DNA of 64,000 nucleotides from Burkholderiales bacterium 39-55-53 (GTDB lineage Bacteria > Pseudomonadota > Gammaproteobacteria > Burkholderiales > Burkholderiaceae_C): NCBI GenBank assembly GCA_002282445.1, contig NCJK01000001.1, positions 496,001 to 560,000 of the forward strand. The letters run 5' to 3'. Under the pieces are notes generated by a model. That model did no database searches, was not told the origin of the DNA, and was given only the letters and a program-made list of their open reading frames with translations. Made by a program: the position numbers and the translations under genes. Positions 1 through 64,000 of this stretch are shown one piece after another (positions within the stretch are counted from its first letter, which is position 1; each line of letters starts with the position of its first letter).

Positions 1-1
1 T

Positions 2-475
2 TCACTCTTGTGCGAGGCATTGAGCCGTGGCCGAGTGGAGATTGGTTTGAGTCCGTTGGGAGCCATTGGCATGACGCTGTTTGCCGTGGACTTGTATGTA
101 GCTGCTAGCAATCTGCCAGCGTCTGAGCTCATGAGCATCAGCGCCTTCTTGGCCCAGAGCGCACACTGGCGGATCATGGCTGATTTGCTGTTGCTGAGTC
201 TGTTCACGGGCATCTATAGCGTGCCCATGTATGCGCTCATTCAAATCGAGAGCAAAGCCCATGAAGTGGCCCGCATCATTGCGGCCAACAACATTATCAA
301 TGCGATTTTCATGATTACCAGCTCACTCATTGCAGGGGCCATGCTGAGCGCGGGCATGAGCATCCCCGACATCTTCTTGTGGACAGGCTTAGCCAACGCG
401 GTGGCAACGCTGGCCATCTTCATGGCCGAGCCCAGTTATTTGCAACGATTTGTAGCATGGCTGCGCGGGGTTTGA
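2..475 (+). CDS. MFS transporter, C-terminal part (partial)
   Basis: This is the 3' end of a gene entering from the left edge; the reading frame is open to the edge and no start is inside the window. The visible 158 residues are hydrophobic and contain about four membrane segments. The stretch YSVPMYALIQ followed by RIIAANNIINAIFMI resembles the second half of LplT-like major facilitator transporters (lysophospholipid or drug type) that in this group often sit beside or are fused to PlsC acyltransferases. The protein ends shortly after the last membrane helix with a basic tail. The substrate cannot be decided from this fragment. A plain MFS call is secure; LplT is only a suggestion. Confidence 0.75.
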   Translation, partial: SLLCEALSRGRVEIGLSPLGAIGMTLFAVDLYVAASNLPASELMSISAFLAQSAHWRIMADLLLLSLFTGIYSVPMYALIQIESKAHEVARIIAANNIINAIFMITSSLIAGAMLSAGMSIPDIFLWTGLANAVATLAIFMAEPSYLQRFVAWLRGV

Positions 476-589
476 CCCAGCGCAAAGGCGTGGCAGCCTC
501 TTACATTTAAGCTAACGCATCTAACCGTTCAACAACAACGCACGGCGCGTTCGCTGCGAACCGGCACACTGTTTCATTCGAAAGCATTT

Positions 590-1111
590 ATGTCCGACAC
601 ACTCACCGCCACACTGCCCACCCTCGAAGTCACCCTCGCTTGGACGGACGCTTTGTCACTCGAGCTGGATTTCATGGACGACACGCACCGCGAATTTGTC
701 GACTTGCTGGCCGCCACCGAACTGGCCGATGACGACACCTTGACCGAGCGCTTTGCTGCCTTGATCGAGCACACCGAAGATCACTTTGGCGGTGAAGACA
801 AATGGATGAAAGACACCAAGTTTTCATCCAGCAACTGCCACACCATGCAGCACAACGTGGTGCTAGAAGTCATGCGGGAAGGCTTACGCCGTGGTCGTGA
901 AAAAGGCGACATGGCCGTGATGCGCCAAATGGCACATGAGCTGGGCATTTGGTTTCCACAACACGCGCAAACCATGGACGCCGCTTTGGCGCTTCACTTG
1001 CGCCGTGTGGGCTACGACGCTGCCACTGGCATCGTCTCAGCGCCTGAGGCCTTGCCTGAAGACGAAATTCACGGCAGCGGTAGCGGTGGTGATAGCGGCT
1101 GCACTTCTTAA
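590..1111 (+). CDS. bacteriohemerythrin-like protein
   Basis: This is a 173-residue cytoplasmic protein of the hemerythrin family, which binds O2 at a non-haem di-iron centre. The full ligand set is visible: H33, H65 with E69 (HFGGE), H84 and H88 (HTMQH), and H125 with D130 (HAQTMD), matching the H, HxxxE, HxxxH and HxxxxD pattern. The ATG at 590 opens the conserved fold directly. After the domain there is a roughly 35-residue tail rich in Gly and Ser ending in a Cys. The likely role is oxygen storage, sensing or delivery. No partner gene is adjacent. The gene is followed by the structured non-coding region at 1112-1473. Confidence 0.9.
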   Translation: MSDTLTATLPTLEVTLAWTDALSLELDFMDDTHREFVDLLAATELADDDTLTERFAALIEHTEDHFGGEDKWMKDTKFSSSNCHTMQHNVVLEVMREGLRRGREKGDMAVMRQMAHELGIWFPQHAQTMDAALALHLRRVGYDAATGIVSAPEALPEDEIHGSGSGGDSGCTS

Positions 1112-1165
1112 GTAGCGTCTTTTTCTTCTTTGGCGTTAGACGGCTCACGCATCTTGGGCGCCTTG

Positions 1166-1220
1166 TTACGCTCATGTCCCCCGAGAGGCGCTGTGCGCCT
1201 CTCTCCTCCTTGACTTCGCT
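1166..1220 (+). repeat. palindromic repeat, copy 1 (direct orientation)
   Basis: This is a 55-nt element made of a 17-nt flank (TTACGCTCATGTCCCCC), a 21-nt hairpin at 1183-1203 (arms GAGAGGCGC and GCGCCTCTC, loop TGT) and a second 17-nt flank (TCCTCCTTGACTTCGCT). An inverted copy lies at 1374-1428. The flanks are identical between copies, but the hairpin arms differ at five positions, each compensated on the opposite arm. It sits between convergent genes, which is typical of REP-like elements. No transposase or RAYT gene is in the window. Confidence 0.85.
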
Positions 1221-1351
1221 TCACAAGACACCCAAGCTGCATGAGCCTTTGGGTTTGCACACGAAAGTCTGGCAGCAGCGACTTCTGCAATGAGCAGTGG
1301 ATTCTGTTGCTAGCAAAGCCAAAGGCGAGCAAGCGTCTTCGTGAGCGAAGA

Positions 1352-1447
1352 GAGGGGTTTGGGTATCTGTTGTAGCGAAGTCAAGGAGGAGATTCAGGCT
1401 CTGCCTGAATCGGGGGACATGAGCGTAAACTGATGCCCAAACCCCTC
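1352..1447. repeat. 16-nt inverted repeat enclosing palindromic copy 2
   Basis: The 16 bases at 1352-1367 are the inverted complement of 1432-1447 with one mismatch that becomes a G-U pair in one strand. The pair encloses the whole second 55-nt palindromic element, so an RNA from here could fold into one long nested structure. A further small hairpin (CTTCG-TGAG-CGAAG) lies just before it at 1337-1350. There is no poly-T tract, so this is not a standard terminator. The rest of the 1112-1473 gap contains nothing I can recognise as coding. Confidence 0.75.
1374..1428 (-). repeat. palindromic repeat, copy 2 (inverted orientation)
   Basis: This is the inverted copy of the element at 1166-1220. 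Read on the minus strand it has the same 17-nt flanks around a hairpin with arms GATTCAGGC and GCCTGAATC and loop AGA (plus-strand positions 1391-1411). Total size and the 17-21-17 layout are the same as copy 1. Only the outermost GA/TC pairs and the innermost GC pairs of the stem are shared. It lies about 45 nt beyond the stop codon of the methionine synthase gene, which is on the opposite strand to the hemerythrin gene. Confidence 0.85.
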
Positions 1448-1473
1448 GCCTCCAGAACAACAACAAAACGAAC

Positions 1474-2514
1474 TCAGGCGTAACGCGTACGAGCCAACGC
1501 AGCACCAGCCGCCAAAGCTTCCAGCTTCTTCATAGCCACCTCACGGCTCATAGGTGCTAAACCGCAGTTGGTACAAGCAATCAAACGGTTCTTGGGCACA
1601 TATTTCAACGCCATACCAATGGTGTCGGCAATTTGCTCTGGCGTTTCAATCACATCGCTGGCCACGTCAATCACGCCCACCATCACGTCTTTGCCTTCTA
1701 GCAACGCCATCATCTCTGGCGGTACATGCGAGTGATAACACTCCAAGCTCACTTGCTGGATGCTGCTCTTGGCCAACGCGGGCAACACTTTTTCGTATTG
1801 ACGCCACTCGTCGCCCAGTGTCTTCTTCCAGTTGTTGTTGGCTTCGATGCCGTAGCCGTAGCAAATGTGAACCGCGGTGGTGCAGGTCAAACCTTGCGCG
1901 GCACGCTCTAGCGCTTTAACGCCCCAATCGGCAGCTTCATCTAGGTAAACGTTGAACGCGGGTTCGTCAAACTGAATGATGTCCACGCCGTCAGCTTGCA
2001 AAGCCAAGGCTTCTTGGTTGAGCAGCTCGGCAAAAGCAAACGCCATGTCGATGCGGCCTTGCACGGCGTCTTTACCCTTGCCGTAGAAACGATCGGCCAC
2101 GGTGTCGACGATGGTCATAGGACCGGGCAAGGTGAACTTGAGTTTTTTCTTGGTGTGGGCGCGAGCCAACTGCGCTTCAAACGCGTGCACGCGGCCTTTG
2201 AGGCGCAGGGGCGCGATGACTTGCGGCACTTGTGCGTCGTAGCGGTTGTTACGAATACCCATCGTCACTTTGTTATCAAAGTCGATGCCTTCGACTTGCT
2301 CTAAAAATCCATGCACAAAATGTTGGCGCGATTGCTCGCCATCGCCAATCACATCCAAGCCAGCATCTTCTTGTGCTTTGATCCACAACAGCGTGGCATC
2401 GGCTTTGGCTTGCAAGAGCGCATCGCCCTCAGCCTGCCACTTGGGCCAGAGTTTGTTGGTTTCGGCCAACCATTCGGGTTTGGGTAAGCTGCCTGCGATT
2501 GCGGTTGAAAACAT
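1474..2514 (-). CDS. short cobalamin-independent methionine synthase (MetE C-terminal type, MesD-like)
   Basis: This 346-residue protein matches only the catalytic C-terminal half of MetE, which moves a methyl group to homocysteine to make methionine. The zinc site is visible: H216 and C218 (HICYG), a Glu at 258 (LECY) and C317 (TNCGLAP). The substrate-pocket motif DIIQFDEPAFN is intact. Full MetE is about 750 residues and has an N-terminal half for polyglutamyl folate; that half is absent here. Such core enzymes, including the MesD group, may use another methyl donor and usually neighbour MesX (DUF1852), which is not seen here. The gene lies 21 nt after a luciferase-like gene, probably in one operon. 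The homocysteine methyltransferase call is firm; the MesD subgroup is less sure. Confidence 0.85.
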   Translation of the reverse strand: MFSTAIAGSLPKPEWLAETNKLWPKWQAEGDALLQAKADATLLWIKAQEDAGLDVIGDGEQSRQHFVHGFLEQVEGIDFDNKVTMGIRNNRYDAQVPQVIAPLRLKGRVHAFEAQLARAHTKKKLKFTLPGPMTIVDTVADRFYGKGKDAVQGRIDMAFAFAELLNQEALALQADGVDIIQFDEPAFNVYLDEAADWGVKALERAAQGLTCTTAVHICYGYGIEANNNWKKTLGDEWRQYEKVLPALAKSSIQQVSLECYHSHVPPEMMALLEGKDVMVGVIDVASDVIETPEQIADTIGMALKYVPKNRLIACTNCGLAPMSREVAMKKLEALAAGAALARTRYA

Positions 2515-2535
2515 GGTTTGGTCTCCGTTTTGGTT

Positions 2536-3546
2536 TTAGGTTGATGTTGTCAATGAAAACTCTTTGGCCAGCAGCTCATACGAACGGGCCTGTGCTTGGG
2601 GATTGTGCGTCCAAGTGATGATGACCACTTCGTCGAGCTGCAAACGCTCGGCCAGCTTGCGCAGTTTGTCAGCCACCTGTGAGGCACTACCCACCAAAGC
2701 GCCTGAACGCAGCTCGGCCATGGCCACTTGCTCTGAGGCGTTGTAGTCGCGCACAGCTTGATCAGGGGGCAACAAAGCACCAATGCGCCCCGTGTTGCGG
2801 TCCATCTTCCAGCGGGCGCGGCTTTGGAACAAACGCCATGCTTCGTCTTCGGTGTCTGCGGCCAAGGCCCATACGCAGACGGTGGCGCGTGGCTTGGGGT
2901 TGCGTTCGTTGGGGCGGTAGTTGGCGCGGTAGAGGTTGAACGCGGTGTCCACGCCCTGCCCTTCGGTGATGAAGTACGCAAAGGCATACGGCAGGCCCAA
3001 ATGGGCGGCCAGCTGTGCGCCGTAGTCAGAGCTGCCGAGCATCCACACATCGGGCGATGTGGGGCCGCTGGGGTAGGCATACACGCCGTGGCCTGGGTGG
3101 CCTGCAGGAATGGGTTCACCCGTCACCCAAGCCTGCAACTCCATCACTTGCTGCGGGAAATTGTCAGAGGCGTGTCGGTCGGGATTGAGCAGCTGCGCAG
3201 TACGGCCATCGCTGCCGGGCGCACGGCCCAAGCCGAGGTCGATGCGACCCGGTGCTAAAGCATCGAGCACACGAAATTGTTCTGCCACTTTGAGCGGCGC
3301 GTAGTGCGGCAGCATGACGCCTGCACTGCCGAGGCGAATGCGCTTGGTGCGTGCGGCAATAGCTGCCATCAGCACCTCGGGCGCAGTGCCGACGATACTG
3401 GGGTGGCTGTGGTGCTCGCTCACCCAAAAGCGGTGATAGCCCCAGGCCTCGCATTGAGTGGCGAGATCTAAGGATTGGCAAATAGCCGTGTCTTGGCTTC
3501 GGCCAGCGGCAGCAACGGATTGATCGAGGACAGAGAGTTTGAGCAC
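2536..3546 (-). CDS. LLM class flavin-dependent oxidoreductase
   Basis: This is a 336-residue luciferase-like (bacterial luciferase superfamily) flavoenzyme with a single TIM-barrel domain, close to the YhbW/MsnO8 type. Typical signs are WVSEHHSHP near the N-terminus, LGSAGVMLPHYAPLKVAEQF, and RIDLGLGRAPGSDG. These enzymes use reduced FMN and O2 to oxidise small organic substrates. The predicted start is GTG at 3546, giving MLKLSVLDQS, the usual N-terminus of the family. No strong ribosome binding site is seen before it. It is the first gene of a likely operon with the methionine synthase 21 nt downstream. Its substrate is unknown. Confidence 0.85.
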   Translation of the reverse strand: MLKLSVLDQSVAAAGRSQDTAICQSLDLATQCEAWGYHRFWVSEHHSHPSIVGTAPEVLMAAIAARTKRIRLGSAGVMLPHYAPLKVAEQFRVLDALAPGRIDLGLGRAPGSDGRTAQLLNPDRHASDNFPQQVMELQAWVTGEPIPAGHPGHGVYAYPSGPTSPDVWMLGSSDYGAQLAAHLGLPYAFAYFITEGQGVDTAFNLYRANYRPNERNPKPRATVCVWALAADTEDEAWRLFQSRARWKMDRNTGRIGALLPPDQAVRDYNASEQVAMAELRSGALVGSASQVADKLRKLAERLQLDEVVIITWTHNPQAQARSYELLAKEFSLTTST

Positions 3547-3607
3547 GGGGCAAGCTTAACTGGCTCTAAATCCCCTTGCAGTCACCCAGGCGCTGAGACG
3601 TTCGAAA

Positions 3608-4237
3608 TTAGGCAGCTTGGCGTGTGCGGCGGTTGATTTGGCGCACAGACATCAGCGCGTCAAAGAAACCGTGTAACCAGTCCATATCGATGGGCTTTTG
3701 CAGCAACTGCACGCCATCTGGTAATCCGCCCTTGGCGCGTACTTCTTCAGCGCTCATGCCAGTCATAACGACCACAGCCAAGCTGCTAAACAAGTTGTGG
3801 GTGCTAAGTGTTTTCAAAAACTCAAAACCATCGACGTTTGGCATTTTCAAGTCTGTCAACAAGACTTGAGGCTGCAAGCTGGGCATATCCAGCAAGGCTT
3901 CCATGGCGGATGAGTACATCACAGCATCCAAAGGCAAACCCCATTGGTCAAAGTTGGCTTGCAACATCAAACGGGTGTTTTCATCGTCTTCCACCACCAA
4001 CACGCGCAAACGGTCTTCACCTTGCAGCATCGAAGCGGGTGCCAAGTTGTGACGGCGTTGGTAATCTTGGATCGACTGCAAAGAAATACGACGGTGACCA
4101 CCTTGGGTCTTCCACGCTTTGAGGTCGTTCTTCTCAACCAAACCTTGGACGGTACCCACAGAGATACCCAACATTTTGGCTGCGTAGCTGGTACCGCAGT
4201 AACCGTCGTAGGGCTCTTTGGATGGAGGCATATTCAT
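3608..4237 (-). CDS. orphan response regulator with N-terminal excisionase/MerR-like HTH and C-terminal receiver
   Basis: This 209-residue protein joins two domains in an unusual order. Residues about 13-62 form a MerR/excisionase-like helix-turn-helix (YAAKMLGISVGTVQGLVEK, then GGHRRI). Residues about 77-195 form a CheY-like receiver with acidic pair D84/D85, phospho-acceptor D129 (LLTDLKMP), T159 (VMTG) and K181 (LLQKP), so all residues needed for phosphorylation are present. Most response regulators carry DNA-binding domains after the receiver. No histidine kinase is next to it, so it is an orphan. A 7-2-7 dyad 38-53 nt before its start is a candidate site for autoregulation. It probably acts as a phosphorylation-controlled DNA-binding regulator; the target genes are unknown. 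Confidence 0.85.
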   Translation of the reverse strand: MNMPPSKEPYDGYCGTSYAAKMLGISVGTVQGLVEKNDLKAWKTQGGHRRISLQSIQDYQRRHNLAPASMLQGEDRLRVLVVEDDENTRLMLQANFDQWGLPLDAVMYSSAMEALLDMPSLQPQVLLTDLKMPNVDGFEFLKTLSTHNLFSSLAVVVMTGMSAEEVRAKGGLPDGVQLLQKPIDMDWLHGFFDALMSVRQINRRTRQAA

Positions 4238-4274
4238 TACAAGTTCCTGTTCTCTTAACTAACCTGAGGAAAGC

Positions 4275-4290
4275 TACATATAGATATGTA
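4275..4290. promoter_or_regulatory. dyad-symmetric candidate operator upstream of the HTH-receiver gene
   Basis: TACATAT-AG-ATATGTA is a perfect 7-bp inverted repeat with a 2-bp centre. It lies 38-53 bases upstream of the start codon at 4237, inside an AT-rich stretch that also holds -10-like sequences on the minus strand. Position and symmetry fit an operator for a dimeric HTH protein. Binding by the adjacent gene product is inference only. Confidence 0.45.
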
Positions 4291-4389
4291 ACCATTTGTA
4301 TGCATTGTATAGTCAATTAAACCTATCAAAGTGTTAAAAATGATGAAGAGGAACTTCTTTTACTTTCCATAAAGACTTAAAAAGCAAAA

Positions 4390-4417
4390 AGCCCAGCCAC
4401 CGCAAGGTGGCTGGGCT
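4390..4417 (-). terminator. Rho-independent terminator of ettA
   Basis: A 12-bp GC-rich stem (AGCCCAGCCACC with GGTGGCTGGGCT) has a 4-nt loop. On the minus strand it is followed by a T-rich run. It lies 20 nt past the ettA stop codon. Confidence 0.9.
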
Positions 4418-4436
4418 GTGAGTTGAGCTTGAAAAA

Positions 4437-6104
4437 TTACTTCAAGGCTTTGAAACGTACGCGCTTAGGTTTAGCGCCTTCTTCACCCAAACGTTTCTTC
4501 TTGTCGGCTTCGTACTCTTGGTAGTTGCCATCAAAGAACACCCATTGGCTATCGCCTTCAGCGGCCAAGATGTGGGTGGCAATACGGTCAAGGAACCAAC
4601 GGTCATGGCTAATCACCATGACTGAGCCAGCAAACTCCAGCAGCGCGTCTTCCAACGCACGCAAGGTTTCCACGTCCAAATCGTTGGATGGTTCGTCAAG
4701 CAGCAACACGTTGCCGCCTTCGATCAAGGTCTTGGCCAAGTGCAAGCGACCACGCTCACCACCAGACAACATGCCGACTTTCTTTTGCTGGTCGCCACCG
4801 TTGAAGTTGAAGCGGCCGCAATACGCACGGCTTGGCATTTGGAACTTGCCCACGTTCATGATGTCCAAACCACCAGAGATGTCTTCCCACACGGTCTTGT
4901 TGTCGTTCAAGTCGTCACGCGACTGATCCACAAACGCCATCTTGACGGTTTGGCCAATCTTCACTTCACCGCTGTCTGGCTGCTCTTTGCCAGCAATCAG
5001 CTTGAACAGGGTCGATTTACCCGCACCGTTAGGACCGATGATGCCCACGATCGCACCTGCAGGCACGGTGAAACTGAGGTTGTCAATCAACAAACGGTCA
5101 CCAAAGGACTTGCTGACGTTCTTGAACTCAAACACTTCATGGCCCAAGCGCTCGGCCACTGGAATGAAAATTTCCTGTGTTTCGTTGCGCTTTTGGTATT
5201 CGTAGTCAGACAGCTCTTCGAAGCGGGCCAAACGGGCCTTACTCTTGGCTTGACGACCTTTGGGGTTTTGACGCGCCCATTCCAATTCCTTCTTCATGGC
5301 CTTGGTGCGTGCATCTTCGGTGCGCTGCTCGGTGGCCAAACGGGCTTCTTTTTGCTCCAACCATGTGGAGTAGTTGCCTTTGTAGGGAATGCCATGGCCA
5401 CGGTCGAGTTCCAAAATCCATTCCGCCGCATTGTCGAGGAAGTAACGATCGTGGGTAATGGCCACCACAGTGCCTGAGAAGCGAGCCAAGAACTGCTCTA
5501 ACCAGTCGACTGATTCGGCGTCCAAGTGGTTGGTGGGTTCGTCAAGTAGCAACATGTCGGGCTTAGACAGCAGCAAGCGGCACAAAGCCACACGACGTTT
5601 TTCACCACCCGAGAGCTTGCCAATGATGGCGTCCCATGCGGGCAGACGCAGCGCGTCGGCGGCGATTTCCAGCAAGTGGTCTGAGCCGTCACCCGCGCCA
5701 GAGGCTGAAATGATGGCTTCAAGTTTGGCTTGCTCAGCAGCCAAGGCGTCAAAGTCAGCATCTTCTTCGGCGTAGGCGGCATACACCTCTTCGAGGCGAG
5801 CTTGCGCTTCTTTGACCTCACCCATGCCGCTTTCGACCGATTGGCGCACGGTGTGCTCGGGGTCGAGTTGAGGCTCTTGGGGCAAATATCCAATCTTCAG
5901 GCCCGTCATGGGAATGGCTTCGCCTTCGATCTCTTTGTCGATGCCCGCCATGATTTTGAGCAAGGTGGACTTGCCTGAGCCGTTGGTGCCCAGCACGCCA
6001 ATCTTGGCTCCTGGGAAGAAGGACAGGGAGATGTCTTTCAAGATCTGACGCTTAGGCGGCACGATTTTGCCGACGCGGTTCATACTAAAAACGTACTGAG
6101 CCAT
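4437..6104 (-). CDS. ettA: energy-dependent translational throttle protein EttA (ABC-F)
   Basis: This 555-residue soluble ABC-F protein has two ATP-binding cassettes and no membrane segments. The first Walker A is GTNGSGKST at about residues 39-47 with signature LSGGEKRRV; the second is GPNGAGKST with signature LSGGERGRLHL. Both are followed by LLLDEPTNHLD or LLLDEPSNDLD. The linker between the domains is long and charged, as expected for the tRNA-interacting arm. EttA binds the ribosomal E site and controls entry into elongation according to ATP/ADP level. Length and the N-terminus MAQYVFSMNRVGKIVPPKR match the family closely. It is transcribed away from rhlE, with a 241-nt shared upstream region. 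Confidence 0.95.
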   Translation of the reverse strand: MAQYVFSMNRVGKIVPPKRQILKDISLSFFPGAKIGVLGTNGSGKSTLLKIMAGIDKEIEGEAIPMTGLKIGYLPQEPQLDPEHTVRQSVESGMGEVKEAQARLEEVYAAYAEEDADFDALAAEQAKLEAIISASGAGDGSDHLLEIAADALRLPAWDAIIGKLSGGEKRRVALCRLLLSKPDMLLLDEPTNHLDAESVDWLEQFLARFSGTVVAITHDRYFLDNAAEWILELDRGHGIPYKGNYSTWLEQKEARLATEQRTEDARTKAMKKELEWARQNPKGRQAKSKARLARFEELSDYEYQKRNETQEIFIPVAERLGHEVFEFKNVSKSFGDRLLIDNLSFTVPAGAIVGIIGPNGAGKSTLFKLIAGKEQPDSGEVKIGQTVKMAFVDQSRDDLNDNKTVWEDISGGLDIMNVGKFQMPSRAYCGRFNFNGGDQQKKVGMLSGGERGRLHLAKTLIEGGNVLLLDEPSNDLDVETLRALEDALLEFAGSVMVISHDRWFLDRIATHILAAEGDSQWVFFDGNYQEYEADKKKRLGEEGAKPKRVRFKALK

Positions 6105-6345
6105 TTGTTTTTCTTTCGGGTAGCAGAAGCAATAAAACGCCGATTATCCCAGCTATCTGGATCCGTGCGACAATTCGAATCGTTGCCGCCGCCAGTTGCC
6201 GCAACATCAGCACTTCTGCTGGAGCTGGTTCCAAACACTTCTGTTTGTGATTTTTTGAGCTCACCTGTAAATATTGCCGACCTTTGACTGGGTGGCCTTC
6301 GGGCCAAGCGGGTTGGTGTCATGCGCTGACATAAAGCGCTCCATC

Positions 6346-8199
6346 ATGAAATTTGAAGATTTAAATTTGGCTCCGGCCATCCAAAAAGCTGTGGCCGAAC
6401 AGGGCTACGAAACTCCAACCCCTATTCAAGCCCAAGCCATTCCAGCGGTTCTCGCCGGACACGACTTGTTGGCAGGTGCCCAAACCGGCACGGGTAAAAC
6501 AGCGGCATTCACCCTGCCCTTGTTGCACAAGCTCACCATGAGCCGCAGCAAAGAAAACAAGTTTGGCGTGTACGGCGTGCGCGCCCTCGTGCTGACCCCC
6601 ACCCGCGAACTCGCGGCCCAAGTGGAAGAGTCGGTGCGTAACTACGGCAAATACTTGCAACTCACCTCCACCGTCATCTTCGGCGGCGTGGGCATGAACC
6701 CACAAGTAGCCCGCATCAAAAAAGGCGTTGACATCTTGGTGGCCACCCCCGGCCGCTTGCTCGACTTGCAACAGCAAGGCTTGCTCGATTTGTCCACCGT
6801 GGAAATCTTGGTGCTTGACGAAGCTGACCGCATGTTGGACATGGGCTTCATCCACGACGTCAAGAAAATCTTGGCCTTGGTGCCCAAAGACAAGCAAAGC
6901 TTGTTGTTCTCTGCCACCTTCAGCGACGAAATTCGTGAACTGGCCAACAACCTGCTCAAAGACCCACAAAGCATCCAAGTCACGCCTAGCAACACCACAG
7001 TGCAACGCATCACGCAAGTGGTTCACCCTGTGGGTCGCGGCAAGAAAAAGGCTTTGCTCGCGCACATCATCAACGAGCACAACTGGAGCCAAGTGCTGGT
7101 GTTCACACGCACCAAATTTGGCGCCAACAACGTGGCCGAGTTCTTGACCAAGAACGGCATCAGCGCCATGGCGCTGCACGGCAACAAGAGCCAAACGGCT
7201 CGTACTCAAGCCTTGGCTGGTTTCAAGAGCGGCGAAATCCGCGCCTTGGTAGCCACCGACATTGCCGCACGTGGCATTGACATCGACGAGTTGCCACACG
7301 TGGTCAACTACGAAATCCCCAACATCAGCGAAGACTATGTGCACCGCATTGGCCGCACTGGCCGCGCTGGCTCCAGCGGCGAAGCCGTGAGCTTGGTGTC
7401 GTTGGACGAACAAGGTTTCATGCGCGACATCGAAATCTTCACCAAACAACAAGTGCCTGTCGTTGCGGTTGAGGGCTTTGGCCCTGAGGCCGACGAAAAG
7501 GCTGAGCCCATTGCCATGGGTCGCCAAACCCTGTGGGGCGGCTTAGGCAAGCCCCCAGGCCGTGACGTGATGGCAGCCGCTGCCAAAGCCGCACGCGGCG
7601 AGATGATGCAACGCATTCGCGACACCAAAGCCGCTGGCGGTGGTCGCAATGGTGGCGGCGGCCGTGGTGGCCAAGGTGGTGAAGGTGGCCGTGCCCCTCG
7701 CCCCAACAGCCACGTGAGCCGTGAACGTGTGGGCGACCGTCCTCCACGCGACGGTGAGCGCACTGAACAATTCGGTGACCGCCCTCCTCGCAGCAACAAC
7801 CGTCCTCAAGGCCAAGGTCAGCGCCCACCCCGTCAGTTTGACAATCGTGGCCCACGCAACGACGCACCACGTCCACCCCGCGACTTTGATGCGCCTCGCG
7901 CCCCTCGCCGTGACGACGACGACTTCCAACCACGCGCCAACGCACACTTGGGTACCCAAAGTGGCGTGAACGCCTTTGGCCATAAAACACAGGGTGGCGG
8001 TCAACGTCAACCTGACCCTACACGCACCAGCGTGGACCTCATGACCGAACGCAAACGCGGCGGTGGTAGTGGCTTTGGCCGTCGTCCTAGCGGCGGTGGC
8101 GGAGGCGGCAACCGCTCTGGCGGTGGTGGTGGTGGCGGCCGTTCAGGCGGTGGCCGCAGTGGTGGCGGTTTTGGTGGCGGCGGCGGTTACGGCCGCTAA
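6346..8199 (+). CDS. rhlE: DEAD-box ATP-dependent RNA helicase RhlE
   Basis: This is a 617-residue DEAD-box helicase. The motifs appear in order: Q motif (GYETPTPIQ), Walker [50 protein letters not shown] and [10 protein letters not shown]. The last 170 residues are low complexity and rich in Gly, Arg and Pro with many RGG-like and GGGG runs, as in RhlE of betaproteobacteria, and would aid RNA binding. The ATG at 6346 gives [16 protein letters not shown], the normal family start; longer in-frame starts upstream lack similarity. There is no clear Shine-Dalgarno; a small hairpin (GCGCT at 6323-6327 with AGCGC at 6335-6339) sits just before the start. RhlE acts in RNA-structure remodelling, ribosome assembly and cold adaptation. 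Confidence 0.94.
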
Positions 8200-8224
8200 G
8201 CCATAAGCGACTTCACAAGCGCAC

Positions 8225-8255
8225 AAAAAAGCCAGTTCACTGAACTGGCTTTTTT
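8225..8255. terminator. bidirectional terminator between rhlE and the 2-hydroxyacid dehydrogenase gene
   Basis: A-tract, stem GCCAGTT/AACTGGC with 5-nt loop, T-tract. The A and T runs on both sides let it end transcription on either strand, serving both convergent genes. Confidence 0.9.
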
Positions 8256-8276
8256 CATGGTGCAGCGCCTTGTCAA

Positions 8277-9215
8277 TTACGCACTGCATTCCGGAACAGG
8301 GCTTGGTAAAGGTTTACGCTCATAAAAAGCCTGCAAATTTTCCATGGTGAGCGCTGCCATCGCACTTCGCGTTTCTATAGTCGCGCTGGCGATATGCGGG
8401 GTCAACACCACATTGGGTAGACGACGTAGTTCTGGATCGATGATCGGCTCATCCCAAAACACATCGAGGGCAGCACCAGCAATTGCTTTGTCCTTGAGCG
8501 CCTGCACCAACACTGGCTGGTCCACCACGGAGCCTCTTGCCACATTGATGAGGTAACCCCTGTTCCCCAAGGCTTGCAACACCGAAGCCCCAATCATGTT
8601 CTTTGTGTCATCACCACCTGGAACTGCGACCACCAAATAATCTACTTGGGCGGCTAATTGAGTTGCGGTTTTGTGAAAGGCGTACGACAGATCAGCTTTG
8701 GGATCACGGCATGTGTATGAGATCCGCATGTCAAAAGCGGCAGCACGCTTAGCAATTGAACGGCCAATGCGCCCCATCCCAACGATTCCCATTCGCGCAC
8801 CCGATACGGTGGTGACCAACGGAAATTCATCATCCACCCAATCGCCATTGCGCACAAACTTATCGACCTGTGGAATGCGGCGGCCAATGGACAACACCAA
8901 GCCCATCGCCAAATCAGCCACGTCATCCGTCAAGACGCCAGGCGTATGCGTGACCACAATGCCTTTGTCCTTGCAAGCAGTCACATCCACACCGTCATAA
9001 CCTACGCCACATATGGCAACCAGCTTCACATTGGGCAGCATGGTCAGCAGTTTCTTGTCTACCTTGGCCGCACCCGTACCGATCAGCGCGGTGACTTTGC
9101 TCAAAGCGCCTGGGTCTTTGATGTGCGTGTGATCATGCACGATGTAGTCGGCCTCTTGCAGTGCCTTCATCATGAACGGCGGCAAGGGGGAAACTTGCAT
9201 AATTTCTTGAGCCAT
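8277..9215 (-). CDS. D-isomer-specific 2-hydroxyacid dehydrogenase
   Basis: This is a 312-residue NAD(P)-dependent dehydrogenase of the D-2-hydroxyacid family (glyoxylate/hydroxypyruvate reductase-like). The Rossmann motif GMGRIGRSIAKRA is clear. Catalytic residues of the family are visible: Arg in NVARGSVVD, Glu in FWDEP and His in LTPHIAS. A good Shine-Dalgarno (GGAGG) lies 8 nt before the ATG at 9215, so that start is preferred over the in-frame GTG at 9230. It probably interconverts a 2-oxoacid and its D-hydroxyacid; the exact substrate cannot be read from sequence. The gene is monocistronic and divergent from the enoyl-CoA hydratase gene. Confidence 0.88.
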   Translation of the reverse strand: MAQEIMQVSPLPPFMMKALQEADYIVHDHTHIKDPGALSKVTALIGTGAAKVDKKLLTMLPNVKLVAICGVGYDGVDVTACKDKGIVVTHTPGVLTDDVADLAMGLVLSIGRRIPQVDKFVRNGDWVDDEFPLVTTVSGARMGIVGMGRIGRSIAKRAAAFDMRISYTCRDPKADLSYAFHKTATQLAAQVDYLVVAVPGGDDTKNMIGASVLQALGNRGYLINVARGSVVDQPVLVQALKDKAIAGAALDVFWDEPIIDPELRRLPNVVLTPHIASATIETRSAMAALTMENLQAFYERKPLPSPVPECSA

Positions 9216-9296
9216 GACGGAATCCTCCACCTCTCTTATTTGTTCGTAACTCTACTCCCAGTTTGTCCACGGACTGATTGGCTAACATCGAAGGCT

Positions 9297-10070
9297 ATGA
9301 CTGAAGGCACTCCCCTCCTCGACATCACTGGCGCTGTGGCTACTCTCACTTTGCGCCGACCCTCTCAGCGCAACAGCTTGACGGACGATGACCTCAACAC
9401 ACTGCTGGCCCACTTTGAAGCCATCAACCACAACGCCGCTGTCCGAGTGACCGTGTTGCGCGCAGATACCACCGCGCAAAAACAAGGCGTGTTCAGCGCT
9501 GGCTACAACGTGGGCGGCTTTGACAACGACCCCATGGCCCCGTTGTTCTTTGAAAAAATCCCCGAAGCGTTGGAGCGTCTTCGCCCTGTGACGATTTGCG
9601 CCTTGAACGGCAGCGTGTATGGCGGTGCGACCGACCTTGTGCTCGCTTGCGACTTCACGGTGGCACAACGCGGCTACACATGGCGCATGCCCGCAGCGGC
9701 TTTGGGTCTGCACTATTACCCCAGCGGCTTGAGACGCTATGTCAGCCGCTTTGGTTTGCAAGCCAGCAAGAGAGCTTTTCTGCTTGGGCAACCGATGCCC
9801 TACGAAGATTTAGAACCACTGGGTATTTTTGAAGCCTTGGTGAATGAAGATAGCTTTGAAGCCGAGGTCCAAAGCTTGGTCGACGCCATCAGCCAAATGG
9901 CCCCTTTGGCTTTGGCTCAAACCAAGAAAAGTTTGAATGAAATTGCAGCCGGTTTGTACAGCGAGCCTCTACTCAAAGAACGGTCGCGCCAATCGGTACA
10001 CAGCCAAGACTTTGCTGAAGGCCGGGCCGCATTTAACGAACGCCGTCAGCCCAAATTCACAGGTCAGTAA
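9297..10070 (+). CDS. enoyl-CoA hydratase/isomerase family protein
   Basis: This 257-residue crotonase-fold protein is likely to act on an acyl-CoA thioester. Family signs are ATLTLRRPSQRNSLTDD at the N-terminus, an oxyanion-hole region FSAGYNVGGFD, and LNGSVYGGATDLVLACDF, which aligns with the usual GxxxGGGxxLxxxCD block. Position two of the Gly triplet region is Ala rather than Gly, and typical catalytic Glu positions are not obvious, so it could be an isomerase or hydrolase of the family. The start ATG at 9297 follows the divergent dehydrogenase gene after 81 nt. A shared terminator follows the stop. Confidence 0.8.
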   Translation: MTEGTPLLDITGAVATLTLRRPSQRNSLTDDDLNTLLAHFEAINHNAAVRVTVLRADTTAQKQGVFSAGYNVGGFDNDPMAPLFFEKIPEALERLRPVTICALNGSVYGGATDLVLACDFTVAQRGYTWRMPAAALGLHYYPSGLRRYVSRFGLQASKRAFLLGQPMPYEDLEPLGIFEALVNEDSFEAEVQSLVDAISQMAPLALAQTKKSLNEIAAGLYSEPLLKERSRQSVHSQDFAEGRAAFNERRQPKFTGQ

Positions 10071-10083
10071 AGTTCACTCAATA

Positions 10084-10111
10084 AAAAAGGGAACCCAAGG
10101 GTTCCCTTTTT
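10084..10111. terminator. bidirectional terminator between enoyl-CoA hydratase and HiPIP genes
   Basis: AAAAAGGGAACCC and GGGTTCCCTTTTT are perfect complements separated by AA. The symmetric A/T tails suit both convergent genes. Confidence 0.9.
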
Positions 10112-10140
10112 GTTTTGGCCAAGCAGGCCAAAGACTTGAA

Positions 10141-10455
10141 TTAGCCTTTCTTGGCGTAAGCCGAGCACCAGCCTTTGCCAGCAACTTGCTTGCCTGGGAA
10201 CAATGGGCAGCCCGCAGCGGCGTCAGCAGCTTTACCTTGGTACAAAGCGCAGTTGTTGCACAGTTGACCAGCAGCGTATTTAGGTTGCTTGGCTTTGTCC
10301 ACTTTGGTGGCGTCAGCTTTGTAGCCCAAGCCAGCAGCTTGTGGGTCTTTTTCGTCCACCATCGCGGCTTGTGCAGCTGTTGTTGCGAAGGCGGCGACGC
10401 CAGCAACAGAAATGGTTTGCATCATGAATACGCGACGGTTGGTTGGTTTGTTCAT
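10141..10455 (-). CDS. high-potential iron-sulfur protein (HiPIP)
   Basis: This is a 104-residue periplasmic electron carrier. A twin-arginine signal (NRRVFMMQTISVAG) covers the first 30 residues with a likely cut after AQA. The mature part carries the four cluster cysteines C66, C69, C83 and C97 in the HiPIP spacing (CNNC, then GCPLFPG, then GWCSAY). HiPIPs hold one [4Fe-4S] cluster and shuttle electrons in the periplasm, often to oxidases or photosynthetic centres. The ATG at 10455 has a good AAGGGG site before it; a longer reading frame upstream lacks family similarity. No redox partner gene is adjacent. Confidence 0.93.
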   Translation of the reverse strand: MNKPTNRRVFMMQTISVAGVAAFATTAAQAAMVDEKDPQAAGLGYKADATKVDKAKQPKYAAGQLCNNCALYQGKAADAAAGCPLFPGKQVAGKGWCSAYAKKG

Positions 10456-10592
10456 CAATGTCCCCTTGGGAAAGTTTGAAATTGGGCCAGAACATACTGG
10501 CTGGCATATCTTAACGACAGTCGCCGGTGAATGATTGATCGATATCAAAACCTTTTGTGAACGTGGGCCAAAGAAATCGTTATCCTTTGCCC

Positions 10593-11231
10593 ATGAATGA
10601 CATTGCCCACATCCGCAAAAGCTACGAACGCGCAGAGCTCAACGAATCAGCCTCTGCGGCCGACCCGATGCAGCAGTTTGACCAATGGCTAAATGAAGCC
10701 ATTTCTGGCGAGCTACCAGAACCCAACGCCATGACCTTAGCCACCGTCAGCAGCGACTTGCGACCCAGCACCCGCGTGGTACTCATCAAAGGCTATGACG
10801 AGCGCGGCATTGTGTGGTTTACCAATTACAACAGCCGCAAAGGCCAGCAATTGGCAGGCAACCCATTTGCGGCCTTGCAGTTTCATTGGGTCGAGCTAGA
10901 ACGCGTGGTGCGCATCGAAGGCCGCGTAGAAAAAATCAGCGATGCCGAAAGTGACGACTATTTCAACAGCCGCCCGCTGGATTCGCGCATCGGCGCATGG
11001 GCCAGCCCACAAAGCCAGGTGATCGACGGGCGCGGCACGTTGGTAGCCAACGCCGCCAAATACGGCGCACAGTTTTTACTGCAACCGCCTCGCCCTCCAC
11101 ACTGGGGCGGCTATCGCTTGGTGCCCGACCAGTGGGAGTTTTGGCAAGGCCGCAAGAGCCGCTTGCATGACCGCTTGCGTTACCGCCAATCGGCTGATGG
11201 CGATTGGATACGCGAACGACTTGCCCCATAA
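10593..11231 (+). CDS. pdxH: pyridoxamine 5'-phosphate oxidase
   Basis: This 212-residue FMN enzyme makes pyridoxal 5'-phosphate from the pyridoxine or pyridoxamine phosphates. Typical blocks are present: [52 protein letters not shown] and the C-terminal [14 protein letters not shown] followed by RLHDRLRY. The ATG at 10593 gives the usual N-terminus [16 protein letters not shown]; a GTG 36 nt earlier in frame is less likely. The gene is alone and divergent from HiPIP. Confidence 0.95.
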
Positions 11232-11262
11232 ATCAGCAGACCCAAACAGCGTGACACAAAAT

Positions 11263-11286
11263 AAAAGCGGCACTGAGGCAGCTTTT
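11263..11286. terminator. weak bidirectional terminator between pdxH and the TonB receptor gene
   Basis: AAAAGC at 11263-11268 pairs with GCTTTT at 11281-11286 around a GC-rich 12-nt loop. An outer pair, ATCAGCAG (11232-11239) and CTGCTGAT (11297-11304), encloses it. The stem is short, so efficiency is uncertain. Confidence 0.5.
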
Positions 11287-11306
11287 GTTGTTGGTGCTGC
11301 TGATGC

Positions 11307-13454
11307 TTAGAAGCTCACTTGAGCGCCGACCTTCAAGCTACGCCCTGCAATAGGCGGTGCATTGGTTGTCATCGTCTGCGTCAACACCGACGTGGACGAG
11401 TACGCTAGCTTGTTGGTGATGTTGTCGAGCTTGGCAAACAACAGCCAATGCGTAGGCCCGTAGGTATGTGCGTGGTAGTTGATGCCCGCATTCCACAGCG
11501 TGTGGCCTGCGGTGGCGATACCTGGCTCAGTACCGTTGTCTGGCACACGGTTTTGAGCCGCCGCATGCATAAAGCCAAAACGTGCACCCCACGCGTTGCG
11601 TGACCACACGGCATCAGCACCCACGCGCATCGGCGCAATGCGTGGCAAGTAGCTGTTGTGCGTCAGGTCTTTGGCTCGCACCACATCGGCACGAAGTTCG
11701 AGGTCCATCGCGCCGTGCGCTGCGTTGGGGGAGAGCAAAGCCGATTGACCGCCGACCAAGCGTAGCTTGGCGGTGGACTCGATACCGTAGAAGCGGGCTC
11801 GGACGCCTTCAAATCTATACACAGGCACATCTTGACCAACAGGATTCACGAACACTTCATTCGTGGAATCCCATCCCTCCCCAGTTGGCCGCAACGCCAA
11901 GTAATTAGAGAACTGTGATGCAAAACCAGTGATGCCAAATTTGTGTGGCCCTTGCTTCCATTCGCCGCCCACATCTAACTGCGTGCCTTTTTCTAAACCA
12001 TTGCTGGGCTGACCAATCTCATAGGCTGCTGTGGCCACGTGTTCGCCATGGGCAAACAACTCGTAGTCTTTGGGGGCGCGTTGACTGGCACTGAGGTTGG
12101 TGGTGAGCTGCCAACCGTTTTGCGCTTCGCCCACACGCAAGTTGCGCATGGCACCCAATGCAAAACTGAGGGGTTTGAATTTCTTGGATTGAGCCGCATT
12201 GTCATTGTTCGGTCCAATGCCTTGAAATGACACGACTTCCACAGTTTCAGCTCGCGCACCTGCACTGAGCTGACCCCAAGTTGTTTTCAGCGCTTGATAG
12301 GTAAACACACCTGTGCTTTGCGTACGACTAGACGGCAAAAAGCGCTCATCACCCGTGGCACTCAACTTATTGCGCTCGCCCTGTATACCCACAACACCTT
12401 CAAGCTGCATGCCATTGCTCAGTCGAACAGCACGCTGACGACCTTCCAATCTCAAGTCATGCCCCTTGTTGTCAAAACGTGTACCGGCATCCGCACCTTC
12501 GTATTCGGTGTGCGTGTAGTTGGTGTTGCCCAGTTGAAACTTGAGGTCTTGAAACACCCCAACCTCTCTCACTAAGCCCTCCATCACATGATGGCGTCGC
12601 AACATGCCAATGGTCACCCCAGGCTCTGCCACCGTGCCATAGGTGCTGCGGTATTCGCTGGTCGACAAACCCAAGTAGCCGCGATCAAACAACAATGTGC
12701 CGCCCACTGCGCCACCTTTGCTGTCGCTGGCTGAGTTACACACGCGACGACCGTTGGGTGTTGTAACAGTGTCACTGACACAGTTCATGTCTTTAGGCAC
12801 ACGCAAGTTTTTGGTGCTGCGGTCAAACGCATCGACGTGCAACACAAATTTGTCATTGCCCGCCTCTACCAGCGCACCTGTGCTGCGCTCATCGGCTGCA
12901 CCACCAGCACGCACTTCGGCTTTGCCCATCACGCCACCTTTGGCATCAAAGGTGCGTTCGCGCGAAATGCGGTTGTCGATCACATTCACCACACCGCCGA
13001 TGGCGCTGCCGCCGTAAAGCAAAGTGGCTGGGCCGCGTAGCACTTCAATGCGCTCGGTGGTGAGGGGGTCAATCGGCACAGCATGGTCATTGCTGAGGCC
13101 CGACACGTCCATGTTCGCGCCACTGTTTTGCAGAATGCGAATGCGGTCGCCTTCCATGCCACGAATGATGGGGCGGCCCACGTTAGGACCGAATGAGCTG
13201 TTGGCAATGCCAGGCAGGTTGTCTAGCGTTTCGCCCAAGGTACTGCCTTGGCGTTGGGTAAGCGCTGCGCCTGAGAGCTGCTGCGCGGGAACCAACAAAC
13301 CGCCACCTTCTAGGTTGCGAGCAGTGATGGTGACCTCATCCAAACGATGGGCATCATCGGTATGTGCCGTTTGCGCCCATGCGGTGCCTAGCGAGAGAGA
13401 GAAAAATGAATAAGCGGCAGCGGCCACGGCGCTGCGTTGAAAAACGTGTGTCAT
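11307..13454 (-). CDS. TonB-dependent outer membrane receptor (possibly metal, ZnuD-like)
   Basis: This 715-residue receptor has a signal peptide ending at WAQ, an N-terminal plug (LDEVTITARNLEGG, then GSTLGETLDNLPGI and RPIIRGMEGDRIRILQNS) and a long beta-barrel ending in the typical terminal Phe (GAQVSF). The barrel segment APKDYELFAHGEHVATAAYEIG resembles the ZnuD-type zinc/haem receptors. The mature N-terminus carries HTDDAHRLDE. The ATG at 13454 with AGGA seven bases upstream is preferred over a longer frame. It follows a small His-containing protein, together suggesting uptake or handling of a metal. Energy comes from TonB/ExbBD encoded elsewhere. The receptor class is certain; the substrate is inferred. 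Confidence 0.88.
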   Translation of the reverse strand: MTHVFQRSAVAAAAYSFFSLSLGTAWAQTAHTDDAHRLDEVTITARNLEGGGLLVPAQQLSGAALTQRQGSTLGETLDNLPGIANSSFGPNVGRPIIRGMEGDRIRILQNSGANMDVSGLSNDHAVPIDPLTTERIEVLRGPATLLYGGSAIGGVVNVIDNRISRERTFDAKGGVMGKAEVRAGGAADERSTGALVEAGNDKFVLHVDAFDRSTKNLRVPKDMNCVSDTVTTPNGRRVCNSASDSKGGAVGGTLLFDRGYLGLSTSEYRSTYGTVAEPGVTIGMLRRHHVMEGLVREVGVFQDLKFQLGNTNYTHTEYEGADAGTRFDNKGHDLRLEGRQRAVRLSNGMQLEGVVGIQGERNKLSATGDERFLPSSRTQSTGVFTYQALKTTWGQLSAGARAETVEVVSFQGIGPNNDNAAQSKKFKPLSFALGAMRNLRVGEAQNGWQLTTNLSASQRAPKDYELFAHGEHVATAAYEIGQPSNGLEKGTQLDVGGEWKQGPHKFGITGFASQFSNYLALRPTGEGWDSTNEVFVNPVGQDVPVYRFEGVRARFYGIESTAKLRLVGGQSALLSPNAAHGAMDLELRADVVRAKDLTHNSYLPRIAPMRVGADAVWSRNAWGARFGFMHAAAQNRVPDNGTEPGIATAGHTLWNAGINYHAHTYGPTHWLLFAKLDNITNKLAYSSTSVLTQTMTTNAPPIAGRSLKVGAQVSF

Positions 13455-13467
13455 GTGATATTCCTGC

Positions 13468-13486
13468 GGGGCGAATGCATCGCCCC
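13468..13486 (-). promoter_or_regulatory. hairpin just upstream of the TonB receptor ribosome binding site
   Basis: GGGGCGA and TCGCCCC form a perfect 7-bp stem with a 5-nt loop, ending about 14 nt before the start codon at 13454 and directly next to the AGGA site. It has no T-run, so it is not an ordinary terminator. It could influence translation start or mRNA stability. Confidence 0.5.
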
Positions 13487-13505
13487 TTATGTTTTGCAAT
13501 GAGAA

Positions 13506-13539
13506 ATCAGCACACCCGCTTTAAGCTAGGTGCGCTGAT
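13506..13539 (-). promoter_or_regulatory. strong intercistronic stem-loop
   Basis: On the minus strand, ATCAGCGCACC pairs with GGTGTGCTGAT over 11 bp (one G-U), leaving a 12-nt loop that itself contains GCTTAAAGC-like symmetry. It lies between the small His-rich gene and the TonB receptor gene. The bases after it (TTTCTCATT) are only weakly T-rich. It may be an attenuator, a processing site or an mRNA stabiliser. Confidence 0.5.
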
Positions 13540-13546
13540 GAGTTGT

Positions 13547-13930
13547 TCAAAGCAAAGCAGCAGGTGGCCCTCGGGCCGCATAGAAGCGCTCAAACAGCGC
13601 AAAGCGCTCATGCAAGCTCAGCGCATACCAAATGTGCAACGCTGGCAACGCAACTGACGCCATGGTGGATGTCACCAACACGTCTGCAGAGGCATGGTCA
13701 ATCAACTGGCACAAGCCTGGGTTTTGATGGTCACACCAGATGGCCGCCAAAACATCAACCTTCTGTTCCACGGCTTGGGCGGGCGTAACTAAGTTGGGGT
13801 TGGGATGCACCACACGGTGAACCATCCCCATGGTTTGCAACAGCACCAAGGTGGTCAACAAAGCCAGCATCATCTGACGCAAGCTGCGCAGACTCAAAGC
13901 CAAAGGCATCCAGCGCAACGCGTCAGCCAT
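13547..13930 (-). CDS. small His/Cys-containing protein, DUF2946-like
   Basis: This is a 127-residue protein of unknown function. A hydrophobic segment near residues 18-35 (MMLALLTTLVLLQ) looks like a signal anchor. After it come HRVVHPN, IWCDHQNPGLCQLIDHASADVL and two later aromatic stretches. The spaced His and Cys residues recall the DUF2946 family, small proteins often found beside metal-responsive TonB receptors. Its start codon overlaps the end of msrA by 8 nt, so it should be translationally coupled to msrA, and the TonB receptor gene follows after 92 nt. A role in metal handling is inference from this context. Confidence 0.65.
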   Translation of the reverse strand: MADALRWMPLALSLRSLRQMMLALLTTLVLLQTMGMVHRVVHPNPNLVTPAQAVEQKVDVLAAIWCDHQNPGLCQLIDHASADVLVTSTMASVALPALHIWYALSLHERFALFERFYAARGPPAALL

Positions 13931-14480
13931 GGTTCACCTTATCGGCAAAGGTCTGCACAAACTTTTGCACCTTGGGAGCCACCACAAAGGCGCAGTAGCC
14001 TTGGTTGGGGTGTTGCTCAAAGTAGTCTTGGTGGTAGTCCTCGGCAGCCGAGTAATTGGCCAAGGCTTGCAGTTCTGTCACCACACGCCCAGCAAGTTCG
14101 GCATTGACATCATCTAACACCTGCTGCGCTACCGCGCGGTCAGCTTCGTCACGCCAGTAAATACCGCTTCGGTATTGCGTGCCAGCATCGTTGCCTTGAC
14201 GGTTCAGGGTCGTGGGGTCATGAATGACAAAGAAAATTTCTAACAACTCACGCAGGCTGGTCACGCTTGGGTCGTAGGTCAAACGCACCACCTCGTTGTG
14301 GCCGGTGTCGCCCTCGCACACTTGCGCGTAAGTGGGATTGATCGTGTGGCCGTTGCAGTAGCCCGACTCCACATCCAAAACGCCCTTCACACGCACAAAC
14401 ACGGCTTCGGTACACCAAAAGCAGCCACCACCCAAGGTGATGACCTTGGAAGCTTGGGTGAGCGCGGTGTGTGTTGTCAT
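13923..14480 (-). CDS. msrA: peptide-methionine (S)-S-oxide reductase MsrA
   Basis: This 185-residue enzyme repairs methionine sulfoxide in proteins. The catalytic Cys motif GGGCFWCTEAVF lies near residue 20, and the usual blocks SGYCNGHTINPTY, GHNEVVRLTYDP and GTQYRSGIYW are intact. The ATG at 14480 gives a start close to the catalytic motif as in the family; a much longer in-frame extension lacks similarity. Its stop overlaps the start of the next gene by 8 nt. Together with the downstream genes this is probably one transcript. It is divergent from the YdcF-like gene. Confidence 0.94.
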   Translation of the reverse strand: MTTHTALTQASKVITLGGGCFWCTEAVFVRVKGVLDVESGYCNGHTINPTYAQVCEGDTGHNEVVRLTYDPSVTSLRELLEIFFVIHDPTTLNRQGNDAGTQYRSGIYWRDEADRAVAQQVLDDVNAELAGRVVTELQALANYSAAEDYHQDYFEQHPNQGYCAFVVAPKVQKFVQTFADKVNHG

Positions 14481-14550
14481 AAGGCTTGATTCTATGATTG
14501 TGTACGCCAAAGCACAGATACCCGCAACACTTGTAGGCAAACTGAATCTC

Positions 14551-15327
14551 ATGGACACACTGCTCGCACTCAAACCCATCCTCACCACACTGGTTTTACC
14601 AGCCTGCAGTGCATTACTGGCTCTTTTCGCCCTGTTGGTGTGGGCGTGGCGTTGCGGCGCATGTGTGCAGGGTCGTGTGGCTATTGCACTGGCTGGCATG
14701 ACCACGCTGCTGCTTTGGCTGCTGAGCTGTCAAGCCGTCGCCATTTGGTTGTCCTTGCATTTGCTGCCGCAAGTCAGTCCGGTCAGCCCAGACGATCTTA
14801 AGCGCCAAAACGTCCAAGCCATCGTGGTGCTGGGCGGCGGGGTTGAAAACGACGCTGTTGAATACAACGGCCCCACGCTCTCGCCAGACGCAATGTCTCG
14901 ACTTTTGTATGGCGTGCATCTGTCTCGCAGCACTCAATTGCCCATGGCCTACACCGGCGGCATTGGTTGGGCTGGACAAAACAACCAAAGCTCTGAGGCC
15001 GAGGTGGCTGCCCTTGCACTGACGCGTTTAGGCGTTCCCCCATTGCGTTGGCAAGAGACTCAATCGCGCGACACGCGTGAAAACGCTTTACTCACAGCTG
15101 CCCTGCTCAAAGGTGACCATGTCACCCACATTGCCTTGGTCACTCATGCTTGGCACATGCCACGCAGCGTGCGGCAATTTGAAGCAGCAGGTCTGCAAGT
15201 CACGCCTGCCCCCATGGGCTTTGTGCGTAGCGACCTTTCGACTTGGCTGCAATGGCTGCCCAGCGGCAAAGGCCTGCGTGACAGCGGCTGGATCATCCGT
15301 GAATGGCTGGGGCTATTGCTCACCTAA
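14551..15327 (+). CDS. YdcF/SanA-like protein (DUF218)
   Basis: This 258-residue membrane-anchored protein has two N-terminal hydrophobic segments (about residues 7-30 and 45-65) followed by a DUF218 domain. The domain shows QAIVVLGGGVENDA, the Asp/Arg-rich RDTRENALL stretch, and HIALVTHAWHMPRSVRQFEAAGL. YdcF-family proteins are linked to envelope or cell-wall functions, possibly S-adenosylmethionine binding; no reaction is established. The ATG at 14551 is chosen because it starts just before the first helix; an ATG at 14494 is also possible. It is divergent from msrA. Confidence 0.78.
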   Translation: MDTLLALKPILTTLVLPACSALLALFALLVWAWRCGACVQGRVAIALAGMTTLLLWLLSCQAVAIWLSLHLLPQVSPVSPDDLKRQNVQAIVVLGGGVENDAVEYNGPTLSPDAMSRLLYGVHLSRSTQLPMAYTGGIGWAGQNNQSSEAEVAALALTRLGVPPLRWQETQSRDTRENALLTAALLKGDHVTHIALVTHAWHMPRSVRQFEAAGLQVTPAPMGFVRSDLSTWLQWLPSGKGLRDSGWIIREWLGLLLT

Positions 15328-15350
15328 GTGCATCAAAAGAATTAAGCTGG

Positions 15351-15370
15351 TACATTACTAACCAATCAGT
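15351..15370 (+). promoter_or_regulatory. candidate promoter/operator of the tetR-RND operon
   Basis: TACATT (15351-15356) fits a -10 box and is followed at once by ACTAACCAATCAGT, an imperfect dyad (ACTAA and TCAGT halves) of the kind bound by AcrR/TetR-type repressors. It lies 13 nt before the tetR start codon. The -35 region is poor. The repressor encoded next door is the obvious candidate to bind here. Confidence 0.4.
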
Positions 15371-15382
15371 CATTAGCAGCAC

Positions 15383-16048
15383 ATGACATCCGAAACACTC
15401 CTCAGCCACGCAGATCAAGCACCCAAACGCGAGCGTCGTAAAGAAGCCCGTCCCGGTGAATTGGTCACGGCTGCGCGTGATTTGTTTGTTGAAAAAGGCT
15501 TTGCTGCGACGCGTGCTGATGAAGTGGCGGCGCGTGCCGGCGTGTCCAAAGGCACCCTGTTTTTGTACTTTCAGAGCAAAGAAGATTTGTTCAAAGCGGT
15601 CATCACCGAAAACATCGCCAATTTGTTTCCCGCGTGGAACGAAGAATTCAAAGCTTTTTCGGGCAGCAGCGCTGACATGCTGCACTACGCCATGGACTTG
15701 TGGTGGAACAACGTGGGCAACACACCTGCCAGCGGCATTGTCAAACTGATTTTCAGTGAAGCCCAAAACTTTCCCGAAATCGCCGCCTTCTACCAACGCG
15801 AAGTGGTGGAGCCCGGCACGCATCTGCTGCAAAGCATCTTGCAACGTGGGGTCGACAGTGGCGAGTTTTGCGCGATGGACACCAGCAAAAGTGTGTTCAG
15901 CATCATCTCCCCCATGATTTTTTTGATGATGTGGAAACACTCAATGGGCGCTTGCGCCGCGTCCGCCAACATTGTTGACCCCCAAGAATTTATTCACCTG
16001 CACGTTGATTTGCTCATCAACGGCGTGCGTGCAAAGAACACCTTATGA
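15383..16048 (+). CDS. TetR/AcrR family transcriptional regulator
   Basis: This 221-residue regulator has an N-terminal TetR helix-turn-helix at about residues 27-70 (LVTAARDLFVEKGF, ADEVAARAGVSKGTLFLYF, KEDLFKAVI) and an all-helical ligand-binding C-terminal domain. It is the first gene of the efflux operon, and its stop overlaps the adaptor gene start by 4 nt (ATGA), so it is co-transcribed with the pump it probably represses. The inducing ligand is unknown. Confidence 0.9.
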   Translation: MTSETLLSHADQAPKRERRKEARPGELVTAARDLFVEKGFAATRADEVAARAGVSKGTLFLYFQSKEDLFKAVITENIANLFPAWNEEFKAFSGSSADMLHYAMDLWWNNVGNTPASGIVKLIFSEAQNFPEIAAFYQREVVEPGTHLLQSILQRGVDSGEFCAMDTSKSVFSIISPMIFLMMWKHSMGACAASANIVDPQEFIHLHVDLLINGVRAKNTL

Positions 16049-17259
16049 AAAAAATCCCTACCCGCTGGATCGTCATTGGCGTCATTGTGTTGGCCCTGGT
16101 GGCTGGCATTGCTCGCGCGATCAGTAACAAACGCGCCAAACAAGATGCTGCCGCCACGCCAATTGCTGCCGTGACGCAAATTGAATTGGCCAGCTCTGAT
16201 GTGCTCAAAGCCGAATTGCGCGACATCACCCAAGGCTTGGCTGTGTCTGGCACCGTCAAAGCTGTCAACTATGCCGTCATCAAAGCCCGAGTGGCTGGTG
16301 AGCTCAAAGAAGTGGTGGCGCGCGAAGGCGATGCCGTCAAAGCTGGCGACGTACTCGCCCGCATCGACCCTACCGAATACCAACGCCGCTGGGAACAAGC
16401 GTCTGAAACTTCCAGTGCCGCCAAGTCGCAAATGGAAATTGCCCAACGCGCTTGGGACAACAACAAAGCTTTGGTGGACCAAGGCTTCATCTCGAAAGCC
16501 GCCATGGACAACTCTGTGGCGTCTTATCAAGGTGCTATGGCCAGCCACAAAGCTGCGATGGCCGGAGCCGATGTCGCCCGCAAAGCCTTAGATGACGCCA
16601 CCTTGCGCGCGCCCTTTGCCGGCATCGTGTCAGGCCGCGCTGCCCAAGTCGGCGAGCGTGTGGGCATTGATGCCAAGGTGATGGAGTTGGTTGACCTGAG
16701 CCAACTCGAAGTGGAAGTGCCACTGAGCCCCAGTGAGTCGATGGATGTCCGCGTGGGTCAAATGGCTGCGCTCCAAGTGGAAGACCGCAAAACCACCCTC
16801 GCAGCCAAAGTCAAACGCATCAGCCCCAGCGCCCAAACCGGTAGCCGCAGCGTGCTGATTTATTTGGCACTCGACAAAGCCGAAGGCTTGCGCCACGGCT
16901 TGTTTGCCAAAGGCATTTTGGGCATGGGCAAAAGCCAAGTGATGGCCGTGCCTTTGTCTGCTGTGCGCACCGACCGCGCACAACCTTATGTGCAAGTGGT
17001 GGAGCAAGTAGGCGACCAGCTGCAAGTGATGCACAAAACCGTCACGCTTGGTGTGCGAGGCATGGACTTGACCCAACCGGAATCTGAAACCATGGTGGGT
17101 GTGACCGGTTTGCCCGAAGGCAGCACCGTGCTCAAAAGCCATGTGGGTGCTTTGCGTGAAGGTATGGCTGTGAAGTTCACAGCAACAGCCGCAGACGCCC
17201 CTGCCGCCAATGCTTCAGCTGCCAGCGCGCCAATCGCCAGCGCCAGCAACGCCAACTGA
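16045..17259 (+). CDS. RND efflux periplasmic adaptor subunit (HlyD/AcrA family)
   Basis: This 404-residue protein has one N-terminal membrane or signal segment (WIVIGVIVLALVAGIARA), a split lipoyl domain (KARVAGELKEVVAREGDAVKAGDVLARIDP and, after the hairpin, LRAPFAGIVSGRAAQVGERV), an alpha-helical hairpin between them, and a beta-barrel domain. It ends in an Ala/Ser-rich tail. It links the inner-membrane pump to the outer-membrane channel. It overlaps tetR by 4 nt and is followed after 15 nt by the pump gene. Confidence 0.92.
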   Translation: MKKIPTRWIVIGVIVLALVAGIARAISNKRAKQDAAATPIAAVTQIELASSDVLKAELRDITQGLAVSGTVKAVNYAVIKARVAGELKEVVAREGDAVKAGDVLARIDPTEYQRRWEQASETSSAAKSQMEIAQRAWDNNKALVDQGFISKAAMDNSVASYQGAMASHKAAMAGADVARKALDDATLRAPFAGIVSGRAAQVGERVGIDAKVMELVDLSQLEVEVPLSPSESMDVRVGQMAALQVEDRKTTLAAKVKRISPSAQTGSRSVLIYLALDKAEGLRHGLFAKGILGMGKSQVMAVPLSAVRTDRAQPYVQVVEQVGDQLQVMHKTVTLGVRGMDLTQPESETMVGVTGLPEGSTVLKSHVGALREGMAVKFTATAADAPAANASAASAPIASASNAN

Positions 17260-17274
17260 GGCGACTGATACACC

Positions 17275-20200
17275 ATGTGGTTCACCAAAGTCAGTTTAAA
17301 AAACCCGGTCTTCGCCACCATGGTGATGCTCGCCTTTGTGGTGTTGGGCTTGTTTTCGTACCAACGCCTCAAGATTGACCAATTCCCCAACATCGACTTT
17401 CCGGTGGTGGTGATCACCACCGAATATCCGGGCGCCTCGCCTGAGATCGTGGAGAGCGAAGTCAGCAAGAAGATTGAAGAAGGCGTCAACTCAATTGCGG
17501 GCATCAGCGCCCTCACCTCACGCAGCTACGAAGGCATGTCGGTGGTGGTGATTGAGTTCCAACTCCACATCGATGGCCGCAAAGGCGCTGACGATGTGCG
17601 CGAAAAAGTAGCGGCCCTGCGCCCCACCCTGCGCACCGAAGTCAAAGAGCCCAAGGTGTTGCGCTTTGACCCATCCAGCCGCGCCATTTGGTCGCTGGCG
17701 GTGTTGCCTGATACAACCCAAGGCGGCAAGCCGCTCTCAGCGGTAGAGCTGACCAACTGGTCAGACCAAGTGCTGAAGAAACGTCTTGAGAACGTGCGCG
17801 GCGTGGGCTCGGTGTCGTTGGTGGGCGGAACCAAACGCGAAATAAATTTGTATCTTAATCCGCAAGCCATGGAGTCCTTGGGCATCAGCGCCGACCAAGT
17901 GGTGAACGCGGTCAAAACAGAAACCCAAGACTTGCCTGTGGGCAGCTTGCGATCGATACAACAAGACCGCGTGATTCAAATTCAAGGCCGCATGCTGCGT
18001 CCCGAAGACTTTGGCCAAATCATCGTGGCACGCAAAAACACCACGCCAATTCGACTGAACCAAGTAGCCACCGTGAATGACGGCGCGCAAGAGGTAGAGA
18101 GCTTGGCGCTGTACAACGGCCAACGCACGCTGTTGATGACCGTGCAAAAAGCACAAGACGAAAACACGATTGATGTGATTGACGGCCTCAACAAAACCGT
18201 GGCCGAGATGAAAGCGCAATTGCCTCCAGGCCTGCGCCTAGAACAAGTGCAAGACGGCTCACGCCCCATCCGCGTGGGTGTGGCCAACGTGCGTCAAACA
18301 CTCATTGAGGGTGCGCTGTTGACGGTGCTGATCGTGTTCTTGTTTTTGAACTCATGGCGCTCTACTGTCATCACCGGCCTCACACTGCCCATTGCCATCA
18401 TCGGCACGTTTTTGTTCATGTACATCTTTGGCTTCACCATCAACATGATCACGCTCATGGCTTTGTCGCTGTGCGTGGGCTTGTTGATTGACGACGCCAT
18501 CGTGGTGCGCGAAAACATCGTGCGCCATGTACAAATGGGTAAAACGCCCTACCAAGCCGCGATGGACGGCACACAAGAAATTGGCTTGGCCGTGCTGGCC
18601 ACGACGCTGTCGATCGTGGCGGTGTTTTTGCCCATTGGTTTCATGGGCGGCATCATCGGCAAGTTCTTCCACGAGTTTGGCATCACCATCGTGGCTGCGG
18701 TACTCATCTCCATGTTTGTGAGCTTCACGCTCGACCCCATGCTGTCGTCCATCTGGCATGACCCCACCATCCATGCGCATGGCAAACACGGACACAGCAA
18801 CAACTTTTACGACCGCACCATTGGCCCTGTGACCGCTTGGTTTGAAACCACCACCGACAAGCTCATTGCGCTGTACCAACGCATTTTGAAATGGTCTCTC
18901 ATTCACAAACGGGCAACCGTCGGTTTGGCTGTCGGCACATTTGCATTGAGCATTTTCATGGTTCCATTGCTAGGCACTGAGTTTGTGCCCAAGGCCGACT
19001 TCTCAGAAACCAGCGTCAGCTTTTACACACCTGTGGGCTCTTCACTCGAAGTGACCGAGACCAAAGCCAAACAGGTCGAAGCCATCATTCGCGAATTCCC
19101 AGAGGTGCGCTACACACTGTCTACCATCAACACGGGTACTGCCAACGGCAAGATTTACGCGAGCATTTATGTGCGCTTGGTCGACCGCAAAGACCGCAAG
19201 CGCAACGTCGACCAAATGTCGGCCATCCTGCGCGAGCGCCTGCGTCAAGTGCCGGGCATCACCGTCACGCATGCGGGCTTGCTCGATGCTGTGGGCGGCA
19301 ATAAGCAAGTGGAGTTTTCTTTGCAGGGCAGCGACCTGCGCGAACTCGAACGCCTGACCCCCCAAGTGATGGACAAAATCCGCAATGTGCCCGGCTTGGT
19401 CGATTTGGACTCCAGCGTCAAACCCAACAAACCCACGATTGAAGTCAAAGTGCAACGCGAAGCGGCCAACGACCTTGGCTTGTCGCTGGGCAGTGTGGCC
19501 AACCAGCTGCGCATCTTGGTGGCAGGCTCCACCGTCACCAACTGGCGTGCCGCCGATGACCAAACCTATGACGTGAACGTGCGCTTGGCCCCCACCGCTC
19601 GCAACGCCATTCAAGACCTAGAGCGCCTGCCCTTCACCATCGGCACCAATGCCGACGGTAGCCCACGTGTTGCGCGCCTCAACCAAGTGGCGCAAGTTGT
19701 GGAGGGCACAGGCCCCAACCAAATCAACCGTCGCGACTTGATGCGCGAAGTGGCCATCAATGCCAACGTGTTCAATCGCTCCGCCGGTGAAGTGTCGGGC
19801 GACATTCGCAAAATACTTGATGGCATACAGCTGCCTCCCGGCTACCGCTACCAATTTGGCGGTTCCACCAAGAACATGGCCGAGTCGTTTGGCTACGCCA
19901 TCTCGGCCTTGGTCTTGGCCATCGTGTTCATCTACATGATTCTGGCCAGCCAGTTCAAAAGCTTCTTGCAGCCCATGGCCTTGATGACGGCCTTGCCCCT
20001 CACCCTCATTGGCGTGGTGCTGGCCTTGCTGATGTTTGGCTCTAGCTTGTCGATGTTCTCCATCATTGGTGTCATCATGCTGATGGGCTTGGTCACCAAA
20101 AACGCCATTTTGTTGGTCGACTTTGCCATCCGCTCACGTGAGCCCCAAGAGCAACCCGATGGCTCCATCAAACCGGGACTTAGCCGCCACGACGCTCTGC

Positions 20201-20457
20201 TACTGGCTGCCGAAGTGCGTTTGCGCCCTATCTTGATGACCACACTGGCCATGATTTTTGGCATGGTGCCACTGGCTTTCGCCCTGTCAGAGGGCTCTGA
20301 ACAGCGCGCGCCGATGGGCCAGGCCGTGATTGGCGGGGTGATTACCTCGTCCTTGCTGACCTTGGTGGTCGTGCCGGTGGTGTACTGCTATTTGGACGAT
20401 TTGGCTGAATGGATGAAACGCAAATGGTCGTCAGGCGCTGACCGCCCCGCCCGTTAA
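17275..20457 (+). CDS. RND family efflux transporter permease (AcrB-type)
   Basis: This is a 1060-residue inner-membrane proton-driven efflux pump of the hydrophobe/amphiphile type. It has the duplicated architecture with 12 membrane helices and two large periplasmic loops. Proton-relay residues are present: D406 and D407 in helix 4 ([12 protein letters not shown]) and K942 in helix 10 ([12 protein letters not shown]). The N-terminus [21 protein letters not shown] and [20 protein letters not shown] are standard. It works with the adaptor and the TolC-like channel encoded in the same operon. Likely substrates are drugs, dyes or organic acids; the sequence does not say which. Confidence 0.93.
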
Positions 20458-20508
20458 AATTTTGCCCAGCATGAACTGAACGCAACTGAACAATTTCGGA
20501 GTTTTGAG

Positions 20509-21162
20509 ATGAATACCCAACAAGCCCGCTTCAACATGGTCGAACAACAAATTCGTCCTTGGCAAGTGCTCGACCCCCAAGTGCTGACCGTGTTGTCCAA
20601 CGTGCAACGCGAATTGTTCGTGCCACAGGCTTATCAAGCCATGGCTTACACCGACACTGACATTCCTTTGGGCCACGGCGAAAGCATGGCCCCTCCCCGT
20701 GTGGCGGCGCGTTTGATGCACGACTTGCAACTCACAGGCACAGAAAAAGTTTTGGAAATCGGCACTGGCAGTGGCTACATGGCCGCTTTGTTGGCAGGCC
20801 GCGCCCAACGCGTGGTGAGCTTGGAAATCAACCCCGAGCTGGCCAGCAACGCCCGCAACAACCTGCAACGCGCTGGCATCACCAACGTGGATGTGCGCGT
20901 GGCTGACGGCAGCTCAGGCGCTTCGGGCGATGCCCCGTTTGATGCCATCGTGCTCGGCGGCTCCGTGGCCGAAGTGCCGCAAGCCTTGCTGCAACAGCTG
21001 ACCATCGGCGGCCGCTTGATGGCCATCGTGGGCCACGACCACGTCATGGTTGCCACCTTGTTCACACGCACGGCAGATGCCGCATGGGACAGCAAAGCCT
21101 TGTGGGACCACACCGCCCCACGTTTGCAAGGCTTTGCAGAGCCCACACGCTTCAAGTTCTGA
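20509..21162 (+). CDS. protein-L-isoaspartate O-methyltransferase family protein
   Basis: This 217-residue SAM-dependent methyltransferase of the Pcm family shows MVEQQIRPWQVLDPQVL at the N-terminus, the cofactor loop EIGTGSGYMAALLAG, and LEINPELASNARNN. True Pcm repairs isoaspartyl residues; several betaproteobacterial paralogues beside tolC have lost clear repair function, so the call is at family level. It begins 51 nt after the pump gene with a GGAG site and is followed 10 nt later by a rhodanese gene. It probably belongs to the same transcript. Confidence 0.85.
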   Translation: MNTQQARFNMVEQQIRPWQVLDPQVLTVLSNVQRELFVPQAYQAMAYTDTDIPLGHGESMAPPRVAARLMHDLQLTGTEKVLEIGTGSGYMAALLAGRAQRVVSLEINPELASNARNNLQRAGITNVDVRVADGSSGASGDAPFDAIVLGGSVAEVPQALLQQLTIGGRLMAIVGHDHVMVATLFTRTADAAWDSKALWDHTAPRLQGFAEPTRFKF

Positions 21163-21172
21163 GAGGTGCAGC

Positions 21173-21514
21173 ATGATTGATCAAGTACAACCCTCTCAGC
21201 TGCAAGACTGGATTGCCACGCAAGCGCCCAACGGATCCGTCGTGGTGCTGGATGTGCGCGAAGCGTGGGAAGTGCAAACCGCTTGCGTCAAAGCGCAAGG
21301 TTTTGAGTTGGTGCAAATCCCCATGCACCTGATCCCGCCTCGCATCAACGAACTCAAGCCCGAGCAACCCATTGCTGTGTTGTGCCACCACGGTGGTCGA
21401 AGCATGCAAGTGGCTGCATTTTTGGTGCAGCAAGGCTTCAGCCACATTGCCAACATCGCAGGCGGCATCAACGCATGGTCATCGCAAGTAGACACATCCG
21501 TGCCTAAGTATTGA
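21173..21514 (+). CDS. single-domain rhodanese-like sulfurtransferase
   Basis: This 113-residue protein is one rhodanese domain. The active-site loop CHHGGRSM contains the catalytic C71, and VVVLDVREAWEV and IANIAGGINAW are standard family blocks. It carries sulfur as a cysteine persulfide. The ATG at 21173 has a GAGAGG site 6 nt before it and lies 10 nt after the Pcm-like gene. The six-residue loop shape suggests a GlpE/YgaP-like small sulfurtransferase. Confidence 0.9.
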   Translation: MIDQVQPSQLQDWIATQAPNGSVVVLDVREAWEVQTACVKAQGFELVQIPMHLIPPRINELKPEQPIAVLCHHGGRSMQVAAFLVQQGFSHIANIAGGINAWSSQVDTSVPKY

Positions 21515-21530
21515 TTTTTGAAAGAACTGA

Positions 21531-22886
21531 ATGTCGCTCACTCGCACTGTGTTTCGTACCCTTCCCGTCACCGCTGCGGTGATGTTGGCTTTTGCTTCAA
21601 GCGCACAAGCCCAAAGCTTGGTGGAGATGTACGAAGCAGCGCGTGGGTATGACGCCGGTTTTATTTCGGCCAAGGCTCAGTTTGAAGCTAACTTGGCTCG
21701 TGCCAATCAGTCTTTGGGGGGCATCTTGCCGAACATTGCAGTGTCGGTGAGCCAAGTCAGAACAGACTTTCAGCGCCAATCACAAGGCACCGAAAAATCA
21801 GCCATCACAGAACTAGAAACCAAAACCACTGCCGCCACTTTGACGCAACCCATCTACCGCCCAGCGGCATGGGCTAGCTACCGCCAAGGTGGACGTCAAC
21901 TGCAACAGGCTGCTGCGCAATACGAAGCTGCCGAACACGACTTGTTGATTCGTGTGTCACAAGCTTACTTTGATGTTCTCACCAGCGAAGACAACTTTGA
22001 ACTGGTGCAAAACCAAAAGAAAGCTGTGAGCGAACAACTGGCTTCAGCCCAACGCAACTTTGAAGTGGGCACGGCCACCATCACCGGCGTGCGCGATGCG
22101 CAAGCGCGCTATGACTTGACCAACGCGCAAGCCATCGCTGCCGAAAATGACCTTCGTACCAAGCGTTTGGCACTCAATATGGTGGTGGGTTTGAGCGATG
22201 CAAAACCCAAGCGCCTTGCCAAAAATACCACCTTGGTGACGGCCCCCAAAGAAGACGTGAACGCATGGGTCAGCCAAGCGCATTCCAACAGTCCTGCTGT
22301 GCGTCAAGCGCAATTGGCTGTGGAAGTAGCAGACTATGAGATGGATAAAGCCATCGCCTTGCATAAGCCTACGCTAGATGCGCAGATGACTTACGGGCGT
22401 ACTGAAAACCTCAAAGGATCGTTCATCGGAACGACGTTGGTTGGTCCCTCAACCACCTGGAACCCATCCGTCGGCCTCGTCTTGAACGTGCCTTTGTTCA
22501 CGGGTTTCAGCGGTGTTTACAAAGTCAAAGAAGCATACGCTTTGAAAGACAAAGCACAGTCTGATTTAGAAAACGCACGTCGCGGCACAGAGCAAGCCAC
22601 GCGCAACACCTATTTCGGTTTGCTCGCGGGCCTGAGCCAAGTCAAAGCCTATGAAGCGGCAGAGGCATCTAGCCAAAGTGCTTTGGATGCCAACAAGCTC
22701 GGTTACTCGGTGGGTGTGAACATCAACATCGATGTGCTGAACTCGCAAAGCCAGCTTTACCAAACCAAACGTGATTTGGCCAAAGCGCGTTACGACGTGT
22801 TGGTGACCAACTTGAAGTTGCGCCAAGCCGCTGGCACGTTGACGCCTGCAGACTTGCAGCCGATCAACGACCTGCTCGCACCTTAA
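21531..22886 (+). CDS. TolC family outer membrane efflux channel
   Basis: This 451-residue protein has a signal peptide ending at AQAQS and two repeats of the coiled-coil outer membrane efflux domain, with motifs such as QPIYRPAAWASYRQGGRQL and NVPLFTGFSG. It is the type I secretion/TolC branch. It is the last gene of the efflux operon and supplies the exit duct for the RND pump. Its stop codon overlaps that of convergent waaA through the shared TTAA at 22883-22886. Confidence 0.92.
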   Translation: MSLTRTVFRTLPVTAAVMLAFASSAQAQSLVEMYEAARGYDAGFISAKAQFEANLARANQSLGGILPNIAVSVSQVRTDFQRQSQGTEKSAITELETKTTAATLTQPIYRPAAWASYRQGGRQLQQAAAQYEAAEHDLLIRVSQAYFDVLTSEDNFELVQNQKKAVSEQLASAQRNFEVGTATITGVRDAQARYDLTNAQAIAAENDLRTKRLALNMVVGLSDAKPKRLAKNTTLVTAPKEDVNAWVSQAHSNSPAVRQAQLAVEVADYEMDKAIALHKPTLDAQMTYGRTENLKGSFIGTTLVGPSTTWNPSVGLVLNVPLFTGFSGVYKVKEAYALKDKAQSDLENARRGTEQATRNTYFGLLAGLSQVKAYEAAEASSQSALDANKLGYSVGVNINIDVLNSQSQLYQTKRDLAKARYDVLVTNLKLRQAAGTLTPADLQPINDLLAP

Positions 22887-24181
22887 TTCGTTTTCAAGTA
22901 CGGCAACAGCGCTTGCGCTGTGCGCTGTGCGGCACCTCGGTGCGCTTGTGAAAACACCATGCACGCTTGCACGTGTGCATTTTCATCTGGGCCAAACCTC
23001 ACCATTTGCAAAGCGGTTGTCACGGCGTGTGCCATGTCTTGCACGACCAAAGCCGCGCCGGCCTCTTCGGCCAACTGAGCCGCTTCTGCAAAGTTAAAGG
23101 TATGTGGCCCCATGATGACAGGGCAGCCACAGGCGGTGGATTCAATCAGGTTCTGTCCGCCCAAAGGCGCAAAGCTGCCGCCTAACAAAGCAACATCTGA
23201 CAGGCCGTAATACAAAGCCATTTCGCCCAACGAGTCGCCCAGCCAAATGGTGTTGGCATGGTCTTGATGTTCGGCGTCTGGCCCGTCCACCCATTGACTG
23301 CGGCGTAACACTTTCCAACCTCGCTCTGCGATCAATGCCGCCACTTCATCAAAGCGTTGCGGGTGACGCGGCACGACCAACCAATGCACGGCATGGATGT
23401 GATCTTGGTGGTCACGCGGAGCATCTTTCAAAGCTTGCAGCGTGTCTAGCCATATGGCCTCTTCGCCTTCACGAGAACTGGTAAACAGGACCACAGGTCG
23501 CTGGAGTTTTTGTTTCCACACCAAGGCAGTTGCCAACTGTGTCGCATCAGGCTTGGCATCAAATTTCAAGTTACCCAACACCGCATCGACCTTGGCACCC
23601 AAGGTTTGCAAGCGCTCGGCATCCGCCTGCGTTTGCGCCAGCACAGCCGACAAGCCTTGGTAGGCGGGACGTGACAGCCACGACAAGCGCTGCGCTTGGT
23701 GCATGCTGTTCTCGCTCATGCGCGCATTCACCAGCACCAGCGGCACATGGGCTTTGTTGCACTGTGCCACCCAGTTGGGCCAGAGTTCGGTTTCTAAGAT
23801 GATGCCCACACGCGGTTTGAACTGCGTCAAAAAGCGTTGCACGGCGGCAGGCGTGTCCCATGGCTGCCACACTTGCACATCGCCTTCTTGCAGCAAACTC
23901 ACGCCTTGTGCACGCCCGGTGGCAGTGCCATGGGTGAGCAAGATGCGAATGTCTGGCTGCGCGGCACGCAGGGCTTGCAGCAATACAGCAGCGGCTCGAG
24001 TTTCACCCAATGACACAGCGTGCACCCACACGTAGCCGCCCTCAGTGACGGGCTGTGCGTAATGACCAAAGCGCTCTTCAATCGCGTGCAAATAGCCCGC
24101 CTCTTCGCGTCCACGACGTTGCAGCTTACGGCGCAACAAAGGTTGCAAGGCCCACATGGCTGCGCTGTAAATTGTCAGCAT
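22883..24181 (-). CDS. waaA: 3-deoxy-D-manno-octulosonic acid (Kdo) transferase
   Basis: This 432-residue inner-membrane-associated glycosyltransferase adds Kdo to lipid A. An N-terminal helix (MLTIYSAAMWALQPLL) is followed by the family blocks GYVWVHAVSLGETRAA, LLTHGTATGRAQG, ETELWPNW, VLFTSSREGEE and LIESTACGCPVIMGPHTFNF. The ATG at 24181 overlaps the waaC stop as TGATG, so translation is coupled; an in-frame GTG one codon earlier is also possible. It is the last gene of an operon with phosphomannomutase and waaC. Confidence 0.93.
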   Translation of the reverse strand: MLTIYSAAMWALQPLLRRKLQRRGREEAGYLHAIEERFGHYAQPVTEGGYVWVHAVSLGETRAAAVLLQALRAAQPDIRILLTHGTATGRAQGVSLLQEGDVQVWQPWDTPAAVQRFLTQFKPRVGIILETELWPNWVAQCNKAHVPLVLVNARMSENSMHQAQRLSWLSRPAYQGLSAVLAQTQADAERLQTLGAKVDAVLGNLKFDAKPDATQLATALVWKQKLQRPVVLFTSSREGEEAIWLDTLQALKDAPRDHQDHIHAVHWLVVPRHPQRFDEVAALIAERGWKVLRRSQWVDGPDAEHQDHANTIWLGDSLGEMALYYGLSDVALLGGSFAPLGGQNLIESTACGCPVIMGPHTFNFAEAAQLAEEAGAALVVQDMAHAVTTALQMVRFGPDENAHVQACMVFSQAHRGAAQRTAQALLPYLKTN

Positions 24182-25200
24182 CACGGCTCTGAACCTTCAG
24201 CGTGCAGGCACGCTTGCCACGCATCCCACACGGCATCCACGCTGGGCGTGGGGCAATCGACCACGCTGCGTTGACGCGTCAAACCTTCAGGGCCTGTGCG
24301 CCATGCGGTGTCGAAGTTGTAAATCTGAACGTGCGGCAAATCCAGCGCTACTGCGATATGGCTCAAACCGCTGTCCACCCCAATCACGCCCGTGCATAGG
24401 GCCATCTCGGTGGTGAGTTGGTCCAGCGACAAGCGGGGCCACACCACAGCGCCCGGCAGCATCTCGGCCATAGCCACGCTGCGCAAGCGTTCTGCCTCAC
24501 TGCCATGAGGCAGTGCCACATCAAAGCCTTGTTGTTTCAAACGCAGCCCCAAGTCATGCCAATGCGACAAGGGCCATTCTTTGTCGGCACGCGATGTGCC
24601 ATGCACCAAAGCCACCAAAGGCTTGCGTTGCACGGCAGCTTGACCCAAGCCATAGTTCAAATGTTTAGGAACGTCATAGCCCAAGGCTTTGGCGCACAGC
24701 ACACGGCCACGATCCACAGCGTGGATGTGCGGCGTGATGGACACAGCCACATCAGCCACCCAACGTGTGGGGCGTTCGTAACCCGAACCATCGGTTCGGT
24801 TGGCCAAGGCATAGCGCTTGCCACCTTTGGCTTTACGCGCCAGCCATGCCACCAAGGCTGACTTGGTCAGGCCTTGTAAATCGAGGATGACGTCATACGC
24901 TTCTTGCTGCAAATCGGCTTTGAAGGTTTGCCACTCGGCACGTGTTTGGGCGCGGGTGTCCGACTTCAAAAAAGCTTTACGCCAGCGGCGCAGGTCACAG
25001 GGAATCACGCGGTGCACCGCAGCACATCGTGCGGCCAAAGGTGCAAAGCCACGTTCCACCACCCAGTCGATCTGGGCATTGGGAAACGCAGCTTGAATGT
25101 CCATCACCGCAGGCATGGCGTGCACCACATCGCCCAGTGACGAGAGCTTGACGATCAGCACCTTTAAAGGTGCTTGTCGGTCATGCAAGGCGAGGCTCAA
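24181..25200 (-). CDS. waaC: lipopolysaccharide heptosyltransferase I
   Basis: This is a 339-residue GT9-family enzyme that adds the first heptose to Kdo2-lipid A. Family blocks are KVLIVKLSSLGDVVHAMPA, IDWVVERGF, VILDLQGLTKSAL, LVHGTSRADKEWP and GVDSGLSHIAVAL. The predicted start is TTG at 25200, overlapping the upstream stop as TTGA, with AGAGG 7 nt before it; no ATG lies close to the conserved N-terminus, so a TTG start is likely. The 3' end overlaps waaA. Confidence 0.92.
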   Translation of the reverse strand: MSLALHDRQAPLKVLIVKLSSLGDVVHAMPAVMDIQAAFPNAQIDWVVERGFAPLAARCAAVHRVIPCDLRRWRKAFLKSDTRAQTRAEWQTFKADLQQEAYDVILDLQGLTKSALVAWLARKAKGGKRYALANRTDGSGYERPTRWVADVAVSITPHIHAVDRGRVLCAKALGYDVPKHLNYGLGQAAVQRKPLVALVHGTSRADKEWPLSHWHDLGLRLKQQGFDVALPHGSEAERLRSVAMAEMLPGAVVWPRLSLDQLTTEMALCTGVIGVDSGLSHIAVALDLPHVQIYNFDTAWRTGPEGLTRQRSVVDCPTPSVDAVWDAWQACLHAEGSEP

Positions 25201-26597
25201 TGCGCGGCCTCTTGAAACTTCGCATCAGGCTTGACGCGACGCAACAGCGCCAGCATGTCGTGCTCAATACGGTCCAGCGCAGCTTGGGTTTGGCCTTCAA
25301 AACGCAGCACCAGTACAGGCGTGGTGTTAGAGGCGCGAATCAAACCAAAACCATCGGCCCAATCAATACGCAAGCCATCAATCACGCAAGCCTCTGGCTT
25401 GAACTCGGGCGAAGGCAAAGCTTCGCTAGACACGATGTGTTGCAGCTCAGCACTCAAACGGTGTGGTTCGCCTTCGGCACAGCCAACGTTTAATTCAGGC
25501 GTGGAGAAGCTGGTGGGCAAGGCATTGAGCACCGCATTGGCATCCGGGCTGCGGCTCACGATTTCGAGCAAGCGGCAACCGGCATATGTGCCATCGTCAA
25601 AACCAAACCAACGTTCTTTAAAGAAGATGTGGCCGCTCATCTCGCCACCCAAAGGTGAATCGACTTCTTTCATCTTGGCTTTGATGAGCGAGTGGCCTGT
25701 TTTGAACATCAAAGCTTCGCCGCCGGCTTCGCGAATGGCTGGGGCCAAACGCTGCGAGCACTTCACGTCAAACACAATCGCACCGCCGGGCACGCGTGAG
25801 AGCACGTCTTGTGCAAACAGCGTCATTTGGCGGTCGGGGTAAATGGTTTCGCCGTCTTGGGTGACGATGCCCAAGCGGTCGCCATCGCCGTCAAAGGCCA
25901 AGCCCAATTCAGCACCTGTGGTCTTCAACGCCGCGATGACGTCTTTCAAGTTCTCAGGCTTGCTGGGGTCTGGATGGTGGTTGGGGAAGTTGCCGTCCAC
26001 TTCGCTGAACAGTTCAATCACTTCGCAGCCCAAAGCGCGGAAGATGCCAGGCGCTGTTGCACCGGCAATGCCGTTGCCGCAATCGACCACCACTTTCATG
26101 GGGCGGCTCAGGCGCACATCGCCCACGATGCGGGCCACGTAGTCGGCCGTCACATCCACATGTTGGATGCTGCCACCGGCTTTGAGCGTCCAGCTCTCGG
26201 CTTGCATGATCTCGCGTAGGCCTTGAATTTCGTCACCATAAATGGCGCGACCACCGAGGACCATTTTGAAACCGTTGTAGTCCTTGGGGTTGTGGCTGCC
26301 CGTGACTTGAATACCGCTCTTGCACAAGGTGCTGGCTGCAAAGTAAAGCATGGGCGTTGTCACAGCGCCCACATTAATCACCTGAACGCCTGCGGCGACC
26401 AAGCCACGCATCAGCGCTTCAACCAATGATGGGCCACTCAGACGGCCGTCGCGGCCTACGGCCACGGTGGTTTCGCCACATGCAGCGGCATGTGTACCAA
26501 AGGCTTTGCCAAGGGCTTCGGCGACTTCAACATTGAGGGTGGATGGAACGACACCGCGGATGTCGTAGGCTTTGAAGATAGAGGCGTTGACTTGCAT
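25197..26597 (-). CDS. phosphomannomutase/phosphoglucomutase (AlgC/ManB-like)
   Basis: This 466-residue alpha-D-phosphohexomutase interconverts hexose 1- and 6-phosphates. The active-site serine loop is TGSHNPKDYNGFK, the metal loop is FDGDGDRLG, the sugar loop is GGEMSGH and the phosphate loop includes RASNTTPVLVLRFE. The ATG at 26597 gives MQVNASIFKAYDIRG, the usual start. It would provide sugar phosphate precursors for lipopolysaccharide and exopolysaccharide. Its stop overlaps the waaC start, giving a three-gene operon with waaC and waaA. Confidence 0.92.
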   Translation of the reverse strand: MQVNASIFKAYDIRGVVPSTLNVEVAEALGKAFGTHAAACGETTVAVGRDGRLSGPSLVEALMRGLVAAGVQVINVGAVTTPMLYFAASTLCKSGIQVTGSHNPKDYNGFKMVLGGRAIYGDEIQGLREIMQAESWTLKAGGSIQHVDVTADYVARIVGDVRLSRPMKVVVDCGNGIAGATAPGIFRALGCEVIELFSEVDGNFPNHHPDPSKPENLKDVIAALKTTGAELGLAFDGDGDRLGIVTQDGETIYPDRQMTLFAQDVLSRVPGGAIVFDVKCSQRLAPAIREAGGEALMFKTGHSLIKAKMKEVDSPLGGEMSGHIFFKERWFGFDDGTYAGCRLLEIVSRSPDANAVLNALPTSFSTPELNVGCAEGEPHRLSAELQHIVSSEALPSPEFKPEACVIDGLRIDWADGFGLIRASNTTPVLVLRFEGQTQAALDRIEHDMLALLRRVKPDAKFQEAAH

Positions 26598-26643
26598 AGT
26601 GCTCAGATTGTAGAGAGCCCAACCCCGCTTTCTAGGGCCCACT

Positions 26644-27186
26644 ATGATGATCCAACACCAGCCTCTAAAACACCTTCTTGTGCCTGCTACGTCCACTCCT
26701 CGTATCTTCCAAAGCCACACCACCTCGCCTCTAGGCGATGTATTGCTGGCCGCCACCGAGCAAGGCTTGGCAGGCGTGTGGTTTGTGCATGGTCAACTGC
26801 ACTTGCCCGATAGCAGCCAGTGGATGACTGATGAGGCGCACCCCATTTTGCTGGCCGCTGCCCAGCAACTGCACGACTACTTCAAAGGCCAGCGCCAAAG
26901 TTTTGACCTACCGCTGCAACCCGCTTGGGGTACACCGTTTCAGCGCGCCGTGTGGCAAGCCTTGCAGCGCATCCCCTACGCCCACACCAGCACCTATGGC
27001 GACATTGCCCGCGAAATCGGCAACCCCAAGGCTGTACGTGCCGTAGGCGCAGCCATTGGGCAGAACCCACACAGCATCGTCGTGCCCTGCCACCGCGTGG
27101 TGGGTGCAAATGGATCACTCACAGGTTTTGCGGGTGGCTTAGACCGTAAAAAGTATTTGCTGTTGCATGAGGCCACGCACGCATGA
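26644..27186 (+). CDS. ogt: methylated-DNA--[protein]-cysteine S-methyltransferase
   Basis: This 180-residue DNA repair protein takes methyl groups from O6-methylguanine onto its own cysteine. The acceptor motif IVVPCHRVVG and the upstream GTPFQRAVWQALQRIPY and TYGDIAREIGNPKAVRAVG blocks are complete. It lacks an Ada-type regulatory domain, so it is the Ogt form. The start may be ATG 26644 or the next ATG at 26647. The stop overlaps the following transporter gene (ATGA). Confidence 0.93.
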   Translation: MMIQHQPLKHLLVPATSTPRIFQSHTTSPLGDVLLAATEQGLAGVWFVHGQLHLPDSSQWMTDEAHPILLAAAQQLHDYFKGQRQSFDLPLQPAWGTPFQRAVWQALQRIPYAHTSTYGDIAREIGNPKAVRAVGAAIGQNPHSIVVPCHRVVGANGSLTGFAGGLDRKKYLLLHEATHA

Positions 27187-28076
27187 CCGATCAAACTTTG
27201 CATTGGCGTGAATGGTTGCCTGAGTTTGTGCTGCTGGCCCTGCTGTGGGGTTCTTCGTTTTTGTTCATGCGCGAAGGGGCGTATGAATTTGGCCCTTTTC
27301 CCACGGCGTGGGTGCGCATCACCTTGGCCGCCCTCATGCTCACACCTATCTTGTTATGGCGCCAACAAATTCCGGTATTACATGCGCATTGGCGTCCGAC
27401 CCTGTCATCGGGTTTGCTTAACTCAGGCATTCCTTTCGCGTGTTACGCCTATGCATTGATGCACATCAGCACTGGCTTGTCGTCGATCTTGAATGCCACC
27501 ACCCCCTTGTTTGGCGCGCTCATCGCTTGGGCTTGGTTAGGCGACAGGCTCAATGCCACACGTGCTTTGGGTTTGGCTCTGGGTTTCACAGGCGTGGTGC
27601 TGTTGGCCAGCGATGTGCCGGGCGGCATCTCGTTCAAAGAAGGCGGTTCTGGCTTGGCGGTGGTGGCATGCTTGGTCGCCACGTTTTGCTATGGCATTGC
27701 TGGCAGCTTTACCAAACGCTACTTGCAAAACGTGCCTTCGCTGGTCACCACCACGGGCAGCCTGTGGGGCGCAAGTATTGGACTCGCCATTCCAGCCTTG
27801 CTGAGTTGGCCTAGCGTCATGCCATCGATACATGCGTGGGCAGCGTTGGGCATAGCAGGCCTTTTATGCACCGCTTTGGCCTATGTTCTGTATTTCCGTT
27901 TGATGACTCGCACAGGCCCTGCACGCGCCATGACCGTCACCTACCTAATTCCTGTCTTCGCCAATTTACTGGGCGTGATCTTTTTGGATGAAGTCGTCAC
28001 CCATTGGATGATGGGTTGCGCCGTGGTCATCGTGGCGGGCACAGCTTTGGCCTCTGGCTTGGTCGGGCGAAAATAA
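27183..28076 (+). CDS. EamA/DMT family transporter
   Basis: This is a 297-residue inner-membrane protein with ten predicted membrane helices in two EamA repeats (LLWGSSFLFMREGAYEFGP in the first, GIAGSFTKRYLQNVPSL in the second). Drug/metabolite exporters of this type move amino acids, nucleobases or other small metabolites; the substrate is unknown. It is translationally coupled to ogt by a 4-nt overlap. Confidence 0.88.
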   Translation: MTDQTLHWREWLPEFVLLALLWGSSFLFMREGAYEFGPFPTAWVRITLAALMLTPILLWRQQIPVLHAHWRPTLSSGLLNSGIPFACYAYALMHISTGLSSILNATTPLFGALIAWAWLGDRLNATRALGLALGFTGVVLLASDVPGGISFKEGGSGLAVVACLVATFCYGIAGSFTKRYLQNVPSLVTTTGSLWGASIGLAIPALLSWPSVMPSIHAWAALGIAGLLCTALAYVLYFRLMTRTGPARAMTVTYLIPVFANLLGVIFLDEVVTHWMMGCAVVIVAGTALASGLVGRK

Positions 28077-28160
28077 ACAAACACGATGCGCACAAGCCTG
28101 TTACATTAGTTGATCGCTTTAGTCGACTTCTAGCACGCTACCTCTACCTAGCGCGTGCCA

Positions 28161-28184
28161 GCCTCTTAGCAAAGAGGCGTTTTA
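28161..28184 (+). terminator. probable terminator of the ogt-DMT operon
   Basis: GCCTCTT and AAGAGGC form a 7-bp stem with loop AGCA, then GTTTTAAG. The T-run is short. A second imperfect hairpin lies just before it at 28133-28158 (GCACGC with GCGTGC). The rest of the 28077-28262 gap shows no coding sequence. Confidence 0.55.
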
Positions 28185-28262
28185 AGTAAATTCCCACTTC
28201 TTCGCGTATTTCCAACCAGTGCCAACCGCACTGAGTTTTGTCGTTCTATTTTTAAGATTTTC

Positions 28263-28508
28263 ATGATTCCAGCTATTCATACCCAGCATCCCGCCATCAC
28301 GCATGGCAAATACCGCATCGCCGCCAGCCCACGCGCCCTGCCCTGTGGTCGCTTCACAGCCCAAGTGTCTGTGGCCAGTGGCCAAGGCAGTGCAAGCACC
28401 GCACGCATCATGTCTTTCACCGATCAATTCGCCACACATGATGACGCGGCCAAGTTTTCCCTAGCCCAAGGCATTGATTGGGTGCAGCGCACAGCGCAAA
28501 AACATTAA
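28263..28508 (+). CDS. small hypothetical protein
   Basis: This is an 81-residue protein I cannot assign. It has no signal peptide, membrane segment or Cys pair. Visible features are HGKYRIAASPRAL, a conserved-looking PCGRFTAQVSVASG strand pair, and an acidic-aromatic region FTDQFATHDDAAKF leading into LAQGIDWVQ, which together suggest a small alpha/beta fold seen in Burkholderiales proteins of unknown function. It ends 16 nt before a strong terminator, which supports it being a real gene. No Shine-Dalgarno is obvious before ATG 28263. Confidence 0.6.
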   Translation: MIPAIHTQHPAITHGKYRIAASPRALPCGRFTAQVSVASGQGSASTARIMSFTDQFATHDDAAKFSLAQGIDWVQRTAQKH

Positions 28509-28524
28509 TCAACACCCAGACGTA

Positions 28525-28560
28525 AAAAAGGCCTTGGAACGTAAGTTCCGAGGCCTTTTT
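28525..28560. terminator. bidirectional terminator between the small orphan gene and the RRM gene
   Basis: AAAAAGGCCTTGGAAC pairs with GTTCCGAGGCCTTTTT around GTAA, with one wobble pair. A and T tracts on both sides fit both convergent genes. Confidence 0.92.
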
Positions 28561-28601
28561 GTATGGCTCAGCGCAAGGCTGAGTCAAGAGATCTGCAGGG
28601 C

Positions 28602-28976
28602 TTAGTAACCGCCGCGACCGCCACCACCGTAGCCGCCACCACCTGAACGGTCGCCGCCGCCGTAGCCGCCACCGCCTGAGCGATCGCCACCACCGTAGCC
28701 GCCGCCACCTGAACGTGGAGGACGTGGCTCCATTGGGCGTGCTTCGTTCACAGTGATGCTACGACCACCCAATGATTGACCATTCATACCTTCGATAGCA
28801 GCTTGTGCTTCGGCATCGCTGCCCATTTCGACAAAGCCGAAACCTTTTGAGCGGCCTGTGTCGCGCTCCATCATGACTTTGGCGCTGGTCACAGAACCGA
28901 ATTCACCGAAAGATTGCTCGAGGTCGCCATCGCGAACCGTGTATGGCAGATTGCCGACGTAAAGTTTATTGCCCAT
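28602..28976 (-). CDS. glycine-rich RNA-binding protein (single RRM)
   Basis: This 124-residue protein has one RNA recognition motif in residues 3-80 with RNP2 (KLYVGNLPY) and RNP1 (KGFGFVEM), then a tail of three near-identical 11-residue units rich in Gly with Tyr, Arg, Ser and Asp. Such proteins resemble cold-induced Rbp proteins of cyanobacteria and other bacteria and bind single-stranded RNA. A long upstream region (28977-29190) precedes the start and may hold a 5' untranslated leader. It probably acts as an RNA chaperone. Confidence 0.9.
   Translation of the reverse strand: MGNKLYVGNLPYTVRDGDLEQSFGEFGSVTSAKVMMERDTGRSKGFGFVEMGSDAEAQAAIEGMNGQSLGGRSITVNEARPMEPRPPRSGGGGYGGGDRSGGGGYGGGDRSGGGGYGGGGRGGY
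28617..28715 (-). repeat. 33-nt tandem repeat in the glycine-rich tail of the RRM gene
   Basis: Three direct copies with a 33-nt period encode the SGGGGYGGGDR-type units. The copies differ mainly at third codon positions, so the protein repeat is better kept than the DNA repeat. Confidence 0.8.
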
Positions 28977-29190
28977 GAGGACTCCTTGAATACATTAGAA
29001 AAGCGATGGGGTCCCGAAAGCACAACAAACCGAAAAGTAACGCCGTAACGCGCGAAACTGACCTATCACCAAAATAGCACTCGGTGTTTTATGCCAAGTG
29101 CTGGCGCATTATGCGCTTCTTTTTAACGTTTCAAATATAAAAGAGACTTTTATTCGAACGTCGAGTTATTAAATGTGGTTTGGACAAAGA

Positions 29191-29224
29191 AAAAAGCCTA
29201 AGTAGCGAACTACTTAGGCTTTTT
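29191..29224 (-). terminator. terminator of the gltX-tRNA cluster
   Basis: AAAAAGCCTAAGTAG and CTACTTAGGCTTTTT form a long stem. On the minus strand the loop is TTCG and a T-run follows. It lies 4 nt beyond the tRNA-Asp CCA end. Confidence 0.92.
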
Positions 29225-29227
29225 ATT

Positions 29228-29304
29228 TGGCGGAGTGGACGGGACTCGAACCCGCGACCCCCGGCGTGACAGGCCGGTATTCTAACCAACTGAACTACCA
29301 CTCC
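29228..29304 (-). tRNA. tRNA-Asp (GTC)
   Basis: A 77-nt tRNA with encoded CCA. The acceptor stem GGAGTGG pairs with CCACTCC, the T-arm GCGGGTTCGAGTCCCGT is standard, and the anticodon loop CTGTCAC carries GTC. It is the last of three tRNAs on the minus strand. Confidence 0.96.
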
Positions 29305-29362
29305 TGGTAGCTGTAACTTTTGCTTAGTTGCTTTAGCAACCAAAGCCAAGTGCTACAAAACT

Positions 29363-29438
29363 TGGCGACCCTACGGGGATTCGAACCCCGGTACTCACCG
29401 TGAAAGGGTGATGTCCTAGGCCTCTAGACGATAGGGTC
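29363..29438 (-). tRNA. tRNA-Glu (TTC)
   Basis: A 76-nt tRNA with encoded CCA. Acceptor GACCCTA pairs with TAGGGTC, the T-loop is GGTTCGAATCC, and the anticodon loop CTTTCAC carries TTC. It lies downstream of gltX, the gene for its own synthetase. Confidence 0.96.
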
Positions 29439-29475
29439 ATAACCTGGACTGTTTCTTGCGAAACTTCTCGACATT

Positions 29476-29551
<76 letters not shown>

Positions 29552-29585
29552 GTTGGGTGTCGAGAACGATAGTATATCAAGAATT

Positions 29586-30977
29586 TTAGCGTTTGGTCAA
29601 ACGAGCTAAAACTTTTTCTTTTCCGCACAGGAAAAGTACGGCATCCACAGAGGGTGTTTGAGGCGTGCCCATGACCAACACGCGCACAGGCATGGCGAGT
29701 TGTGGCATCTTCAAACCCTGCTCTGTCAGCACGTCTTTAAACGCAGCGCTCACGTTGGCTGTGCTCCACTCGGCTAAAGCGCCGAGCTTGGCAGCCAAGA
29801 CATCAAGCGCAGGTAAAACAGCGGGTGTGATGTGTTTCGCCACATCCTCAGCTTGTGGGGTGACGTCGTTGTAAAAAGCAGTGGCCCAATCGGCCAAGAC
29901 CAACAAGGTGTCGCAACGGTCTTTGAACAAGCCACAAATGGCGGGCAAACGGTCGTCGGCGGTGATGCCACGCTTGGACAACTCGGCGCTCACCAAAGGT
30001 GCGAGCACGTCATCTGCCATGGCTTTCAAATGCTGGGCGTTGACCCATTTGAGCTTGGCTTCGTCAAACTGCGCAGCACTGCGGCCGAGGTGGTCGAGGT
30101 TGAACCACTCTAAGAACTGAGCGCGGCTGAAGATTTCGTCGTCACCGTGGCTCCAGCCCAAGCGTGCAAGGTAGTTCACCATCGCGTCGGGCAAGTAGCC
30201 TTCGTCGCGGTATTGCGTGACGGCCTTCGCACCATTGCGCTTGCTCATCTTCTCGCCTTGCTCATTGAGCACGGTTGGCAAATGGGCATACACCGGCGTG
30301 TCTTTGCCCAGCGCTTTGAAGATGTTGATCTGGCGCGGTGTGTTGTTCACATGGTCGTCGCCACGGATGACGTGGGTGATGGCCATGTCGATGTCGTCCA
30401 CCACCACGCAGAAGTTGTAGGTGGGCGTGCCGTCGGGGCGCGCAATGACCAAGTCGTCCAACTCGTCGTTGCTGATCTCGATGCGGCCTTTGACTTTGTC
30501 TTCCCACACGACAGAGCCGCCTTGTGGGTTTTTAAAGCGCAACACGGGCTTCACACCTTCAGGAATGGCAGGCAATGTCTTGCCTGGCTCTGGGCGCCAT
30601 GTGCCGTTGTAGCGTGGCTTTTCTTTGTTGGCCATTTGTTGCTCGCGCAGTGCGTCGAGCTCTTCCATACTCATGTAGCAGGGGTAGACATGACCACCGG
30701 CTTTGAGCTCTTCCAACACAGCCTTGTAGCGGTCCATGCGTTGCATTTGGTACAACGGGCCCTCGTCGTGGTCGAGGCCCAACCACTTCATGCCTTCGAT
30801 GATCACATCCACCGAGGCTTGGTTGGAACGCTCAAGGTCGGTGTCTTCAATGCGCAGAATGAAGTCGCCACCCGTGGCGCGTGCAAACGCCCATGGGTAC
30901 AAGGCCGAGCGAATATTGCCCAGGTGAATAAAGCCAGTGGGAGATGGCGCGAAACGGGTGCGAATTTTTGAAGTCAT
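29586..30977 (-). CDS. gltX: glutamate--tRNA ligase
   Basis: This 463-residue class I aminoacyl-tRNA synthetase attaches glutamate to tRNA-Glu. The HIGH-like motif is in [18 protein letters not shown] and the KMSKS-like motif is KMSKRNG. The C-terminal helical anticodon-binding part is full length. The upstream gene metZ ends 9 nt before its start, so the two may share a transcript. Three tRNAs including tRNA-Glu follow on the same strand before the next terminator. Confidence 0.95.
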
Positions 30978-30985
30978 TACAAAAT

Positions 30986-32197
30986 TTACAAAGTGTCCAA
31001 GCCGCGCAACAAGTCGGCCTTCATGTCGTCTAAATGCTCAAGGCCGGCGGCCAAGCGAATCATGCCTTGGCCAATGCCAGCGGCTTGGCGTTGGTCTTCT
31101 GACAGTTTGCCGTGCGACGTGCTGGCTGGGTGCGTGAGCAGCGTTTTGGTGTCGCCCAAGTTGGTACACAGCGAGAGCGTGCGCAAACTGTCAAGCACAT
31201 GAAACGCGCGGGTGCGCGCTTGCTGCGGGTCAGCTGCCTTCACATCAAACGACAACACCGCACCACCCATGCCAGACATTTGCTTCAATGCCAAGTCGTG
31301 CTGAGGGTGCGAAGCCAAGCCTGGGTAGTACACGCGCGACACAGCAGGATGCTGCTCCAGCCACTGAGCCATCGCGTGCGCATGGGCACTTTGGGCACGC
31401 ATGCGAATGTCGAGGGTTTCCAATCCTTTGAGCACCACCCATGCATTGAAGGGTGACAGCACCATGCCGCTGTTTTTCATGACAGGCAGCAGCTTTTCTT
31501 TGATGAGCTTTTCACTCGCACACAAAGCACCCGCCATCACGCGGCCTTGGCCATCCAAATACTTGGTGCCTGAGTGCATGACGATGTCTGCGCCCATGGC
31601 CATGGGTCGCTGCAAGATGGGCGTGGCAAAACAGTTGTCGACAGCCAGCAAAGCACCCGCGTTGTGCGCCATATAGGCCAAGGCGGCGATGTCACACACC
31701 TCGGTCAAGGGGTTGGTGGGCGTCTCGGCAAACAAGAGTTTGGTGTTGGGACGAATGGCAGCTTGCCACGCGGCCAAATCGGTTTGCGACACCACGGTGG
31801 ATTCCACGCCAAAGCGTGCAAACTCAGAACCAATGAGTTTCAAAGTCGAACCAAACATCGACTGCGAATACACCACATGGTCGCCCGCTTTGAGCAAGCT
31901 GAACAGCATCAACATGACCGAAGACATGCCCGACGATGTAGCCAAAGCTGCCTCGCTGCCCTCTAAGGCGGCCAAGCGCATTTCAAAGCTGCTCACCGTG
32001 GGGTTGCCCGAACGTCCGTAGGTGTAACCGTCTTCTTCGCCTGCAAAGCGGCGGGCCGAGGCTTCGGCTGAGGGCTGCACATAACCGCTGGTGAGGTACA
32101 AGGCTTCTGAGTTTTCACCGTACTGGCTGCGGTCAGCAGCCAAGCGCACGGCCAAGGTCTCTAAGTGCAAATCAGTGGGCAAAGGGTGTTGGCTCAT
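30986..32197 (-). CDS. metZ: O-succinylhomoserine sulfhydrylase
   Basis: This is a 403-residue PLP enzyme of the Cys/Met metabolism family. The PLP lysine is in [14 protein letters not shown]. Other family blocks are [32 protein letters not shown] and [11 protein letters not shown]. The tetramer and substrate-specificity features point to MetZ, which makes homocysteine directly from O-succinylhomoserine and sulfide. It provides the substrate for the methionine synthase at 1474-2514. It lies 7 nt downstream of purF. Confidence 0.92.
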
Positions 32198-32204
32198 GGC
32201 TTGT

Positions 32205-33719
32205 TCACTCCGAGTGGTTGGGCAAGGCGAGACGCGAGTTGTCTTCAGCGCCCTCTTCTGTGCCCACGCGTTTTTCGTTCAAGCGCACGATGTCGCCCAC
32301 AGACACATCGCCGGTCACATAGATACCGTCAAAGCATGAGGCATCAAAGCCATCAAGCTTGGGCGCACTGCCTGCTGTAGCGTCGCGCACAGCTTGCTTC
32401 ATGGCCTCCACGTCTTGGTAAATCAAGGCGTCGCAGCCAATCAAGTCGCGCACTTCGTCGGTGGTGCGGTTGTGCGCCACCAACTCTTCGGGCGTGGGCA
32501 TATCAATGCCGTAGACGTTGGGGTAGCGCACAGGCGGTGCAGCACTGGCCAAGTACACCTTGCGTGCACCAGCGTCACGGGCCATTTGCACAATCTCTTT
32601 GCTGGTTGTACCGCGCACGATGGAGTCATCCACCAGCAGCACGTTGCGGCCTTTGAATTCGCTGGCAATCACGTTGAGTTTTTGGCGCACAGATTTTTTG
32701 CGCACGCCTTGGCCGGGCATGATGAAGGTGCGACCCACGTAACGGTTTTTTACAAACCCTTCGCGGTACGGCACGCCCAACAAATGCGCCAGCTGTGTGG
32801 CGCTAGGACGGCTCGACTCAGGAATCGGAATGATCACATCAATGTCTGTAGGCGGCACCACCGAAATCACGCGTTTGGCCAAGGTCTCGCCCAAGTTCAA
32901 GCGAGCTTGATACACCGAGATGCCATCCATCGTTGAGTCAGGACGGGCCAAGTACACGTATTCAAAAATACATGGCTTGAGCTGCGGCGCATCGGCGCAT
33001 TGCATGAAGTGAGCTTGACCAGCCAAGTCGATGTAAACAGCTTCGCCCGGTGCGATATCGCGCTCAAACACATGGCCTGTGCCATCTAGAGCGACTGATT
33101 CACTGGCCAACATGTAAGTACCGTCAGCACCGCGTCCGATACACAAAGGACGAATGCCAAATGGGTCGCGAAAAGCCAGCAAACCGTGACCTGCAATCAT
33201 CGAAATGACAGCGTAAGAACCTTTGATGCGGCGGTGCACGCGGCGCACTGACTCAAACACATCTTCGGGCTTCAAGGCTAAGCCACGCGTGGTTTTGTCA
33301 ATCTCGTGGGCCAGCACGTTGAGCAAGACTTCAGAATCACTCTCGGTGTTGATGTGGCGGTGGTCTTCTGAGAACAACTCCGCCTTCAACGCGTGGGCGT
33401 TCGTCAAGTTACCGTTGTGCACCAACACCAAACCAAACGGCGCGTTCACATAAAAAGGCTGCGCCTCTTCTTCACTGAACGCGTTGCCTGCTGTGGGGTA
33501 ACGCACTTGGCCCAAACCATTGTTGCCGGGCAAGGCGCGCATGTTGCGGGTGCGAAATACGTCACGCACCATGCCCTTGGCTTTGTGCATGAAGAATTTA
33601 CGATCCAGCTGGGTGACGATGCCTGCGGCATCTTGGCCTCGGTGCTGCAAGAGCAACAAGGCGTCATAAATCAACTGGTTCACAGGTGCGTTGCTTGCAA
33701 CGCCGACGATGCCACACAT
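32205..33719 (-). CDS. purF: amidophosphoribosyltransferase
   Basis: This is a 504-residue enzyme for the first committed step of purine synthesis (PRPP plus glutamine to phosphoribosylamine). The N-terminal nucleophile Cys follows the start Met (MCGIVGVAS). The glutaminase domain and the phosphoribosyltransferase motif VLLVDDSIVRGTTSKEI are intact. Its start overlaps the cvpA stop by one base (TAATG), so translation is coupled. Confidence 0.96.
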   Translation of the reverse strand: MCGIVGVASNAPVNQLIYDALLLLQHRGQDAAGIVTQLDRKFFMHKAKGMVRDVFRTRNMRALPGNNGLGQVRYPTAGNAFSEEEAQPFYVNAPFGLVLVHNGNLTNAHALKAELFSEDHRHINTESDSEVLLNVLAHEIDKTTRGLALKPEDVFESVRRVHRRIKGSYAVISMIAGHGLLAFRDPFGIRPLCIGRGADGTYMLASESVALDGTGHVFERDIAPGEAVYIDLAGQAHFMQCADAPQLKPCIFEYVYLARPDSTMDGISVYQARLNLGETLAKRVISVVPPTDIDVIIPIPESSRPSATQLAHLLGVPYREGFVKNRYVGRTFIMPGQGVRKKSVRQKLNVIASEFKGRNVLLVDDSIVRGTTSKEIVQMARDAGARKVYLASAAPPVRYPNVYGIDMPTPEELVAHNRTTDEVRDLIGCDALIYQDVEAMKQAVRDATAGSAPKLDGFDASCFDGIYVTGDVSVGDIVRLNEKRVGTEEGAEDNSRLALPNHSE

Positions 33720-34213
33720 TAGGGGAGGTACTTTCCAAAATCAGCCGGCAACACCGGCTTCAATACATGCAAAAACTGTTGCAACCATTGCGCGCCTTGC
33801 GCTTGCTTCCAAGCCTCGGTGTCACGCATGGGCGTCATGCCCACCAACACGGTCACGGCCAACAAGATGACCACACCGCGCATCAATCCAAACAAGCTAC
33901 CTAGCAATCGGTCCAAAGGCCCAAGACCAACCGCTGAAATTAGTTTTTTAATCAAGGCACTGACCAGCACCGTACCCACCAGCACCGCCACAAACACCAC
34001 CACAAAGCCAGCGGCGTAACGCAACATTTGGCTGCTGCCCTCCATGGGCAACCAAGCGGCCGCAGCAGGGGCATACATCTGAGACACATAAAACGCAGCC
34101 ACCCAGCCAGCGAGAGACAGCACCTCTTGCACGATGCCACGCCAAATCCCCAGAAGGAACGACAGGCCCAAGACGGCCAGCAGAATCCAATCTACGGCCG
34201 AAAGCGCTTGCAT
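33719..34213 (-). CDS. cvpA: CvpA family membrane protein
   Basis: This 164-residue inner-membrane protein has four hydrophobic segments and the family signature DWILLAVLGLSFLLGIWRGIV near the start. CvpA is linked to colicin V production and envelope homeostasis, and its placement upstream of purF is widely conserved. It lies 10 nt after the SPOR protein gene and overlaps purF by one base. Confidence 0.92.
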   Translation of the reverse strand: MQALSAVDWILLAVLGLSFLLGIWRGIVQEVLSLAGWVAAFYVSQMYAPAAAAWLPMEGSSQMLRYAAGFVVVFVAVLVGTVLVSALIKKLISAVGLGPLDRLLGSLFGLMRGVVILLAVTVLVGMTPMRDTEAWKQAQGAQWLQQFLHVLKPVLPADFGKYLP

Positions 34214-34223
34214 AGCGGGCTTG

Positions 34224-35015
34224 TTACAGCGTCAAGACTTGCGGCTGCAATGACAGCTGCTTGATCTTGCGTGCCACTTTGTCGGCTTCATCGCGGCTGG
34301 TGAACGGGCCGACGCGCACACGCACGCGACGCCCATCTTTGCCTTCGATGACTTGGGTGTAGGTGGTGATGCCGGCTTTTTCAAGCTTGCTGCGTGTTTC
34401 ACGCAACTTGGCTTCATCTGAGAAAGAACCAGCTTGCACCACAAAGCGTGCGCCTGCATCTTTGCTGTCTGAGGGCTTGGCAGGTTTAACGTCGGCCTTG
34501 GCTTCAGCAGTCTTGGTTTCTGGTTTTGCGGCGGGTTTGGCGTCAGCTTTTGCTGGCTCTGGCTTTGTTTCGGCCTTGGGCACCACCGCGGCCACGGCGG
34601 CTGCCCCAGCAGCTGCAGCCATAGCCGTTTCAGGCTTCACGTCCGGCTTGGCTTCAACTTTAGGTTCTGGCTTGGCTTCAGCCTTCACTTCTGGTTTGGC
34701 GTCAGGCACCACTTCTTCTTTGGCATCGAGGCCAGCAGAAGCAGACAAGGGCTTGGGTGTCGAGGTATCGACCAAAGGCTTGGCTGAGGCGCGATCGGGA
34801 ATGTCCACCGCAATGTCCACCGACACAGGGCGCGGCTGGGTGTCAAACAACAATGGAAAACCCACCACACCCAACACGACCAACACCGAAGCGCCAATCA
34901 AACGGTGACGGGCGCGACGACGCAAGGCGTCCACGCTCTCAGCGGGGGTATTGCTGGTGTTGCCTTGGGGCTCGCCGGTCGCTTGACCGGGCAGACGAAA
35001 CTTGAAAAAAGCCAT
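34224..35015 (-). CDS. SPOR domain-containing protein (DedD-like)
   Basis: This 263-residue protein has a cytoplasmic N-terminus, one membrane helix at about residues 38-58 (LIGASVLVVLGVVGFPLLF), a long low-complexity periplasmic linker rich in Lys, Pro, Glu and Ala, and a C-terminal SPOR domain (about residues 185-260) containing FVVQAGSFSDEAKLRETRS and VRVGPFTSRDEADKV. SPOR domains bind denuded glycan at the division site. Location between folC and cvpA is as for DedD. Confidence 0.9.
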   Translation of the reverse strand: MAFFKFRLPGQATGEPQGNTSNTPAESVDALRRRARHRLIGASVLVVLGVVGFPLLFDTQPRPVSVDIAVDIPDRASAKPLVDTSTPKPLSASAGLDAKEEVVPDAKPEVKAEAKPEPKVEAKPDVKPETAMAAAAGAAAVAAVVPKAETKPEPAKADAKPAAKPETKTAEAKADVKPAKPSDSKDAGARFVVQAGSFSDEAKLRETRSKLEKAGITTYTQVIEGKDGRRVRVRVGPFTSRDEADKVARKIKQLSLQPQVLTL

Positions 35016-35027
35016 GTGAATGGGGTC

Positions 35028-36326
35028 TCAGGAGCTCAAATGTGGGGCGTCTAAACGGGGGATGCCATTCGCCAAAATCCCCCCGACCGTGAAGAACGAT
35101 CCGAAGACCACAATTCTATCAGTGGGGTTCGCCGCAGCCACAGCTGCATCCAGCGCAGCTTGGGGGTTGGCATAGGTGCTGGCTTGCACGTCTTTGCGAG
35201 TGTTGCCCACTTGCCAAACTTCTTGCAACTGGGCTGCTTTGGCGGCGCGTTCAGTGGGCAAATCGCAAAAGTACCAACGGTCTACCAAGGGGCCCACACG
35301 CGCCAACATAGGCGCCACATCCTTGTCGGCCATGGCCCCAAACACCACATGGGTGGTGGGATAAAAGCCCATGGCATCGAGGTTTTCAGTGAGGGCCGCA
35401 ACAGCGTGGGCGTTGTGCGCCACGTCAAACACCAGCGCGGGCTGGCCAGGCACGATTTGAAAGCGCCCTGGCAGCTCAACCATGGCCAAACCATTGCGAA
35501 TGGCTTGGGCTGTCACAGGCATCTCGCTTCGCAAAGCTTCCAGCGCTGCCAACACGCCACTGGCGTTGACCAACTGATTAGCCCCGCGCAACGCGGGATA
35601 CGCCAAACCGCTGTAACGGCGGCCACGCCCTGCCCAACCCCACTGCTGCTTGTCGCCGGTGAAGTTGAAGTCACGGCCAAACAGCCATAGATCAGCGCCA
35701 ATTTCTGTGGCGTGGTCAATCACACTTTGCGGTGGCACGGGGTCGCTCACGATGACCGGCCGGCCCGTGCGCATGATGCCCGCCTTCTCGCGGCCAATCG
35801 TTTCGCGATCGTGGCCCAGAAAGTCCATGTGGTCTAGATCCACGCTGGTGATGATCGAGCAAGTCGGCTCAATCACATTGACCGCGTCCAAGCGGCCGCC
35901 CAAGCCCACTTCAAGAATGGCCACATCGATGGGTGATGCCGCCATCAAACTCAAAATCGCCAAGGTCGTGAACTCAAAGTAAGTGAGTGACACCTCACCG
36001 CCTTGGGTACGCGCGGCTTCTACCTTTTCAAAATGCGGCAGCAAGTCGTCGGGCTGCACGGTTTCACCATGCACGCGGCAGCGTTCTTGAAAATGCACCA
36101 AATGTGGCGAGGTGTAAACGCTCGGGCGATAGCCCGCTTCAAGCAAACAGGCCTCCAACATGGCGCAAGTCGAGCCCTTGCCGTTAGTGCCCGCCACGGT
36201 GATGACGGGGCAATCAAACTTGAGCGCCATGCGCTCGGCCACGGTGCGCACGCGCTCTAAGCCCATGTCGATGTTTTTGGGGTGCAAACGCTCGCAATGC
36301 GCGAGCCAGCTGTCGAGTGAATTCAT
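35028..36326 (-). CDS. folC: bifunctional dihydrofolate synthase/folylpolyglutamate synthase
   Basis: This 432-residue Mur-ligase-like enzyme adds glutamate to dihydropteroate and to folates. The P-loop is VITVAGTNGKGSTCAMLE, followed by YTSPHLVHFQERCRV and the Mg-binding LEVGLGGRLDAVN. The ATG at 36326 gives MNSLDSWLAHCERLHP, matching the family; a longer frame upstream does not. It is the first gene of the folC-SPOR-cvpA-purF-metZ run and divergent from the Spx-like gene. Confidence 0.94.
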   Translation of the reverse strand: MNSLDSWLAHCERLHPKNIDMGLERVRTVAERMALKFDCPVITVAGTNGKGSTCAMLEACLLEAGYRPSVYTSPHLVHFQERCRVHGETVQPDDLLPHFEKVEAARTQGGEVSLTYFEFTTLAILSLMAASPIDVAILEVGLGGRLDAVNVIEPTCSIITSVDLDHMDFLGHDRETIGREKAGIMRTGRPVIVSDPVPPQSVIDHATEIGADLWLFGRDFNFTGDKQQWGWAGRGRRYSGLAYPALRGANQLVNASGVLAALEALRSEMPVTAQAIRNGLAMVELPGRFQIVPGQPALVFDVAHNAHAVAALTENLDAMGFYPTTHVVFGAMADKDVAPMLARVGPLVDRWYFCDLPTERAAKAAQLQEVWQVGNTRKDVQASTYANPQAALDAAVAAANPTDRIVVFGSFFTVGGILANGIPRLDAPHLSS

Positions 36327-36382
36327 CTTTCGATTGTCGCCCACCAATGCCGCCCATTCGGTTTGCGGCATGATTCAGCCCT

Positions 36383-36742
36383 ATGAGCAAAACAACCATC
36401 ACCGTTTACGGCATTCCCAACTGCGACAGCGTCAAAAAAGCCCGCGTATGGCTGACAGACCATGGCGTGGACTACGTGTTTCACGATTTCAAAAAACAAG
36501 GCGTGCCGCCAGAAGCCGTCGATCAGTGGCTCAAACATGTGAGCTGGGAAGTGCTAGTCAACCGCAAAGGCACGACTTGGCGCAAGCTAGACCCCGCCTT
36601 GCAAGCCAGCGTGGTGGACAACGCCTCAGCACGGGCCATGATGATGGAGCATGCCAGTGTGGTCAAGCGTCCCGTCGTGGTCAAAGGGCAATCAGTCATC
36701 GTGGGCGTCAACCCAGAGGCTTGGCTAGGCGTTGTTAGCTGA
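36383..36742 (+). CDS. Spx/ArsC family protein (YffB-like)
   Basis: This 119-residue thioredoxin-fold protein has the family N-terminus TVYGIPNCDSVKKARVWL and the C-terminal SVVKRPVVVKG region. It has a single N-terminal Cys rather than the Cys-x-x-Cys of Bacillus Spx, as in YffB of E. coli. These proteins are glutathione-dependent reductase-like; a true arsenate reductase role is not shown, and no ars genes are near. Confidence 0.88.
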   Translation: MSKTTITVYGIPNCDSVKKARVWLTDHGVDYVFHDFKKQGVPPEAVDQWLKHVSWEVLVNRKGTTWRKLDPALQASVVDNASARAMMMEHASVVKRPVVVKGQSVIVGVNPEAWLGVVS

Positions 36743-36778
36743 GCACTACACTTTGCGACAAGCTAAAAAGAGTCATTT

Positions 36779-37318
36779 ATGAAACACATCACTATTCAAA
36801 CCACATTACTCGCAGGCCTCTTGGCTGCATTCACCTCAGTGTCTGCACAGGCACAAGAAGTGGGCAAAGTCATCTCCAGCACCCCCATCATTCAACAAGT
36901 GGCTGTACCGCGCCAGGTGTGCAACACCCAACAAGTCGTGACAGGCGGCCAAAAGTCTGGTGCTGGTGCGGCCATGGGCGCAATTGCCGGTGGTGTCATC
37001 GGTAACCAAATGGGACAAGGTACAGGTAACGCATTGGCCACTATGGCCGGCCTCATTGGCGGAGCAATGCTGGGTGACAACATCGAAGGCCCGGGCACCC
37101 CCGAAGTAAAAAACGTCCAAAACTGCAGCCAGCAAATGTTCTACGAAAACCGCACCATGGCTTACAACGTGGTTTATGAGTTCGCTGGCAAGCAGTACAC
37201 CGTGCAAATGCCACAAGACCCAGGCCCGACTGTGCGTTTGCAAATCACACCCATGGTGCCTGCCGCCAACCCCAGCTACGGCAATGTGCCCCCACCCGGC
37301 TCTGCCCCACGCTACTAA
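36779..37318 (+). CDS. glycine-zipper 2TM domain protein
   Basis: This 179-residue exported protein has a Sec signal peptide ending at AQAQ. A glycine zipper (about residues 60-100: GAGAAMGAIAGGVIGNQMG, then LIGGAMLGD) would insert in or pack against the outer membrane. A C-terminal domain with two Cys residues and a Pro-rich end follows. Family members (Rick_17kDa-like, YMGG) are outer-membrane or periplasmic proteins of uncertain function. Confidence 0.85.
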   Translation: MKHITIQTTLLAGLLAAFTSVSAQAQEVGKVISSTPIIQQVAVPRQVCNTQQVVTGGQKSGAGAAMGAIAGGVIGNQMGQGTGNALATMAGLIGGAMLGDNIEGPGTPEVKNVQNCSQQMFYENRTMAYNVVYEFAGKQYTVQMPQDPGPTVRLQITPMVPAANPSYGNVPPPGSAPRY

Positions 37319-37353
37319 GCCTTTCACACGCTCATTTGGGCGTTTGACCACCC

Positions 37354-37376
37354 AAAAGCCGCTTTCAGCGGCTTTT
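37354..37376 (+). terminator. terminator after the glycine-zipper gene
   Basis: AAAAGCCGCT pairs perfectly with AGCGGCTTTT around TTC. A short T-rich stretch follows. Confidence 0.88.
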
Positions 37377-37431
37377 GTTGTTTTGGGTCACCTAAAATGT
37401 ATGGTTTTGCAATTCATACCGAGCGCACACC

Positions 37432-37749
37432 ATGACCACAGAAAAAATCGACAGCGTCAGCATCACCACCAAAGCCAATGTGTTTTTTGACGGCAAGTGC
37501 ATCAGCCACGCCATCACCACAGCCAACGGCACCAAGCTGTCGGTCGGCGTCATCTTGCCTGCCACCCTCACCTTCAATACTGCTGCCCCCGAAGTGATGG
37601 AATGCGTGGCTGGTTTTTGTGAATACAAACTCGACGGCAGCAACGACTGGGTCAAATCCAGCGCTGGCGAAAAATTCAACGTGCCTGGCAACTCGAAGTT
37701 CGATATTCGCGTGACCGAGCCCTACCACTACGTCTGCCACTTCGGTTGA
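37432..37749 (+). CDS. ppnP: pyrimidine/purine nucleoside phosphorylase
   Basis: This 105-residue single cupin-fold protein (formerly DUF1255) splits nucleosides with phosphate. The family blocks KANVFFDGKCISHAI, KLSVGVILPATLTF, CVAGFCEYKLDG and FDIRVTEPYHYVCHF are complete. It is 21 nt upstream of argG on the same strand and probably co-transcribed. Confidence 0.92.
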   Translation: MTTEKIDSVSITTKANVFFDGKCISHAITTANGTKLSVGVILPATLTFNTAAPEVMECVAGFCEYKLDGSNDWVKSSAGEKFNVPGNSKFDIRVTEPYHYVCHFG

Positions 37750-39111
<1,362 letters not shown>

Positions 39112-39124
39112 ACACTTCTTTGCG

Positions 39125-39160
39125 CAATAAAAAAGCGACCTTCGGGTCGCTTTTTTATTG
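39125..39160. terminator. bidirectional terminator after argG
   Basis: CAATAAAAAAGCGACC and GGTCGCTTTTTTATTG are perfect complements around a TTCG loop. It serves argG and the convergent thioesterase gene. Confidence 0.95.
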
Positions 39161-39177
39161 CACCGTCACCGCCTAAG

Positions 39178-39621
39178 CTAGGTGCGTGGTGTTTCAGCCA
39201 AAGCAGGCATGTCCACCACGCGCAAGGTCACGCTGGCGATTGCACAGGGCTTGAGGCCATCCGAGGTCTCTGTTTCCATGTCGACCGTGACCACGCAAAT
39301 CGTGCTTCCTACTTGGATGGCGCGCGCCTTGGCAAACAGCCTATCTCCGCTGGCGGGACTGAGGAAGTTGACGTGCAAATCCACCGTCACAGCGACTTTG
39401 CCAGCTGGCAACGCTGTGGTTGCAGCGGCTCCCGCAGCATGGTCAGCCAAGCCGGATACCACGCCGCCATGAAAGAACCCATTGAACTGGGTCAGCTCAG
39501 GCTTTTTATCCAAAGAAAGTGTCACGCGGCCAGCCTCGGCAGAAACAACCTCCACACCGGCATGGCGTGCATAGCCAGTGATAGCGGTGACGCTTCGAAC
39601 GAGTTGCTCTGGAGTCATCAT
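39178..39621 (-). CDS. PaaI-type hotdog-fold thioesterase
   Basis: This 147-residue single hotdog domain has the signature GFFHGGVVSGLADHAAGAAA and VTVDLHVNFLSPASGD. PaaI-family enzymes hydrolyse acyl- or aryl-CoA thioesters; the substrate is unknown. The gene starts with two adjacent ATG codons (39621 and 39618). It lies 28 nt downstream of murB on the same strand. Confidence 0.88.
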   Translation of the reverse strand: MMTPEQLVRSVTAITGYARHAGVEVVSAEAGRVTLSLDKKPELTQFNGFFHGGVVSGLADHAAGAAATTALPAGKVAVTVDLHVNFLSPASGDRLFAKARAIQVGSTICVVTVDMETETSDGLKPCAIASVTLRVVDMPALAETPRT

Positions 39622-39649
39622 GAATGCGCCCTTCCTACGAATTACAAAA

Positions 39650-40702
39650 TCACACCACCACAGGCTCTGGCTCTAGTCGAATGCCAAAGCGCTCGTACAC
39701 GCTGGTTTGAATCGCCTTGGCCAAGGTCATCACCTCGCCACCTGTGCAGGGGTGCTCTTTGCCACCGACGTTGACCAACACCAAGGCTTGTTTTTCGTAC
39801 ACGCCCGCATTGCCCACGGTTTTGCCTTTCCAGCCGCAGGCGTCAATCAACCAACCGGCTGCCAGTTTGATGCGACCATCGTCCAGCAAATAGTGAACCA
39901 CTTTGGGCTCACGCGCGATGATGTCGTCGCACTGGTCTTGGGTGACGGTGGGGTTCTTGAAGAAGCTACCGGCGTTGCCAATGACGGCTGGGTCGGGCAA
40001 CTTGGCGCGGCGAATGGCGCAAACCCATTCAAAAATTTGTTGAGCCGTGGGGTTGCTGATGCCGGTCTCGGCCATTTTGCGTTCGAGGTCGAGGTAGCCC
40101 AGCACGGGCTTCCAGTCTTTGCGCAACAAGAACCGCACGCGGGTAATCAGGGCTTTGCCTGCCAAGCCCAAACCATTCGGACCACTGCTTTCGTGCTTGA
40201 ACACCGAGTCGCGGTAACCAAACGCACATTGCGCAGCATCGAGGCTGAAGTGCTGGCCCGTAGTCAAGTCAATCGCGTCCAGCGAATGAAAGCGGTCTTG
40301 CAACTCCACGCCATACGCACCAATGTTTTGCACGGGCGACGCGCCCACGCTGCCGGGAATGAGGGCCATGTTTTCTAGGCCGGGCCAGCCGTTGCCCAGC
40401 GTCCAAGCCACCAAGTCGTGCCAGTTTTCGCCAGCGGCGGATTCGACCACCCACACCTTGTCGGTCTCTTCGACCAAGCGCATGCCTTTGATTTCCACCT
40501 TCAGCACCAAGGGCTTCACGTCGCCGGTCAACACAATGTTGCTGCCACCGCCCAGCACAAACTTGGGCGCATCGCGCAGGGCCGCATCGGCCAGCACAGC
40601 TTGGACATCGGCTTCGGTGTGCACATGCACCAATTGCAAGGCTTTGGCAGAAATGCCAAAGCTGTTGTGCGCTTGAAGGGGGTAGTTGGGTTCCACTAAC
40701 AT
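39650..40702 (-). CDS. murB: UDP-N-acetylenolpyruvoylglucosamine reductase
   Basis: This 350-residue FAD enzyme makes UDP-MurNAc for peptidoglycan. The FAD-binding block FVLGGGSNIVLTGDV, the region ALIPGSVGASPVQNIGAYG and the catalytic-Ser motif GNAGSFFKNP are all visible. It is the type I (E. coli) form with the Tyr loop region. It is divergent from yajQ with 39 nt between the starts. Confidence 0.95.
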   Translation of the reverse strand: MLVEPNYPLQAHNSFGISAKALQLVHVHTEADVQAVLADAALRDAPKFVLGGGSNIVLTGDVKPLVLKVEIKGMRLVEETDKVWVVESAAGENWHDLVAWTLGNGWPGLENMALIPGSVGASPVQNIGAYGVELQDRFHSLDAIDLTTGQHFSLDAAQCAFGYRDSVFKHESSGPNGLGLAGKALITRVRFLLRKDWKPVLGYLDLERKMAETGISNPTAQQIFEWVCAIRRAKLPDPAVIGNAGSFFKNPTVTQDQCDDIIAREPKVVHYLLDDGRIKLAAGWLIDACGWKGKTVGNAGVYEKQALVLVNVGGKEHPCTGGEVMTLAKAIQTSVYERFGIRLEPEPVVV

Positions 40703-40741
40703 ACGACAATTGTCTCATTCTGAATTTGAAAGCCGTCTGCC

Positions 40742-41227
40742 ATGCCTTCTTTTGACACCGTACTCGAACCCAATTTGGTCGAAGTGAAAAACGCCGTTGA
40801 AAACACTTCCAAAGAAATCGCCACCCGTTTTGACTTCAAAGGCACGTCTGCTGCCGTTGAGCTCAAGGACAAAGAAATCACCATGTTTGGCGATGCCGAC
40901 TTTCAGCTGGTGCAAGTCGAAGACGTGCTGCGTAACAAACTGACCAAACGCGAAGTGGATGTGCGTTTCCTCGACAAAGGCGATGTGCAAAAAGTGGGTG
41001 GTGACAAGGTCAAGCAAGTCATCAAAATCCGAAATGGCATCGAAACCGAAGTGTCCAAAAAGATTCAACGCTTGCTCAAAGACAGCAAGATCAAAGTGCA
41101 AGCCGCCATCCAAGGCGATGCGGTGCGCGTGAGCGGCACCAAACGCGACGACTTGCAAGCCGCCATGGCCTTGATTCGCAAAGACATGACCGACTTGCCT
41201 TTGTCGTTCAACAACTTCCGCGACTGA
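40742..41227 (+). CDS. yajQ: YajQ family cyclic di-GMP/nucleotide-binding protein
   Basis: This 161-residue two-ferredoxin-fold protein has the family start [20 protein letters not shown] and end [18 protein letters not shown]. Homologues bind c-di-GMP or nucleotides and act with transcription factors or ribosomal proteins. The gene is monocistronic. Confidence 0.92.
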
Positions 41228-41252
41228 GCCACGCCTCAGCATCAAACACAAA

Positions 41253-41270
41253 GGGCCTCAACAGAGGCCC
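41253..41270. terminator. terminator between yajQ and plsY
   Basis: GGGCCTC pairs with GAGGCCC around AACA, followed by GTTTGTTTTG. The opposite side is also T-rich when read on the minus strand, so it may serve both convergent genes. Confidence 0.82.
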
Positions 41271-41303
41271 GTTTGTTTTGCATCTGCACAAGGCAGCAAG
41301 CGT

Positions 41304-41969
41304 TTATGCCTGTGCTTCTGACTCTTCAGTCGGTGCTTCTTTCTTCGCACCAATCTTTGACTCTTGGCCCGACACCAAACGCTGGATGTTGTCTTTGTGG
41401 CGCATGAGCAGCAAGGCGCTCATCACCATCACGGCCAGCAATTCGGCTTCGCTCATTTGCCACACCACTTGGTTGCCCATCAAATAATAAGCAGGCGCTA
41501 GCAAAGAGGCTGACAAAGCAGCCAGCGACGAGTAACGAAACACCACTGCCATCAGCAACCAAGTGCCCATCACCGCTGCGCCCAACAAGGGTTCCACCCC
41601 AAACAACACGCCTGCAGCAGTGGCCACGCCCTTGCCGCCTTTGAAGGCAAAGAACACGGGCCACAGGTGGCCGATGAACGCCGAGATAGCCACCAAAGCC
41701 ACGGCATGGTCATCCAGCCCAAATGCTGGGCCATACAGCTTGACCAACAACACGGGGAAATAGCCCTTGATCGCATCAAACAACAAAGTGGCAATGGCCG
41801 CTTTTTTGTTACCCGAGCGCAGCACGTTGGTCGCACCTGGGTTTTGGCTACCGTAGGTGCGGGGGTCATCCAAGCCCATCACACGGCTCACGATGACCGC
41901 AAAGGACAAAGAGCCAATCAAATAGCCACCCACGGCCAACAACACTAAGACTGAAGCGTCTGCAAACAT
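41304..41969 (-). CDS. plsY: glycerol-3-phosphate acyltransferase PlsY
   Basis: This 221-residue inner-membrane enzyme uses acyl-phosphate to make lysophosphatidic acid, the first phospholipid step. Family motifs are GSLSFAVIVSR, GSQNPGATNVLRSGNKKAA and FKGGKGVATAAGV. About six hydrophobic segments are present. A charged tail of about 20 residues follows the last helix. The gene is 22 nt downstream of the aldo/keto reductase gene. Confidence 0.94.
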   Translation of the reverse strand: MFADASVLVLLAVGGYLIGSLSFAVIVSRVMGLDDPRTYGSQNPGATNVLRSGNKKAAIATLLFDAIKGYFPVLLVKLYGPAFGLDDHAVALVAISAFIGHLWPVFFAFKGGKGVATAAGVLFGVEPLLGAAVMGTWLLMAVVFRYSSLAALSASLLAPAYYLMGNQVVWQMSEAELLAVMVMSALLLMRHKDNIQRLVSGQESKIGAKKEAPTEESEAQA

Positions 41970-41991
41970 CTATCTTTCCTCTTTTTAATTT

Positions 41992-43059
41992 TTATTGCGC
42001 AGGGTCGCGCATCTCCCAACGAACAGCATCAATCGCGGCCAATAGCTCTGGTGACAAGGTCGTGCCCCATGCGTCTAAGTCAGCATCGAGTTGCGCGAGC
42101 GATGTCACGCCAATGATGGTGCTGGCCACTTGCCATTTGGTGTAACAAAACGCCAAAGCCATTTGCGCTGGTGTCATGCCATTTTCAATGGCCAATGCGT
42201 TGTAGAGACGAGCGGCCACCAACGCGTCAGGGCGGCCCCAGCGTTGCTTGCGCACGCTTTCGTAATCCGCAATGCGCGCACCTTTAGGCGCATCGGGCCC
42301 AGTGATGCCGCTGGCGTCGTACTTGCCCGTGAGCAAGCCAAAGCCCAAAGGCGAATACGCCAACAAGGACACATTCAATCGGTGGCAGGTTTCGTCCAAA
42401 CCGTTTTCATAGGTTCGGTTGATCAAGCAATATGGGTTTTGCGTGGTGACCACGCGAGGTAAACCATGTTGCTCGGCTAAGCGCACAAACTCGTGCACGC
42501 CATACGGAGTTTCATTAGACAAGCCCACGTGGCGAACCTTGCCCGCTTTGACCAACTGCGCCAGCGCTTCGAGCTGTTCGTGGATGGTGGTTTGTGTGCT
42601 TTCTTTTGTAGGGTCGTAGTACACGCCACCAAACGCCGGCACATGGCGCTCGGGCCAGTGGATTTGGTAGAGGTCAATCACATCGGTTTGCAGACGGCGC
42701 AAGCTGCCTTCGCATGAGGTAACGAAGTCTTTGGCTTTGAGTCCCAAGTGGTCGCGCACCCAAGGCATGCCGCGTGAAGGGCCCGCCACTTTGGTGGCCA
42801 ACACCAGCTTTTGACGCGCACCTGGATTCTTGGCAAACCAGTGGCCAATGATGGTCTCGGTGTGACCACAGGTCTCAGCCTTGGGCGGCACTGAATACAT
42901 CTCGGCCGTGTCAATGAAGTTCACGCCACGCGCCAACGAGCGGTCGAGGATGGCGTGTGAATCGGCCTCATTCACTTGCTCGCCAAAGGTCATGGTGCCC
43001 AAGCAAATGGGCGTGACATGCAAATCGCTGGTGCCCAGCTGAACTAGAGGAAAAGTCAT
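41992..43059 (-). CDS. aldo/keto reductase (Tas-like)
   Basis: This 355-residue NADPH-dependent TIM-barrel reductase resembles E. coli Tas. The catalytic Asp and Tyr are in GVNFIDTAEMYSVPP, the Lys in LVLATKVAG and the His in DLYQIHWPERH. The C-terminal nucleotide site IIGVTSLAQLDADL is present. The ATG at 43059 gives MTFPLVQLGTSDLHV and has AGAGG upstream; a longer frame is rejected. The substrate is unknown. Confidence 0.9.
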   Translation of the reverse strand: MTFPLVQLGTSDLHVTPICLGTMTFGEQVNEADSHAILDRSLARGVNFIDTAEMYSVPPKAETCGHTETIIGHWFAKNPGARQKLVLATKVAGPSRGMPWVRDHLGLKAKDFVTSCEGSLRRLQTDVIDLYQIHWPERHVPAFGGVYYDPTKESTQTTIHEQLEALAQLVKAGKVRHVGLSNETPYGVHEFVRLAEQHGLPRVVTTQNPYCLINRTYENGLDETCHRLNVSLLAYSPLGFGLLTGKYDASGITGPDAPKGARIADYESVRKQRWGRPDALVAARLYNALAIENGMTPAQMALAFCYTKWQVASTIIGVTSLAQLDADLDAWGTTLSPELLAAIDAVRWEMRDPAQ

Positions 43060-43117
43060 GAATGCACTCCGAGTTGGAGACTGATAAAACGGGGTAAGTC
43101 TAAGTCCTAGCCAAAGG

Positions 43118-44905
43118 TCATCTGGCTTTGGCACGTTCCTCTTCTTGCAAGCGCAACACACGGCGTTGCACCTTGCCCGTGGTCGTCATGGGTAGCTCAG
43201 TGATGAACTCAATCTCTTTGGGGTACTCATACGGCGCAAGCTTGCCGCGCACATGCGTTTGCAAGTCGGCCACCAAGGCGTCACTGGCTTCGTGCCCTGG
43301 GGCTAGCACCACATAGGCTTTGACCAAGGCTCCACGCTCAGCATCGGGCTTGGGAACTACAGCCGCGTTGGCCACAGCGGGGTGTTTGACCAAGCAGTTT
43401 TCAATCTCGCTGGGACCAATGCGATAGCCCGCCGCTTTGAACACGTCGTCCGCACGGCCTTGGTACCAAAGGTAGCCGTCAGCGTCCTGCACCGCCATAT
43501 CCCCCGTGCGGCACCAGTCGCCTGTGTATTTGCCCAAGGTTGATTTTTCGTTTTTCCAATAGCCCAAAAAGAAAATCGGGTCAGGCTCGCCATGTTGGTT
43601 GTAGCGGTTGAGCGCCACGTCGCCAGGCACGCCTGTGGGGCACTCGTGACCTTCGTCATCAATCACCGCCACGCAGTGACCGGGGTAGCCTTTGCCCATA
43701 CTGCCGGGCTTAGCAGGCCAGCCCACATTCTTGCGATGAGCAGACACGCCCTTGCCCATAGGGCCCCACTCCATCGCGCAATTACCCACGATGTAGTTGA
43801 TCTCGGTTTGGCCAAACATCTCGTTCACAGTGATGCCCAGCTGCGTTTGGCAATAGCCAAACACCGCGTCACCCACAGCCTCTCCCGCGCTCATCATGGC
43901 TTGCAGTTTGAGTTTGAATTGGCTGCTGGGCTTGGGATAAGCCTTCATCATGGCCTTCAACGCGGTGGGGAATAAAAACGTGTGCGTCACGCTATGCTGC
44001 TGCATCAAAGTGAATGCCAGCTCTGGGCTAAAGCGCCCGTTCCACGCCACGATGGGACGGCCAAAGTACAGCGTGGGCAACAAGGCATCCATCAAGCCGC
44101 CAGTCCACGCCCAGTCAGCTGGCGACCAAAACACCGCATCACTGCCTGTGGGCAAATGCGCGGCGTTTGAGGCTTGTCTTGGCGTGGCCTGCGCGGCGAA
44201 CCCAAACCAATTTTGGCTGCACACAAAGCCCGTCAAGTTGCCAATCAACGCCCGATGCGGAATGAGTGCGCCTTTGGGCGGACCCGTTGTGCCGCTGGTG
44301 TAAATCAACACCGCGCCTTCGTCCGCTTTGGTTTGCACCGCCGTGAAGGCGCGTTGCTGTGCGGCAATGGCGCTGGCGTAGTCCACATCCACATGCAGCA
44401 TGTCAGACGCGTTACTTAAGTCAACACCCACCACCTCGCGCAGCGCGGGGCATTGGGCGCGCACGGCCAGCACATTGCTAACAGACGTGGCATCCACGAT
44501 GGCCACCACGGCCTCGCTGTCTTGCAAGCGGTATTCCAACGCCTCGGGCCCAAACAACAGCGACAGTGGCATGGCCACCGCGCCCATTTGCATCACAGCC
44601 ATGTAGGCTACCGCCGTTTCAAAACGCTGCGGCAACACGATGGCCACGCGGTCACCGCGCTGCACGCCGAGGCCGGTCAGCACATGGCTCAGCGCATCGG
44701 CGGCTTGTTGCAACTGGGCATAGCTGTAGCTGCGTGGTGCAACGGCACGCCCGTTCGCATCGGCGGCAGCGTGTTCAACGACGGCCACACGCGCGGCGGC
44801 ATCGGATTGCGCAGCCCAACGGCGGCTGCACACCTCGGCCATGTTGAAGTGCTCTGGCACGTGCCAGCCAAAGCCTTGTTGCATTGCTTCGTAAAAATCG
44901 GCCAT
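43118..44905 (-). CDS. AMP-dependent acyl-CoA synthetase
   Basis: This 595-residue adenylate-forming enzyme activates a carboxylic acid to its CoA thioester. The AMP/phosphate loop is VLIYTSGTTGPPKG; later blocks are NEMFGQTEIN, GDWCRTGD, WYQGRADDVFKAAGYRIGP and the C-terminal Lys motif PMTTTGKVQRR. Similarity is to the medium-chain/acetyl-CoA synthetase-like group, so the substrate may be a short or medium-chain or aromatic acid. It is divergent from the alpha/beta hydrolase gene. Confidence 0.9.
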   Translation of the reverse strand: MADFYEAMQQGFGWHVPEHFNMAEVCSRRWAAQSDAAARVAVVEHAAADANGRAVAPRSYSYAQLQQAADALSHVLTGLGVQRGDRVAIVLPQRFETAVAYMAVMQMGAVAMPLSLLFGPEALEYRLQDSEAVVAIVDATSVSNVLAVRAQCPALREVVGVDLSNASDMLHVDVDYASAIAAQQRAFTAVQTKADEGAVLIYTSGTTGPPKGALIPHRALIGNLTGFVCSQNWFGFAAQATPRQASNAAHLPTGSDAVFWSPADWAWTGGLMDALLPTLYFGRPIVAWNGRFSPELAFTLMQQHSVTHTFLFPTALKAMMKAYPKPSSQFKLKLQAMMSAGEAVGDAVFGYCQTQLGITVNEMFGQTEINYIVGNCAMEWGPMGKGVSAHRKNVGWPAKPGSMGKGYPGHCVAVIDDEGHECPTGVPGDVALNRYNQHGEPDPIFFLGYWKNEKSTLGKYTGDWCRTGDMAVQDADGYLWYQGRADDVFKAAGYRIGPSEIENCLVKHPAVANAAVVPKPDAERGALVKAYVVLAPGHEASDALVADLQTHVRGKLAPYEYPKEIEFITELPMTTTGKVQRRVLRLQEEERAKAR

Positions 44906-44931
44906 GTCTCTTGTTCCTTATGATTCGAGCA

Positions 44932-45849
44932 ATGTACCCAATCCAAAAGCCTTCGCGCAGCGAGTTTGTCCCAATCCGTCACCTGAGTTACCACGTCTTG
45001 CAGTGGGGCACGCCCTCGCCCGACAAAACGCCGCTGGTCATGGTGCATGGATGGATGGATGTGGCAGCCTCGTTTCAATTCGTCATCGATGCATTGAAAG
45101 ACGACTATTGGGTCATTGCCCCCGACTGGCGCGGCTACGGCCTGACCGAAACGCCCAACACCGACAACTTCTTTTTCCCCGACTACTTGGCTGACCTTGA
45201 CCAGCTGCTAGATCATTACGTGGGCGAGAGGCAAGTCAACTTGCTAGGCCACAGCATGGGTGGCCATATCGCCAGCATGTACGCTGGCATTCGCCCCGAG
45301 CGCATCATGAAGCTCATCAACCTCGAAGGCTTTGGCATGCCTGCCACCCGCCCTGCCCAAGCGCCCAGCCGTTTGGCCAAGTGGATGGACGAACTCAAAG
45401 CATTGCAGCGCGGCGAGATGGACCTTAGGCCCTACCCCAGCCTTGAAGCCGTGGCTCAGCGCCTGATCAAAACCAACCCTCGCCTAGGCACGGACAAAGC
45501 GCACTGGCTGGCCCAGCATTGGGCGCGTGCTAACGAACAAGGCGAATGGCGCATCTTGGGCCACGCGGCGCACAAAGTGGTCAACGCCCAACTATTCAAA
45601 ACCGATGAAACCCAAGCCATTTATGAGCGCATCACCGCACCCACCCTGTGCGTGGTGGCCAGCAGCGACAGCATGAACCAGTGGTGGAATGACCGCTACA
45701 CCTTGGATGAGTTCAAACAACGCATTGCAGTGGTGCCAAACCTCACCCACGCCGTAATTGAAGATGCTGGCCACATGCTGCACCACGACCAGCCTGATGT
45801 ACTGGCTAAGCTGATAGAAGAATTCTTAAGTCTTAAAAGTGTCACATAA
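44932..45849 (+). CDS. alpha/beta hydrolase
   Basis: This roughly 305-residue alpha/beta hydrolase fold protein has the oxyanion region VMVHGWMDVAASFQ, nucleophile elbow LLGHSMGGHIA and a C-terminal catalytic His in EDAGHMLHHDQP. Epoxide hydrolase, esterase or C-C hydrolase activity is possible. The start is uncertain between ATG 44932 and ATG 44920; the first needs only a weak GAGC site. It is divergent from the acyl-CoA synthetase. Confidence 0.88.
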   Translation: MYPIQKPSRSEFVPIRHLSYHVLQWGTPSPDKTPLVMVHGWMDVAASFQFVIDALKDDYWVIAPDWRGYGLTETPNTDNFFFPDYLADLDQLLDHYVGERQVNLLGHSMGGHIASMYAGIRPERIMKLINLEGFGMPATRPAQAPSRLAKWMDELKALQRGEMDLRPYPSLEAVAQRLIKTNPRLGTDKAHWLAQHWARANEQGEWRILGHAAHKVVNAQLFKTDETQAIYERITAPTLCVVASSDSMNQWWNDRYTLDEFKQRIAVVPNLTHAVIEDAGHMLHHDQPDVLAKLIEEFLSLKSVT

Positions 45850-45888
45850 GCAACTAAAATTTTCCACCTACTTAAAACACGACAAGCA

Positions 45889-46443
45889 ATGGCATACCCT
45901 TCTCAAATTCGCGCCCTCATAGCAACCTTGGCAGTCTCAAGTTCGCTGGGAATGGGGGCAGCAAACGCTGCTGATAACGATTTGTATGACTTTCAGCCTT
46001 GCCCTGACAGCTTGGCAGACCAAAACGGTGCTGCCCCTGCCAAAAAATGGGATTTGACGCTCTCGCCTTACACCTTTCATTGGAGTGGCCCAAGCCCAGA
46101 ACACAAGCCAGTCAAACTTGTCGCCTTAGACAGGCATCTCCAAGGCGGCCGGTTTTGCGGACTGGCCCTGTTCACCAACTCGTTTGGCCAGCCCTCGGCC
46201 TACGGCTACGTCGGGCAGCAATGGAATAATATATTTGGCAATCCCAAGCTCCATACCAAAGTCTCTGCGGGCTTGATCTATGGCTACAAAGGCAAGCACA
46301 AAGATGCTATCGCATTCAATCAAATGGGCATCGCTCCTGCCATCATCCCTTCACTCGGGTATGCCTTCACACCCAAAGACTCAGCAGAAGTCTTTGTGCT
46401 TGGAACAGCAGGCCTGACTTTCAGTTACACACGCAGCTTCTAA
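45889..46443 (+). CDS. PagP-like outer membrane beta-barrel protein
   Basis: This 184-residue exported protein has a signal peptide ending at ANAADN. The mature protein has alternating hydrophobic strands and ends in Phe (YTRSF), typical of outer-membrane barrels. The order of features resembles lipid A palmitoyltransferase PagP: WDLTLSPYTFHW (candidate catalytic H64), GGRFCGLALFTNSFGQ (N97 and S98), GYVGQQWNN, then AGLIYGYKG and APAIIPSLGY. PagP normally has Asp-Ser where this has Asn-Ser. It could be a non-catalytic relative or a barrel of another family. I recognise it only at fold level. Confidence 0.6.
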   Translation: MAYPSQIRALIATLAVSSSLGMGAANAADNDLYDFQPCPDSLADQNGAAPAKKWDLTLSPYTFHWSGPSPEHKPVKLVALDRHLQGGRFCGLALFTNSFGQPSAYGYVGQQWNNIFGNPKLHTKVSAGLIYGYKGKHKDAIAFNQMGIAPAIIPSLGYAFTPKDSAEVFVLGTAGLTFSYTRSF

Positions 46444-46503
46444 GCACGGCTCCGAACGTGAGAAAATCCGTGGTTTTCGCCAATACATAAAGAAGACCTC
46501 ATC

Positions 46504-47608
46504 ATGGAAGCAGAACGCATCAACCTCATTGGATCTACCCTCGCCGACCTGAGCGTGCGCACGGTAGATCTCCGGAGGTATCTTTGACTACGATGCCAAA
46601 GCTGAACGCCTACGCACCGTCAACGCGTCACTAGAAGACCCCACCATTTGGAACGACCCAAAAAAAGCGCAAGAGCTGGGTCGTGAGAAGAAAGCCCTCG
46701 ACGGCGTGGTTGTCACCCTCACCCGCCTGACCCAAGAGCTGGAAGACAACGCCGAGTTGTTTGAAATGAGCAAGGCCGACAACGACGAAGACGGCTTGAT
46801 CACGATTGAGACCGACACCCAAGGCTTGGTCAAAACCATCGAAGAGCTCGAATTCCGCCGCATGTTCAGCAACGAAGCAGACCCGCTCAATTGCTTCTTG
46901 GATATCCAAGCCGGCGCAGGTGGTACCGAAGCCTGCGACTGGGCCAGCATGCTGCTACGCCAGTACCTCAAGTACGCCGAACGCAAAGGCTTCAAAACCA
47001 CCGTGGAAGACGAATCGGCGGGCGACGTGGCCGGCATCAAAGGCGCGACCATCAAGATCGAAGGCGAATACGCGTTTGGCTTGTTGCGCACCGAAACTGG
47101 CGTGCACCGCTTGGTGCGCAAGTCGCCCTTCGACAGCTCGGGCGGTCGCCACACGTCGTTCGCCTCAGTCTTTGTGTACCCCGAGATTGATGACTCGATC
47201 GAGATCGACATCAACCCCGCCGACGTGCGCACCGACACCTACCGTGCTTCGGGCGCGGGTGGTCAGCACATCAACAAAACCGACTCTGCCGTGCGTTTGA
47301 CCCACATCCCCACCGGCATCGTGGTGCAGTGTCAAGACGGCCGAAGCCAGCACAGCAACCGTGATGTGGCGTGGAAGCGCCTGCGTTCACGCTTGTATGA
47401 CTTCGAAATGCGCAAGCGCCAAGAAGAACAGCAAAAGCTCGAAGACACCAAAACCGATGTGGGCTGGGGTCATCAAATTCGCAGCTACGTGCTCGACAAC
47501 AGCCGCATCAAGGACTTGCGTACCAACGTTGAAGTCTCGGCCACACAAAAAGTCTTGGACGGCGACCTCGATGCTTTCATCGAAGCGTCACTCAAGCAAG
47601 GTATCTAA
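46504..47608 (+). CDS. prfB: peptide chain release factor 2 (programmed +1 frameshift)
   Basis: RF2 ends translation at UAA and UGA. The gene is in two frames. The first 27 codons (46504-46584) end at CTT-TGA, and ribosomes shift +1 at CTT T to continue from GAC at 46586 to 47608, giving 367 residues. The shift signal has all parts: an SD-like CGGAGG, TAT spacer, slippery CTT, in-frame TGA and C after it. The tripeptide SPF for stop recognition and the GGQ motif ([15 protein letters not shown]) are present. RF2 controls its own level through this site. It is 8 nt upstream of pepN. Confidence 0.96.
46573..46588 (+). promoter_or_regulatory. prfB: prfB programmed frameshift site
   Basis: CGGAGG, three spacer bases, then CTTTGAC. 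The internal SD-like sequence pairs with 16S rRNA and pushes the ribosome one base forward when TGA is read slowly, that is when RF2 is scarce. Confidence 0.94.
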
Positions 47609-47616
47609 GGAAAACT

Positions 47617-50325
47617 ATGTTCCGCGAAGGCACAGCACAATTGATTCAACGCGCCGACTACACCGCGCCTGCGTTTTGGATCGACACCGTCGATCTGACG
47701 TTTGACCTTGACCCCGCCAAAACCCGCGTGCTCAACAAAATGCGCGTGCGCCGCAACCCAGACGTAGCGGCTCAGCCCCTGCGTTTGGATGGCGACGAGC
47801 TCAACCTCGCGCGCGTGTTGGTCAACGGCCAAGGCACGTCGTTCAAGATGGACGGCAGCCAGTTGGTGCTGGAGAACTTGCCCGAAGGCCACGAGGCCTT
47901 TGATCTGGAAATCTTCACCACCTGCAACCCTGCGAAGAACACCAAGCTCATGGGCTTGTATGTGAGCAACGACTCGTTCTTCACGCAGTGCGAGGCTGAA
48001 GGCTTTCGCCGCATCACGTATTTCTTGGACCGTCCCGATGTGATGTCCAACTACAGCGTCACGCTGCGCGCCGACAAAAAAGCATTCCCAGTTTTGCTGA
48101 GCAACGGCAACTTGGTAGAAGAAGGCAACCTCGAAGAAGGCCGCCACTTCGCCAAGTGGGTGGACCCACACAAAAAGCCTTGCTACCTCTTTGCCTTGGT
48201 CGCAGGCCAATTTGTGTGCCGCGAGCAGCGCGTCAAAGCGCCATCGGGCAAAGAACATTTGTTGCAAGTGTTTGTGCGCTCTGGCGATTTGGACAAAACC
48301 GAACACGCCATGAACTCGCTCATGGCCAGCATCAAGTGGGACGAGCAGCGCTTTAACTTGAGCCTCGACCTTGAGCGCTTCATGATCGTCGCCACCAGCG
48401 ACTTCAACATGGGCGCGATGGAGAACAAGGGCCTCAACATCTTCAACACCAAGTTTGTGTTGGCCAACTCTGCCACGGCCACCGACATGGACTACGCCAA
48501 CATCGAGAGCGTGGTTGGCCATGAATACTTCCACAACTGGACTGGCAACCGCGTCACCTGCCGCGACTGGTTCCAACTCTCGCTCAAAGAAGGCCTGACG
48601 GTTTTCCGCGACCAAGAGTTCAGCCAAGACTTGGCTGCTGAAGCCTTGAAGGACAACCCAACCGCTGCCGCCTCCGCCAAAGCCGTGAAGCGCATCGAAG
48701 ACGTGCGCCTGTTGCGCACCGCACAGTTCCCAGAAGACGCAGGCCCCATGGCTCACCCCGTGCGTCCTGACAGCTATGTAGAGATCAACAACTTCTACAC
48801 CGTCACGATTTACGAAAAAGGCTCTGAGGTCGTGCGCATGATGCAGACCCTGACCTCGCGTGAAGGCTACGCCAAAGGCATGTCGCTTTACTTCGAGCGC
48901 CACGATGGCCAAGCTGTGACCTGCGACGACTTCGCCCAAGCGATTGCCGATGCAAACCCCAGCTCTGCGCTTGCCTCACACCTGACGCAGTTCAAGCGTT
49001 GGTACGCACAAGCAGGCACACCACGCGTGCAAGCCGCTGGCAACTACAACGCCGACACACGCACCTACACACTGGCTTTGAGCCAAAGCTGCCCACCTAG
49101 CCCCGGCCAAGACCGCAAAGAACCGTTTGTCATTCCGGTGCAATTTGGTTTGCTGGGTGCGGATGGCCGCGAAGTGTTGCCCACGCAACTCTTGGTGCTG
49201 ACCGAGGCCACACAAAGCTTTGAGTTCAAAGACTTGACCTTGCAAGCGGACGAAGAGCCTGTGCCTTCTATCCTGCGTGGCTTCAGTGCCCCTGTGGTGT
49301 TGGAGAAAGACTTCACGCCCACACAACTGCTCACGCTTTTGGCGCACGACACCGACCCATTCAACCAATGGGAAGCTGCGCAACGCCTTTGCCTGAATGC
49401 AGCACTCGCAGCCGTTGCTGCGAGCGACGCACCCACACAGGTGTTGGATGCCGCCTTGGTGCAAGCCCTGCGCACCGTGCTGCGCAACCCAGCTTTGGAT
49501 GCCGCATTCAAAGACTTGGTGCTCACCTTGCCTTCTGAAACCTACATCGCCGAACAGCTCGAAGTGGTCGACCCACAGCGCATCCACGCTGTGCGTGAAG
49601 CTATGCGTGCGCAACTTGCCCGCGAGTTGCACGACGACTGGGCTTGGGCTTTTGAAGCCCACAGCGAGAACGGCGCTTTCAGCCCTGACACCGTGTCGAG
49701 TGGCCGCCGCGCTTTGAGCGGCATGGCCCTCACCATGTTGTGTTTGGATGCACGCACCACGGGTGACGAAGTATGGCCTGGCCGCACTTTCCAACGCTTC
49801 AAAGACGCGCACAACATGACCGACCGCTTCAATGCTTTGAGCGCCTTGGTGCAAGCACAGTCAGTCAGTGCGGGCCACGACTTGGCTACCGATGCCCTGC
49901 AACGCTTTTACAACCTGTTTCACAACGAAGCCTTGGTGATGGACAAATGGTTTGCCCTGCAAGCCGGCAGCACCGACCGCGGTGGCAACATCTTGTCGTT
50001 GGTGCGCAACCTCATGTTGCACCCCGATTTCCACATCAAAAACCCCAACCGCGCACGCAGCCTGATCTTCAGTTTCTGCAGCGCCAACCCCGGCGCATTC
50101 CACCGCAGCGATGCGGCGGGCTATGTGTTCTGGAGTGAACGCGTGTTGGAGCTCGACGCCATCAACCCCCAAGTCGCTGCCCGTTTGGCACGCGCCTTGG
50201 ACCGTTGGAGCAAACTAGCCGAGCCCTACCGCACCGCTGCGCAAGAAGCCATCAAACGCGTCGCCGCCAAAACTGATTTAAGCAACGACGTGCGTGAGGT
50301 GGTCTCACGCGCGCTCAATAACTAA
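47617..50325 (+). CDS. pepN: aminopeptidase N
   Basis: This 902-residue zinc M1 metallopeptidase removes N-terminal residues from peptides. The exopeptidase motif GAMENKGL is at about residues 266-273. The zinc site is H302-E303-Y304-F305-H306 with E325 (LKEGLTVF) as third ligand. It has the four-domain alanyl aminopeptidase layout and the length of E. coli PepN. It is cytoplasmic. It follows prfB by 8 nt and precedes fbp by 12 nt, likely one transcript. Confidence 0.95.
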   Translation: MFREGTAQLIQRADYTAPAFWIDTVDLTFDLDPAKTRVLNKMRVRRNPDVAAQPLRLDGDELNLARVLVNGQGTSFKMDGSQLVLENLPEGHEAFDLEIFTTCNPAKNTKLMGLYVSNDSFFTQCEAEGFRRITYFLDRPDVMSNYSVTLRADKKAFPVLLSNGNLVEEGNLEEGRHFAKWVDPHKKPCYLFALVAGQFVCREQRVKAPSGKEHLLQVFVRSGDLDKTEHAMNSLMASIKWDEQRFNLSLDLERFMIVATSDFNMGAMENKGLNIFNTKFVLANSATATDMDYANIESVVGHEYFHNWTGNRVTCRDWFQLSLKEGLTVFRDQEFSQDLAAEALKDNPTAAASAKAVKRIEDVRLLRTAQFPEDAGPMAHPVRPDSYVEINNFYTVTIYEKGSEVVRMMQTLTSREGYAKGMSLYFERHDGQAVTCDDFAQAIADANPSSALASHLTQFKRWYAQAGTPRVQAAGNYNADTRTYTLALSQSCPPSPGQDRKEPFVIPVQFGLLGADGREVLPTQLLVLTEATQSFEFKDLTLQADEEPVPSILRGFSAPVVLEKDFTPTQLLTLLAHDTDPFNQWEAAQRLCLNAALAAVAASDAPTQVLDAALVQALRTVLRNPALDAAFKDLVLTLPSETYIAEQLEVVDPQRIHAVREAMRAQLARELHDDWAWAFEAHSENGAFSPDTVSSGRRALSGMALTMLCLDARTTGDEVWPGRTFQRFKDAHNMTDRFNALSALVQAQSVSAGHDLATDALQRFYNLFHNEALVMDKWFALQAGSTDRGGNILSLVRNLMLHPDFHIKNPNRARSLIFSFCSANPGAFHRSDAAGYVFWSERVLELDAINPQVAARLARALDRWSKLAEPYRTAAQEAIKRVAAKTDLSNDVREVVSRALNN

Positions 50326-50337
50326 GAAAGAAGAGAC

Positions 50338-51351
50338 ATGTCCATTTCCTTGACCCGCTATCTTGTCGAACAACAACGAGCCAAAGGCCTCATTCCCTCC
50401 GAGCTACGCTTGTTGCTCGAAGTCGTGGCACGTGCATGTAAGAGCATCAGCCATGCAGTGAACAAAGGCGCCTTGGGCAGTGAACTGGGCGATGTCATGG
50501 GCTCAGCCGGCAGCGAAAACGTGCAAGGCGAAGTGCAAAAGAAACTCGACATCATCGCCAACGATGTGTTGATCGAAGCCAACGAATGGGGTGGCCATTT
50601 GGCTGCCATGGCGTCCGAAGAAATGGACAGCATCCACATCGTGCCTAACCGCTACCCACAAGGTGAATATCTTTTGATGTTTGATCCACTCGATGGATCG
50701 AGCAACATCGAAGTCAACGTGAGCATCGGAACCATCTTCAGCGTGCTCAAAAAAGTTGACCCCAGCAAAGGCGTGAGCGAAGACGACTTCTTGCAGCCAG
50801 GCACCCAACAAGTGGCCGCAGGCTACTGCGTGTACGGCCCACAAACCACCTTGGTGTTGACCGTGGGTAATGGTGTGGCCATGTTCACCTTGGACCGCGA
50901 GCAAGGCTCATTTGTGTTGATCCAAGAAGACGTGAAGATTCCTGCGGATACCAAAGAGTTTTCCATCAACATGAGCAACATGCGCCATTGGGATGAGCCC
51001 GTGCAACGCTACATCAATGAGTGTCTGGCTGGCGAGGAAGGCCCTCGCGGCAAAAACTTCAACATGCGCTGGGTGGGCTCGATGGTGGCCGACGTGCACC
51101 GCATCCTCACACGCGGCGGCGTGTTCATGTACCCCTGGGACAAACGCGAGCCAGGCAAAGCCGGCAAGCTGCGCCTGATGTACGAAGCCAACCCCATGAG
51201 CTGGCTGGTTGAGCAAGCCGGTGGTGTATCCACCGATGGCCGTCAACGCATCATGGAAATCCAACCCACACAACTGCACCAACGTGTGAGCGTCTTCATG
51301 GGCTCTAAAAACGAAGTGGAACGTGTGACCAGCTATCACGCGCAAAAATAA
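50338..51351 (+). CDS. fbp: class 1 fructose-1,6-bisphosphatase
   Basis: This 337-residue gluconeogenic phosphatase has the metal-binding loop [20 protein letters not shown] and the substrate region [20 protein letters not shown] with [18 protein letters not shown]. The ATG at 50338 follows pepN by 12 nt with an AAGAGA site. It ends the prfB-pepN-fbp run at a strong terminator. Confidence 0.95.
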
Positions 51352-51380
51352 TCGCAGCGCTCCTAGGGCGCATGCCAAAC

Positions 51381-51407
51381 AAAAAGCCCGCTTGATGCGG
51401 GCTTTTT
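51381..51407. terminator. bidirectional terminator between fbp and livF
   Basis: AAAAAGCCCGC pairs with GCGGGCTTTTT around a 5-nt loop. The symmetric tails fit both convergent operons. Confidence 0.93.
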
Positions 51408-51424
51408 TTCGACTCTGTGACGTA

Positions 51425-52135
51425 CTACACACCAATGTAGCGATGCCACAAACTGTGGTCAGCCTCTAGCGCCGCAGACGCCCCCTGCCACACCACTTGC
51501 CCGCGTTCGATGATGGTGTGCTGGTCGGCCAATTGAACAAGCTTTTGCACATACTTGTCGATCACCAAAATACTTTGGCCCTCAGCACGCAAGGTGTGCA
51601 GGCAACGCCAAATGTCTTCGCGCACCAAGGGGGCCAAGCCTTCGGTGGCTTCGTCTAGCACCAGCAAGTGTGGGTTGGTCATCAAGGCGCGGCCAATGGC
51701 CAGCATTTGTTGTTCACCACCCGAGAGCTGGTTGCCCATGTGGCGGTGGCGCTCTCCCAAACGCGGGAACAAGGCATACACACGCTCTAGCGTCCACGGG
51801 TTAGCACTGCTGTTGCGGTTGGAGGCAAAGGCCAACAGGTTTTCTTGCACCGAGAGTGTTGGAAAAATTTGCCGACCTTCGGGCACCACGGCCAGGCCCA
51901 TGCGTGCAATGCGGTCAGGGCTGTAGCCCTCGACACGTTCGCCACAAAAACGCACCGTGCCCGACAACGCAGGCGTTAGGCCCAAGATGGAACGCACAGT
52001 GGTGGTCTTGCCCATGCCGTTGCGGCCCAGCAAAGTAGACACACCGCCTGCTTCGATGGACAGGCTGATGCCAAACAACACTTGGCTGCTGCCGTAGCCG
52101 CTGTGCAAGTCGTGTACTTCTAACAAGGCGCTCAT
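51425..52135 (-). CDS. livF: branched-chain amino acid-type ABC transporter ATP-binding protein LivF
   Basis: This 236-residue ATPase has Walker A LLGRNGMGKTTTVR, signature LSGGEQQMLAIGRAL and Walker B LLVLDEATEGLAP, all typical of LivF. It is the last gene of a five-gene HAAT-type transporter block and begins 3 nt after livG. Confidence 0.92.
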   Translation of the reverse strand: MSALLEVHDLHSGYGSSQVLFGISLSIEAGGVSTLLGRNGMGKTTTVRSILGLTPALSGTVRFCGERVEGYSPDRIARMGLAVVPEGRQIFPTLSVQENLLAFASNRNSSANPWTLERVYALFPRLGERHRHMGNQLSGGEQQMLAIGRALMTNPHLLVLDEATEGLAPLVREDIWRCLHTLRAEGQSILVIDKYVQKLVQLADQHTIIERGQVVWQGASAALEADHSLWHRYIGV

Positions 52136-52138
52136 GGT

Positions 52139-52897
52139 CTATTCGTCGCCTAGGTAAGCGCGCTTCACAGCCGCATCGTTTTTGATGTGCTCTGCCGTGC
52201 CGCACGCGATGACTTGGCCCGATACCAACACCGAGATGGTGTCGGCCAAGCGAAACACGGCATCCATGTCGTGTTCGACCAGCAGCAGTGTGGTGTCACC
52301 GCGCAAGCTTTGCAACAGCTGCACCATGCGCTCAGATTCATCAGGGCCCATGCCGGCCATGGGTTCATCCAGGAGCATCAACTTTGGCGAAGTGGCCAAA
52401 GCCAAACCCACTTCGAGCTGGCGTTGCTCGCCGTGCGACAGCGCACCTGCGGGCTGCATGAGTTGCGCTTGCAAACCCACACGCTCGGCCACCTCAGCGG
52501 CGCGTGCATAACGCGCATGCTCGCTGCGTGCGGCACGCCAAAACTTGAAGCTAGTTTCCACAGCTTGCGAATTGCCCGCTTGGATAGCCAACGCCAAGTT
52601 GTCCTGCACCGTCAGGCGTGTGAACACGCTGGTGATTTGATACGAACGCACCAAGCCCAAACGCGCACGCTGGTGCATCGCAGTGTGTGTGAGGTCTGCG
52701 CCATCGAACACAATGCGGCCTTCGTCGGGCGCTAAAGCCCCCGAGATTTGGTGAATGAGTGTGGTCTTGCCCGCACCGTTGGGGCCAATGAGCGCGTGAA
52801 TTTCACCGCGCTGCACTTGCAGTGTGGCGTGGTCGGTTGCAGCCAAACCGCCAAAGCGTTTGACCAAGTTGTCCACGTGCAGCAAAGGCGCGCTCAT
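52139..52897 (-). CDS. livG: branched-chain amino acid-type ABC transporter ATP-binding protein LivG
   Basis: This 252-residue ATPase has Walker A LIGPNGAGKTTLIHQ, signature LSHGEQRQLEVGLAL and Walker B LMLLDEPMAGMGP. The ATG at 52897 overlaps the livM stop (ATGA) and gives MSAPLLHVDNLVKRFGG; a longer frame upstream is the livM antisense overlap and is rejected. Confidence 0.92.
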   Translation of the reverse strand: MSAPLLHVDNLVKRFGGLAATDHATLQVQRGEIHALIGPNGAGKTTLIHQISGALAPDEGRIVFDGADLTHTAMHQRARLGLVRSYQITSVFTRLTVQDNLALAIQAGNSQAVETSFKFWRAARSEHARYARAAEVAERVGLQAQLMQPAGALSHGEQRQLEVGLALATSPKLMLLDEPMAGMGPDESERMVQLLQSLRGDTTLLLVEHDMDAVFRLADTISVLVSGQVIACGTAEHIKNDAAVKRAYLGDE

Positions 52898-53868
52898 GGC
52901 TGGTCCTTTCGCTGCAAGCGTTGCAACACGCTGGTGAGGCCATTGGGGGCCAGCAGCACAACCAGTAGCAACAATGCGCCAAGGCCCAACTGCCAATGGA
53001 TGGTGAAGTGGCTCAGTGTTTCTTCCAGCAGCAAGAACACCACTGCGCCCCACACGCCGCCATACAGATGGCCCACGCCACCCAAGATGACCATCATCAT
53101 CAACAGGCCCGATTGGCTCCACTGCATGAGCGCGGGGCTCACAAAGCCACCTTGGTTGGCCAGTAGCGCACCGGCCAAACCAGCCAACGCACCCGCCATC
53201 ACAAACGCAGCCAGCTTATAGCGGTACACCGCGTAGCCCAGCGCTTGCATACGCACTTCGTTCTCGCGAATGGCTTGCAGCGCATGGCCAAAGCGTGCGT
53301 TCAACACACGGGCCACGGCGTAGATGGCCGCCACGCACACAGCGAGCACCACGTAATAAAACGAGGTCTCGTCATGGATGTCTACCAACGGAATTTGCGA
53401 ACGAGTGGCCAATGACAAACCATCGTCACCGCCATAGGCTTTGATGGAAATGGTGAGGTAGTAAATCATCTGGGCAAACGCCAGCGTGATCATGATGAAG
53501 TACACGCCTTGAGTGCGCAGGCTGATCGCGCCAATCAGCAAAGCAAACAAGGCACTCACCACCATCGCCGCAGGCCACAACACCCACGCGTCCGTGATGC
53601 CCATTTGCGTGAGGATGGCCACGCTGTACGCGCCCACGCCCACAAACGCCGCATGGCCAAAGCTGACCATGCCACCAAACCCCAAAATGAAATTGAGGCT
53701 GGTGGCAGCCAAAGCAAAAATCAAAATGCGACTGGCCAAGGCAATGTAAAAACCTTCGCCCACTGCGTTGGCGATGAATGGCAACGCGACCAACAGAAGC
53801 AACGCAGGCACGCTCCAGCGCCACTGCAAAGAGTGGTCTAAAGATGTGGAGCGCGGTGAATGGGCCAT
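52894..53868 (-). CDS. livM: branched-chain amino acid-type ABC transporter permease LivM
   Basis: This 324-residue inner-membrane permease has eight or more hydrophobic segments with the family stretch TSLNFILGFGGMVSFGHAAF and ALQAIRENEVRMQALGYAVY. It pairs with LivH. It overlaps livG by 4 nt. Confidence 0.92.
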   Translation of the reverse strand: MAHSPRSTSLDHSLQWRWSVPALLLLVALPFIANAVGEGFYIALASRILIFALAATSLNFILGFGGMVSFGHAAFVGVGAYSVAILTQMGITDAWVLWPAAMVVSALFALLIGAISLRTQGVYFIMITLAFAQMIYYLTISIKAYGGDDGLSLATRSQIPLVDIHDETSFYYVVLAVCVAAIYAVARVLNARFGHALQAIRENEVRMQALGYAVYRYKLAAFVMAGALAGLAGALLANQGGFVSPALMQWSQSGLLMMMVILGGVGHLYGGVWGAVVFLLLEETLSHFTIHWQLGLGALLLLVVLLAPNGLTSVLQRLQRKDQP

Positions 53869-53909
53869 GCGAATTTTGTTGTGCTGTATTTTTCTAAGTC
53901 GTACGTTGT

Positions 53910-54830
53910 TTAACCATGTGTCGGAAACAACCCGCGTGGCTTAAAGAACAACACAGTCGCCATGAGCATGTAAATCAGAATAGACGCCACAGCAGGCCCT
54001 GCGCTGGATGCCGCCTCTGCACTGAGCAGCGAGTCAAACACCATGGGCACCAAGGTGCGCCCTGCTGTGTCGACCACGCCCACCAACATCGCGCCCAAGA
54101 ACGCGCCGCGTATCGAGCCAATGCCACCGATGACGATGACCACAAAGGCCAAAATCAGAATGCTCTCACCCATACCCACTTGCACCGCCAGCAGTGGACC
54201 CAGCATGCCGCCCGCAATGGCGCACAGTGCAGCGCCCACACCAAACACCGCTGTGAACAAACGCGTCACGTTGCTGCCCATGGCCAAAGCCATTTCGCGG
54301 TTAGCCGCACCCGCACGCACTTGCATGCCCACGCGTGTGCGCGTGATCAGCACATACAAAAACAAAGCCACCGCCAAGCCCACACCAATGATGAACAAGC
54401 GATAGGCGGGATAGAAAAAACCGCTCACCAATTCCACAGGGCCACTCAAAGAAGCTGGCGGGTTCAAGGTGATGGGCTGCGCACCCCAAATCAAGCGCAC
54501 GGTTTCGTTGCACATCAAAAGAATGGCAAACGTGCCCAGCACTTGCGAAAGGTGGTCACGCTCATACAGGCGGCGCAGGATCGACACTTCTAGCAACACG
54601 CCAAACAGCGCAGCGCCCGCCACACCCGCGCCCAGCCCCAGCCAAAAAGAATCGGTGGCCGCAGCCACCGTGGCAATCAGGTAAGCGCCCACCATGTAGA
54701 GCGAGCCATGAGCGAGGTTGATCATGTCCATGATGCCAAACACGAGCGTCAAGCCCGCGGCCAGCAAGAACAACATCAACCCAAACTGCAAGCCGTTGAG
54801 CGATTGCTCAAACAGCAAAATACCATCCAT
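53910..54830 (-). CDS. livH: branched-chain amino acid-type ABC transporter permease LivH
   Basis: This 306-residue inner-membrane permease has family stretches LAAGLTLVFGIMDMINLAHG and VVIVIGGIGSIRGAFLGAML. It starts 2 nt after the substrate-binding protein gene and is 41 nt upstream of livM. Confidence 0.92.
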   Translation of the reverse strand: MDGILLFEQSLNGLQFGLMLFLLAAGLTLVFGIMDMINLAHGSLYMVGAYLIATVAAATDSFWLGLGAGVAGAALFGVLLEVSILRRLYERDHLSQVLGTFAILLMCNETVRLIWGAQPITLNPPASLSGPVELVSGFFYPAYRLFIIGVGLAVALFLYVLITRTRVGMQVRAGAANREMALAMGSNVTRLFTAVFGVGAALCAIAGGMLGPLLAVQVGMGESILILAFVVIVIGGIGSIRGAFLGAMLVGVVDTAGRTLVPMVFDSLLSAEAASSAGPAVASILIYMLMATVLFFKPRGLFPTHG

Positions 54831-54832
54831 GC

Positions 54833-56017
54833 TTACAAGCTAGACATCTTGCAGCTGGCTACATAGGCGTCCGCATGGTTTTTGAACACGGGGCTCAAAG
54901 TGCGGTTGGTCACGCGGCCTTTGGCGTCTTTGGTGATAACGCGCAAGTAGTAGTCTTGAATGGGGAAGTGGTTGCTGTTGAACTTGAACGCACCACGCAC
55001 CGAATCAAACTTGGCGGCTTCGAGGGCTTTGCGCACAGCGGCTTTGTCATCGAGCTTGCCTTTGCTGTCACGCACGGCGGCTTCGATCAAACGTGCAGCG
55101 TCGTAGCCTTGGGCTGCGTACAGCGTGGGCAAGCGGCCATAGGCCTTCTCAAACTCAGCCACAAACTTTTTGTTGGCTGCGTTGTCCATGTCGTGGCCCC
55201 ATTGCGAGGTATTGAACATGCCGAGCATAGGTTCACCCACCGCTTTGATCACGTCTTCATCGCCCGAGAAGCCGGGGCCAAACAAGGTGATGTCTTTCGA
55301 CAAACCTGCACCCACAAACTGCTTGATGAAGTTGATGCCCATGCCGCCTGGCAAGAAGATGTACACAGCGTCAGGCTTGGTGGCGCGCAGCTTAGACAGC
55401 TCTGTGCCGTAGTCGAGTTGGTTCAAAGCGGTGTAGGTCTCTGACGCCACTTCGCCTTTGAAGAAACGCTTGAAGCCAGCAATCGCGTCTTTGCCTGCTG
55501 GGTAGTTAGGCGCGATCAAAGCGACTTTCTTAAAGCCTTTGTCGGTCACCACTTTGCCCACGGCTTCGTGCATGTTGTCGTTTTGGTAAGACGCGCTGAA
55601 GAAGTAAGGGTTGCACTGCTCGCCCGCAAACTGAGATGGGCCAGCGTTGGCGCTGATGTAGAAGGTTTTAGATTGGAAGGTAGGCGCGCCCACGGCCAAC
55701 ATGACGTTGGAGAACACAATACCCGTCATGAAGTCGACCTTGTCGCGCTTGACCAAACGGTCTGCGGTTTGGCGGCCCACATCGGGGCTGGCTTGGTCGT
55801 CGGCCACGATGACGTCCACGGCCTTACCGCTGAACTTGCCACCTGACAGTTTGACCGCGAGCTGAAAGCCATCACGGATGTCCACGCCCAAACCCGCGCC
55901 GGGGCCTGACAAGGTGCTGAGCAAACCGACCTTCACAGGTGCGTCGTTTTGCGCAAAACCAGATGCGCAAGCCAAGCCCAAACTCAGGGCAATCAAAGAA
56001 CGGCGAAAAGTGTGCAT
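54833..56017 (-). CDS. ABC transporter substrate-binding protein (Liv/aromatic-type)
   Basis: This 394-residue periplasmic protein has a signal peptide ending at FAQN and a type I binding fold (VKVGLLSTLSGPGAGLG, VDVIVADDQASPDVGR, KFVAEFEKAYGRLPTLYAAQGYDAA). The second ATG (56017) is preferred because GGAG lies 8 nt before it, while the first ATG at 56023 is only 2 nt from it. Proteins of this subgroup bind branched-chain amino acids, amides or aromatic acids; the ligand here is not evident. It is the first gene of the liv block, 23 nt after the formate dehydrogenase gene. Confidence 0.88.
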   Translation of the reverse strand: MHTFRRSLIALSLGLACASGFAQNDAPVKVGLLSTLSGPGAGLGVDIRDGFQLAVKLSGGKFSGKAVDVIVADDQASPDVGRQTADRLVKRDKVDFMTGIVFSNVMLAVGAPTFQSKTFYISANAGPSQFAGEQCNPYFFSASYQNDNMHEAVGKVVTDKGFKKVALIAPNYPAGKDAIAGFKRFFKGEVASETYTALNQLDYGTELSKLRATKPDAVYIFLPGGMGINFIKQFVGAGLSKDITLFGPGFSGDEDVIKAVGEPMLGMFNTSQWGHDMDNAANKKFVAEFEKAYGRLPTLYAAQGYDAARLIEAAVRDSKGKLDDKAAVRKALEAAKFDSVRGAFKFNSNHFPIQDYYLRVITKDAKGRVTNRTLSPVFKNHADAYVASCKMSSL

Positions 56018-56040
56018 GAACATGTCTCCAATAATGATGT

Positions 56041-58977
56041 TTAGATTTTAAAACCAGCGGGATGGGCAAGCTGACCGCCGGCTGTCACCGACACAGCGCA
56101 GTATTTCAGCTCTGGAATCTTGCCAAATGGGTCAAGCGCAGGGTTGGTCAGCAAGTTGGCAGCAGCCTCTTGGTAGGCGAATGGGATGAACACCGACCCT
56201 TCTGGCGTGCCCTCGTCCAAACGCACACGCAGGCTCAAGTGGCCACGGCGCGAGGCCACGGTGATGACATCGCCCGCTTGCACACCCAAGGCTTGCAAAT
56301 CTACGCCACACATCGAGGCGGTGGGCATGGGCTCAATAGCATCCAACACCGTGGCGCGGCGCGTCATGCTGCCCGTGTGCCAATGCTCCAGCTGTCGGCC
56401 TGTGATCAGCACAAACGGGTATTGCACATCAGGCTGTTCGTTGGCGGGTATCAAACCTGCAGGCATCAAGTTCACACGGCCATCGTCGGTGGCGAAGTGC
56501 TCTTTGAACACGGTGGGCTCGCCTGGGCCGTCTTCGGTGTGGCAGGGGTAAGTCACGCTGCTTTCGCGCTGCAAGCGTTCCCATGTGATGCCGCCAATGG
56601 CTGCATGCATGGCTTGACGCATTTCTTCGTACACCTCGGCCACGCCGTGGTGCTCGCCTGCATAGTGCCAACTGAGGCCCATGCGTTGTGCGATTTGCTG
56701 AATGATCCACAAATCAGCACGTGCATCACCCGGTGGGTCGATGGCTTGCAAACCGAGTTGCACCATGCGGTCGGTGTTGCTGACCGTGCCTGTTTTCTCG
56801 GGCCATGCCGTGGCGGGCAACACCACATCGGCGAGCCACGCGGTTTCGGTCATGAAGATGTCTTGCACCACCAAATGTTCTAGCGTGGCCAAAGCATGAC
56901 GCGCGTGGTTCAAGTTCGGGTCGCTCATCGCTGGGTTCTCGCCCATGATGTACATGCCACGAATCTTGTGCGGGTCGGTCTCGTCGGCCAAGATCTTTCC
57001 CATGATTTCCACCACGGTGTAACCGGGCTTGTCGTCCAGCGGCGTGTCCCAAAACTTTTCAAACCACGCATGTGCATCGGCATGGATGACGCGTTGGTAG
57101 TTGGGGTACATCATCGGAATGAGGCCCGCATCGCTCGCGCCCTGCACGTTGTTTTGGCCGCGCAGTGGGTGCAGGCCCGAGCCCGGCTTGCCCACTTGAC
57201 CCGTGATGGACGACAAAGCAATCAAGCAGCGCACGTTGTCTGTGCCGTGCACGTGCTGGCTCACACCCATGCCCCACAAAATCATCGCGCTGTTGGCGGT
57301 GGCGTAGGCTCGCGCCACCTCGCGCAGCGTGTGGGCGTCGATGCCGCAAATAGGGGCCATCGCCTCGGGGCTGAAGTCTTTGACGTTGGCCTTGAGCGCG
57401 TCGAAGTTGTTGGCGCGGTTGCGAATGAACGCTTCGTCCACCAAGCCTTCTTCGATGATGACGTGCAGCATCGCGTTAAGCATGGCCACATCGGTGTCCG
57501 CCTTGAAGTGCAGCGCACGCCAAGCGTGTTTGCCAAGGTCTGTGCCACGCGGGTCGGCCACCACAATCTTGGCCCCGCGCTTGGCCGCGTTCTTCATCCA
57601 TGTGGCCGCCACGGGGTGGTTGGATGTGGGGTTGGAGCCAATGACAAAAATAAAGTCAGAGTGCTCCACATCATTCACTTGGTTGGTCACCGAGCCCGAG
57701 CCCACACCTTCGAGCAAGCCTGCCACACTAGACGCATGGCACAAACGTGTGCAATGGTCGACGTTGTTCGAGCCAAAGCCCGTGCGCACCAACTTTTGGA
57801 ACAAATACGCTTCTTCGTTGCTGCCCTTGGCCGAGCCAAAACCCGCCAGTGCTTTTTTGCCGTGCGTATCACGCAGGTGTTTGAGCTTGGACGCGGCCAG
57901 ATCAAGCGCTTCTTCCCATGTGGCTTCGCGAAACACTTGCGACCAATCAGCCGCGTTGATGTTGAGCGCGTTCAATGCTTCTGGGTCTTTGGGCACGCCT
58001 GCTTTGCGAATCAGCGGCACGGTCAAGCGTTGCGGGTTGTGGATGTAGTCAAACCCGAAGCGCCCTTTCACGCACAAGCGGCTGTGGTTCGCTGGGCCGT
58101 CTCGCCCGTCCACGCTGACAATTTGGTTGTCCTTCACGTTGTAGGTGAGCAAGCAGCCCACACCGCAGAACGGACACACCGAATCCACCTTCTTATCGAC
58201 AACTTGTGAACCGACTTGCGTCTTAGGCATCAACGCGCCCGTGGGGCAAGCCTGCACACATTCGCCACACGCCACGCAACTGCTCAGGCCCATGGGGTCG
58301 TTCAAATCAAACACGATTTGAGAATGCGCACCACGATTGGCATAGCCAATCACATCGTTGACTTGTTCTTCACGGCACGCACGCACACAGCGGTTGCACT
58401 GAATACACGCATCTAAGTTCACCGCCATCGCGGGGTGTGACACATCACTGGTGGGTTGCTCGCGGCGCAGTGCACGTAACTCTGGGCGCACAGTCACACC
58501 CATGCGCGCAGCCCACTCACTCAGTTCACCATGCTCACCCACACCCGCTGCGATGGGGGATCCGCCGGGCAACGATTTTGGCTCGCCGCATGAGGCGCCC
58601 GGCGTATCCCCCGTCGCAGCAGCGAGAGAAGAAGCCGAAGAAGCATCGTTCCACTTGTGTCCAACATCTGGCATATCCGACAGCAACATTTCAAGAACCA
58701 TCTTTTGGCTCTTCACCGCACGGTCACTCACCAACACCTCCAGCCCAGCCGTCGCCGTGCGACAGCAGCTAGGGGCCAAGGTACGTTCGCCTTTGATCTC
58801 GACCACACACGCACGGCAGTTGCCGTCGGCACGCAAACCATCGGTGTAGCAGAGGTGGGGAATGTCTACGCCGTTGCGTTGCGCGGCTTTGAGAATGCTC
58901 TCGCCTTCATACGCTTGAACAGCCTTGTCGTTGAGTTTGAACTCAACCGTGGGCAAGTTTTTCAAAGGTGCATTCAT
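56041..58977 (-). CDS. fdsA: formate dehydrogenase subunit alpha (NAD-dependent, molybdenum type)
   Basis: This 978-residue molybdoenzyme oxidises formate to CO2. It has an N-terminal 2Fe-2S domain (HLCYTDGLRADGNCRACVVEI), two 4Fe-4S clusters (CIQCNRCVRAC, CVACGECVQACP), a further 4Fe-4S site (CPFCGVGC) and the bis-MGD domain. The active-site Cys replaces selenocysteine in RLCHASSVAGLLEGVGSG. The ATG at 58977 gives MNAPLKNLPTVEFKLN. An insertion at residues about 112-148 is encoded by a palindrome (see separate entry). It lies 1 nt after the diaphorase gene. No fdhD, fdsD or molybdenum-cofactor gene is adjacent. Confidence 0.92.
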   Translation of the reverse strand: MNAPLKNLPTVEFKLNDKAVQAYEGESILKAAQRNGVDIPHLCYTDGLRADGNCRACVVEIKGERTLAPSCCRTATAGLEVLVSDRAVKSQKMVLEMLLSDMPDVGHKWNDASSASSLAAATGDTPGASCGEPKSLPGGSPIAAGVGEHGELSEWAARMGVTVRPELRALRREQPTSDVSHPAMAVNLDACIQCNRCVRACREEQVNDVIGYANRGAHSQIVFDLNDPMGLSSCVACGECVQACPTGALMPKTQVGSQVVDKKVDSVCPFCGVGCLLTYNVKDNQIVSVDGRDGPANHSRLCVKGRFGFDYIHNPQRLTVPLIRKAGVPKDPEALNALNINAADWSQVFREATWEEALDLAASKLKHLRDTHGKKALAGFGSAKGSNEEAYLFQKLVRTGFGSNNVDHCTRLCHASSVAGLLEGVGSGSVTNQVNDVEHSDFIFVIGSNPTSNHPVAATWMKNAAKRGAKIVVADPRGTDLGKHAWRALHFKADTDVAMLNAMLHVIIEEGLVDEAFIRNRANNFDALKANVKDFSPEAMAPICGIDAHTLREVARAYATANSAMILWGMGVSQHVHGTDNVRCLIALSSITGQVGKPGSGLHPLRGQNNVQGASDAGLIPMMYPNYQRVIHADAHAWFEKFWDTPLDDKPGYTVVEIMGKILADETDPHKIRGMYIMGENPAMSDPNLNHARHALATLEHLVVQDIFMTETAWLADVVLPATAWPEKTGTVSNTDRMVQLGLQAIDPPGDARADLWIIQQIAQRMGLSWHYAGEHHGVAEVYEEMRQAMHAAIGGITWERLQRESSVTYPCHTEDGPGEPTVFKEHFATDDGRVNLMPAGLIPANEQPDVQYPFVLITGRQLEHWHTGSMTRRATVLDAIEPMPTASMCGVDLQALGVQAGDVITVASRRGHLSLRVRLDEGTPEGSVFIPFAYQEAAANLLTNPALDPFGKIPELKYCAVSVTAGGQLAHPAGFKI
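58547..58620 (-). repeat. in-frame 24-nt-arm palindrome inside fdsA
   Basis: Arms at 58547-58570 and 58597-58620 are inverted complements with 22 of 24 matches, one of the two differences being a G-U wobble. The 26-nt centre is 58571-58596. On the coding strand it reads through as residues 120-144 (A-A-T-G-D ... P-I-A-A) with no stop. It falls in a Gly/Ala/Ser/Pro-rich stretch between the N-terminal ferredoxin part and HGELSEWAARMG. It looks like a palindromic element that inserted and kept the frame. Confidence 0.8.
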
Positions 58978-58978
58978 C

Positions 58979-60676
58979 TCAAGCCACCTCGTGAGCGAAA
59001 TAGGTTTGCACACAACGCACAGGGTTGGGTGCTGCTTGGCCAAGGCCGCAAATGGAGGCATCGACCATCACTTGGTTCAAGTCTTCCAGCGTGGCGTTGT
59101 CCCACTGGGGTGCTTGCATGAGCTGCACCGCCTTGGCCGTGCCCACGCGGCACGGTGTGCATTGGCCACAGCTCTCGTGTGCAAAAAACTGCATGGCGTT
59201 CAACGCGGCATCGCGTGCGGTGTCGTGCTGGCTCAGCACCACCACGGCGGCAGAGCCGATGAAGCAGCCGTGTTCTTGCAAGGTGTCAAAGTCGAGTGGC
59301 ACGTTGTTCAGCCGTGCGGGCAAGATGCCGCCCGATGCACCGCCGGGCAAATAGGCATACAGCGTGTGCCCGTCCAACATGCCACCGCAATACTCGCCAA
59401 TCAAAGCCTGCACTGTGATGCCAGCGGGCGCTAGCTTGACGCCCGGCTTCTTAACGCGGCCACTCACACTGAAACTGCGCAAACCTATGCGGCCATTGGC
59501 CCCAAAGCTGGTGAACCACTGCGGGCCTTTTTGCACGATGTCGCGCACCCAGTACAGAGTTTCAAAATTGTGTTCGAGTGTGGGTTTGCCAAACAAACCC
59601 ACTTGCGCAATGTAGGGCGGGCGCATGCGTGGCTCGCCGCGTTTGCCTTCGATGCTCTCGATCATGGCGGACTCTTCACCACACACATACGCACCCGCGC
59701 CTCGGCGCAGTTCGATGTGCGGCAGTGGGCAAGGCGGGTTGGCTTGCAAGGCAGCCAGCTCGTATTGCAACAGATCGCGGCAGCCGTGGTACTCGTCACG
59801 CAGGTAGATGTAAATGGCTTCAATACCCACCACTTGCGCGGCCACCAACATGCCTTCTAAAAAGCGATGCGGGTCACGCTCTAGATACGTGCGGTCTTTG
59901 AATGTGCCGGGCTCGCCCTCGTCAATGTTGACGGCCATCACACGCGGTGCAGTTTGCTCACGCACGATGCGCCACTTGCGCCCTGCCGGAAAACCCGCCC
60001 CGCCCAAGCCGCGCAGGCCCGAGGCTTCCATGGCTTTCAGCACATCGTCTGTTTGGGTTTCACCTTTGGCCAAAGTCGCCACCAAGGCATAGCCACCATC
60101 GGCGACATAAGCATCTAAATCCACATAGTCGGGCAATGCTTGCTGTGTATCGCCCGCACTGACTGCGGCCAACACGCGCTCTGTTGAGGCGTGCGGCACA
60201 GCGTTTTGGTGCACCACAGCCACAGGCGCTTGTTCGCAGCGGCCCACGCAGGGCGCGCTGATCACGCGCACGTCAGCGCCCAAGAGGCTGGGCAACTTGG
60301 CCAACAGTTGTTTGGCCCCGCCCATCTCGCAACTCAAGCCATCGCACACGCGCACGGTCAGGGCGGCAGGCTGGGCGTCGTTGGGCAGCACCTCGAAGTG
60401 GTGATAGAACGTGGCCACCTCAAACACCTCGGCCATGGGCAAACGCATCTCATGCGCCAAGGCCACCAAGTGGCGCTCAAACAAACCACGATAGGTGTCG
60501 TTGAGCGCATGCAGGTGCTCAATCAACAAATCACGTCGATCAAACGCCGGCACCAAGGCCCGCACCTCTTGCAGCGACTGAGCATCGGGCTGCCGCCCCT
60601 TGAGATGGCTGATGCGGCGCAAGGTGTCGCGCATCTCATCAACGGTGCTGAGCGTGTGAGTGGACGTTGGATTCAT
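58979..60676 (-). CDS. NAD-dependent formate dehydrogenase, fused gamma/beta (diaphorase) subunit
   Basis: This 565-residue protein is a NuoE-NuoF-type fusion. Residues about 1-155 hold a NuoE-like 2Fe-2S domain (VCDGLSCEMGG, APCVGRCEQAP). Residues about 190-565 are NuoF-like with FMN/NADH motifs LRGLGGAGFPAGRKW and NIDEGEPGTFKDRTYL and a 4Fe-4S site ESCGQCTPCRVGT with a later Cys. It passes electrons from the alpha subunit to NAD. The ATG at 60676 is preferred because GGAG lies 10 nt before it, versus 1 nt for ATG 60685. In other fds systems these are separate fdsG and fdsB genes. Confidence 0.92.
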   Translation of the reverse strand: MNPTSTHTLSTVDEMRDTLRRISHLKGRQPDAQSLQEVRALVPAFDRRDLLIEHLHALNDTYRGLFERHLVALAHEMRLPMAEVFEVATFYHHFEVLPNDAQPAALTVRVCDGLSCEMGGAKQLLAKLPSLLGADVRVISAPCVGRCEQAPVAVVHQNAVPHASTERVLAAVSAGDTQQALPDYVDLDAYVADGGYALVATLAKGETQTDDVLKAMEASGLRGLGGAGFPAGRKWRIVREQTAPRVMAVNIDEGEPGTFKDRTYLERDPHRFLEGMLVAAQVVGIEAIYIYLRDEYHGCRDLLQYELAALQANPPCPLPHIELRRGAGAYVCGEESAMIESIEGKRGEPRMRPPYIAQVGLFGKPTLEHNFETLYWVRDIVQKGPQWFTSFGANGRIGLRSFSVSGRVKKPGVKLAPAGITVQALIGEYCGGMLDGHTLYAYLPGGASGGILPARLNNVPLDFDTLQEHGCFIGSAAVVVLSQHDTARDAALNAMQFFAHESCGQCTPCRVGTAKAVQLMQAPQWDNATLEDLNQVMVDASICGLGQAAPNPVRCVQTYFAHEVA

Positions 60677-60693
60677 GGCTATCATTCTCCACC

Positions 60694-61446
60694 ATGAAAT
60701 TATTAACTTGGCCCGTTCCCGCCCTACTCGCTTGGGGTTCGTCTTGGCTCATTTTCAAAGGTCTGCAAGTGGTCGGACTGACCGAGACCATCGCCTTCAT
60801 CGTGGCCACTTGTTTAGGTGGTTTCTTGAGCACGCTGGTGAACACCCCCATGCGTAAGGCCTTGATCGTGTTGGGTTTTCCGCTGTCCATGGCCGCGTCA
60901 TCAGCCACCCTCAGCGTGCCGCCGATTGGCTGGTTGTTCTTGCTCGGGTTAATTGTTTTGGTGTACCCGCGCAAAGCGTGGCGCGATGCACCGCTGTTCC
61001 CCACCCCAAAACGTGCGCTGCGTGAAATGCAGCAGCACATCACCCTGCCCGCAGGCGCACGCATTTTGGATGCAGGCAGCGGCTTGGGCGACGGGCTGTT
61101 GGCTTTGCGTGATGCGTTTCCGCGTGCAGAGCTGCACGGGGTCGAGATGAGCTGGCCCTTGCGTGTGATGAGCGCCATGCGCTGCTCGTTTGCCAAGATT
61201 CGCCAAGGTGATATTTGGCTGGTGGACTGGCGCAGCTTTGACATGGTTTACATGTTTCAGCGCCCCGAAAGCATGCCCCGCGCTGTGGAAAAAGCAGAGG
61301 CTGAGCTGCGCCGTGGTGCTTGGTTGATCAGCTTAGAGTTTGAAGCGCAAGACCTCATTCCTAGCGCCATCCTCACTTGCCGTGATGGCCGCCCCGTGTG
61401 GATGTATCAGCTGCCGTTTAACCGCCGCAACAGCGGCCGCGTTTAA
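60694..61446 (+). CDS. membrane-anchored class I SAM-dependent methyltransferase
   Basis: This 250-residue protein has three N-terminal hydrophobic segments (about residues 5-22, 28-50 and 52-88) followed by a Rossmann-type methyltransferase domain with motif I ARILDAGSGLGDGLLAL and motif II AELHGVEMS. It ends in a basic tail. The target is unknown; a membrane lipid or exported small molecule is possible. The ATG at 60694 is only 17 nt from the divergent formate dehydrogenase start, with no clear Shine-Dalgarno in front. Confidence 0.8.
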   Translation: MKLLTWPVPALLAWGSSWLIFKGLQVVGLTETIAFIVATCLGGFLSTLVNTPMRKALIVLGFPLSMAASSATLSVPPIGWLFLLGLIVLVYPRKAWRDAPLFPTPKRALREMQQHITLPAGARILDAGSGLGDGLLALRDAFPRAELHGVEMSWPLRVMSAMRCSFAKIRQGDIWLVDWRSFDMVYMFQRPESMPRAVEKAEAELRRGAWLISLEFEAQDLIPSAILTCRDGRPVWMYQLPFNRRNSGRV

Positions 61447-61455
61447 TCGACGCGT

Positions 61456-62757
61456 TTAATTGATACAGCTCACCAAGAGCTTGTCGACACGACGGCCATC
61501 GAGGTCGACCACTTCAAAGCGCCACTCGCCAAACTCGACCACATCGCCCTCTGCAGGCAAATCGCCTGAAATGGCCATCACCAAGCCTGCCACCGTGTTG
61601 TAAATGCCACGGTCTTCGTCTGGCAATTCTTTCAGCCCCAAGCGGGCTTTGAACTCGGTCACAGGCATCAGGCCGTCAATCAACCACGAACCATCCGCAC
61701 GTTGCGTGGCCCAGGCTTCGTCAGTCGGGGTGGCTTGCAGCAGCTCACCCGTGATGGCTTCTAGCAAATCGCGCGGCGTGAGCAGGCCGTGCACCACGCC
61801 GTATTCGTCCACCACCAACACCATGCGGCCGTGGGCTGTGGCGCGTTCGGCGGGCTTGCGGAACTGCTCTAGCAAATCCATGCCGCTCAAAGTTTCGGGC
61901 ACAAAGGCCACGGGCTTGGCCAAGGCTTCCACCGTCATGTCGGTGCCGGGCGGCAAGCGCAAGAGCTGCGACACGCTCACCGCACCCACCACGTTGTCTA
62001 GGTCGCCACGGCACACGGGGTACCACGAGTGTGCGCCACTCGCCCCCACTTGCGCCAAGGCTTGGGGCACGGGCAGCTTGGCATCGAGCCACTCGATATC
62101 AGAGCGGTGCACCATGATGGAGGTGAGCGGACGCTCGTCGAGGTTGAACACGTTTTGCACCATTTGGTGTTCGTGCTGTTCAATCAAACCCGCATCCACA
62201 CCTTCGACCAAGCTGGCTGAAATTTCTTCTTCCGTCACCGTGCGTGCGCCGCGCACATCCACACGCAGCAGCTTCAAGATGGCGCTGGTGCTGGCGGACA
62301 ACAAATGCACAAAAGGCTTGGCCAAGGTGGCCAAGGCCAACATCATGGGTGCGGCCACACGCGCCACGGATTCTGGAAACAACTGGCCAATGCGCTTGGG
62401 CACCAGTTCGCCAAACAAGATGGTGCTGAAAGTAATGATGGTCACCACAAACGCAGTGGCCAAACCAGCAGCCCAGTTCTCGGGCACGCCTTGGGCTAAC
62501 AACCAATACGAAAAGTCGTCACTGAACGCCGCCTCACCCACGATGCCGTTGAGCACGCCGATGGACGTGATGCCAATTTGCACGGTGGACAAAAACTGTG
62601 TGGGCTGCTCCATCAGGCGCAACGCGGCGTGCGCACCGGTATCGCCCGTTTCGGCCAAAGCTGCCAAACGCGCTTTGCGGCTGGACGACAGCGCCATTTC
62701 GGACATGGCAAACACGCCGTTGAGCAGCGTGAGAAAAACGATCAGCAGAACATCCAT
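61456..62757 (-). CDS. CNNM/CorC-like hemolysin family protein
   Basis: This 433-residue inner-membrane protein has an N-terminal CNNM domain (four hydrophobic segments, including FLSTVQIGITSIGVLNGIVG and ILFGELVPKRI), two CBS domains (LTSIMVHRSDIEWLD, VVDEYGVVHGLLTPRDL) and a C-terminal CorC_HlyC domain (DRGIYNTVAGLVMAISGDLP). Homologues act in magnesium or cobalt export and stress tolerance; the hemolysin name is historical. The ATG at 62757 is chosen; a TTG 21 nt upstream is also possible. Confidence 0.88.
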   Translation of the reverse strand: MDVLLIVFLTLLNGVFAMSEMALSSSRKARLAALAETGDTGAHAALRLMEQPTQFLSTVQIGITSIGVLNGIVGEAAFSDDFSYWLLAQGVPENWAAGLATAFVVTIITFSTILFGELVPKRIGQLFPESVARVAAPMMLALATLAKPFVHLLSASTSAILKLLRVDVRGARTVTEEEISASLVEGVDAGLIEQHEHQMVQNVFNLDERPLTSIMVHRSDIEWLDAKLPVPQALAQVGASGAHSWYPVCRGDLDNVVGAVSVSQLLRLPPGTDMTVEALAKPVAFVPETLSGMDLLEQFRKPAERATAHGRMVLVVDEYGVVHGLLTPRDLLEAITGELLQATPTDEAWATQRADGSWLIDGLMPVTEFKARLGLKELPDEDRGIYNTVAGLVMAISGDLPAEGDVVEFGEWRFEVVDLDGRRVDKLLVSCIN

Positions 62758-62785
62758 TGAGAATTTAATTAGTGACAATCAACAC

Positions 62786-63643
62786 ATGGCACTTTACTTG
62801 ATTGGCGACGTGCAAGGCTGCGACGAAGCCTTGGAACGTTTGTTAACGCACATCGCGTTCTCCCCCAGCCGTGACACGCTGTATTTGTTGGGCGACTTGG
62901 TCAACCGTGGCCCCAACAACGCAGGCGTGCTGCGCCTCTTGATGGCCCTCGGGGCAAGTGCGCAATGCCTGCTGGGCAACCACGATTTGCATTTGCTGGC
63001 CGTGTCGCAAGGCGTGCGCCAACCCAACAAGCAAGACACCACCCAAGACATCTTGACCGCCCCCGACAGCGCCGAGCTGCTGCACTGGCTGCGCCACCAA
63101 CACATGGCTTTGCAAGTGGGCCAAGTGCTGATGGTGCACGCGGGCGTGCTGCCGCAATGGACCGCACAGCAAACCCTAGCGCTGGCTGGCGAAGTAGAAG
63201 CCGTGCTGCGCAGCGACGACTGGGTGCACTTCATGCCTCAGATGTATGGCGGCATGCCCAATGTGTGGCGTGATGACCTAGAGGGCGCAGACCGCTTGCG
63301 CGTGATCGTCAACGCCCTCACCCGCTTGCGCTTTTGCGATGCACAGGGCGCGATGGATTTCAGCGTGAAAGAAAGCGCAGACAAAGCCCCCGCCCACTTG
63401 ATGCCGTGGTTTGATGTGCCGGGCCGACTGACGGCCGATGTGCGCATGGCCTTTGGCCATTGGTCTACCGTGCAGATTGCAGACCGCCCTGATGTGGTGT
63501 GCCTAGACGATGGGTGTGTGTGGGGTGGGTGCTTGAGTGCGGCGAAGCTAACAACCAAAGACACGCGGTTGACCGTGAACGAGGCGCCTGTGTGGGAGCG
63601 GGTCAGCGTGAAGTGCCCGCAGACATTGGACCCGTTAGCCTAG
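62786..63643 (+). CDS. apaH: symmetrical bis(5'-nucleosyl)-tetraphosphatase
   Basis: This 285-residue metallophosphatase hydrolyses Ap4A to two ADP. The calcineurin-like metal motifs appear in order: YLIGDVQGCDEAL, LYLLGDLVNRGPNN, LLGNHDLHLL and VHAGVLPQW, then GHWST. The ATG at 62786 gives the normal start MALYLIGDVQG; the much longer open frame before it is only the antisense of the CNNM gene. It starts 28 nt from the divergent CNNM gene. Confidence 0.95.
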   Translation: MALYLIGDVQGCDEALERLLTHIAFSPSRDTLYLLGDLVNRGPNNAGVLRLLMALGASAQCLLGNHDLHLLAVSQGVRQPNKQDTTQDILTAPDSAELLHWLRHQHMALQVGQVLMVHAGVLPQWTAQQTLALAGEVEAVLRSDDWVHFMPQMYGGMPNVWRDDLEGADRLRVIVNALTRLRFCDAQGAMDFSVKESADKAPAHLMPWFDVPGRLTADVRMAFGHWSTVQIADRPDVVCLDDGCVWGGCLSAAKLTTKDTRLTVNEAPVWERVSVKCPQTLDPLA

Positions 63644-63677
63644 CCAAGCGTGGAAGAGTCGCCAGCGGGCGACAACT

Positions 63678-63965
63678 TTATGCGGTCGTCAATGGCTCCA
63701 TACGCACCACGGCACGCGCTCCCACAGCACTGGCAAAACGTTGGACTGTTCGCATAGATGGCGTGCCCCTGCCGCTTTCGATGCGTGCCACCACGCTTTG
63801 GGTTGTGCCCATGAGTGCGGCCACATCGCCTTGCGTCAGGCCCGCTTGCGTGCGTGCTGCAATCAGTTCACGGGCCAGCTCAAACTCGGGCGTTTGTGCG
63901 TCATAGGCTTGGCGAACGGCAGGGTTGGCCAGCAGTTCGGCTTTCACGTCTTTCAGGCTTTTCAT
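63678..63965 (-). CDS. XRE-family HTH protein, probable antitoxin
   Basis: This 95-residue protein has a helix-turn-helix at about residues 36-75 (ARTQAGLTQGDVAALMGTTQ, then ARIESGRGTP). The N-terminus SLKDVKAELLANPAVRQAYDA is common in HigA/RelB-like antitoxins. Its start overlaps the upstream stop as ATGA, the usual toxin-antitoxin arrangement. It probably binds its partner toxin and represses the operon. Confidence 0.85.
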   Translation of the reverse strand: MKSLKDVKAELLANPAVRQAYDAQTPEFELARELIAARTQAGLTQGDVAALMGTTQSVVARIESGRGTPSMRTVQRFASAVGARAVVRMEPLTTA

Positions 63966-64000
63966 GTCGATTCCTCCAAGCGTTTCAAAGCGGTTTTAAT
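63962..64000 (-). CDS. C-terminal end of a probable RelE/HigB-type toxin (partial)
   Basis: Only the last 12 codons (IKTALKRLEEST) and TGA are inside the window; the frame runs off the right edge. The basic C-terminal helix, ATGA overlap with an XRE antitoxin, and toxin-first order match HigBA/RelE-type pairs. Identity needs the sequence beyond the edge. Confidence 0.5.
   Translation of the reverse strand: MKTALKRLEEST

Follow-up and report, generated by a model that had tools for sequence, protein, structure and literature searches.

The fdsA gene of the window (the whole 64-kb stretch of DNA analyzed here) contains a long palindrome within its coding sequence, which raises the question of what such a sequence is and why its arms should remain paired inside an enzyme gene. 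The palindrome had been described in a preliminary description as a 74-nt sequence at 58547-58620 with 24-nt arms and a 26-nt centre, and this geometry proved correct, 22 of the 24 arm pairs being complementary. We propose that it is one copy of an apparently undescribed Comamonadaceae hairpin family, whose members are about 72-83 nt long and carry a conserved core atop a stem of ~24 pairs with variable sequence.

The palindrome and the FdsA linker

A scan of the window for palindromes with 24-nt arms, at most 4 mismatches and spacers of 3-60 nt returned 11 overlapping matches at three places, among which the fdsA palindrome was the best of its kind as the sole place with 2 mismatches in 24-nt arms. 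Five codon shuffles of the window gave no palindromes with 24-nt arms and at most 4 mismatches. A seed-based repeat search did not report the fdsA palindrome because its arms lack a common 9-nt exact seed. The palindrome lies in frame within a minus-strand ORF (56041-59061, likely start 58977), and counting from this start confirmed that it encodes FdsA residues 120-144. The host protein scored 707.5 bits against NCBIfam TIGR01591, for which the cut-off is 666.25. The features are as follows.

56041..58977, minus strand: fdsA, the host gene, formate dehydrogenase alpha subunit (ORF, NCBIfam TIGR01591)
58540..58641, minus strand: DNA of FdsA residues 113-146, missing in the insert-free G011 and G041 (abutting matches)
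58547..58620, plus strand: hairpin element, 74 nt; the element strand is the plus strand of the window, antisense to fdsA (palindrome scan, covariance model R1)
58547..58570, plus strand: left arm, 24 nt, of which the outer 20 are specific to the locus and the inner GGGC is shared
58567..58600, plus strand: conserved core, 34 nt, GGGC-AACGAT..TGAGGC-GCCC, recurring in other genes and genomes
58571..58596, plus strand: centre, 26 nt, perhaps forming an internal loop rich in purines and an inner hairpin GGC-TC-GCC (from position counts)
58597..58620, plus strand: right arm, 24 nt (palindrome scan)

Alignment with a formate dehydrogenase alpha subunit of solved structure (7e5z) covers FdsA residues 9-107 and 165-965 but not the linker. 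The insert was present in 7 of the 30 FdsA loci compared, all of them in the genus of the window with its own genome counted, and missing in the other 23. In the insert-free FdsA of G011 and G041 the matches (9-112/147-254 and 1-112/147-253, respectively) adjoin. As judged from these comparisons, the linker insert is lineage-specific, a point that the preliminary description had put forward for checking. Further carriers are a genus genome (G082, locus L043), the Rhodoferax-labelled L070 and L128, and the Burkholderiales-labelled L112. On a tree of 32 FdsA rows the insert requires four gains or losses; it may have had one origin or several. The idea that the arms were taken from target DNA was dropped, as only the insert-free linker of G047 (L156) was similar and the others showed nothing by eye; this linker resembles the left arm at about 13 of 17 positions by eye and could represent a target or a deletion scar.

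A hairpin family defined by its core

At the DNA level neither an arm nor the whole palindrome has a second copy in its own genome, and a mobile element with a repeated arm was therefore rejected. The preliminary description had made further genomic copies of the arm the touchstone of mobility; no such copy exists, while the core has 11 covariance-model copies in the same genome, with one further copy of 47.8 bits seen in L210. The arm-copy test gives a false negative for a mobile element because the arms are locus-specific and only the centre recurs. When the element was compared by BLAST with 149 relatives, its central 40 nt also matched at other genes, and a search of 84,980 species genomes with a degenerate core pattern identified 79 stretches. 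Extension gave arms of 4 to 28 pairs at 73 of 89 distinct core-scan matches. By name these 73 are Comamonadaceae, Burkholderiales, beta-proteobacterial or Limnohabitans/Rhodoferax/Hydrogenophaga, with the exceptions of L087 (Akkermansia) and L126 (Gammaproteobacteria). The remaining 16 matches, with chance-like arms of 2 pairs or fewer, were left out; 15 are named outside Comamonadaceae and one (L125) within.

Requiring at least 13 of 20 arm matches yielded a 72-copy core-scan set from L038-L148. Below the core there are most often 20 or 21 further pairs, with a stem sequence that differs by locus, and in the 72 copies pairing was 0.91 at the outermost of 20 pairs and fell to 0.54, 0.41 and 0.46 just outside. 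A covariance model (R1) was built from 45 ungapped copies, comprising 44 thinned core-scan copies and the window copy; the fdsA copy, itself one of the 45 rows, scored 73.7 bits on the plus strand and 39.2 on the minus strand. Model matches were found in 35 of 84 genomes of the genus (E 0.001, 0-16 per genome), in 35 of 299 genomes and 21 of 141 genera of the family (E 1e-6), and in 2 of 300 genomes of the order (E 1e-6), namely that of the window and G228, a member of the same family; with their strict filters, these range scans may overlook copies. The 102 model matches were reduced to 88 copies by leaving out repeated loci and matches that echo a hairpin on its wrong strand; of these, 85 after merging of repeats were used for the tag count given below and 53 for a 16-locus set.

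The coding hosts include UvrA, LeuS, an HrpA-like protein and FdsA, in all of which the copies are in frame. Long ORFs contain 49 of the 72 core-scan copies, but cores of 32, 33 or 36 nt, which are common between genes, were out of reach of the core-scan pattern. BLASTP-linked ORF clusters placed 25 copies in UvrA and linked a further 20 to LeuS and 4 to FdsA, with the remaining core-scan copies in short or unassigned ORFs; host names come from representative proteins (UvrA L140; LeuS L095, L239 and L048), all over cut-offs. The copies within the long UvrA, LeuS and FdsA ORFs lie in one common codon register. UvrA copies occur at several positions, including four in the UvrA of L126, and the ~2300-aa UvrA-like ORFs of L275 and L276 contain inverted hairpin pairs at three places. 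Five genomes share a copy in one ORF, the L228 representative of which scored 657 bits against HrpA, short of the cut-off of 723 bits. L116 +, one of seven copies in long plus-strand ORFs, and L088 appear as read-through beside leuS and are not plainly inside it.

Copies between genes often form inverted pairs, minus then plus, with 26 such pairs among the 88 copies, 25 of them spaced at 32-152 nt and one at 271 nt. The tail of class I copies is GCGAGCYCAGCAAAA or a similar CGRGYTCAGCA sequence, and many other copies have tails around TCCGGCGAGAAA. Hairpin-free relatives were found at four intergenic loci. In most of the 11 hairpin-free regions aligned, out of 20 retrieved, the neighbor genes nearly abut (L331 and L334 are not compact), and thus blocks of ~130-350 nt consisting of hairpins and tails have been either gained or lost. 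No target-site duplication could be defined and no movement was seen. Searches for carriage by plasmids (with the L215 composite) and by phages (with the window element) gave no match, and both were set aside as vehicles. Homogenization of the loops within a genome, an idea that arose from pair members and from G042, where most copies read CTG-NNN-CAG, was likewise rejected, core distance being 0.09 for the same locus in different genomes versus 0.16 within a genome. In the literature searched, with most subscription papers outside its reach, no description of such elements in Comamonadaceae was found, and the preliminary description knew of none either.

Paired change in the stems and the strand that it favors

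In the 45-copy alignment 96.6% of cells were paired versus 64.2% in shuffles, a percentage that is partly built in by the arm selection at 13 of 20 or more. Both-sided changes, which are less so, occurred at 21 of 24 pairs. Cells with such changes numbered 324 versus 93 in shuffles, and pairing fell to 36-44% when the partners were slid; the alignment rows are related, and shuffle counts are not probabilities. Among the fdsA rows alone, 97.3% of cells were paired versus 92.5% in shuffles, six pairs had changed on both sides versus 2.4 (2 of 500 shuffles were as high), and cells with such changes numbered 13 versus 2.9, while the measure of further pair types was not above shuffles (134 of 500). 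The exceptions among the 11 fdsA rows are two A.C-type and four transversion cells, and three rows have changed core positions (T27 in G050, A46 in G048, and G25 with C50 in G009). A tally of orthologous arms over 16 loci and 20 positions (320 in all) comprised 210 invariant Watson-Crick positions, 68 with two or more Watson-Crick types, 34 with only Watson-Crick and element-strand G.T pairs, 3 with invariant G.T and 5 with a transversion mismatch; at the gpsA-I locus the arm is wholly replaced in G042. In these alignments the stems are free to vary while pairing persists, such that structure is kept and sequence is not.

The mismatches that do occur are distributed unequally between the strands. 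Taking the element strand as the one that reads RACGAT...TGAGG, the 72 core-scan copies contained 130 wobble G.T pairs on the element strand versus 14 on the other, with 44 transversions. By setting, the ratio was 87:9 in long minus-strand ORFs, 9:0 in long plus-strand ORFs and 34:5 in the rest. The 16-locus set, with 53 copies from intergenic and hrpA-like places, gave 69:1 with 8 transversions, or 52:1 after merging of repeats. The core-scan pattern ignored the arms and so cannot cause this bias, although the model-found set might lean slightly. Flanking DNA showed 92 C/T versus 99 A/G differences (pairwise among four genomes and not independent), and a mutational strand bias is therefore unlikely. 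RNA folding was stronger on the element strand in 125 of 125 copies folded (53, 42, 7 and 23); for the fdsA copy the energies were -53.9 kcal/mol on the element strand versus -50.0 kcal/mol on the mRNA strand. These counts show that pairing is kept on one element strand, with G.T common and A.C rare, regardless of gene direction. The element strand is antisense in fdsA, and the structure kept is therefore not that of the fdsA mRNA.

Beside the stem the core reads 5'-RACGAT on one side and 5'-TGAGGM on the other. We counted its positions in 45 distinct core/locus types from the model-found 16-locus set, the only informative one at bases 26-30 and 45-49, which the scan pattern fixes in the 35 scan cores. 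Position 26.49 was A.G in 44 types and 27-48 was C-G in 43 and T-A in 2; 28.47 (G.A), 29.46 (A.G) and 30.45 (T.T) were invariant. Position 25.50 was G.A in 43 types and A.C in 2, and in the 35 scan cores, where it is free as R and M, it was G.A in 21, A.C in 13 and A.A in 1. This pattern would resemble tandem sheared G.A pairs around one base pair.

Explanations and comparison with known elements

We consider it probable that the fdsA palindrome belongs to a REP-like Comamonadaceae hairpin family with long, freely varying stems, whose folded strand is recognized in trans and whose copy in fdsA is tolerated. The element would be a long-stem relative of GTAG-type REPs. Its folded single strand, core and tag together, may be recognized by a trans-acting factor, either as single-stranded DNA, by an HUH/Y1 protein, or as RNA, the present data fitting both alike; since REPs rely on an HUH/Y1 transposase, such an enzyme is the obvious candidate. 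The strand-biased wobbles fit strand-specific recognition of folded single-stranded DNA, and selection acting on the folded strand seems to maintain the hairpins at fixed loci. The fdsA copy is presumably tolerated because it is open in frame and located in a variable linker after the 2Fe-2S domain, which would make the FdsA insert peptide a by-product. The likeness to REPs extends to a tag: of 49 copies with class I tails, 45 have GYAG on the element strand at 0-2 nt from the 5' end of the hairpin (GTAG in 5), 27 of them with a GCGAGC/GCGCGC tail and 18 with a similar CGRG-type tail. On the other strand the count was 0 of 49, and a shifted-position control gave 2.2%. The tag was found in only 1 of 36 class II or other copies and in 1 of 40 coding copies on each strand, and the fdsA copy has none. 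A Y1_Tnp gene is present in 16 of 18 hairpin genomes, single in most, and missing from two. Co-occurrence with this gene, considered as a link to a RAYT, was discarded as not discriminating, the Y1 gene being present in many hairpin-free relatives as well (71 of 84 genus genomes at E 1e-30, 35 with hairpins), and the flanks of 19 Y1 loci contained no hairpin (best 17 bits). Thus, with length, stem, copy number and Y1 flanks mismatched and the tag missing in fdsA, we call the family REP-like and not REP. A stronger proposal, to which we give somewhat less than even credence, is that the hairpins form a class defined by fold and centre, in which every locus has a stem of its own that is rewritten over time by paired changes read on one strand. 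They would be retained for a host function, even where they lie antisense within core genes (fdsA, uvrA, leuS, an hrpA-like gene), and would have a single-strand-binding protein of their own that is possibly a domesticated REP transposase.

The foremost competitor is that the element strand gives rise to a functional RNA structure, with copies that, after spreading once, have been retained as RNA elements. In intergenic regions every transcript would run into one sense hairpin just ahead of the next gene, and for 48 of 52 intergenic hairpins an ORF of at least 140 aa is found no more than 120 nt from the 3' side; in fdsA and most uvrA copies the structure would act on antisense transcripts through termination, cleavage or protein binding. 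Tolerance of G.U with A.C rare, the better fold of the element strand in every copy folded, and the invariance of 28.47, 29.46 and 30.45 with 27-48 nearly so are as expected of an RNA. Against this, the element strand is not the fdsA mRNA, so that an antisense transcript must be assumed, and the GYAG tag points to DNA-level REP biology. Intrinsic termination was rejected for the L215 composite, the sole one scanned for a U-tract after the stem, where positions 1300-2000 held no terminator-like site. Rfam searches of six loci including the fdsA copy (L001) gave no family over cut-off and 22 matches in total, all sub-cut-off miRNA precursors and none in L001. We regard the RNA reading as a real possibility, yet an unlikely one. 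Considerably less probable is a passive parasite with arms kept paired without function by template switching during replication (quasi-palindrome correction). Such correction has a precedent in the discussion of nematomorph mitochondrial coding palindromes in part of PMC6649704, and it would account for the 68 of 320 arm positions at which more than one Watson-Crick type occurs and for replaced arms such as that of gpsA-I in G042. It predicts strand-blind mismatches, however, whereas the ratios seen were 52:1 and 130:14 with unbiased flanks, and this wobble asymmetry argues against template switching unless the correction is itself strand-specific.

The remaining two readings take up suggestions of the preliminary description. 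An RPE-type selfish palindrome, with insertions now decaying, would agree with palindromic copies both in frame within genes and between genes, and with the single codon register of the UvrA, LeuS and FdsA copies. The part of that comparison which holds is that a peptide segment has been inserted in frame; the part which fails concerns the arms, since RPE arms are said in a passage of PMC6649704 to lose identity with time, while here arms without sequence conservation mostly stay paired at loci common to several species, and we judge decay of this kind to be very improbable. The second reading, an fdsA mRNA hairpin that slows the ribosome at a domain boundary, has the location in a linker between domains in its favor. 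Against it stand the location of the G.T-containing structure on the strand opposite the fdsA mRNA, in which those pairs become A.C, the weaker fold of the mRNA strand (39.2 versus 73.7 bits; -50.0 versus -53.9 kcal/mol) and the 23 of 30 FdsA loci that do without the insert; we find it scarcely credible.

Repeat families are usually found by sequence, and elements with private stems are easily missed in this way and uncovered by covariance search. Strand-specific wobble distinguishes selection for a folded single strand both from mRNA structure and from passive correction of palindromes, and the test is applicable to REPs, RPEs and coding palindromes in general. The reported settling of palindromes in uvrA, helicase and tRNA synthetase genes also becomes testable in cultured freshwater bacteria.

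Among known systems the closest are the GTAG-tagged REPs, REPINs and BIMEs, as treated in the sections of PMC3733652 (Di Nocera et al. 2013) used here, whose main text makes no mention of rhodoferax, acidovorax, comamona or burkholderia. According to these sections the tag varies as GYAG and a dinucleotide may separate it from the stem, REP units measure 20-40 bp with stems of 5-13 bp, and genes for RNA helicases and tRNA synthetases contain intragenic REPs, as does uvrA, at different sites. The present family shares with them the palindromic form, G.T stem pairs, inverted pairs, stems that vary in the manner of REP subfamilies with alternative complementary residues, and copies inside the same kinds of gene (uvrA, RNA helicase, tRNA synthetase); in its copies with class I tails there is also a GTAG-like tag that precedes the stem on the 5' side. 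It departs from them in elements of 72-83 nt with ~24 pairs, in stems largely private to each locus around a conserved centre, in at most 16 copies per genus genome compared with the high copy number of the mainly extragenic REPs, in coding copies without a tag and in the lack of hairpins beside the Y1 gene. With RPEs, as outlined in parts of the review PMC2229807, it has in common palindromic inserts in frame in genes for conserved proteins together with intergenic copies; RPEs are 105-146 bp long, whereas the fdsA element is 74 nt, and its stems covary at fdsA and 16 other loci, with the family defined by its centre and not by its arms. The coding inverted repeats of nematomorph mitochondria, which by the account in part of PMC6649704 reach 284 bp and are nearly perfect with arms that stay complementary, resemble it in keeping paired arms within coding sequence; they encode conserved protein regions, whereas the hairpins described here combine a variable linker with a shared centre, G.T pairs and strand bias.

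Hairpins in UvrA-like reading frames and in arrays

Two long UvrA-like open reading frames carry copies of the long-stem REP-like hairpin:
L275 342-7331, UvrA-like ORF, 2329 aa
L276 727-7485, UvrA-like ORF, 2252 aa
Each of these reading frames contains three sites with inverted hairpin pairs, and parts of UvrA are apparently duplicated within both. Several consecutive hairpins, at a period of ~174 nt, were also observed in each of two other regions (L229 273-1109 and L107 2526-2773), the former array adjoining an ORF that begins MSTDTAELLQQHVIDPEVCIRCNTC.

Y1 transposase-like gene

One Y1 transposase-like gene was located beside an ORF resembling gltB:
L299 1159-1866, Y1 transposase-like ORF
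This gene is matched in 71 of the 84 genomes of the genus at E 1e-30.

Palindromes in the window and the insert-free linker

A palindrome scan of the window returned two more hits (1142-1249 and 1347-1454) with 24-nt arms, 4 mismatches and spacers of 56-58 nt. The insert-free fdsA linker of the related genome G047 (L156) is similar to the left arm of the window palindrome, and may represent a deletion scar or a target.

Contig ends and contig labels

Hairpins lie at or close to the ends of two contigs of the relative G385:
L280 3806-3876, hairpin at or close to contig end
L281 3779-3852, hairpin at or close to contig end
Both contigs end at the hairpin or a few bases away, as if the assembly had broken there. 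A leuS hairpin on a contig labelled as an Akkermansia MAG (L087), probably a binning error, resembles those of Limnohabitans.
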